29,015 nucleotides of DNA from a virus. The notes beneath the pieces were generated by a model. The model was not told the origin of the DNA and did no database searches. It was given only the letters and a program-made list of their open reading frames with translations. The stretch's first letter is position 1, and each line of letters opens with the position of its first letter. Location: positions 1 through 29,015 of the IMG/VR virus record IMGVR_UViG_3300036860_000076; one strand, given 5' to 3'. Positions 1-29,015 of this stretch are shown piece by piece. A program made the translations under genes and the position numbers.

Positions 1-174
1 CAGGAAGAGACGATGCGATTCGTCTCTGAGGGAGCCGGCACAAAGAACATGGATGCTGGAGCGGGGTATTACATCCTTGCGGATGCTATTAGAGCGGTAG
101 CGCGCAATCACAAGGAATCTCCAGACACGATCCAAACGGTTGTGTGGTCTGGTATGGGTGGAGGGAAGCGATGA
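1..174 (+). CDS. Probable portal protein, C-terminal end (partial)
   Basis: An open frame runs from the first base of the window to a TGA at 172-174, giving the last 57 residues of a protein whose start lies upstream. The tail ends in a Gly-rich basic stretch (GMGGGKR). No diagnostic motif is visible in the fragment. The portal call rests on position: in HK97-type phages the portal gene lies directly before the capsid protease, and here the stop overlaps the protease ATG (ATGA at 171-174), which implies translational coupling. It could instead be another head-assembly protein. Confidence 0.45.
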   Translation, partial: QEETMRFVSEGAGTKNMDAGAGYYILADAIRAVARNHKESPDTIQTVVWSGMGGGKR

Positions 175-1766
175 CTGTCCTCAAGGGAATGCTCGAAGGT
201 GACGCGGGAGTCGAGGATGGCGCCGAGCTGTCGAACGATGAGTACGACGCACAACTTCTACGGGAATACCTGAAAGCCAAGCGGCGTGGTGATATCAAGT
301 ATGACCTTGGGCCTCCGCTTTCCTCGTGGGAGGATGGCAAGTTCGCGCACGAGAATGATGATGCTTGGGAATTGTTGTCGAAAGAATTGGACGATCTCGG
401 TCTGGACAAGGGGGAAGCAATTGCCATTGTCAAACGAGAACGTGGGACGCTTCCTCACCAGCTCGAAAGTTGGTGGGAGACGGGCAAAGGTGCCGCGCAA
501 ATCAAGTGGGGCACGAAAGGTTCGTTCGACCGGTGCGTCAGGCTCGCGGTCGAGAAAGCGGAAATGACGCCGGAAAGTGCCAAAGGCTTTTGTGCCAAGC
601 GGCATCATGGGGCCACTGGCAAATGGCCGAACGAAGGTAAGGAGCAAATCATGGTAACAGAGGCTCGTCAAGTCGATGCGGACGGCCTGGATGACTCGTG
701 GGATGACCTGTCAGACCTGCCGGACCTGACGGGCCTTGATGTCACTGACTTCGAGGCCGTCTCGGAGCCGGAGTCGAAGGCTGAGGTCAACGAGGATATC
801 GAGCGTGGCCGGTTCGCAAAGCTCGCTAAGAGTTTGGCTGCGAAGGGTGCCCAGAATGCAAAGGCGCTCGCTGCCTTCATTGGCCGGAAGAAGTATGGCA
901 AGAAGGCGTTTCAAGCGATGGCTTCTGCTGCACGGAAAAAGAAGTCCTCGAAGAAGGATGCTCCACCGCGCGATCCCCTTTACCGTTTCGGTGAGAAGAT
1001 CGAATTGGAGTGGCCTCGAAGCGAAGATGGAATGCCAACACTGAATGGGCACTTCGCAGTGTTCAATCGGTGGACGGAGATCAATTCGATCTTCGAGGGT
1101 CACTTCATGGAGCGGATTTCTCCGGGGGCCTTTTCAAAGACCTTCCAGGAGAATCGTGATCACATTCGGGTGCTCTTCCAGCACGGTCGAGACAACGCGA
1201 TCGGTGATAAGCCGCTCGGTCCAATCGACACGCTGGAAGAGGACGATGTTGGCGCGCGATATGAAGTCCCGATGCTCGACACGGCATACAATCGGGAACT
1301 TATCCCGGGCCTCAAGGCGAATCTCTACGGCGCGTCTTTTAGAATGCGAGTAACGCGCGAGGACATGGTTCTGCCCGATCACCCGAACCACCCGGGACCG
1401 TCCGACTACAACCCGGATGGTTTGCCGGAGCGGGACATCAAGGAAATCGCTTGCTCGGAATTCGGCCCCGTGACGTTCCCGGCTTACAAAACTGCGACGG
1501 CCGGCGTGCGTTCGATCACGGACGAGATGCTGGCACTGCTGTTCACTCGTGAGCCGGAGCGGTTCCTCGAATTGATCCGTGCAGTCAATCCTGATCTCTT
1601 TGAGAAGGTGCCGAAGGTCGAGGCGCCGAAGGAAGAGCCGAAGGAGCCGGAGCGGGACGAGCCAAAGGAACTCCCGAAGCTGACTGTGGTGAAGCGACGC
1701 GACCTTGATCTCGAAAGGGCGTACGCAAGGATTCGTAGGGCTGCTCGGGAGGCCGATCGAGTCTAA
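171..1766 (+). CDS. Capsid maturation protease (HK97 prohead protease family, U35) with N-terminal extension
   Basis: This 531-residue protein should cleave capsid and scaffold segments inside the prohead. The protease domain spans about residues 270-450. It shows FNRWTEI, ERISPGAF, a candidate catalytic His338 in LFQHGRD and Ser389 in YGASFRMRV, and an EIACSEFGPVTFPAY segment that fits the third conserved block. Two small modules precede it: residues 106-153 (WGTKGSFDRCV to CAKRHHGATGKWP), a Cys/His-bearing module I associate with actinophage head proteins, and a Lys/Ala-rich helix pair at 211-260 (IGRKKYGKKAFQAM). The C-terminal 50 residues are Pro/Glu/Lys-rich and probably scaffold-like. 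The ATG at 171 overlaps the upstream stop; an upstream in-frame GTG at 144 is less likely. An internal in-frame ATG at 651 with its own Shine-Dalgarno could yield a shorter form. Confidence 0.85.
   Translation: MTVLKGMLEGDAGVEDGAELSNDEYDAQLLREYLKAKRRGDIKYDLGPPLSSWEDGKFAHENDDAWELLSKELDDLGLDKGEAIAIVKRERGTLPHQLESWWETGKGAAQIKWGTKGSFDRCVRLAVEKAEMTPESAKGFCAKRHHGATGKWPNEGKEQIMVTEARQVDADGLDDSWDDLSDLPDLTGLDVTDFEAVSEPESKAEVNEDIERGRFAKLAKSLAAKGAQNAKALAAFIGRKKYGKKAFQAMASAARKKKSSKKDAPPRDPLYRFGEKIELEWPRSEDGMPTLNGHFAVFNRWTEINSIFEGHFMERISPGAFSKTFQENRDHIRVLFQHGRDNAIGDKPLGPIDTLEEDDVGARYEVPMLDTAYNRELIPGLKANLYGASFRMRVTREDMVLPDHPNHPGPSDYNPDGLPERDIKEIACSEFGPVTFPAYKTATAGVRSITDEMLALLFTREPERFLELIRAVNPDLFEKVPKVEAPKEEPKEPERDEPKELPKLTVVKRRDLDLERAYARIRRAAREADRV
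639..653 (+). promoter_or_regulatory. Internal ribosome binding site and in-frame ATG within the protease gene
   Basis: AAGGAG at 639-644 lies 6 nt before an ATG at 651-653, in frame with the protease (Met161). Initiation here would give a 371-residue protein that lacks the Cys/His module but keeps the basic helix pair, the whole protease domain and the acidic tail. The spacing is as good as that of the true gene starts in this window. Use in vivo is inferred. Confidence 0.45.
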
Positions 1767-1769
1767 CCC

Positions 1770-1798
1770 TTGACTTGACACGAGCTTGTCAATACTAT
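1770..1798 (+). promoter_or_regulatory. Candidate sigma-A-type promoter upstream of the capsid gene
   Basis: TTGACT (1770-1775) and TACTAT (1793-1798) are separated by 17 nt, a reasonable -35/-10 pair. They sit just after the protease stop, at the start of the longest gap between genes here (155 nt). A dedicated promoter for the highly expressed capsid gene would make sense. The spacer contains an 18-bp inverted repeat that could regulate it. The -10 match is only partial. Confidence 0.4.
1775..1792 (+). repeat. 18-bp inverted repeat TTGACA-N6-TGTCAA, copy 1
   Basis: The sequence is TTGACACGAGCTTGTCAA, a perfect 6-bp inverted repeat around a 6-nt spacer. The same arrangement recurs at 28094-28111 (perfect) and 27419-27436 (one mismatch), there overlapping translation starts. 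This copy lies between the candidate -35 and -10 hexamers, so it could be an operator. It has no Shine-Dalgarno in the spacer and no adjacent start codon. Confidence 0.6.
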
Positions 1799-1921
1799 CG
1801 GAGTAGCACCTTCCGCTTAGGCGGCCTGCACCTCCCCTCGGGGACGCCGCTCAAAGCCCTCTTGCGGAACGCCGCGAGTATACCGGTAGTTTCTATCCGC
1901 AAGAGAGAAGGTGAAATTAGA
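1799..1921 (+). promoter_or_regulatory. Structured 5' leader of the capsid gene
   Basis: The roughly 120 nt before the capsid ATG can fold. GCGGC (1821-1825) pairs with GCCGC (1846-1850) around an inner CCCC/GGGG element. CTTGCGG (1861-1867) pairs perfectly with CCGCAAG (1897-1903), enclosing the palindrome TACCGGTA (1881-1888). Part of the same segment can alternatively form GCGG-AACG-CCGC (1864-1875). The ribosome binding site (AGAAGG, about 1907-1912) lies just after these helices. No coding signal fits this stretch. It may be an mRNA-stability or translation-control leader, which is inference. Confidence 0.45.
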
Positions 1922-3421
1922 ATGACTCGTGAAGAGCGCGTGGCCCGCATGCAGGAATTGGAGCGGTGGGTCGAAGAGCAGAATAACGAGTTTACGGATG
2001 AGCCGTTTCCGCCTGATATTCAGGAGCAGTGGGAAAATAACAACCGTGAACTTGCTGAGCACCAGCTCGTACTGCGTGAACTCGAAGAGCGGGATGCCAA
2101 GCTGCGGCAGCTTGCCGAGCGTCAGGCGACTCGTGAAGCCGGTTCCGATCCTGGTCGGGCTCCGGCCCGTGGGCCTCAGCGCATTTCCGCGATGAGCGAG
2201 CGGGAGGTCTATGACCTTTCCGCAATGCGAGTCAATCCTCTTGATCCTGAGTCGGGGACTCGTGAGATGCGCGACCGTGCTGTGCGCGCGGTCGAGCTTG
2301 CGCATTTCCCACACCCGGAGATCGACGAGGAAAGGGCTCGCTCGCACGTTCTGCGTTTGCTGCGGCGTGCGGACGAGGAAGAGATCGAGCTGGGGCCGTT
2401 GGCTCGGCGAATTCTCACCACCGGTAATCCTGCGTACAAGCGTGCATTCGCAAAGATGATGGGTTCGTTGCTGCGCGGCATGGGCGGCATTGCCAACCTG
2501 TCATTGGAAGAGCAGCGTGCGGTTGACGCTGTTCGTGCGATGGCCGTGGGTACCGGTAACCTCGGTGGTTTCGCGGTGCCATACACGCTGGACCCGACGC
2601 TGATCCCGTCGTCCAACTGGAGCGTTAACCCGTTCCGCGCGGTCTGCCGTACAGAGCAGATCACCGGGAACGAGTGGCGCGCAGTTACCACGCCGGGTAC
2701 GACTGCGGACTACGCTTCGGAAGCTGCGGAGTCTTCGGACAACTCCCCGACGACTCTGACGCAGCCGACGTTGCTCATGAACCGTGCGCAGTGCTTCGTG
2801 CCGGTTTCTATCGAACTCACGCAGGATTGGGGCGCGATCCAGTCCGAATTGGCGCAGGTGATTTCTGACGCCAAGGACGACCTGGAGGCTTCCCGATTCA
2901 CGACGGGTTCGGGGACCGGTATGCCGATGGGACTCCTGACTGGTGCTACGTCTTCGACAAACGTTGCCACGTCGGGCTCATTCGTGATTGGCGATCTTTA
3001 CAAGCTGGAAGAGGCTGTGCCTCCGCGATTCCGGCCGCGTTCGGTTGTTCTCGGCAACCGTAACGTGTTCAACAAGATTCGCCAGTTCGACACGTCGGGT
3101 GGTGCCGGAATCTGGATTCAGAATCTCCAGATGGGGATTCAGAATAATCCTCCGACGCCGGGTACAACCGGGTGGAACGTTCTCGGTTACCCTGCGTACG
3201 AGGACACGGCGATGGCCGTGCAGGCTTCCGGTAACAAGCTCCTGGTGATGGGCGATCCTCGGTACTACGTGGTCGTGGATCGCATCGGTATGGACATCGA
3301 AGTGATCCCGCATCTCTTCGGTGTTTCCAACCGGCCGACCGGGCAGCGCGGGTTCTACGCATTCTGGCGGAACAATGCCACGGTTCTGCACGCCAATGCT
3401 TTCCGCGTGCTCAACGGCTAA
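1922..3421 (+). CDS. Major capsid protein, HK97 fold
   Basis: This 499-residue protein is the shell subunit. Residues 1-75 are a charged predicted coiled coil, and the N-terminal region to about residue 205 resembles the delta/scaffold prodomain that the adjacent protease removes in HK97-type phages. The mature fold probably begins near AVGTGNLGGFAVPYTLDP (from residue 208). Family-typical segments follow: a FVIGDLYKLEEAVPPRFR helix and a VVLGNRNVFNKIRQF strand/helix. The frame is open upstream to 1775, but ATG 1922 is chosen because AGAAGG precedes it at good distance and the charged prodomain starts there. The gene follows the protease after the structured leader. Confidence 0.9.
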   Translation: MTREERVARMQELERWVEEQNNEFTDEPFPPDIQEQWENNNRELAEHQLVLRELEERDAKLRQLAERQATREAGSDPGRAPARGPQRISAMSEREVYDLSAMRVNPLDPESGTREMRDRAVRAVELAHFPHPEIDEERARSHVLRLLRRADEEEIELGPLARRILTTGNPAYKRAFAKMMGSLLRGMGGIANLSLEEQRAVDAVRAMAVGTGNLGGFAVPYTLDPTLIPSSNWSVNPFRAVCRTEQITGNEWRAVTTPGTTADYASEAAESSDNSPTTLTQPTLLMNRAQCFVPVSIELTQDWGAIQSELAQVISDAKDDLEASRFTTGSGTGMPMGLLTGATSSTNVATSGSFVIGDLYKLEEAVPPRFRPRSVVLGNRNVFNKIRQFDTSGGAGIWIQNLQMGIQNNPPTPGTTGWNVLGYPAYEDTAMAVQASGNKLLVMGDPRYYVVVDRIGMDIEVIPHLFGVSNRPTGQRGFYAFWRNNATVLHANAFRVLNG

Positions 3422-3435
3422 GGGGGTGACAGGTT

Positions 3436-3840
3436 ATGCCGCAAAGGTGGCACGGTCGGTTTGGCCGCGTCTACATGCAGCTCGCGTCTGCTGATACGCA
3501 GGCGACTCCTGTCGCGTTCCTTAACGCCTGGGAAATTAACGCGGAAACCGATAAGGAAGATGTCACTTGCTTCACGGACCCGAACAAGATTTATGTGGTC
3601 GGTCTCCCTGACGCGAGTGGCTCGTTCGGTGGGTTCTATGACGACGGAACTGTCCAGACGTATTCGGCAGCGTCAGATGGAATTTCTCGTAAGTTCTATC
3701 TGTATCCGACTTCGCTGGACACTCAATACTGGTACGGATATATCTTTCCCGATTTCAAAGCCTCGGGTAAGGTTGACGGCCCGGTTGAAATCTCGTCCGA
3801 GTGGAACGCGGCGAGCGCCATTCTCAAGCGGCAGTCGTAA
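3436..3840 (+). CDS. Tail-tube-like protein (major tail protein candidate)
   Basis: This 134-residue protein shows the pattern I associate with phage tail-tube proteins of the TP901-1/lambda gpV fold: a WEIN strand, DKEDVTCFTD, VVGLPDASGSFGGFYDD, an FYLYPTSL strand, a YWYGYIF strand and SGKVDGPVEIS near the end. Tail tubes polymerise as rings around the tape measure. The position is odd: it directly follows the capsid gene, whereas tube genes normally precede the tail chaperones, and nothing lies in that slot here (between 15684 and 15689). A capsid decoration protein of similar fold is the main alternative. The start ATG follows a purine-rich AGGGGGTGACAGG. Confidence 0.6.
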   Translation: MPQRWHGRFGRVYMQLASADTQATPVAFLNAWEINAETDKEDVTCFTDPNKIYVVGLPDASGSFGGFYDDGTVQTYSAASDGISRKFYLYPTSLDTQYWYGYIFPDFKASGKVDGPVEISSEWNAASAILKRQS

Positions 3841-3854
3841 GGGAGGCGAGCTAA

Positions 3855-4325
3855 TTGGCACGTTATAACAGCCAGCTTGTTTCCGCGACTGCGGTTGGTG
3901 TCGATACTGCGTTCGGTTGGTTCGGTTACCTTACGACCGTTGCGAAGCTGCGTCGCGTGACGCTTGGAATCGGTGTGACTTCCGGTTCAATTGTTTCGCA
4001 GCAGTGCGTCGTCGGATTCAACGTCACGACCGGTGCGTTGGGTACACCGACAAAGGCAACGGCAAACGCGATGGATGCCGGGTCGCCGGCCTCTACCTCG
4101 GGCGGTCTGATTTCGGCGGCGGGTACTCCACCGACGCTTGGTGCCACAACGGCCGATGCTTTCAAGGTTGCATTCAATACCCAATCGGGTGCTGATCTTC
4201 CGTGGGAGCAATTGGAAGAGTGGCGAATCGGTGGTTCGACCTCACTTGGTATCGCGTTCGTGAACCGCGTGACCGCGTTGCCGGCCAACCATGAGTACAT
4301 TTTGTCCGTAGAGTTCGAGGAGTGA
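3855..4325 (+). CDS. Small beta-rich virion protein, possible decoration protein
   Basis: The 156-residue product starts at TTG 3855, with GGGAGGCGAG just upstream and no competing ATG. It is rich in Ser, Thr, Ala, Gly and Val, with alternating hydrophobic residues that suggest a beta sandwich, and ends in a strand-like ILSVEFEE. There is no enzyme motif. Its general design resembles the 146-residue protein at 10288-10728 (MAR start, beta-rich body, final aromatic/acidic strand), so the two may be distant paralogues. Position after the capsid and tube-like genes suggests a virion component such as a head decoration protein. Function is not established. Confidence 0.6.
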   Translation: MARYNSQLVSATAVGVDTAFGWFGYLTTVAKLRRVTLGIGVTSGSIVSQQCVVGFNVTTGALGTPTKATANAMDAGSPASTSGGLISAAGTPPTLGATTADAFKVAFNTQSGADLPWEQLEEWRIGGSTSLGIAFVNRVTALPANHEYILSVEFEE

Positions 4326-4334
4326 CAGGTAGTA

Positions 4335-4946
4335 GTGAGAGTGATAGGATTGGGGCATCATGCAGGGAGGTGGTGCCCCATTCCTTATGCCAGAGGTAAC
4401 CGGAAGGTCTGTTCCTCATGCCGTAGGGATCTGTCGCTGGATGCTTTCGGCCGTAATAGAAAATTCAAGGATGGATTGAGTAATCAGTGCAAGGATTGTC
4501 TCAATGCATCTCGACGGAAGTATCGTCAGAATCTTGGGCAGTGTTCGATTCCTGGATGTACTGCAAGGGCGGTTGGTAACTATCGAGCCGGTGCGCTATG
4601 TACCACGCATTACTTATGGCGCAAGCTCGGTAAGGATATGACCGTGCCGGTTAGGCGAATGCGAGCGAGGGGCCAAGGGCATCTTCGGAAAGATGGTTAT
4701 ATCACTCATCAGATTCAAGGGAAGTCCAAAAGTGAGCATCGTATAGTAATGGAGCAAGTTATTGGTCGCTCACTTTATCCAGAAGAGCATGTGCATCACA
4801 AGAATGGAATTAAGGCTGACAACCGGCCGGAGAATCTTGAATTGTGGGTAGGTTGGGGGAAACAGCCAAAGGGTCAACGGGTTTCCGACTTGCTCGACTT
4901 TGTTGTCAGTCACTATCCAAGCGAGCTTCGAGAGAGATTGGGGTGA
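4335..4946 (+). CDS. HNH homing endonuclease with zinc-finger modules
   Basis: This 203-residue protein is probably a free-standing homing endonuclease that cuts DNA lacking the gene. Residues 26-55 hold a Cys-x2-Cys...Cys-x2-Cys knuckle, and residues 70-92 a second one (Cys70, Cys75, Cys89, His92). The C-terminal HNH_3-type nuclease domain (about 120-172) has HRIVMEQVIGR, EHVHHKNG (His154/His155, Asn157) and DNRPENLELW. Start GTG 4335 lies after GGAGTGACAGG; GTG 4341 is an alternative. It interrupts a run of virion genes, which fits a mobile insertion. Its A/T-richer codons and spacing differ from the neighbours by eye. Confidence 0.85.
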   Translation: MRVIGLGHHAGRWCPIPYARGNRKVCSSCRRDLSLDAFGRNRKFKDGLSNQCKDCLNASRRKYRQNLGQCSIPGCTARAVGNYRAGALCTTHYLWRKLGKDMTVPVRRMRARGQGHLRKDGYITHQIQGKSKSEHRIVMEQVIGRSLYPEEHVHHKNGIKADNRPENLELWVGWGKQPKGQRVSDLLDFVVSHYPSELRERLG

Positions 4947-4966
4947 CGGGCCTGGTCGCCCTGTCG

Positions 4967-4996
4967 GGACCGGAGGGTGTAGAATCCCTCCGGTCC
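4967..4996 (+). terminator. Perfect 11-bp hairpin, probable intrinsic terminator
   Basis: GGACCGGAGGG (4967-4977) and CCCTCCGGTCC (4986-4996) form an uninterrupted GC-rich stem around an 8-nt loop, followed by only a weak T-rich run (TGCTTATCT). It sits in the 70-nt gap between the HNH gene and the next gene. Actinobacterial terminators often lack a strong U tract, so partial termination after the capsid-proximal genes is plausible. An RNA processing or stability element is the alternative. Confidence 0.55.
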
Positions 4997-5016
4997 TGCT
5001 TATCTAGGAGGGGACA

Positions 5017-5241
5017 ATGGCGAAGGGTAAGGTTTACGTCGCGGTCGAATCCGGGTCTGCGAATATCGACGGCGAGTATTACGCTTTTCATGCAGGCGTC
5101 ACTCGGGTCCGTGAAGGTCACCCGCTATTGCAGCAGTTCCCAAACTATTTTGGCGAAGTCGATGATCATGTCGATTTTGAATGGGAGACTGCAACGGCGG
5201 CTCCTGACGAGAAGCGCGGTGCGACTCCTCCGAAGAGGTGA
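5017..5241 (+). CDS. Small hypothetical protein near the capsid genes
   Basis: The 74-residue product starts at ATG 5017 behind a strong AGGAGGGG. The N-terminal half (KVYVAVESGSANIDGEYYAF, then GVTRVREGHPLLQQFPNYFG) looks like the small beta-rich proteins often encoded just after phage capsid genes, where a strand describes an entry followed by a 'must be above / HPLL' turn. The last 20 residues are Pro/Lys/Arg-rich and probably disordered. I cannot name a function; a neck-associated or accessory head protein is possible. Its end overlaps the start region of the next gene. Confidence 0.65.
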   Translation: MAKGKVYVAVESGSANIDGEYYAFHAGVTRVREGHPLLQQFPNYFGEVDDHVDFEWETATAAPDEKRGATPPKR

Positions 5242-5243
5242 CA

Positions 5244-6644
5244 ATGACGACGCGGGTTTCGGTTGCTTACGTTCACAGTGAGGAAGTCGCGTACTCATGG
5301 TTCCGTAGTCTCACCGGATTAGTGACTTGGGACCGGGCGCACAATCGCCATGTCGTTGACAACGAGTTTATCGACATCCAATATTCCTCCGGTGGACTCG
5401 CGGAAGCAAGGAATAAGGCGGTCGAGGAATTCCTTGACAAGACGCACAGCGATTGGTTGTTCTGGCTTGACACTGATATGGGGTTCGAGCCTGACATCGT
5501 TGATCGTCTGCTCGACGTGGCTGATCCTAAGGAACGGCCGATTGTCGGTGCGCTCGCGTTTGCCTTTGTCGCAAACGAGCAGGATGGTATGGGAGGCAAG
5601 ATTTGTCATACCGTCCCGGTCATTTTCAACTGGTACAACACTGAGCACGTTCGGGGTTACCAAACAATCGGTCCCTATCCGATCAACACACTGCTTCGCT
5701 GTTCCGGTTTGGGCTCGGCCTGTATTCTGATCCATCGCTCGGTCTTCGAGCGAATGCAGATTGAGCTAAAGAGCCGTACGTGGTACGACCAGATTCGGAT
5801 TATCAATGATGGCAAGCCGGAATGGATGGGCGAGGATCTTTCGTTCTGCTCTCGTGCTGGCAGTATGGATATCCCAATCTATGTCAATACTGCGGTCAAG
5901 ACGACGCACTACAAGCATGTCTGGGTTGGCGAACGCCAATTCTGGGAAGAGTGGACTCCCGAGCCGGCGGAAGAGGAAGTCGCTGTATTGGTGCCAGTCA
6001 TGCGACGACCGCATAACGCAGAGCCGTTTATGCGATCGTTGCGCGCGTCGACGGGGCTCGCGCGGGCTTATGCAATCTATGACCGTGAAGACCTCGAAAC
6101 TGCGGCTGCATGGAAAGCGGCCGGAGCCGAACTGATTGACATCAACGAGTTTCGGGAACTTGATCGTCCGGGCCGATTTTCAGAGAAGGTGAATGTCGGC
6201 GCGGAGCAGACGAGCGAACCGTGGGTGTTTATCTGCGGTGATGACGTTAGCTTCCATGCCGGCTGGCTTGACAGTGCAATGTCAGTTGTTCGGGATGACG
6301 TGCATGTCATTGGTACCAACGATCTCGGCAATCCTCGGGTTCTCATGGGTGACCATGCAACCCATATCCTGATCCGGCGCGATTACATCAAAGCTCCGGG
6401 CGCAAGCTGGGGGAAGCCGGGGACGATTGCCTACGAGGGCTATCACCATTGGTTTGTCGATGATGAGATCGTGACTGCTGCGAAGCATCGGCATTGCTGG
6501 GCGATGGCGCTTGGGTCGATTGTCGAGCACCTACATCCCTTCTGGGGCAAGGGAAAGCCTGACAAGGTATACGAGCTTGGGCAGGATAACGCGGAAGACG
6601 ACAAGAGGGAATTCGAGCGGCGATGCAACAAGTATCTCCCGTGA
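5244..6644 (+). CDS. Two-domain GT-A glycosyltransferase
   Basis: This 466-residue protein appears to carry two glycosyltransferase-like units. The first (residues 1 to about 235) has a GT2-type nucleotide-sugar site: LAEARNKAVEEFL, then WLFWLDTDMG with a D76-T-D78 motif, and a late WMGEDLSFC acidic motif. The second (about 245-466) begins VAVLVPVMRRPHN, as GT-A domains do, and has FICGDDVSFHAGWLD (Gly-Asp-Asp at 332-334) and WFVDDEIV. Such enzymes transfer sugars from nucleotide donors; the acceptor is unknown, probably a virion protein or host glycan. ATG 5244 is preferred with AAGAGG upstream; GTG 5238, overlapping the previous stop, is also possible. It is the first gene of the modification island. 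Confidence 0.8.
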   Translation: MTTRVSVAYVHSEEVAYSWFRSLTGLVTWDRAHNRHVVDNEFIDIQYSSGGLAEARNKAVEEFLDKTHSDWLFWLDTDMGFEPDIVDRLLDVADPKERPIVGALAFAFVANEQDGMGGKICHTVPVIFNWYNTEHVRGYQTIGPYPINTLLRCSGLGSACILIHRSVFERMQIELKSRTWYDQIRIINDGKPEWMGEDLSFCSRAGSMDIPIYVNTAVKTTHYKHVWVGERQFWEEWTPEPAEEEVAVLVPVMRRPHNAEPFMRSLRASTGLARAYAIYDREDLETAAAWKAAGAELIDINEFRELDRPGRFSEKVNVGAEQTSEPWVFICGDDVSFHAGWLDSAMSVVRDDVHVIGTNDLGNPRVLMGDHATHILIRRDYIKAPGASWGKPGTIAYEGYHHWFVDDEIVTAAKHRHCWAMALGSIVEHLHPFWGKGKPDKVYELGQDNAEDDKREFERRCNKYLP

Positions 6645-6685
6645 GAGAGCGAGTCAAGGAATTACGGCGAGTGCTGAAGGGTACG

Positions 6686-7333
6686 ATGCCAACGCTGAGC
6701 ATTCTTATCCCGACCATTGCGAGCAGGCGGTCGCTACTCTCTCGGCTGCTCTGGACGTTGGAACCGCAGCTCTGTCCCGAAGTCGAAGTGATCATCCATG
6801 CCTCAGAGAAGATCGGGATGGGCGCCAAGTTCAATGAGCTGTTTGCAATGGCAAACGGTCGATACGGTGTGCTCATTGATGATGATGACAACGTCGTTTC
6901 CGACTACGTTCCTACAATTCTAGAAGCGACGGGTGAAGGGAACTACGAAGACCCGGACTATGTTGGCTACGGCGTACTCTATACGGTCGATGGTCGATAT
7001 CGTGAGGTCTATATAAGCGATCCTCGTATTGCCGTTCACCAGCCGTACCGTCTAGACCTAATTCTGCGCCACGTCATGCACAAGTGCCCGGTTCTTGTTG
7101 AGAAGGCGAGAGCACACAAGTTCGGGGATGAGTATGATGCCGACTACCATTGGGTTTCGGAGATGATCGCAGACGGCTATCCGCACAAGCCAATGGTGCT
7201 CGATCGGGTGCTGTATCACTACGACTACTGGCCGCAGTACACGGTGGGGATCGACCCGAAATGGGGGCCAACACAGCGGGAAGTTGGGAATTGGCCATTC
7301 GAGCATTCTCGGTTTACTTGGGTGAGTGAATAG
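6686..7333 (+). CDS. GT2-like (GT-A) glycosyltransferase
   Basis: From ATG 6686 the product is 215 residues and starts immediately with a GT-A fold (MPTLSILIPTIASRR). It has the KFNELFAMANGRYGVLIDDDD block, with the Asp run at 65-68 providing the metal/nucleotide-sugar site. It is short for the family and lacks membrane segments, so it should be soluble. GAAGGG sits 5 nt before ATG 6686. Earlier in-frame starts exist at GTG 6641 (overlapping the upstream TGA) and ATG 6623, the latter adding 21 residues that do not look like part of the fold. Directly downstream of the two-domain glycosyltransferase, it probably adds a further sugar to the same acceptor. Confidence 0.75.
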   Translation: MPTLSILIPTIASRRSLLSRLLWTLEPQLCPEVEVIIHASEKIGMGAKFNELFAMANGRYGVLIDDDDNVVSDYVPTILEATGEGNYEDPDYVGYGVLYTVDGRYREVYISDPRIAVHQPYRLDLILRHVMHKCPVLVEKARAHKFGDEYDADYHWVSEMIADGYPHKPMVLDRVLYHYDYWPQYTVGIDPKWGPTQREVGNWPFEHSRFTWVSE

Positions 7334-7869
7334 TGGAATTCCAGACTGACAAGGTGTATTGGGGATACGTGCCGACGTACGAGCGCATGGCTGCGGAGAT
7401 TGGGCCTGCGGGACGAGTCTGTGAGCTGGGTGTGTATCACGGTGACTCGTTAGATATGTGGCTGACGTTTTTCCCCAAGGGCATTGTTGTTGGTATCGAC
7501 CATGATGATCAGTGTCGGTGGCCAGTCGGATCGTACAAGATCGTTTCTTTGCAAGATGATGAGCGCCTTGTGCCGGCGCTGAAAGAGTACGCAGAAGCGT
7601 ATGACCTGATCGTTGATGACTGTTCGCATCAAGGTCACTTGACGAAAGCCTCGTTCGATTTGCTATGGCCGTTGGTTGCTCCGGGCGGATGGTACGTTAT
7701 CGAGGATTGGATGGTTGGGTTACCGAGCTGGCAGAATCAAGAAAGCTATAATATTCCAACACTCCAAATGGCGCAGGATTTCTTGTATTTACTCGATCAG
7801 GGAAAAGATACAGGAGTCGAAGACATCACATATCGCTGGGGCCAGATCATCCTGCGGAAGAAGCGGTAA
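7333..7869 (+). CDS. SAM-dependent methyltransferase (class I, Methyltransf_24-like)
   Basis: This 178-residue protein is read from GTG 7333, which shares its G with the upstream TAG. The class I signature is clear: VCELGVYHGDSLDMW (31-43) forms the SAM-binding loop, VVGIDHD (52-58) the acidic residue after strand 2, and DLIVDDCSHQGHLTKASFDLLWPLVAPGGWYVIEDW the central part of the fold. This type occurs in sugar-modification and cephalosporin-hydroxylase-like enzymes. Within a glycosyltransferase cluster, O-methylation of a transferred sugar is the likeliest role; that is inference. Confidence 0.8.
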   Translation: MEFQTDKVYWGYVPTYERMAAEIGPAGRVCELGVYHGDSLDMWLTFFPKGIVVGIDHDDQCRWPVGSYKIVSLQDDERLVPALKEYAEAYDLIVDDCSHQGHLTKASFDLLWPLVAPGGWYVIEDWMVGLPSWQNQESYNIPTLQMAQDFLYLLDQGKDTGVEDITYRWGQIILRKKR

Positions 7870-8369
7870 TGCATACGACAGCGATGGAATGGGTGCAGAA
7901 GTTTGCCACCGATGACAACATCACGATCCTCGATCTCGGAGGCCGTGATATCAACGGGACGCCGCGACCTTTGTTCCCCAATTCTGTCTACACGACGCTC
8001 GATCTTCTCCCCGGCGACAATGTGCATATCGTTGCTGATGCCGCGACGTGGGTTCCGACTCGCCAATGGGATCTCGTGCTCTGTACCGAAGTCTTCGAGC
8101 ACACGCCGGCATGGCCGCTCATCTGTCAAACAGCATTCAAAGCATTGCGACCAGGCGGAATGTTTGTGACGACGATGGCCGGGCCAGGCCGGGGTCCGCA
8201 CTCTGGGGTTGACGGGGAGAATCTGAAAGAGGGCGAGCATTACCAGAATATCGAACCGGAATGGTTACGGCTGGCGCTCGAACAGTGGGGGTTCGTTGAT
8301 ATCGAGATCGAGCATTTGCAGGGTACGTATGCATGTGACGTTCGAGCTGTTGCGAGAAAGGCTGAGTAA
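7869..8369 (+). CDS. SAM-dependent methyltransferase (class I, Methyltransf_11-like)
   Basis: The 166-residue product starts at ATG 7869 in a TAATG overlap with the preceding methyltransferase. It shows a compact class I fold: ITILDLGGRDING (residues 18-30) as the SAM loop, YTTLDLLPG for strand 2, DLVLCTEVFEHTPAWPLICQTAFKALRPGGMFVTTM for motifs II and III, and a C-terminal half with EPEWLRLALEQWGFVDIEIE. The fold matches small-molecule or sugar methyltransferases rather than DNA methyltransferases, because no NPPY/DPPY-type motif is present. It is probably co-translated with its neighbour. Confidence 0.8.
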   Translation: MHTTAMEWVQKFATDDNITILDLGGRDINGTPRPLFPNSVYTTLDLLPGDNVHIVADAATWVPTRQWDLVLCTEVFEHTPAWPLICQTAFKALRPGGMFVTTMAGPGRGPHSGVDGENLKEGEHYQNIEPEWLRLALEQWGFVDIEIEHLQGTYACDVRAVARKAE

Positions 8370-8623
8370 TGACCATTATTCCTCCGAATGGCCAAGTGGC
8401 TCCATCTCAACGATTACTCCAATGGAGATTTGCTTATATCGACGTAGATTTTCATAATCGGATTATGCGGCTTCAAGCAATTATGGGGCCGTTATCAATC
8501 ATTATGCAATTGACGATTGACGACATGGAACAGTTCTGTCAAGATGGATTAGAACAGGTGCGACGTGCAAGGACTGATCTTGCGCGAGCGCAAGGAATTC
8601 CAGATGAGAAGATTGGGGAATGA
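8369..8623 (+). CDS. Hypothetical protein, 84 residues
   Basis: It starts at ATG 8369 overlapping the upstream TAA (TAATG), with AGAAAGGCTGAG before it. The protein is mostly helical, with an amphipathic C-terminal stretch (DDMEQFCQDGLEQVRRARTDLARAQGIPDEKIGE). I see no known domain. It lies at the junction between the modification enzymes and the probable surface proteins. Overlap and Shine-Dalgarno support it as a real gene; function unknown. Confidence 0.6.
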   Translation: MTIIPPNGQVAPSQRLLQWRFAYIDVDFHNRIMRLQAIMGPLSIIMQLTIDDMEQFCQDGLEQVRRARTDLARAQGIPDEKIGE

Positions 8624-8624
8624 A

Positions 8625-8867
8625 ATGCCTAGCAAGGGTTCTTCATGGCAATGGATTGTTACTGTCACTGACGCGAATGGTCCGCATCCAGAAAAGATTA
8701 TCGGTTCATGCAATGGTACCTTCGCCAGTGCCACATATTACAAGGACGACGGATATGGCAACCTGATTGTCCCTGACGGCAGCTACATGGCTAACCCGTC
8801 TGGGGTGGCGTGTGAGGAGCAGGCTGTCGAGGCATGGGCGATTGCCAACTATACCAATCGTTCCTAA
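8625..8867 (+). CDS. Hypothetical protein, 80 residues
   Basis: ATG 8625 is one base after the previous stop codon, with GGGGA 5 nt upstream. The protein (WQWIVTVTDANG, then ATYYKDDGYGNLIVPDGSYM and an alanine-rich C-terminal helix with CEEQAVEAWAIANYTNRS) looks like a small compact alpha/beta protein. No family is recognised. An upstream in-frame extension to 8565 would overlap the preceding gene and is less likely. Confidence 0.55.
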   Translation: MPSKGSSWQWIVTVTDANGPHPEKIIGSCNGTFASATYYKDDGYGNLIVPDGSYMANPSGVACEEQAVEAWAIANYTNRS

Positions 8868-8884
8868 TTCAGGGAGTCGCTGCG

Positions 8885-9565
8885 ATGCTCTCTGAGGCCA
8901 ATATTCTGCAAGTTAATTTCGGCAACTTTGATGCATCCAGTGGTACAGCTACTCTGCCGTCAGGGACTTCTGAGGGAAGTGCGGTGCTGTTGGTCGCACG
9001 ATCAGCGAGCGCACCTGGTGGTTTGAACGTTCCTGCTGGCTTTGAGCAGGACATTACCCCAATCAGTTTAGGTGGCGCGGCCTTACACGCTTGGCGCCGA
9101 AAAAACTGTGCAGTAGGTGAATCGTCTTGGCCCATTTCTCTTCTGGCGCAGATAGCGGATCTCGTTCTCTGGTTTGCGTATGAAGTGACAGGACTGGATC
9201 TCACCGAACCGCTCGATCAATGGGCCACGCATGGTGCAACTGGCGTGACCTCCGTTTCGACGGGAACGACACCGCAGACCAACGCCGATGACATCATGTG
9301 CATGGCGATTCACGCCACGAATACAGTCACTACTATCTCAGGGTGGACGAACGGGTTTGATGTGATCCCCGGGGAGTTTCAGTCGCAGAACGCTGGCGCT
9401 GATGGTCAGGAAGCGATGTCAGTTCAACGACTCTATCCCGGGGTGGCCGGCCAATACGAATGCACGGCAACGCTGGGAGCTTCGGTTACTGCGATGGGTG
9501 CGATGATTGCGTATCGCGCGGTTGGTGAGCTGCCTGTAGACCCCGGTGGTGAGGTGATGGGCTAA
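8885..9565 (+). CDS. Probable virion surface protein with beta-sandwich domain
   Basis: This 226-residue protein is read from ATG 8885 behind AGGGAG. The sequence alternates short hydrophobic strands with Gly/Ser/Thr turns. Segments such as ATLPSGTSEGSAVLLVARS, HAWRRKNCAVGESSW, TSVSTGTTPQTNADDIMCMAIHA and VTAMGAMIAYRAVG fit the adhesin-like jelly-roll domain seen in many phage and bacterial surface proteins. The middle of the 10749 product has the same order of strands. It is presumably a fibre or head-surface component and a plausible acceptor for the nearby glycosyltransferases. No enzyme motif is visible. Confidence 0.6.
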   Translation: MLSEANILQVNFGNFDASSGTATLPSGTSEGSAVLLVARSASAPGGLNVPAGFEQDITPISLGGAALHAWRRKNCAVGESSWPISLLAQIADLVLWFAYEVTGLDLTEPLDQWATHGATGVTSVSTGTTPQTNADDIMCMAIHATNTVTTISGWTNGFDVIPGEFQSQNAGADGQEAMSVQRLYPGVAGQYECTATLGASVTAMGAMIAYRAVGELPVDPGGEVMG

Positions 9566-10270
9566 ATGAGCAACCTGTTCCTCACGAACACTGACATGGC
9601 GGCATTGGTTACTTCGGGGGCAGAGACAACTCGCCATAAGTTGAATGGATCAGCGGGTGCGGCTTCGACGTTGCGAAATAAGAATGGTGCGACCGGGCCG
9701 ACCGTTCCTTTGAAGGTAACGGATTCAACTGTAGCCGGTACAGATGGCGCGACGATTGCATGGTACTCGGAACAACTACAGGCGGTCACGATTGCGGGGC
9801 AGATTGTTGCGTCACTGTGGGGACGAGAGAATGCCACGACGAACAATGCCGCTCCTGCTCTTGGCGTCTATCGGTGTAGCGATGTTGGTGCAGAACTGGC
9901 AACAATCGTTGATCCGGCAGGGGTCCAAACGGTAACTTCTGCGCCGGAATTTGCGACGACAGCAGGCGGTGCAGCTAAGACGGTCACTATTGCTGCGGCG
10001 GATGTTGTTGATACCGGCATTCTATTAGGTGAGCGCCTGAAAGTTGCACTGTTCATTGAAGACGCCGTTGACCAGGGTGGCTCGGGGTCAATGTCCTCTT
10101 CCGCGCAATGTCAATTTTGGGTGAACGGACCTGACGGCGTTGCGGGTCAATCCAAGATTGCGTTTACTGAAACGATTTTGTCGGTGGTGCCGACTATCGT
10201 TGGAACTATTAAGCCAGTTGTTGCTGGTCGTCCAACGAATCCAGGGCGTGAAGCGCCAGTTATTCTTTAA
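9566..10270 (+). CDS. Probable virion structural protein, 234 residues
   Basis: ATG 9566 directly follows the previous TAA, with GAGGTGATGGG as ribosome binding site. The protein is rich in Ala, Thr, Val and Gly with beta-strand periodicity (TVPLKVTDSTVAGTDGATIAW, VTIAGQIVASLWG, RLKVALFIEDAVDQGGSGSM) and ends in a Pro/Gly-rich tail (VVAGRPTNPGREAPVIL) that may be an anchoring or linker segment. I do not recognise a family. Position and composition suggest a surface or fibre protein that works with its neighbours. Confidence 0.55.
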   Translation: MSNLFLTNTDMAALVTSGAETTRHKLNGSAGAASTLRNKNGATGPTVPLKVTDSTVAGTDGATIAWYSEQLQAVTIAGQIVASLWGRENATTNNAAPALGVYRCSDVGAELATIVDPAGVQTVTSAPEFATTAGGAAKTVTIAAADVVDTGILLGERLKVALFIEDAVDQGGSGSMSSSAQCQFWVNGPDGVAGQSKIAFTETILSVVPTIVGTIKPVVAGRPTNPGREAPVIL

Positions 10271-10287
10271 GGAAGGTGGCTACTTAA

Positions 10288-10728
10288 ATGGCTCGCTTTG
10301 CATCTGCATATCGCACAAGTGGTGCCGGCTCGGCTACCTTACCGATGGCTTCGCTGTACGCGCAAGCAAACACACCGTTATGGGTGGTGGAAGTTGGCAT
10401 AACCAACACGACTGCTGTGCTGTTGGAGGTTACGCTCCAGCGATTGAGTTCTACGGGAACGCAGGGTACAGCGCAAACAGTTATCTATGAAGAGAATGAT
10501 ACAATCACCGTGAAGGGTGATCCACGTCAAACGCATAGCGTTCTTCCAACTCTCGTAGCTGGTGAAGTTCGGCGTGCATCTATTGGTGCATCTGTCGGTT
10601 CCGGTGTGATCTTCACGTTCGGTGGTCGCGGTTTGTATATTCCGCCAGGTACCGCCAATGGAGTCGGGCTGTTACCGATCAGCACGACTGGTCAAATCTG
10701 TGACGTGTACTGGTCTTGGGACGCCTGA
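10288..10728 (+). CDS. Small beta-rich virion protein
   Basis: The 146-residue product starts at ATG 10288 behind AAGGAAGG. It has a MARF start, many short strands (WVVEVGITNTTAVLLEVTLQRL, VIFTFGGRGLYIPPGTANGVGL) and a final aromatic strand (CDVYWSWDA). A 'phage decoration or fibre-base' beta sandwich is likely. It resembles the 3855-4325 product in size, start and strand layout, suggesting distant paralogy, but identity by eye is low. Exact role unknown. Confidence 0.55.
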   Translation: MARFASAYRTSGAGSATLPMASLYAQANTPLWVVEVGITNTTAVLLEVTLQRLSSTGTQGTAQTVIYEENDTITVKGDPRQTHSVLPTLVAGEVRRASIGASVGSGVIFTFGGRGLYIPPGTANGVGLLPISTTGQICDVYWSWDA

Positions 10729-10748
10729 GTTCGGGGAGGTGAGCGGTT

Positions 10749-12659
10749 GTGCCGCCTCGCCGAAATTTTCTTAAACCACCTGCTCGAATTATCCGGCGAG
10801 GATCTCGCCTGCTTCGCCCTGCTGTTGATTCCGGTGGTGGTGCTGCTCCGGCGTTTGTTGCACAACCAATTGCACAGCGGCGCCGAACGCTTCCTGTCGC
10901 AAGGCGTGGGAATTTCTTTGATATTCAACTTGGTGGTGGGCCGCAGCTAGTTGCTGCGTATCAAGTTGACTCTGGCGGTAGTAATACCAACACACTTCTG
11001 TCGCCAGCGTTTATGCCTGCTCCAGGCGAGATCATTATCGTCAAGGCACAATCTGAGTTTGGTGACGGTGGTGCATTCCCTACACCGACTGGTGGCGGGC
11101 TGACCTACCGGTTGCGTCGTAGTGACAGCAGTTCTTCACATGATCGAGTCGCATTGTGGACTGCCGAGGTTAGTGCTAGTCCCGGCTCAATGCAAGTGTC
11201 GCTGGGTTCGCCAGGTGCGACCGCGAATGCTCACTCAATGGTTGTTGAACGCTGGGCGAACGGGTATCTGGCGCTCAATCCAGTGTCAGTGCTAACAACT
11301 GGCGTGGCGAGCATACCTTCGACGACATTGATCACGACGTTGCCACGGTCAGTTATTTCGTGGTTAAACTCGGACTGGAATGCGCTTAATGGTGCCAGCC
11401 GGGTCTACAGTGTGACGCCTGGTGTGGTATATGAGACCGGGTACATATTCGTTTCGACGAAGGCGACATTCTATTGGGCTTGGCAACGTGCGGCAACGCA
11501 AGGTACACAGACGTTCGGGCTTACTGCGCCTGGAGGGCAGAACTGGACACTGGTTGGGATCGAGATTCTTGCGGACCCGATTGTTGTACCTGGATTTGTT
11601 GCTCAGTCGCGTGGTCGCCGACTTGCACTAACTCGGCGTGGTGAATTCTTCTTTGCTCCTCCCATTGTTGCAGCACCACCGCCAGTTGTTACGACTCCAC
11701 CGCAGTCTTTGACACAGCGGCGTCAATCGCTGGGGCAAGTACGGCGCGGTCGAATCTTCGGGACTGTGCCGCCTCCGGTCGTGGTGGCAGCACCGACGTA
11801 CACGCCACCGCTTTTGACAAGGCGTCGTCAACCGCTTGGGCGAATTCGGGATGGCCAGTTCTTTGCCACGGGTCCGAGTGCCCAAGAGCCTTTGCCGCTC
11901 TTGACACGCAGGCGTCAAGCATTGCCGCTATTGCGTCATGGGCGTCTCTACTCGGTGGTTCCAGCTCCGGTTGTTGTGCCGTCGGCAGTGTGGAGTCCTG
12001 GACCGATCGAGCCGGCACAGCGTCGTCTGAGCTTCCGGGTTCGTCGTGGCCAGTTCTACCCGGTCGTGCCAGCACCAGTGGTGGCCGCCCCGGCAGTGTG
12101 GGTTCCGCCGCTGATACAGTCGGCAACACAGCATCGGGTGTTGGGAATTCGGCGTGGCCAGTTCTTTGAGGCCCCGCTTATCGTGGTGGCTCCGGTCGTC
12201 ACGGGTGTCCCCGGATTCCTGACACGGCGGCGTCAACCGCTTCTGTCGCAACGACACGGACGCTTCTACCCGAGCTGGGGTCCGCCATCTGTCTGCCCGC
12301 GCATGCTCGCTCGCGGGCGTGGGAGGATGTTGCCGTCACGACGCGGCCGGTATTTCTGGCACGGGCAGAACTTCCCGGCGATGCCGCCGATGGTGCATCG
12401 CATCCGGCGTGTGTATCGTCCGGGCCTTCCGCAGACTCGTTATCGCACAAGGTTCTTCTGGTTGTTGCTCGTGCCTCCGTCCGAGGTCTGGGCGACGGGT
12501 CGGGTCGTGCAGAGCGGGGTGGCCGGCTCTGGCTCGAACGCCTCAGACGCGACAGGGACGGTTGGTCAGAGCGGGGCCACTGGACATGGCGAGAGCGGAG
12601 ACTCCGACCACGGTACGGTGAAAGAGGAACACGTCGAGGGGAGTGTGAGACTCCATTGA
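10749..12659 (+). CDS. Arg-rich repeat protein with embedded beta-sandwich domain
   Basis: This 636-residue protein is read from GTG 10749 behind GGGGAGGTGAG. It holds at least nine copies of a basic motif, roughly QRRxxLxxxRRGxFF: one at residues 42-57, then eight between 284 and 536 (R-R/D/H-G glycines at 54, 298, 334, 369, 398, 434, 470, 504, 533), with degenerate copies at both ends. Linkers are Pro/Val/Ala-rich (APVVVAPP type). Residues 66-278 form a Ser/Gly/Thr-rich beta-sandwich like the 8885 product. The last 60 residues switch to a Gly/Ser-rich acidic tail. Very high Arg content in an extended repeat suggests binding to a polyanion or the capsid surface, which is inference. Its stop overlaps the TTG of the connector gene. 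Confidence 0.75.
   Translation: MPPRRNFLKPPARIIRRGSRLLRPAVDSGGGAAPAFVAQPIAQRRRTLPVARRGNFFDIQLGGGPQLVAAYQVDSGGSNTNTLLSPAFMPAPGEIIIVKAQSEFGDGGAFPTPTGGGLTYRLRRSDSSSSHDRVALWTAEVSASPGSMQVSLGSPGATANAHSMVVERWANGYLALNPVSVLTTGVASIPSTTLITTLPRSVISWLNSDWNALNGASRVYSVTPGVVYETGYIFVSTKATFYWAWQRAATQGTQTFGLTAPGGQNWTLVGIEILADPIVVPGFVAQSRGRRLALTRRGEFFFAPPIVAAPPPVVTTPPQSLTQRRQSLGQVRRGRIFGTVPPPVVVAAPTYTPPLLTRRRQPLGRIRDGQFFATGPSAQEPLPLLTRRRQALPLLRHGRLYSVVPAPVVVPSAVWSPGPIEPAQRRLSFRVRRGQFYPVVPAPVVAAPAVWVPPLIQSATQHRVLGIRRGQFFEAPLIVVAPVVTGVPGFLTRRRQPLLSQRHGRFYPSWGPPSVCPRMLARGRGRMLPSRRGRYFWHGQNFPAMPPMVHRIRRVYRPGLPQTRYRTRFFWLLLVPPSEVWATGRVVQSGVAGSGSNASDATGTVGQSGATGHGESGDSDHGTVKEEHVEGSVRLH
11598..12356 (+). repeat. Tandem coding repeat array, 29-36 codons per unit, eight units
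   Basis: Eight copies of the Arg-rich motif follow one another with spacings of 36, 35, 29, 36, 36, 34 and 29 residues between the conserved Gly codons. DNA-level similarity remains: four units (near 11709, 11814, 11901 and 12219) share TTGACA...GGCGTCAA-like sequence, and three share GGCCAGTTCT near the motif end (about 11850, 12045 and 12155). This suggests duplication with later divergence. Confidence 0.75.
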
Positions 12660-13573
12660 CGAGTAGAACATACGACGTTGGCGACAAGGCCAAACTCGAC
12701 TATGAATTGCGCGATGCAGCAGGCGCGCTCATTGACGCGACTGTGAATTTCACGAGCACCAAGCCGGACGGGACTGCCGGGCCAGGCGGTGTTGCGACGG
12801 ATGAGCCGGGCACTGGTGAGTATTCATTCACGTTCACGATTGATCAGGCTGGACTTTGGCTCTACAAGTTCACGTCTTCTGCGGCAGCGGTCGAAGTCAC
12901 GGACGGAATTATGTTCGTCCGCCCGGACGCTACCGCCAATGTCTATACCACTATGGCTGAGATGAAGGGATCAATGGGCCTGGATCAGACCGATACTTTA
13001 GATGACGAAGATATCCTTGATGGCATTCTCTCCGCTTCACGATGGATCGACGGTTACACAGAACGTCATTTCTTTAGGATGACGGACACCCGGACAGTAG
13101 TTCCGAATGACCGCTATTGTCTGGAGCTTGGTTCGTTCATGGACCTTCTGTCAGTAATCAGTTTGAAGACGGATGAGAATGCAGATGGCAACTTTGAGAC
13201 CACTTGGGCAGCGTCCGACTACCAGCTCCTCACTGAGGACGGTACGCCAAATATCAATGCGGCGCCGGAACCGAAACCGTATACGGAGATCAAGGCGATC
13301 GGACGACTCTTCCCGCTAGTCTACAACCTACCGCAACGACGGACCAATCTTGTGCAGATCGAGGGTGTCTGGGGGTGGCCGATGATCCCTGACGCTGTGC
13401 GTCGGGCAGCTCGACTTCTAGCAGTCGAACATTTCAAGCTCAAGGATGCACCGTTCGGAGCAAGTGGAATTGCCGACCTCGGGATTGTTCGCATCCGACA
13501 GAATCCGAAGGCAAGAGAATTGCTCCAGCCGTACCGTAAGACCAGCGTCTTTACCGGCTCAATGTTATTGTGA
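12656..13573 (+). CDS. Head-tail connector (gp6/adaptor-like) fused to an N-terminal Ig-like domain
   Basis: The 305-residue product starts at TTG 12656, overlapping the upstream TGA. Residues 1-92 look like an Ig-like beta sandwich (YDVGDKAKLDYELRDAAG, EYSFTFTIDQAGLWLYKF, ending IMFVRP). Residues 100-305 match the phage connector family (HK97 gp6-like): MAEMKGSMGLDQTDTLDD, DGILSASRWIDGYTERHFF, a beta-rich middle and the helix AVRRAARLLAVEHFKL. It would form the ring below the portal. The gene opens the head-tail joining module, far from the capsid gene it normally follows closely. The Ig-like extension might bind the cell surface or neighbouring virion proteins. Confidence 0.8.
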   Translation: MTSRTYDVGDKAKLDYELRDAAGALIDATVNFTSTKPDGTAGPGGVATDEPGTGEYSFTFTIDQAGLWLYKFTSSAAAVEVTDGIMFVRPDATANVYTTMAEMKGSMGLDQTDTLDDEDILDGILSASRWIDGYTERHFFRMTDTRTVVPNDRYCLELGSFMDLLSVISLKTDENADGNFETTWAASDYQLLTEDGTPNINAAPEPKPYTEIKAIGRLFPLVYNLPQRRTNLVQIEGVWGWPMIPDAVRRAARLLAVEHFKLKDAPFGASGIADLGIVRIRQNPKARELLQPYRKTSVFTGSMLL

Positions 13574-13581
13574 GGTGAATT

Positions 13582-13722
13582 ATGGCAGGAAAGGTTGCAC
13601 CAACCAAGTCCACACCGTACGAGCGCCCGCCTCGTCCGGGTTCGCAGCCGCCGCCCGCGAACGTCGTTGACCATACTCAGAAGATCCAGCACGTCCCGCC
13701 GCCTCAGAAGAAGGGGAAGTAA
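13582..13722 (+). CDS. Pro-rich basic 46-residue protein
   Basis: ATG 13582 follows GTGAGGTGA and the frame ends at TAA 13720-13722, immediately before the TTG of the next gene. The product is Pro- and Lys-rich (YERPPRPGSQPPPANVV, ending VPPPQKKGK) and probably unstructured. It fits exactly between two structural genes with good start and stop junctions, so it is likely expressed. Function is unknown; a small linker or assembly-associated protein is possible. Confidence 0.55.
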   Translation: MAGKVAPTKSTPYERPPRPGSQPPPANVVDHTQKIQHVPPPQKKGK

Positions 13723-14130
13723 TTGGCCGCTAGCATTAAGGCGATTCGGTTGGCTTTGAAGGATAAGGTCAACAACGTTCCTGGTCTGCGAGGGTCCGAC
13801 GTTGTTGTTTCCACGGAGCCACCGGTCGGTGTCGTGCGAGTGGAATCGCTCGAATATGATTCGACGTTTCAAGGGGGCTCGCACGATCCGGTGTTCGTCG
13901 TGCTCGTGCTTGTCAGTCCAGTTAACGATCGGGCTGCTCAAAACAAGCTGGACGACTTCATGGACCCGGAGAGTTCGACTTCGGTGAAGGCTGCGATTGA
14001 GGCTGACCAAACGCTGAATGGAACGGTCGATTTCGTTGTGGTGCGAAGGGTCCGTAACTCGGGCCTCGTCAATTACTTCGGTGTCGATTACCTCGGTGCT
14101 GAGTTCGTTGTGGAGACAGGGATTCAATGA
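13723..14130 (+). CDS. Tail terminator-like protein
   Basis: This 135-residue protein begins at TTG 13723 right after the previous TAA, with AAGGGGAAG upstream. It has an N-terminal helix (IKAIRLALKDKVNNVPGL), a strand-rich core (PVFVVLVLVSPVN), a helix (RAAQNKLDDFMD...SVKAAIEAD) and final strands (NYFGVDYLGAEFVVETG). This order fits gpU/tail-terminator proteins, which cap the tail tube and join it to the head. It lies between the connector and the gp10-like gene. A head stopper is the alternative. Its stop overlaps the downstream ATG (ATGA). Confidence 0.65.
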   Translation: MAASIKAIRLALKDKVNNVPGLRGSDVVVSTEPPVGVVRVESLEYDSTFQGGSHDPVFVVLVLVSPVNDRAAQNKLDDFMDPESSTSVKAAIEADQTLNGTVDFVVVRRVRNSGLVNYFGVDYLGAEFVVETGIQ

Positions 14131-15158
14131 GAATTTTGATCGCGCATCCTGGGCCAGGCTACAGTGTGGCCGATGTCTATAGTGGTTGGGACGAGGCACT
14201 GCGAGCCTTGGGCCTTAATGTCTATGTCTTCAACCTGGACGACCGTCTGGTCTTCTATGACAACGCCTATCTCCAGGATGATGACGGTAACTACCGTAAG
14301 GCGCTTGATCCGAACGGTGCTGTGCAGCTTGCCATGAATGGTTTGGCCGCTGGTCTCTTCAAGCTGCGCCCGGAAATTCTCATCTCTGTATTCTCCTTGT
14401 TCCATGACGTTCGTACGCTTGACATGGCGCGAGCATACGGAACGAAGGTGGTCATGCTGCATACGGAGTCGCCGTATGAGGATGGCCGGCAGATGGAGAT
14501 TTCCCAACACGCGGATCTTACGCTCATCAATGATCCGACGAACCTAGAGCGGTTCCGTGAGATTTGCCCGACTGAATATGTGCCGCACTCGTACCGGCCG
14601 AAGGTTCATTGGTTTGGTGGCTACCCTCGTAACGATGGTCCGGATCTTTTCTGGGCGGGTACTGCATTCCCAAGTCGGGTAGTGTTCTTGGAACAAATGA
14701 ACTTCGAGGGTTTGGACGTGAAGCTCGGGGGGAACTTCGCGTCTATTGGTGCGCGTCCAGAGTCGCCATTGCATGAGTATCTGGTGGAAAAGGATTTCCG
14801 TTACTGTATGCAGAACACCGATACTGCTGACTGGTATCGCAAAGCCAAGATGGGAATTAACTTCTACCGGCGTGAGGCGGAAGAGGCACACAAGGCAACC
14901 GGTTGGTCTTGCGGGCCACGCGAGATTGAGATGGCTGCGTGTGGATTGCCGTTCCTGCGTGATCCTCGCGGAGAGTCGGATGAGCTGTTCCCGTTTATGC
15001 CATCGTTCGATACGGTCGAGGACGCGAGCGAGAAATTGCGCTGGTGGCTTGACCATGAGAAAGAGCGTTTGGACGTGGCGGCAAAAGCGTACGAGGCAAT
15101 TAAGGATCGGACGTTTGACAAGCAGGCGTCAATGATGTTGCGGAAGTTAGGATTCTAA
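14127..15158 (+). CDS. GT-B glycosyltransferase, CgeB/YkvP-like
   Basis: The 343-residue protein starts at ATG 14127 overlapping the terminator-like gene's TGA. It has a GT-B layout: an N-terminal Rossmann-like half (MRILIAHPGPGYSVADVYSGWDEALRALG, ILISVFSLF, VVMLHTESPYED, ADLTLINDP) and a C-terminal half with the CgeB-type donor-site region (WSCGPREIEMAACGLPFL, then RGESDELFPF). It should transfer a sugar from a nucleotide donor. It sits between two tail/neck assembly genes, well away from the other modification genes, and overlap with both neighbours implies co-expression with virion proteins. Confidence 0.8.
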   Translation: MRILIAHPGPGYSVADVYSGWDEALRALGLNVYVFNLDDRLVFYDNAYLQDDDGNYRKALDPNGAVQLAMNGLAAGLFKLRPEILISVFSLFHDVRTLDMARAYGTKVVMLHTESPYEDGRQMEISQHADLTLINDPTNLERFREICPTEYVPHSYRPKVHWFGGYPRNDGPDLFWAGTAFPSRVVFLEQMNFEGLDVKLGGNFASIGARPESPLHEYLVEKDFRYCMQNTDTADWYRKAKMGINFYRREAEEAHKATGWSCGPREIEMAACGLPFLRDPRGESDELFPFMPSFDTVEDASEKLRWWLDHEKERLDVAAKAYEAIKDRTFDKQASMMLRKLGF

Positions 15159-15223
15159 TGGCCGAAGAAGATATTTTGAGATTGGTGGAGCCGGGTGGAT
15201 CTCGATGGCCGAAATCAAAGTAG
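15158..15223 (+). CDS. Possible 21-residue leader-like ORF
   Basis: An ATG at 15158 overlaps the glycosyltransferase stop (TAATG) and opens a 21-codon frame ending at TAG 15221-15223, inside the start of the gp10-like gene. Its first codons (ATGGCCGAAGAA) nearly repeat those of the following gene (ATGGCCGAAATC), so it may be remnant duplication or a coupling mini-ORF. Evidence is positional only. Confidence 0.25.
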   Translation: MAEEDILRLVEPGGSRWPKSK

Positions 15224-15684
15224 AGATTCGGGACACGGGAGACCTCAAGCGTCTCTCGCGTCAGCTCGGGAAGACGGCCGAAGGCAAAGAGCTTCGTAAA
15301 GAATTGGGCCAGGCGTTCCGCGCTATCTTGCGTCCAATCTTGGTCGAAGTGAAAGCATCGTACAGTGGTCTTACCCCGAGTCAGAAACCGATTCGGCCGG
15401 CACTAAAGCGCGCGACTAGGATGGAGGTTCGACTAACCGGAAAGTTCCCGTCGGCTGGCATCCTTGTTGACGGTACTCGTATGCCATCGGGTCTAAGGAA
15501 AATGCCGCAATATTGGGAGGGCGAAGCTGTTTGGAGAAGCCCTGTATTCGGGCATAGAGATCGTTGGATTACACATACGCCTCATCCGGGATTCTATCGG
15601 ATTGCCTCTGGGCATGATCTCTCGGCGGAACGCGAAATTGCTGAGGCTGAACATCAGTCTCTACGGCCTTTGGAAAGGGGTTAA
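15205..15684 (+). CDS. HK97 gp10-like head-tail joining / minor tail protein
   Basis: The 159-residue product begins with a strand and helix (IKVEIRDTGDLKRLSRQLG), then a long amphipathic helix (KELRKELGQAFRAILRPILVEVKASY), then basic and beta segments with RDRWITHTPHPGFY near the end. This matches the pattern of HK97 gp10-type proteins encoded between head and tail genes. ATG 15205 follows GTGGAGCCGGGTGG. It ends 4 nt before the tail chaperone gene; no major tail gene lies between them, which is unusual. Confidence 0.7.
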   Translation: MAEIKVEIRDTGDLKRLSRQLGKTAEGKELRKELGQAFRAILRPILVEVKASYSGLTPSQKPIRPALKRATRMEVRLTGKFPSAGILVDGTRMPSGLRKMPQYWEGEAVWRSPVFGHRDRWITHTPHPGFYRIASGHDLSAEREIAEAEHQSLRPLERG

Positions 15685-15688
15685 GTCA

Positions 15689-16063
15689 ATGGCCGATAAG
15701 GAAAAGCTGCAACTGAATCCTGATCTTCTGACCCCGCGCGACATGAAGCGGGCTAGGAAGATGCTCGAAGGAAAAAATCCTTACGAGCTAATGGACGACC
15801 CGGACGAGGCGATGATCCTGACGATCTGGTGCTTGCGCTCGCGCACCGATCCGACGTTCACATACGACCAGGCTGAGAATACTCCGTTCGGTGAATTTGA
15901 GGTGCCCGAGCAAGGCCCCCCCGAGAACGCGACCGACTCATCGCTTGGCTCGAAGAGGAAGGTCGCCGAAAAGAGCGAATCGAAGCCGAAGCTCAGCGTC
16001 GTCGAAGCGAAGTCGTCTTCCGAGAATACTACGGACTCACCGAAGACCAGTACAGCGAAATGA
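15689..16063 (+). CDS. Tail assembly chaperone, gpG-type
   Basis: The 124-residue zero-frame product (ADKEKLQLNPDLLTPRDMKRARKMLEGKNPYELM, then EAMILTIWCLRSRTDPTFTYDQA) fits the N-terminal part of actinophage tail chaperones, which bind the tape measure and recruit tube subunits. The ATG at 15689 lies 4 nt after the previous stop; AAGGGG sits upstream. After residue 78 the zero-frame tail is Ser/Lys/Pro-rich and low in complexity, as expected past a frameshift point. It directly precedes the tape measure gene. Confidence 0.85.
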   Translation: MADKEKLQLNPDLLTPRDMKRARKMLEGKNPYELMDDPDEAMILTIWCLRSRTDPTFTYDQAENTPFGEFEVPEQGPPENATDSSLGSKRKVAEKSESKPKLSVVEAKSSSENTTDSPKTSTAK

Positions 16064-16137
16064 CCTATGAGGAAATTGAAGACTGGACTGAGATGATGAA
16101 CAAGGGTCCAGTCGAGAGGGACAGCTTTGAGGGATAA
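15689..16137 (+). CDS. Tail assembly chaperone, gpGT-type -1 frameshift product
   Basis: This product is join(15689..15922,15922..16137), 149 residues. A slip of -1 on the C-run at 15916-15922 switches to a frame that stays open to TAA 16135-16137, just before the tape measure ATG. The extension is strongly charged and helical (RERDRLIAWLEEEGRRKERIE...) and ends in YYGLTEDQYSEMTYEEIEDW, a typical T-domain sequence in actinophage chaperones. The shifted frame looks far more protein-like than the zero-frame tail, which supports programmed frameshifting. The slip efficiency cannot be seen. Confidence 0.85.
15916..15922 (+). promoter_or_regulatory. -1 programmed frameshift slippery site, C-CCC-CCC
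   Basis: Zero-frame codons are GGC CCC CCC GAG, giving the heptamer C CCC CCC at 15916-15922. Both P- and A-site tRNAs can re-pair after a -1 slip. Position between the G and T parts of the chaperone gene matches lambda-type gpG/gpGT. Confidence 0.8.
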
Positions 16138-16139
16138 TT

Positions 16140-19100
16140 ATGGGCCGTTCAATTCGCTTCGATCTCGTAACCGATGCACGCGGTTACGGTCGAGGCATGC
16201 GCGAAGCCGAACGGTTCAATAAGCGTTTCACTGGTAGTATCACCGCGTTGCAGCGTACGACCTCTAAGGGTTTCAAGGTCAACGCTGATACCAAAAAGGC
16301 TGAGTCTAATTTCAACCAACTTAGTGATGCTGTCAAGAAATTCAATGTCACCGCACTGACGCTGCGCAATCTCACGAAGCTGCTCAAGTTCCCTGCCATC
16401 ATTGCTGCCGGCAATGCTCTGGCAGGGGTGTTCGTTTCGGTTGCGGCCGAAGCTGTGAGCCTAGTCTCAGCACTGTCTCCGCTCGTAGGCATTATTCCGG
16501 CTGCTGGCGTTGGCATGCTTGCGTTTGCTCAAGCGACGGGTGTATTGAAACTTGCGTTCGGTGGGATTGGGCCTGCACTCAAGCAAGCCGGCGTCGATAC
16601 TAAGAAATTCAATGAGGAGCTAAAGAAGCTCCCGCCTGCGCAGCGGCAAATCGTCCTGGCGATTGTGCCATTCAAGGAAGAACTGATCAAGCTCCGGGGT
16701 ATTGCGGCAGCAGGGATTCTTCCGGGACTGCAAGCTGGTCTGCGAGCACTGCATCCGCTCTTCGGTATCGTGCAGAACGCGGTGCGTTTGACAGCAGTCG
16801 AGCTTGGTGGGCTGATCGCGGCTGGTGGCCGGCTGTTGGGTTCCGGGCCATTCCGTGCAGACTTCAATCGGCTCGCTCGCGGGAACGTCACGATCATTCA
16901 CGAGATGGGCAGGGCTGGGCTCTTGCTCATTGATGTCTTCCGCAACATTGCGGTGACCGCGCAACCACTAGCTATTTGGATTGCGCGGATGGTTGTTGGT
17001 TGGGCTGACGGGCTTCGGGACTTCTTTGCGCAAGCTCGGGCATCCGGTGCGCTGACCGCGTTCTTTGTTCGCACACAGCACGTCATCTCTACGCTGGTAG
17101 ATGCGATCGGCCGGTTCGCGCATGCATGGGCACCGATCTTCGCTGCTGCATTGCCGCAGGGCGAGCGTTTCCTGACGATGCTTCGTAATGGTGCAGCAGC
17201 ATTCGATCGGTTCACGCACAGTGCTCGTGGTGCTGCAATCATTAGGGATATCTTCGCGCAGTCCCGAATCGTGATGGCTGCTGTTGGACGACTGATCGTC
17301 TCCATCGCTACGAACTTCTCATTCCTCGGGACGACGATCTCGGGCTCAGGGATTGCCGCACTCATTGACAAGATTGCAACGCAAGGTGTCCCGGCATTTG
17401 CCCGGCTGGCGAGGAATACTGGCGGCGCATTCCTCAAGAACCTTGTCCAGCTCGGCATCAACCTGACACGGATCTTTGCCATTATCGGCGGGAACAGCGG
17501 AACGTTGACCTCGTTCGTGGGATCGCTTGCGCGCATCGCTGGCGTTGTTGCAACGATTCTCGAAAAGCATCCCGGGCTTGCGAGTTTCGTGACGACGATT
17601 GCTGCGATGGCTGCAATCGGAAGCGGGACAGGGCTTGGCTCTGTTGCTGGCGCGCTCTCGAAGATCGGAAGCAATGCTGCTGTTGTAGCTGCGACGAACC
17701 GGAATACTGCGGCACTGAATGCCACGATGGGGGCTTCGGGTGCGAAGGCCAGTATTCTTTCCCGTGTCGGTAGTGTGTTCCTTGACATCGGCAAGAAAGC
17801 AGCGATCGGGACTGCCAGTGTTCTCAAGGCTGTTGCAATCCAGGTTGGTCGTTGGGTGGTCATGGGCGCGGTCGCGCTTGCGCAAGGGGCGCGTGTCGCT
17901 GCCGGCTGGTTGCTCGCTCTCGGGCCGATTGGACTTGTGGTCGCTGCTGTCGCGGTCGCAACGGTACTCATTATTAAGAATTGGGGAAAGATCAGTCGGT
18001 TCGTTGTTGCTGCTGCCGGTGCTGTTCTGAATTGGTTGAAGAGTAATTGGCCGAAGATCGTTGCTATTCTGCTCGGGCCGATTGGGCTTGCGGCGTTGAT
18101 GATCTACCGGCATTGGGCAGCTATTAGTCGTGCGACGGTTAAGACTTGGACTGCGGTTTCTGGTTTCCTCAGTCGAACTTCCGGTAACATTTACAACCGT
18201 GCCAATTTTGCATTCACTGCAATGTGGCATCGTATCGTTGCGCTCTGGAATGCGATTAGTCGTGCAACTAGTAATACATGGAATGCAATCTACGGAGCTT
18301 ACAGTCGTACGGTTGGTAATATCTTCAATCGAACGCGCTCGGGATTTAACTCGGTCAAGGATTGGATTTTCCGTACTTGGAATGCAATCAGTTCTCTGAC
18401 GGGTCGGTTTGTCACTTCGTTCGGTCGAATCTTCGGTGGCATTCAGGGCGCAATCAGTAAGCCGCTTGCGTTCGTTGAAAAGATCATCTCGAAGTTCATT
18501 AACGTTGCGGGTACTGTCGCCGGTTGGGTACAACTCCCGTTTGCGAACGCCATGAAGTCGTTTCGCTTCGGAGGCGGTGGTCCGGTCTCTGCTGCGAGTG
18601 GCTTGAAGGTGAACGCTGGAGCGAAGCTCGTGGCCGGACGAATGGCAAAGGGCGGCCCCGCTCGCGGTCCTGGTGGAACCACGGCAGACAAGATCCCTGC
18701 CATGCTTTCGCACGATGAGCATGTGTGGACTGCACGCGAGGTCCGAAACGCTGGTGGCCACGCTGCAATGTTCGCTCTGCGACGGTTGCTCGGTGGCGGC
18801 AAGCAGGCGAGGAATTCTATTCTTCTAGGGCACCGGCAGATTCGAGCTGCTGGTGGAATTGCAAATATCCGTGGTCGCGGTGACATTGGTGGAGACCCTG
18901 ACGTTCTGAGGATTGCGCCACGTTTCGCGGTCGGTGGCGGTGTCATTCGTGGCACACAGAATTTCCTCAAGGGTGTTGACAGCCATCCGTATGTGTGGGG
19001 CGGTGTCGGGCCTGGAGGGTACGACTGCTCGGGACTGACTGGTGAAGTCTGGAACCGACTCACTGGTCACCCTTCGTATCGTCGCGTGATGACGACGCAC

Positions 19101-20075
19101 TCGAATTTCGGCGGGTTGGGATTCCGGCCTGGTCGTGGAACGTACACGATCGGCGTGAGCAGTAGTCACATGGCTGGGAACCTTGCAGGGCTTGGGTTCG
19201 AGGCCCGGTCAACAAAGAGCGGGATTCATATTGGCGGTTCCGCACGATCGGTGACGAGCTTCCCGCAGCAGTTTTTCCTGCCACAAGCGGGCGGGAAATT
19301 TACTAGCGGTGGTGGCGGATTCTTTGGAGCCATCGGAAGATTCTTCTCGAAGATCCAAGAGAAGGCGCTTGGCGCTCTGACTCACATGGCAATTCCTGGA
19401 TTCAAGGGTGCCGGTGGCGGACTCTTTGGCGATATGTTTGTTGCCATCGGAAAGTCGATTCTCGGTGGCATTCCTGGAATGATCCGGGACGCAATCATTC
19501 CGTCCGGCGATGGTGGTGGGCCTGGTGGTGGAACGCCGCTAGCGAACATGCGGCTCGGTCAGCAGATGGCTGCGCAGCGTGGTTGGGTTGGCGCGCAATG
19601 GTCCGCGCTGCGAACGTTGTGGCAGCACGAATCCGGCTGGAGTAACACGGCTCGAAACCCGTCGTCCGGTGCGTTCGGTATTCCGCAAGGATTGCCGGCC
19701 TCGAAGATGGGTGCTGCTGCTGCTGGTGGAAATGCTCGGGCGCAGATTGCTTGGGGTTTGAGCTACATCGCTGGCCGGTATCGGAATCCAGTAAACGCTT
19801 GGAACTGGTGGCAGGGACACAACTGGTATGGCAGCGGACTCGATGCTGTGTTCCGTAAGCCGTCAATGATCGGTGTGGGAGAGAAGGGTGCCGAGCGTGT
19901 GACCGTGACTCCGGTCGGCCGGCGTGGTGCTGGCGGTGGAGTGCCAGTTACGTACAATATTACTGTCAATGCGTCGGGCAGTAATGGTGACGAGATTGCG
20001 GCCAAAGTTTATGAGGTAGTTGCGAAGGTGGAACGAGATCGCTGGTTCGCGGAGCGGCGGGGAGGTCGGCGCTAA
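16140..20075 (+). CDS. Tape measure protein with NlpC/P60-like and lytic transglycosylase domains
   Basis: This 1311-residue protein sets tail length and is ejected at infection. The N-terminal part is helical and basic. Hydrophobic segments lie near residues 80-145 and 570-660, followed by Trp-rich repeats (WNAISRAT, WNAIYGAY, WNAISSLT) around 670-760. A Gly-rich region with DKIPAMLSHDEHVWTAREV is common in tape measures. Two cell-wall hydrolase domains follow: an NlpC/P60-like peptidase (YDCSGL, Cys963; candidate His1010 in SSSHMAGN or His1030 in GIHIGG) and a lytic transglycosylase (LWQHESGW with Glu1164, GAFGIPQGLP, AWNWW). The C-terminus has MIGVGEKGAERVTVTP, typical of tape measures. 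Together the enzymes should open peptidoglycan locally for DNA entry. Confidence 0.92.
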   Translation: MGRSIRFDLVTDARGYGRGMREAERFNKRFTGSITALQRTTSKGFKVNADTKKAESNFNQLSDAVKKFNVTALTLRNLTKLLKFPAIIAAGNALAGVFVSVAAEAVSLVSALSPLVGIIPAAGVGMLAFAQATGVLKLAFGGIGPALKQAGVDTKKFNEELKKLPPAQRQIVLAIVPFKEELIKLRGIAAAGILPGLQAGLRALHPLFGIVQNAVRLTAVELGGLIAAGGRLLGSGPFRADFNRLARGNVTIIHEMGRAGLLLIDVFRNIAVTAQPLAIWIARMVVGWADGLRDFFAQARASGALTAFFVRTQHVISTLVDAIGRFAHAWAPIFAAALPQGERFLTMLRNGAAAFDRFTHSARGAAIIRDIFAQSRIVMAAVGRLIVSIATNFSFLGTTISGSGIAALIDKIATQGVPAFARLARNTGGAFLKNLVQLGINLTRIFAIIGGNSGTLTSFVGSLARIAGVVATILEKHPGLASFVTTIAAMAAIGSGTGLGSVAGALSKIGSNAAVVAATNRNTAALNATMGASGAKASILSRVGSVFLDIGKKAAIGTASVLKAVAIQVGRWVVMGAVALAQGARVAAGWLLALGPIGLVVAAVAVATVLIIKNWGKISRFVVAAAGAVLNWLKSNWPKIVAILLGPIGLAALMIYRHWAAISRATVKTWTAVSGFLSRTSGNIYNRANFAFTAMWHRIVALWNAISRATSNTWNAIYGAYSRTVGNIFNRTRSGFNSVKDWIFRTWNAISSLTGRFVTSFGRIFGGIQGAISKPLAFVEKIISKFINVAGTVAGWVQLPFANAMKSFRFGGGGPVSAASGLKVNAGAKLVAGRMAKGGPARGPGGTTADKIPAMLSHDEHVWTAREVRNAGGHAAMFALRRLLGGGKQARNSILLGHRQIRAAGGIANIRGRGDIGGDPDVLRIAPRFAVGGGVIRGTQNFLKGVDSHPYVWGGVGPGGYDCSGLTGEVWNRLTGHPSYRRVMTTHSNFGGLGFRPGRGTYTIGVSSSHMAGNLAGLGFEARSTKSGIHIGGSARSVTSFPQQFFLPQAGGKFTSGGGGFFGAIGRFFSKIQEKALGALTHMAIPGFKGAGGGLFGDMFVAIGKSILGGIPGMIRDAIIPSGDGGGPGGGTPLANMRLGQQMAAQRGWVGAQWSALRTLWQHESGWSNTARNPSSGAFGIPQGLPASKMGAAAAGGNARAQIAWGLSYIAGRYRNPVNAWNWWQGHNWYGSGLDAVFRKPSMIGVGEKGAERVTVTPVGRRGAGGGVPVTYNITVNASGSNGDEIAAKVYEVVAKVERDRWFAERRGGRR

Positions 20076-22723
20076 TGGGTAAGCTCGATGGCACTGCCGG
20101 CACCGAACTGATCCGGCCGCAAACAGACTCGACAAAAGTCGGTATTGTATATTCGACCGGTACGAACATGAGCGCGCTCATTGACGACTCGCCTGACGAT
20201 GATGCGACTTTTGTTCGTGGAACGACCGGGAAAACCTGGCCGGACGTATGGGCGATTACCTCGTTGACGAACCTTGCGTCTGCGCTCGGGGCGAATCAGC
20301 GAATCAGTAAGGTTCGCATGCGCGCGCGCGTGCGGATGCAGTCTTCGGACCCTGGCCACGGTGCAGCGATCGACTGCAAGTTCCGCAGTGCGATCACTGG
20401 TAAAATGAACGGCTACACTCGTTTCTACACAACGAATCCGTCAACGGTCCAAGCGCAGACGGGACCGTGGGTGTTCAAAGATCCGAACGGGATTGAATGG
20501 TCCTACAACCGAGTCCGTGACTTGACAATCTACTACGTTTGGTATTCCAGTGCTGGCTCGGTTCATGAGAATCTGCGGCTCACCGAATTCTATGTGGACG
20601 TGGACATTCGCAATCAACCGCAGGTCGGTACGGTTACGGTTGCCGGGAACGACACGAGCACTCGACCGACCGTGAGCTGGGTGTATACGCCGAACATTGA
20701 CAACGACCCGCAGAAGTGGTACCGAGTCAAGATTTTCGACTCGAACCAATACGGTGCGGTCGGATTCAACCCGGAAACCTCGAAGGCGATCTGGGATTCG
20801 GGCGAGGTCGCTGGCGAAGTTACTGACTATACGATTGGGACGGACCTCGTTGTCGGCTCAACATACAAAGCGTACGTGAAAGCTGCTGCGAGCTTTAATG
20901 TTACTGATCATTGGTATTCCGCTTGGGCGGCTTCCAGTACATTCTCGCTTACGCCTGCAACGCCGCCAGTCCCGACGCTCACACTTACAGCAGACAACAC
21001 GGTACCGTATCTTCGGAACCTGCTTAATGCTGTATCGAATTTGAACCTGCTTACGTTTCAGCAGGCCAGTTTGGAAGATGGTACGACAACTGGATGGGTT
21101 AACGTCTCGAACGGTGTGCTGGCAAGTGATGCCACTATTTTCGCTGACGGTACTCGATCGCTGAAACTCACGCCGACTACCGGCGGATTGGATGTTGTTG
21201 TTAGTACGCTCACGGGTCTGAATGGCGTTCGTATTCAAGGTGGCCAGTCGATAACTGGAACCTTCTTTGTGCGAACGGGTGTGACTGCCCGAACGGTTGC
21301 CGCACGATTGTACTGGTGGAAAAAGGATGGTACTGCTGCGAGCACGCCCTCGAATACCGGGACTGGCTCGGCAGACACGACCTCGTTTGTGCAACGGACA
21401 GTGACGGCAACCGCTCCGGCCGATGCATGGTATGCCTCGGTGGGCGTAGTGATCACTACGCCGGCAGCAGCCGAAGCGCACTACGTTGACAAGGCCGATA
21501 TCCACTATGGCTCTGGAGTGACCTTTAGTGCGGGTGGGTTCGTCGGGAGTACGAGCACTGTCGTTGAGCGCGCGATTGTGACAAGAGGAAATCGGAACCT
21601 CGCGCACCCGCAGCTTTTCGATGGCGGGGATTTCCTCAAGTCGTCTGCCGGATTCTACACGACTGGTACGTACTCGACCGTGACATACGATCCTTCGGAT
21701 CAGTTCTTTGGTAAGGGCTCAATCCTTTGGCGTGTCGATGACACGACCTCTGCATTGTATATTGGCTGGGGATCAGCAGCAATCACAAACCTTGCTCCTG
21801 ACTTTCCGTTCGCGGTTGTTCCTGGCAAGGTCTATTCGATCGGTGTCTCGCTCAAGGCGAGCCAATCATTCACGTCAACGCTTGCAATCGAAGCGATTGA
21901 TCGTGATGGGAATATTGTTGGCTCAGCATCAACGACCGGGATTACGATTACGACGAGTTGGGTTGAGTACAAGCTGGAAAACTGGACTGTGCCAGCGAAC
22001 GCTGTGTGGGCTCGTGCGCACGTTGACAACTCGGGCGGCGTGGTGGACCGGCGCGTGTGGGCTGACCGTGTGCGGTGGTACCAGGCTGCTGCATTGCCGG
22101 CCACGGTTGACAAGTTCACGTCAGGTCAGAATACGGTGTGGGAGGCTGTGCGTGGTGCTGACACGGGTGACTCGATCATTGACACACTGACTGCCACGGT
22201 CTATGCCGAAGACATGGAAGTGCCGCCCGGATGCATCGTCGTGTACCGCGCTCGTAATTTCCAACCGGCAACGGATACCCTGCCGGACAATAGCTCGGAC
22301 CCGACTGCCTACATTCCAACCATCATGGATACGGTCAATAAGTGGGTGCTCTCTGTTCCGGGTGATGCGAATCGGCGCATGGAAATCCTTGTGCAAGCAA
22401 TGCCGCAGAAGAAACACGAGGAAGAGGAAACATTCTACACACTGCGCCCGGACGGGACAGTCCCTACGGTTGTGATCAGTGATGCTATCGGTGGTGACGA
22501 TGGTGAGCTGTCAATCGTCGTGAAGACTGACGATGATTGGGATGAGTTGCACGATCTCCTGTCGCAGCAAAAAGTGCTTTGGCTTGTGCATCAAGATGTT
22601 GGCGGGCGTTACATTCGGATTAGTGAGGAACGGAGCTGGACACCGTCTCGCATTCAGCGTGGTACTGCTTGGTTGCGAAAGGTGACTGTGCCGTTTGTTG
22701 AAGTGGCAAGGCCGGCGACATAA
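20075..22723 (+). CDS. Minor tail protein with Fn3-like and carbohydrate-binding-like domains
   Basis: The 882-residue product starts at ATG 20075 in a TAATG overlap with the tape measure. Residues 1-180 form a beta-rich N-terminal part. Residues 182-293 look like an Fn3-type domain (VTVAGNDTSTRPTVSWVYTP, WYRVKIFDS, GSTYKAYVKAAAS). Residues 318-480 (ASLEDGTTTGWVN, RLYWWKKDG, ADAWYASVGVVI) and about 508-690 look like two CBM_4_9-type jelly rolls. The C-terminal 140 residues (DDWDELHDLLSQQKVLWLVHQ) resemble a baseplate-associated tail protein. It is probably the distal tail or tip component that contacts cell-envelope glycans. Confidence 0.75.
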   Translation: MGKLDGTAGTELIRPQTDSTKVGIVYSTGTNMSALIDDSPDDDATFVRGTTGKTWPDVWAITSLTNLASALGANQRISKVRMRARVRMQSSDPGHGAAIDCKFRSAITGKMNGYTRFYTTNPSTVQAQTGPWVFKDPNGIEWSYNRVRDLTIYYVWYSSAGSVHENLRLTEFYVDVDIRNQPQVGTVTVAGNDTSTRPTVSWVYTPNIDNDPQKWYRVKIFDSNQYGAVGFNPETSKAIWDSGEVAGEVTDYTIGTDLVVGSTYKAYVKAAASFNVTDHWYSAWAASSTFSLTPATPPVPTLTLTADNTVPYLRNLLNAVSNLNLLTFQQASLEDGTTTGWVNVSNGVLASDATIFADGTRSLKLTPTTGGLDVVVSTLTGLNGVRIQGGQSITGTFFVRTGVTARTVAARLYWWKKDGTAASTPSNTGTGSADTTSFVQRTVTATAPADAWYASVGVVITTPAAAEAHYVDKADIHYGSGVTFSAGGFVGSTSTVVERAIVTRGNRNLAHPQLFDGGDFLKSSAGFYTTGTYSTVTYDPSDQFFGKGSILWRVDDTTSALYIGWGSAAITNLAPDFPFAVVPGKVYSIGVSLKASQSFTSTLAIEAIDRDGNIVGSASTTGITITTSWVEYKLENWTVPANAVWARAHVDNSGGVVDRRVWADRVRWYQAAALPATVDKFTSGQNTVWEAVRGADTGDSIIDTLTATVYAEDMEVPPGCIVVYRARNFQPATDTLPDNSSDPTAYIPTIMDTVNKWVLSVPGDANRRMEILVQAMPQKKHEEEETFYTLRPDGTVPTVVISDAIGGDDGELSIVVKTDDDWDELHDLLSQQKVLWLVHQDVGGRYIRISEERSWTPSRIQRGTAWLRKVTVPFVEVARPAT

Positions 22724-23856
22724 TGGAATCCATGACTGAGAAATTCCAGCGTGCGCTTCCGCGCAGTCATAAGGTTGCGCAGAAAGTCGAATTGCTTACA
22801 CAGTACGGCAACGTCGATTTGACTGCCGAGGGAATTACTGCGGGCGGACGGGTTGAAGTGTCTTCGACCGAGACACGTCGCACGATGCAACTCAACTTCG
22901 TTGACAATGAAGGGATCTGGCTTCCGTTCCAGGTTAACGATCCACTGACTCCGGCCGGGAATGAGATTCGTCTGTACCGGGGAATTGACTTTCAGGATGG
23001 TACCAGCCCTGAGCTAATTCCGATCGGCACATTCCGTTTTGTGCAGGTCGATGTTCCAGCACCGAAGGTTATGCTTAATGGGTTCGACCGATCCTATGCA
23101 GTCAAAGGGAATCCGGTCTCGGAAACGTTCACCATCCCCAAGGGTACGAACGTTGTTGCAGCGATCGAGTCTATTTTGTTGCGTGTCTACCCGACCTCGA
23201 TTTTCCAACTGGAGCGGACGCTGCCGGATCTTGACGAGACGACAAATCTTATGGTGGTGGAAATCGAGGCGGACGCCTGGTCAATCATGCAGGATCTTGC
23301 AGCGAACGTTGGGCACGACTTGTATTTCAATCCGAAGGGTGAGTTGGTCATGCGCTCGGTCCCGGACCCTTCGACCGCAATTCCTGACTTTGAGTTCGAC
23401 GACAGTAGTGAAGATAACATGGGGATGTCGGGTATTTCTTTAAGCTGGGATGCAAGCGATGTCGTGAACCGCGTGGTTGCGATTGGCGAGAATCCTGACA
23501 ACACAACAATCTATCGTGGCGAGGCGAAAGACACGGACCCTGGTAGCCCAACACAGTATGATGGTCCGTTCGGACGCAAGACACTGATCATTCGGGATGA
23601 GAAGATCGGCTCGCAGGCGCAGGCAGAACAGCGCGCTCGTGCGGAGCTGATTAAGCGGCTTGGCATTCCGCAGTCGCTAACGATTCCCTCGCTTGTGCAT
23701 CCTGCGCTCGAAGCTGGAGACGTGCTGCGAGTAACCAGCAATAAACTCGGCGGACTGACGCAAGTTGTGATTGCCGACTCGTTTCCGGTTCCCTTGCGGG
23801 CAAACGAGAGCATGACGATTGAGACTCGGCAGCGATTGATTGGGGCGAACGTATGA
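22723..23856 (+). CDS. Minor tail protein, tail-hub-like (DUF5047-type)
   Basis: This 377-residue protein starts at ATG 22723 (TAATG overlap). The N-terminal third (VELLTQYGNVDLTAEGITAGG, then RRTMQLNFVD and IRLYRGIDF) and the later segments (NVVAAIESILLRVYP, AWSIMQDLAANVGHDLYFNPKGELVMR, VVNRVVAIGEN) match the hub-like minor tail proteins of actinophages, related in design to T4 gp27/lambda gpJ hub domains. It would form the ring at the tail tip through which the tape measure passes. It overlaps the next gene by an ATGA. Confidence 0.7.
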   Translation: MESMTEKFQRALPRSHKVAQKVELLTQYGNVDLTAEGITAGGRVEVSSTETRRTMQLNFVDNEGIWLPFQVNDPLTPAGNEIRLYRGIDFQDGTSPELIPIGTFRFVQVDVPAPKVMLNGFDRSYAVKGNPVSETFTIPKGTNVVAAIESILLRVYPTSIFQLERTLPDLDETTNLMVVEIEADAWSIMQDLAANVGHDLYFNPKGELVMRSVPDPSTAIPDFEFDDSSEDNMGMSGISLSWDASDVVNRVVAIGENPDNTTIYRGEAKDTDPGSPTQYDGPFGRKTLIIRDEKIGSQAQAEQRARAELIKRLGIPQSLTIPSLVHPALEAGDVLRVTSNKLGGLTQVVIADSFPVPLRANESMTIETRQRLIGANV

Positions 23857-24605
23857 GCCTGATCCTGCCGGGCTCCCGGGCGTACAAGAAGCTGCTGAAT
23901 CAGTCAGTGGCGAAAACGACTGACGAGCAGCGCGGTGTCCTCTACCCGTATCTGCGACAGGCTTTAGTGGTCGCAATTGATGCGTCAACGCTGAGCTGTA
24001 CGATCGAGTTGGGTGGTGACAGCACGGTCGATATCGGCGGCGTAAAGGTTCTTCATGATTACGTGCCACGTATCAATGATATCGTGTGGGTATTGCAGAA
24101 CGGCACGAGTTATCTGATTGTTGGCGCGCAAGACACGAAGACTCCGGCCTGTCAGATTCGATCGGACAATGAGCCGGTCACCACGGCGGGTGCTGCCTCA
24201 ATTACATTCGATTTCGCTGGTGGGACAGCGGATATCGAGACACACAGCGGCATGTCAGATATTGCCAATGATCGAATCGTCATACCTTGGCCAGGAAGGT
24301 ATCTAGTCGGTGCCCAAGTTCGGCACGTTGGTAATTCACCATCAGCAAACTGTAAACGCATGGCGTACATTAGCAAAAACGCAGGTACTACTGGAATCCT
24401 TCCTGTCTGGGAAGAGACCGGTACGATTAGTCCGTTCGAGGCTGAATGGTTTACAATGAGCGTGATCCTCGATCTTGTAGCCAATGACAATATCTCGCTA
24501 CGAATTAAAGGTGGATTAACGGGTGAAGTTGACGTTCGTTGGGGGGATGGCACAAACGGATTCCAGCACAACGAAACAAAACTCTGGGTAGTGTATCAAG
24601 GATAG
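23853..24605 (+). CDS. Tail tip protein with OB-like and C1q/TNF-like domains
   Basis: The 250-residue product starts at ATG 23853 overlapping the hub gene stop. Residues about 35-95 have a short-strand OB-like pattern (ALVVAIDASTLSCTIELGG, DYVPRINDIVWVLQNGTSYLIVGAQD), as in hub-spike proteins. Residues about 100-250 look like a C1q/TNF-type jelly roll (IVIPWPGRYLVGAQVRHVG, RMAYISKNAG, WFTMSVILDLVANDNISLRI, TKLWVVYQG), which is common in trimeric receptor-binding phage proteins. It is a good candidate for the host-binding tip. Confidence 0.7.
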   Translation: MSLILPGSRAYKKLLNQSVAKTTDEQRGVLYPYLRQALVVAIDASTLSCTIELGGDSTVDIGGVKVLHDYVPRINDIVWVLQNGTSYLIVGAQDTKTPACQIRSDNEPVTTAGAASITFDFAGGTADIETHSGMSDIANDRIVIPWPGRYLVGAQVRHVGNSPSANCKRMAYISKNAGTTGILPVWEETGTISPFEAEWFTMSVILDLVANDNISLRIKGGLTGEVDVRWGDGTNGFQHNETKLWVVYQG

Positions 24606-24614
24606 GAGTTAGTA

Positions 24615-24911
24615 ATGCCAACTGGCTTGAACCGCAGTCTTACAGCAGACGAGATTAACCGTCGGGCGGGTACCATTGCCAAGGATCTCAACGAGGCAAT
24701 GAACGACGTTGGCAATCTCAAGATATTCTTTGACACTTGGGATGACACGGCGCTTGCTGCATACGGACTTTCGACTGACGACATCACCACACTTCGCGCG
24801 GTCGTCACGGACCTCAATCAGATTCGCAACCTGTACCTCGGAGGCCAAACGCTGACGGTCGCTTACGACCACCGCACGTTCGCACGCCGGATCTGGGGTT
24901 TTGGATTTTGA
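24615..24911 (+). CDS. Small tail-associated protein, 98 residues
   Basis: ATG 24615 follows AGGAG. The product is helical (LTADEINRRAGTIAKDLNEAMNDVGNLKIFFDTWDDTALAAYGLSTDDITTLRAVVTDL written in parts: ADEINRRAGTIAKDL, LSTDDITTLRAVVTDL) and ends in an aromatic tail (FARRIWGFGF). This type of small helical protein is common just after tail-tip genes in actinophages. It may be a tail accessory factor. Exact role unknown. Confidence 0.6.
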   Translation: MPTGLNRSLTADEINRRAGTIAKDLNEAMNDVGNLKIFFDTWDDTALAAYGLSTDDITTLRAVVTDLNQIRNLYLGGQTLTVAYDHRTFARRIWGFGF

Positions 24912-24933
24912 GTGCGGGGAGGAATGCCCTCGA

Positions 24934-25140
24934 ATGATAAAAGAGTTGAGGATTGATGCGATGACAAAGGTAGTTTTCTGGCAGATGCTCTTGGGCACTC
25001 TTGCGCTCATAGAGCAATTGGCTTGGGCTATGATGGGACATGAACCGCAGTTCCTTATTCTGGGGACAGCATTGGCATTGCTAGGAGGCGGCACGATTCA
25101 GCAAATCGGTATAGGGAAAGGCGGAGGGAATGACAAGTGA
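24934..25140 (+). CDS. Small membrane protein, holin candidate
   Basis: From ATG 24934 the product is 68 residues with two hydrophobic segments (VVFWQMLLGTLALIEQLAWAMM and FLILGTALALLGGGTIQQIGIG, given here as regions near 13-34 and 40-60) and a short Gly/Lys-rich tail. Size and topology suit a class II holin, which would permeabilise the membrane to release or activate the endolysin. Starts at 24934 (GGGGAGG, 11-nt spacing) and 24961 (GAGG, 9 nt; 59 residues) are both possible. It overlaps the next gene. Confidence 0.55.
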   Translation: MIKELRIDAMTKVVFWQMLLGTLALIEQLAWAMMGHEPQFLILGTALALLGGGTIQQIGIGKGGGNDK

Positions 25141-25519
25141 AGAAGAACCTCATGCGAGGCATGAAACAACGCCCGGATCTAACGACATGGTATCTGGTAT
25201 GGATCACAACAATCATACTCATGGGAGTAATGGCAATGCACCGATGACGGTGCGTGAATACCGGCGGAACCACAAACGGCTCATCGCTGCATTTATCGCC
25301 CTTTGCTTTTTCGTGCTAGTTGGCAACGGGCTCGGTTGGTCTCTCTATTCCAATTTGAACAAGGGTGTTTGTCACGAGCGCAATGAGCGAGCTGTCGCTG
25401 CTGGCCGGGCGCTCAAACAGCTTGAGCAGGCGGCCATTGCAGACAACGACCCCTATCAGTCGTTAGTATGGCACCAATATAATGAAGCGACCAAGAGCAC
25501 TCCCCTCCCGAAGTGCTAG
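25130..25519 (+). CDS. Single-pass membrane protein of the lysis region
   Basis: The 129-residue protein starts at ATG 25130 behind GGAGGG, overlapping the end of the preceding membrane protein gene. Residues 1-48 are polar, His/Asn-rich and likely cytoplasmic. One membrane helix (about 50-75, LIAAFIALCFFVLVGNGLGW) is followed by a charged outer part with a Cys near each end (GVCHERNERAV, ending PKC). This layout suggests a second holin-like or spanin-like lysis accessory, but no family is recognised. Confidence 0.6.
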   Translation: MTSEEEPHARHETTPGSNDMVSGMDHNNHTHGSNGNAPMTVREYRRNHKRLIAAFIALCFFVLVGNGLGWSLYSNLNKGVCHERNERAVAAGRALKQLEQAAIADNDPYQSLVWHQYNEATKSTPLPKC

Positions 25520-25528
25520 GATAGAGCT

Positions 25529-25645
25529 ATGGAACCGAAGAATAGCGCGGGCATGCCGATCTCCGAAGAGGCGAAAGAGATCGAGCAGACCGACAACAGC
25601 CCAAAGCCCGAAGACGGGCCGCAAGACGAGGTCTCGCAGCTATGA
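25529..25645 (+). CDS. Acidic 38-residue protein
   Basis: ATG 25529 follows AGGATAGAG, and the TGA (25643-25645) overlaps the ATG of the HNH gene. The product (MEPKNSAGMPISEEAKEIEQ, then acidic/Pro-rich to SQL) is highly charged and probably disordered. Good start and coupling support expression. Function unknown. Confidence 0.5.
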   Translation: MEPKNSAGMPISEEAKEIEQTDNSPKPEDGPQDEVSQL

Positions 25646-26016
25646 GTAAGCGTGGGCCTAAGCCGCAGATTTGGAAGCGGATGCATTTGCCAGATCGTTT
25701 CTGGGCGAAGGTTGCTATCCCGAGTAATTCAGATGGTTGTTGGAAGTGGACTGGTGCGGTAAATAGTCGAGGTTATGGACAACTTGCCGGAACATTTAAG
25801 GGAACCTGCAATTACGCACACGTCCTAATGTATGAGTCTCGATATGGTCCGGTAACCAAGGGAAAGCAAGTTGACCACCGCTGTCATACAGTTGAGTGTC
25901 TAGAGGGTGAGCGGTGCGAACATCGACGGTGCGTTAATCCAGAGCACCTACAGGAATTAACACACCTAGAGAATCAATTACGCGGCCGTACATTCGTTGC
26001 GGGATATCAACCATGA
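25642..26016 (+). CDS. HNH endonuclease (HNH_3 type)
   Basis: This 124-residue protein has a compact HNH_3-like fold: FWAKVAIPSNSDGCWKWTGAVNSRGYG (parts: DRFWAKV, GCWKWTG, NSRGYG), YAHVLMYE, VDHRCH (Asp78-His79), Cys81/86/92/97 for zinc, and CVNPEHL. Such genes are mobile in phages, often beside lysis or replication genes. The ATG overlaps the upstream stop and its TGA overlaps the endolysin ATG (ATGA at 26013-26016), so it is embedded in the operon without disrupting translation. It may act as a homing endonuclease or have been co-opted. Confidence 0.8.
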   Translation: MSKRGPKPQIWKRMHLPDRFWAKVAIPSNSDGCWKWTGAVNSRGYGQLAGTFKGTCNYAHVLMYESRYGPVTKGKQVDHRCHTVECLEGERCEHRRCVNPEHLQELTHLENQLRGRTFVAGYQP

Positions 26017-27422
26017 GTAGCGTTGCAGAAATACTCGATATGTGTCGCTCACAACTCGGTTACCTTGAGGAACCTCCGGGTAGTAATTGGACGAAGTACG
26101 GTCAGTGGTATGGGTTGAATCCTGCGGCGTGGTGTGACATCTGGATTTCTTGGTGCGCAGCAATGACAGGCAACGACGCGGCAGTCGGGAGATTCGCGTG
26201 GACTGTTGCGCACGCGCAGTGGTTTTACGATCACGGTCAATTTAATCAGACGCCTTCTGTCGGCGCCATTGTGTTCTTTGACTGGAGCGGGTCACAGAGG
26301 ATCGACGCCATTGACCATGTTGGAATTGTTGAGGCCGTCAATGATGACGGCTCGATCACCACGATTGAAGGGAATTCAGACGACACCTGCAAACGAGTGA
26401 TTCGTCGAGCGAACATTGTCGGGTACGGACACCCAGCCTATCAGGAGGTTGCCTTGCGAGGAATGTATGATGCAGCATATCCTCCGAGCGTGCCGCCAAA
26501 GCTCGCTGTTGTTGCCGGCTACATCGGCGGCAACACACCGCACGTTTGGACAGATGCCGAATGGGCAGACCAGATGGCAAAGTCTGGTGCCAAATACAAG
26601 CTGCCGATTTTCGTTCGTTCGACTGGCGGTGATCCGGTCGCAGACGCGACGGCTGCTGTTGCTTGGGCGCTCAAGCGTGGCCAGCCGAAAGGGACGCTGA
26701 TCGCACTCGACTACGAGACGCGCATCGACGCGACATATCTCAATACGTTCGACGCGAAGGTTGTTGCGAACGGCTACAAGACAATTGTTTATGGCTCGCG
26801 TTCGTTCGTGATGCAGAATCCTAAGCCCTCGGGCGGTTACTGGACTGCGACGTGGGATAATGTTTTTCACCTTGACTCGGGCGCGACGATCACACAGTAC
26901 GGTGGTGATACGCAAGGGGAACCGTACGATCTGAATGCAGTGGCAGACAATGCCCCGCTCTGGGGCGGCACAGTACAGGGGGTTTTCATGGCACTTTCAG
27001 ATGCAGAGCAGGCCGAAGTTCTCAAGGCTTGCCGACAGATTAACGCGGCAGTTGGCTCTGGGCAGGCTTCTTACGAGAGCACGATCGAGGCGATCCTTGG
27101 TACCGCGCAAGCACTCGTGAATGAGGGTCGCTCGCAGACGGGCACAGTCGTTAACGCTGTCAATAGCGCGAAGACTGCATTGCTCGGGAGTCGTGGCGCG
27201 GACTTGTCCGACGTGCTCGGCAAGGTAGAAGGAAATTACAACGCGATCGGTGCGGTCGATGGGAAGGTCGCGGCTGTCGATAGTGCGGTCGCTGACGTGA
27301 AGTCGCTTGTGCAGGCTGGCGTTGTGGTTGACGTTGCGGCGCTTGCAGCCGCACTGACCTCGGTGCTCGGGCCGTCGCTTGCGACCGAGCTGGGCTCCCG
27401 GCTGATCGTGCCCTCGCCTTGA
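26013..27422 (+). CDS. Endolysin: CHAP peptidase plus GH25-like (DUF1906-type) domain and C-terminal coil domain
   Basis: The 469-residue lysin has three parts. Residues 1-145 are a CHAP amidase/peptidase (WCDIWISWC with Cys41, DHVGIVE with His102, IEGN about 118-121). Residues 163-320 look like the GH25-like/DUF1906 glycoside-hydrolase barrel (VVAGYIGGN, TLIALDYETR with Asp233/Glu235, WTATWDN, ITQYGG). Residues 326-469 are helical and Ala/Val-rich (ALSDAEQAEVLKACRQI to LGSRLIVPSP), perhaps an oligomerisation or wall-binding part. There is no signal peptide, so export needs a holin. A strong internal ribosome binding site at residue 326 could make the C-terminal part separately. Confidence 0.88.
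   Translation: MSSVAEILDMCRSQLGYLEEPPGSNWTKYGQWYGLNPAAWCDIWISWCAAMTGNDAAVGRFAWTVAHAQWFYDHGQFNQTPSVGAIVFFDWSGSQRIDAIDHVGIVEAVNDDGSITTIEGNSDDTCKRVIRRANIVGYGHPAYQEVALRGMYDAAYPPSVPPKLAVVAGYIGGNTPHVWTDAEWADQMAKSGAKYKLPIFVRSTGGDPVADATAAVAWALKRGQPKGTLIALDYETRIDATYLNTFDAKVVANGYKTIVYGSRSFVMQNPKPSGGYWTATWDNVFHLDSGATITQYGGDTQGEPYDLNAVADNAPLWGGTVQGVFMALSDAEQAEVLKACRQINAAVGSGQASYESTIEAILGTAQALVNEGRSQTGTVVNAVNSAKTALLGSRGADLSDVLGKVEGNYNAIGAVDGKVAAVDSAVADVKSLVQAGVVVDVAALAAALTSVLGPSLATELGSRLIVPSP
26977..26990 (+). promoter_or_regulatory. Internal ribosome binding site and in-frame ATG within the endolysin gene
   Basis: AGGGGG (26977-26982) lies 5 nt before an in-frame ATG at 26988-26990 (Met326). Initiation here would yield a 144-residue protein consisting of exactly the C-terminal domain, beginning MALSDAEQ. 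Several phage endolysins are known to make a free C-terminal subunit this way; that it happens here is inference. Confidence 0.55.
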
Positions 27423-27436
27423 TAGGAGGTTGTCAA
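27419..27436 (+). repeat. Start-associated inverted repeat, copy 2 (one mismatch)
   Basis: TTGATAGGAGGTTGTCAA overlaps the endolysin TGA (27420-27422) and ends on the A of the ATG (27436) of the next gene. The 6-nt spacer GGAGGT is the Shine-Dalgarno. In mRNA the outer hexamers could pair (one mismatch) and present the ribosome site in a loop. Confidence 0.6.
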
Positions 27437-28092
27437 TGTTTGTGAAGTGGGGACGGGTCATTTTGGTCCTGACCTTGTTTGCTGTCATGGCAAGCATTGT
27501 CACACCAGCTAAGGCAAAGATGATTGACAGTAAGGCTATTCTCACTACCGATTCGGGAAGTCTTACGTGGAAGCCAGTCGCTATCGTTGACGATCAGGTT
27601 ACTTATACTGGTAACGCTACTTACTATTACCAGCTCAGAGTCACTATGAGCATTGCCTGGAAGTCATATGATGGCCAAGGGCATTATTCTTCTGACGGGC
27701 CTTACGCCTTCCGCGCGCACCCTTCCTGCGTAAAGATTGCTCGATCGAACGGCAATGTCTATCCGACGTATTGCAACTTCGGTTGGGATAAGTCTGCACT
27801 GGAAGTCAGGAGCGATTCAGGCGCGTGGTATCAGCCATTCGGAACACATGACTTCGATACTCTCTCCGCGACCCAGGTTATTTGGCAAGGAAGCTGGCAC
27901 GATCTCTCCACAACTATTTTTGGTTGGGGTGATTGGCTTAGGTCAATTTCTCATTGTGCGCATGCTAGGTTCCTTGACATTAACCACCTGACCAATTGGT
28001 ATGGCTCGGCATCGTTTGATTTCCAGGCAGGAACGGAGGCTGAGCAGGCTGGTTATTGGGCAGGTCTGGTATCGGGACCGACGTGTCCCTAA
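27436..28092 (+). CDS. Secreted protein of unknown function
   Basis: The 218-residue protein has a clear Sec signal peptide: short basic start (MFVKWGR), hydrophobic core VILVLTLFAVMASIV and an AKA cleavage site near residue 27. The mature part (about 190 residues) has four Cys (98, 113, 174, 217), suggesting two disulfides, and is rich in Trp, Tyr, Gly and Ser with beta strands (YYYQLRVTMSIAWKSYD, WQGSWHDLSTTIFGWGDW). There is no GxSxG esterase motif, so it is not an obvious LysB. ATG 27436 follows GGAGG; TTG 27430 is in frame but weaker. It sits between endolysin and holin-like genes, suggesting lysis or exclusion, which is inference. Confidence 0.7.
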   Translation: MFVKWGRVILVLTLFAVMASIVTPAKAKMIDSKAILTTDSGSLTWKPVAIVDDQVTYTGNATYYYQLRVTMSIAWKSYDGQGHYSSDGPYAFRAHPSCVKIARSNGNVYPTYCNFGWDKSALEVRSDSGAWYQPFGTHDFDTLSATQVIWQGSWHDLSTTIFGWGDWLRSISHCAHARFLDINHLTNWYGSASFDFQAGTEAEQAGYWAGLVSGPTCP

Positions 28093-28093
28093 C

Positions 28094-28111
28094 TTGACAG
28101 GAGTGTGTCAA
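28094..28111 (+). repeat. Start-associated inverted repeat, copy 3 (perfect)
   Basis: TTGACAGGAGTGTGTCAA ends one base before the ATG (28112) of the next gene. The 6-nt spacer GGAGTG serves as the Shine-Dalgarno. The stem is 6 bp and perfect, with the same geometry as copies at 1775 and 27419. Confidence 0.65.
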
Positions 28112-28273
28112 ATGAACAAGGCAAAGGCTTACGCTGCGCTTGCCTTCGGGCTGGTCGGCGAAGCTGTGACGCTCGGGCTTGTGCCGGACAAGTGGCAGGC
28201 CGTAGCCGGCGGCTTCGTGGCTCTGGGCGTGGCGCTCGGCGTGTACGCGGTCCCGAACAAGCCGAAGGTGTAA
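28112..28273 (+). CDS. Small holin-like membrane protein
   Basis: The 53-residue product (MNKAKAYAALAFGLVGEAVT, then LGLVPDKWQAVAGGFVALGV and ALGVYAVPNKPKV) has two short hydrophobic segments separated by a polar VPDKW turn and ends in a Pro/Lys tail. The GVYAVPN ending is common in actinophage small holin-like proteins. The ATG follows GGAG within the inverted repeat. It is likely a holin or a regulator of one. Confidence 0.65.
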   Translation: MNKAKAYAALAFGLVGEAVTLGLVPDKWQAVAGGFVALGVALGVYAVPNKPKV

Positions 28274-28324
28274 ACCGGAAACCGGCGGCCCAAAGTCGGA
28301 TTAGACCGACATCGGAGGTTGACG

Positions 28325-29015
28325 ATGACAGAAGAGGTCGATCTCACCGCACGGGTCGCTGAGCTGGAGCGCGCGAACGTCAGTCTGCTCAAGCGGCTTG
28401 ACAGACAGAAGCGCGTGAGCGCCGATGTACTGGACGCAATCTACAGTGCTGTCCGTGACACCGGAGCAACGTACAGGCCGATCTCGAAGCCGCATACGCT
28501 ACGTGTGCCGGGCCAGTCACCCGAGGTTGCGGTCGCAATCTCAAGCGATGCGCAAGATGGCAAAGTTACTGAGACGTTCAATATGGAGGTCTTTGCCAAG
28601 CGAGCACGGATGCATACGGATAAGATCATCCGTGTGACTGAATTGCAGCGCAAGCATCATCCCGTGACCGAGCTTCACCTATGGCTATTGGGTGACTCAA
28701 TCGAAGGGGAACTGATCTTCCCTCACCAGCCGTGGCAAGTCGAGGCCGGTACGTTCTCGCAAGTCATGCACTGTCGGAAGGTCTACTGCGACATGCTCAC
28801 CGACTTGCTTGACAACTTCGAGTCAATCAAAGTCTGCGCGGTGCCAGGCAATCACGGGTGGCAGGTCGGCGGCCGTGGCAGTCGCTACAATCCCGAAACC
28901 AATTGGGACCGAGTGCTGTATGAAATGTTGCGCCTGTACTTCCGGGAAGAGTCGCGCATTACTTGGGATATCGCCTACGAAAAGAACGAGACGGGTTGGT
29001 ATTGTTTTGACGACA
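28325..29015 (+). CDS. Metallophosphoesterase (calcineurin-like), partial
   Basis: ATG 28325 lies 6 nt after GGAGG, and the frame is open to the window's end (230 residues seen). Residues 5-30 form a coiled-coil-like leader (LTARVAELERANVSLLKRL). The metal site motifs follow: ISSDAQDGK (Asp75-x-Gln77, in place of the usual Asp-x-His), WLLGDSIEG (Gly123-Asp124) and VPGNHGW (Asn176-His177). Phage members of this family often act near DNA metabolism as SbcD/Mre11-like enzymes. It marks the transition from lysis to early/replication-type genes. The C-terminal metal ligands lie beyond the window. Confidence 0.8.
   Translation, partial: MTEEVDLTARVAELERANVSLLKRLDRQKRVSADVLDAIYSAVRDTGATYRPISKPHTLRVPGQSPEVAVAISSDAQDGKVTETFNMEVFAKRARMHTDKIIRVTELQRKHHPVTELHLWLLGDSIEGELIFPHQPWQVEAGTFSQVMHCRKVYCDMLTDLLDNFESIKVCAVPGNHGWQVGGRGSRYNPETNWDRVLYEMLRLYFREESRITWDIAYEKNETGWYCFDD

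Follow-up and report, generated by a model that had tools for sequence, protein, structure and literature searches.

An arginine-rich repeat protein with a predicted beta-sandwich domain, probably carried on the virion, is encoded beside the head-tail adaptor of an uncultured actinophage-like virus

The analysis covers a virus record from IMG/VR, 29,015 bases long and referred to in its entirety as the window. Its genes follow the order of a protease-like protein and the major head protein (MCP), two glycosyltransferases and two methyltransferases, several variable genes, the gene of an Arg-repeat protein, a head-tail adaptor and a tape measure protein. The repeat gene opens with GTG downstream of a Shine-Dalgarno sequence, and its stop codon overlaps the TTG start of the adaptor gene (TTGA), which is likewise the case in L003, the locus of the closest relative. 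The features of this region are as follows.

8834..10728, + strand: three genes of unknown function immediately upstream of the repeat gene, without a counterpart in L003
10733..10739, + strand: Shine-Dalgarno GGGGAGG, read from the sequence, 9 nt 5' of the GTG start
10749..12659, + strand: open reading frame of 636 aa with GTG start, Arg-repeat/beta-sandwich protein
10749..10940, + strand: N-terminal extension (residues 1-64), not present in L003, holding a clear Arg unit and a degenerate one
10941..11579, + strand: beta-sandwich domain (residues 65-277), common to at least 40 other loci
12273..12656, + strand: conserved C-terminus (residues 509-636), which ends in a Gly/Ser acidic tail; its identity to L003 is 72% and its dS resembles that of the neighbouring genes
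12656..13573, + strand: head-tail adaptor with N-terminal extension (phrog_442, E 1.4e-17)

The coding frame at 10749-12659 is backed by an excess of third-position differences from L003 and by a dN/dS of 0.31, and these frame-specific substitutions rule out a chance open reading frame. The original prediction, made from the sequence of the window, had placed the gene near the neck connector, and this setting was borne out by the head/neck gene cluster around it and by the phrog_442 match of its downstream neighbour. The arrangement recurs in other viruses. In 23 of the 25 records in which a phrog_442 adaptor was found, the sandwich gene lies at most 2.5 kb from it, on either side, and in L075 it is located between the adaptor and the major tail protein. 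The nearest relatives of the MCP are those of Rhodococcus and Mycobacterium; together with the bacterial contigs that carry the sandwich (see below), these sequence matches point to an actinobacterial host.

Several neighbouring genes have features of their own. The adaptor (12656-13573) carries about 90 extra N-terminal residues ahead of the part that matches the adaptors of cultured phages, and Pfam gives this extra region a weak YtkA-like match below the cutoff (E 0.005). The tape measure protein (16140-20075) has 1311 aa and a net charge of +92, and its C-terminus contains a transglycosylase-like stretch (phrog_12661, E 9e-24). The glycosyltransferase/methyltransferase block, at 5238-8369 between the major head protein and the adaptor, possibly serves in virion glycosylation. 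Such a block is also found between the MCP and the neck protein of Pontimonas phage phiPsal1, with no sandwich gene at that block, and a glycosyltransferase-methyltransferase fusion represents a version of it in L075.

Nine R[RHD]Gx[FLYI][FYLS] cores were identified in the 636-aa protein, at residues 52, 296, 332, 367, 396, 432, 468, 502 and 531, with one ahead of the beta-sandwich and eight behind it. Shuffling of the whole protein (20,000 times) produced 0.04 cores on average and 2 at most. The cores of the C-terminal array are spaced by 29-36 residues, as regular as had been proposed, and the units are joined by Pro/Val/Ala linkers. The positions of the units are listed below.

10863..10919, + strand: Arg unit 1 (QPIAQRRRTLPVARRGNFF)
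11595..11651, + strand: Arg unit 2 (FVAQSRGRRLALTRRGEFF)
11703..11759, + strand: Arg unit 3 (QSLTQRRQSLGQVRRGRIF)
11808..11864, + strand: Arg unit 4 (PLLTRRRQPLGRIRDGQFF)
11895..11951, + strand: Arg unit 5 (PLLTRRRQALPLLRHGRLY)
12003..12059, + strand: Arg unit 6 (PIEPAQRRLSFRVRRGQFY)
12111..12167, + strand: Arg unit 7 (LIQSATQHRVLGIRRGQFF)
12213..12269, + strand: Arg unit 8 (GFLTRRRQPLLSQRHGRFY)
12300..12356, + strand: Arg unit 9 (RMLARGRGRMLPSRRGRYF)

Together, the window and L003 proteins have 18 units, which fit the pattern RRxxLxxxR-R-G-x-F-F. R0 and G2 are present in all 18, position 1 is basic in 17, and the two positions of the aromatic pair are occupied in 15 and 17 units, respectively. 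Between orthologous units of the two proteins, the core positions are 72% identical and the other positions 45%, which marks the units as constrained. The array was expected to be polycationic, and indeed residues 285-575 of the window protein (291 residues) contain 47 Arg, no Lys and 5 Asp or Glu, with a net charge of +42; the L003 array contains 54 Arg and 2 Lys, with a net charge of +51. Since the other genes of the window encode 514 Arg and 319 Lys (Fisher p 5e-10 against the array), base composition alone does not lie behind the Arg array, and GC bias was rejected as the source of the Arg excess. Behind the repeats, the Gly/Ser acidic tail of the original prediction was recovered at residues 586-636, with 7 Asp or Glu against 2 Arg or Lys.

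Residues 65-277 (213 residues) were modelled confidently as a 12-strand all-beta domain with a mean pLDDT of 89.2. The nine units and the sandwich that they were said to flank are thus both present, but only one clear and one degenerate unit precede the sandwich. AlphaFold2, working from an alignment with only two sequences over this part, assigned the repeats no secondary structure and a pLDDT of about 32-46. The array is predicted to be disordered and therefore a string rather than beads, so that the beads-on-a-string picture first offered is not supported by the models. In a Foldseek search of a viral library, the sandwich matched mycobacteriophage 'minor tail proteins' at E about 1e-5 and TM about 0.6, as a comparison of predicted models. 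Foldseek returned no match in the PDB at E 0.001 or better, and VIA-align of the sandwich with PDB folds reached a Z of 7.3 or less, covering under half of the domain, so that the sandwich is not ascribed to any named fold.

One close relative of the entire protein was found, at L003:6618-8567, with 649 aa, 57% identity, nine units and an equivalent gene position, and it is devoid of the N-terminal extension of the window protein. Eight units of the two arrays can be paired by position, and the identity of these pairs is 0.59 compared with 0.36 for non-matching pairs, which indicates that the array is old and not recently expanded. A DNA pattern of the unit gave 27 matches over IMG/VR, all due to chance save L003, and neither the adaptor nor the C-terminus as bait brought up further close relatives. 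The sandwich domain alone, used as query, reached 29 further viral loci and then more, and it was also found on bacterial contigs assigned to Sinomonas, Pseudonocardia and Actinomadura and in two Saccharibacteria MAGs. In an alignment of 28 members over about 210 residues, K, P, the SMVVERW strand, P, S and E are invariant. The sandwich is widespread in uncultured actinophage-like viruses.

The view that no named family could be assigned was upheld, with no match of the window protein in Pfam, NCBIfam or PHROGs. The sandwich was not found in Pfam, NCBIfam or the PDB, and three different sandwich members used as queries had no match among 50,697 GenBank phage records. No carbohydrate-binding family was recognised by Pfam or NCBIfam, and the Pfam search gave no match to an Ig-like domain. 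PHROG searches across 28 sandwich relatives yielded one weak match in one of them (phrog_553 minor tail protein, E 7e-4), and a search of the literature on phage head fibres with Arg-rich tandem repeats returned nothing relevant. The locus defines an unannotated family of putative virion proteins that is missing from Pfam, NCBIfam and the PDB, and all but missing from PHROGs.

The part that follows the sandwich takes various forms in the family. Neutral or acidic repeats of 18-20 residues are found in L034, L035, L042, L073, L078, L084 and L092, a 14-residue repeat in L086, an extra C-terminal domain in L040, L046-L048, L057 and L060, and almost no tail in L050-L056, L058 and L062. Arg/Pro arrays with periods of about 34-38 residues are found in the window, L003, L037, L075 and L072. 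The profile check proposed in the original prediction was performed with a single-unit HMM over all fetched loci, and only the window and L003 were significant. A later profile, built on a 35-residue unit including the linker, recovered L075 with 61 bits, where none of 300 shuffles exceeded 32, was marginal for L037 (1 of 300 shuffles), and scored the Arg/Pro array of L072 at a level not distinguishable from 300 shuffles. Judged by these sequences, the family retains the sandwich and swaps a repeat chain of unrelated sequence. The C-terminal tail of the 235-aa members (AFIAPRPLILRQAVNRASIY) was considered as a single Arg unit and is not claimed as one, having no support from the unit HMM.

The window phage and L003 are close to each other in most of the compared genes. 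Their MCPs are 97% identical, and their glycosyltransferases, methyltransferases and adaptors are mostly 85-93% identical. For the repeat gene, identity is about 50% over the first 500 residues, with 50% in the sandwich and 54% in the array, and 72% over the C-terminal 128 residues. Its dN reaches 0.39, whereas the MCP, glycosyltransferases, methyltransferases and adaptor have values of 0.02-0.08, and its dN/dS of 0.31 compares with 0.05-0.09 for the same neighbours. The elevation of dS in the sandwich and the array but not in the C-terminus suggests a likely exchange of alleles with a breakpoint inside the gene. The low identity of the repeat gene and the three upstream genes without L003 counterparts identify, at the sequence level, a hypervariable cassette within an otherwise conserved head operon. 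At the position of these three genes (8834-10728), L003 has one unrelated gene of 184 aa (6050-6604), and no kinship was found between the upstream protein at 9566-10270 and the sandwich.

From the recurrence of the gene in the connector block, the overlap of its frame with the adaptor and the predicted fold resembling minor tail proteins, we infer that the product is probably a virion protein. The explanation that we prefer, tentatively and at somewhat less than an even chance, is an accessory protein of the siphovirus virion, located at the head or neck, whose sandwich and C-terminus are fixed and whose Arg array is a multivalent binder of host polymers. The beta-sandwich and the conserved C-terminal part of about 120 residues would then be the fixed and probably virion-bound parts. 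The long disordered RRxxLxxxRRGxFF array would be exposed and would bind multivalently to surface polymers that are polyanionic or rich in aromatics. The likeliest of these are glycans in the wall or envelope of an actinobacterial host, and the array may aid a non-specific first contact with it. We place less confidence in the array as an exposed binder of polyanionic host polymers than in the virion location, and likewise infer the orientation on the virion, the ligand and the effect on adsorption. A precedent for such binding is mycobacteriophage Douge, whose capsid and tail carry beta domains that bind arabinan and glucan glycans of the host (PMC13033339). Against this reading stand the searches that recognised no carbohydrate-binding family and the partial PDB fold matches. 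The strictness of the RRG and FF cores also counts against a binder that works by general charge and points instead to a motif for specific docking.

Docking to the capsid itself is a serious rival, though a rather unlikely one, and is sustained by the strict core of the units. The Arg units would sit at equivalent positions in the capsid lattice, the disordered linkers would bridge neighbouring capsomers, and the sandwich would be a decoration domain. An extended chain of 29-36 residues spans, by arithmetic, about 10-12 nm, close to the capsomer spacing of HK97-type heads, which counts for this arrangement. It would also agree with the nine units in both sister phages and their position-specific identity, the kept cores and drifting linkers, the basic array and acidic MCP (net -5), the common period of about 34-38 residues among Arg arrays, and the precedent of PRD1 P30 (PMC7602432). 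However, the array is only 54% identical between sisters whose MCPs are 97% identical, and the unit number and N-terminal extension vary. Moreover, an array of Arg units is missing from many relatives, some of which have a tail of only about 20 residues, so stapling cannot be the general role of the family. The fast divergence beside a 97%-identical MCP tips the balance slightly away from a pure capsid staple and towards an exposed role that faces the host; as dS is elevated as well, part of this divergence may come from the exchange of alleles. Quite improbable in our judgement is the more specific version in which the nine RRGxFF units dock successive HK97-type capsomers at a spacing set by the period of about 34-38 residues. 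To our knowledge, this way of decorating or cementing the heads of tailed phages has not been described.

A fibre of the tail or neck, with the sandwich as receptor-binding tip and the repeat chains as mere flexible stalks whatever their sequence, is an unlikely explanation as well. It would account for the free swapping of repeats behind a retained sandwich, and it draws on the minor tail proteins among the viral Foldseek matches, on the phrog_553-like member and on the L072 member encoded near a pectin-lyase-like protein and transglycosylase/endolysin. Invariant RRG and FF cores and the exclusion of lysine would nevertheless be needless in a pure spacer, and the gene stands by the head-tail adaptor in most records, not after the tape measure gene. 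An internal protein, whose Arg array neutralises head DNA or leaves with the ejected genome, is very improbable. The net charge of +42 from Arg only and the head-cluster location would suit it, but a 213-residue beta-sandwich like those of surface minor tail proteins is ill suited to DNA packing, and most relatives have neutral or acidic tails. We give the same very low probability to a non-virion product of a rapidly evolving moron-like gene expressed from the head cluster. The exchange of the entire cassette between the sister phages and the want of a family annotation speak for it, whereas the recurrence beside the adaptor in many distinct records, the frame overlapping the adaptor and the constrained units speak against it.

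Among known systems, the mycobacteriophage minor tail proteins (Shauna1, Tweety gp21-type and MooMoo; phrog_553) are moderately similar to the window sandwich in predicted fold (TM about 0.6), but homology at the sequence level is missing (hhalign against Tweety gp21, probability 0.2%), and the window gene precedes the tape measure gene, adjoins the adaptor and encodes an array of Arg repeats. Ig-like decoration proteins and head fibres (T4 Hoc, T5 pb10, N4 gp17, phi29 gp8.5 and SPP1 gp12; PMC7602432) are likewise accessory, encoded amid head genes and composed of a beta-sandwich and an extended part with a presumed host-contact role. In the window protein, the extended part is a predicted disordered Arg array instead of Ig domains, a coiled coil or a collagen-like stretch, the sandwich has no Ig-like match in Pfam, and capsid binding is putative. 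PRD1 P30 is proline-rich, extended and mostly disordered in the capsid network (PMC7602432). The window chain shares with it the proline content (13% of the tail) and the predicted disorder (pLDDT about 32-46, from the two-sequence alignment), but PRD1 contains a membrane and belongs to a different phage lineage, P30 has no sandwich, and a sequence relation was neither found nor expected. Douge (PMC13033339) is comparable as an actinophage with beta domains on head and tail that bind arabinomannan and glucan, and differs in that these are Ig-like domains of capsid/tube proteins and baseplate modules, without Arg arrays.

The protein represents a new sequence family that is ordinary in kind, most likely an accessory surface or decoration protein of the virion with an unusual Arg-rich low-complexity chain. 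It is probably a component of the viral surface that changes quickly, and not a novel type of machine. If the array does bind host wall polymers or the capsid lattice, RRxxLxxxRRGxFF would be a simple binding peptide motif, and the locus a hypervariable surface cassette amid head genes, not tail-tip genes.

Individual members of the sandwich family show further features. The C-termini of the L037 and L075 proteins are formed by 8-residue repeats (GTTARPDS), and L084 has a similar end. The member at L072:7830-11948 has 1372 aa and a very long Arg/Pro array broken by a DUF4082 domain, and its region contains genes of a pectin-lyase-like protein and transglycosylase/endolysin. In L068:6801-8606, on a contig of a Sinomonas genome, the sandwich ends a protein with a long Pro-Thr linker, which may be a host surface protein or part of a prophage.
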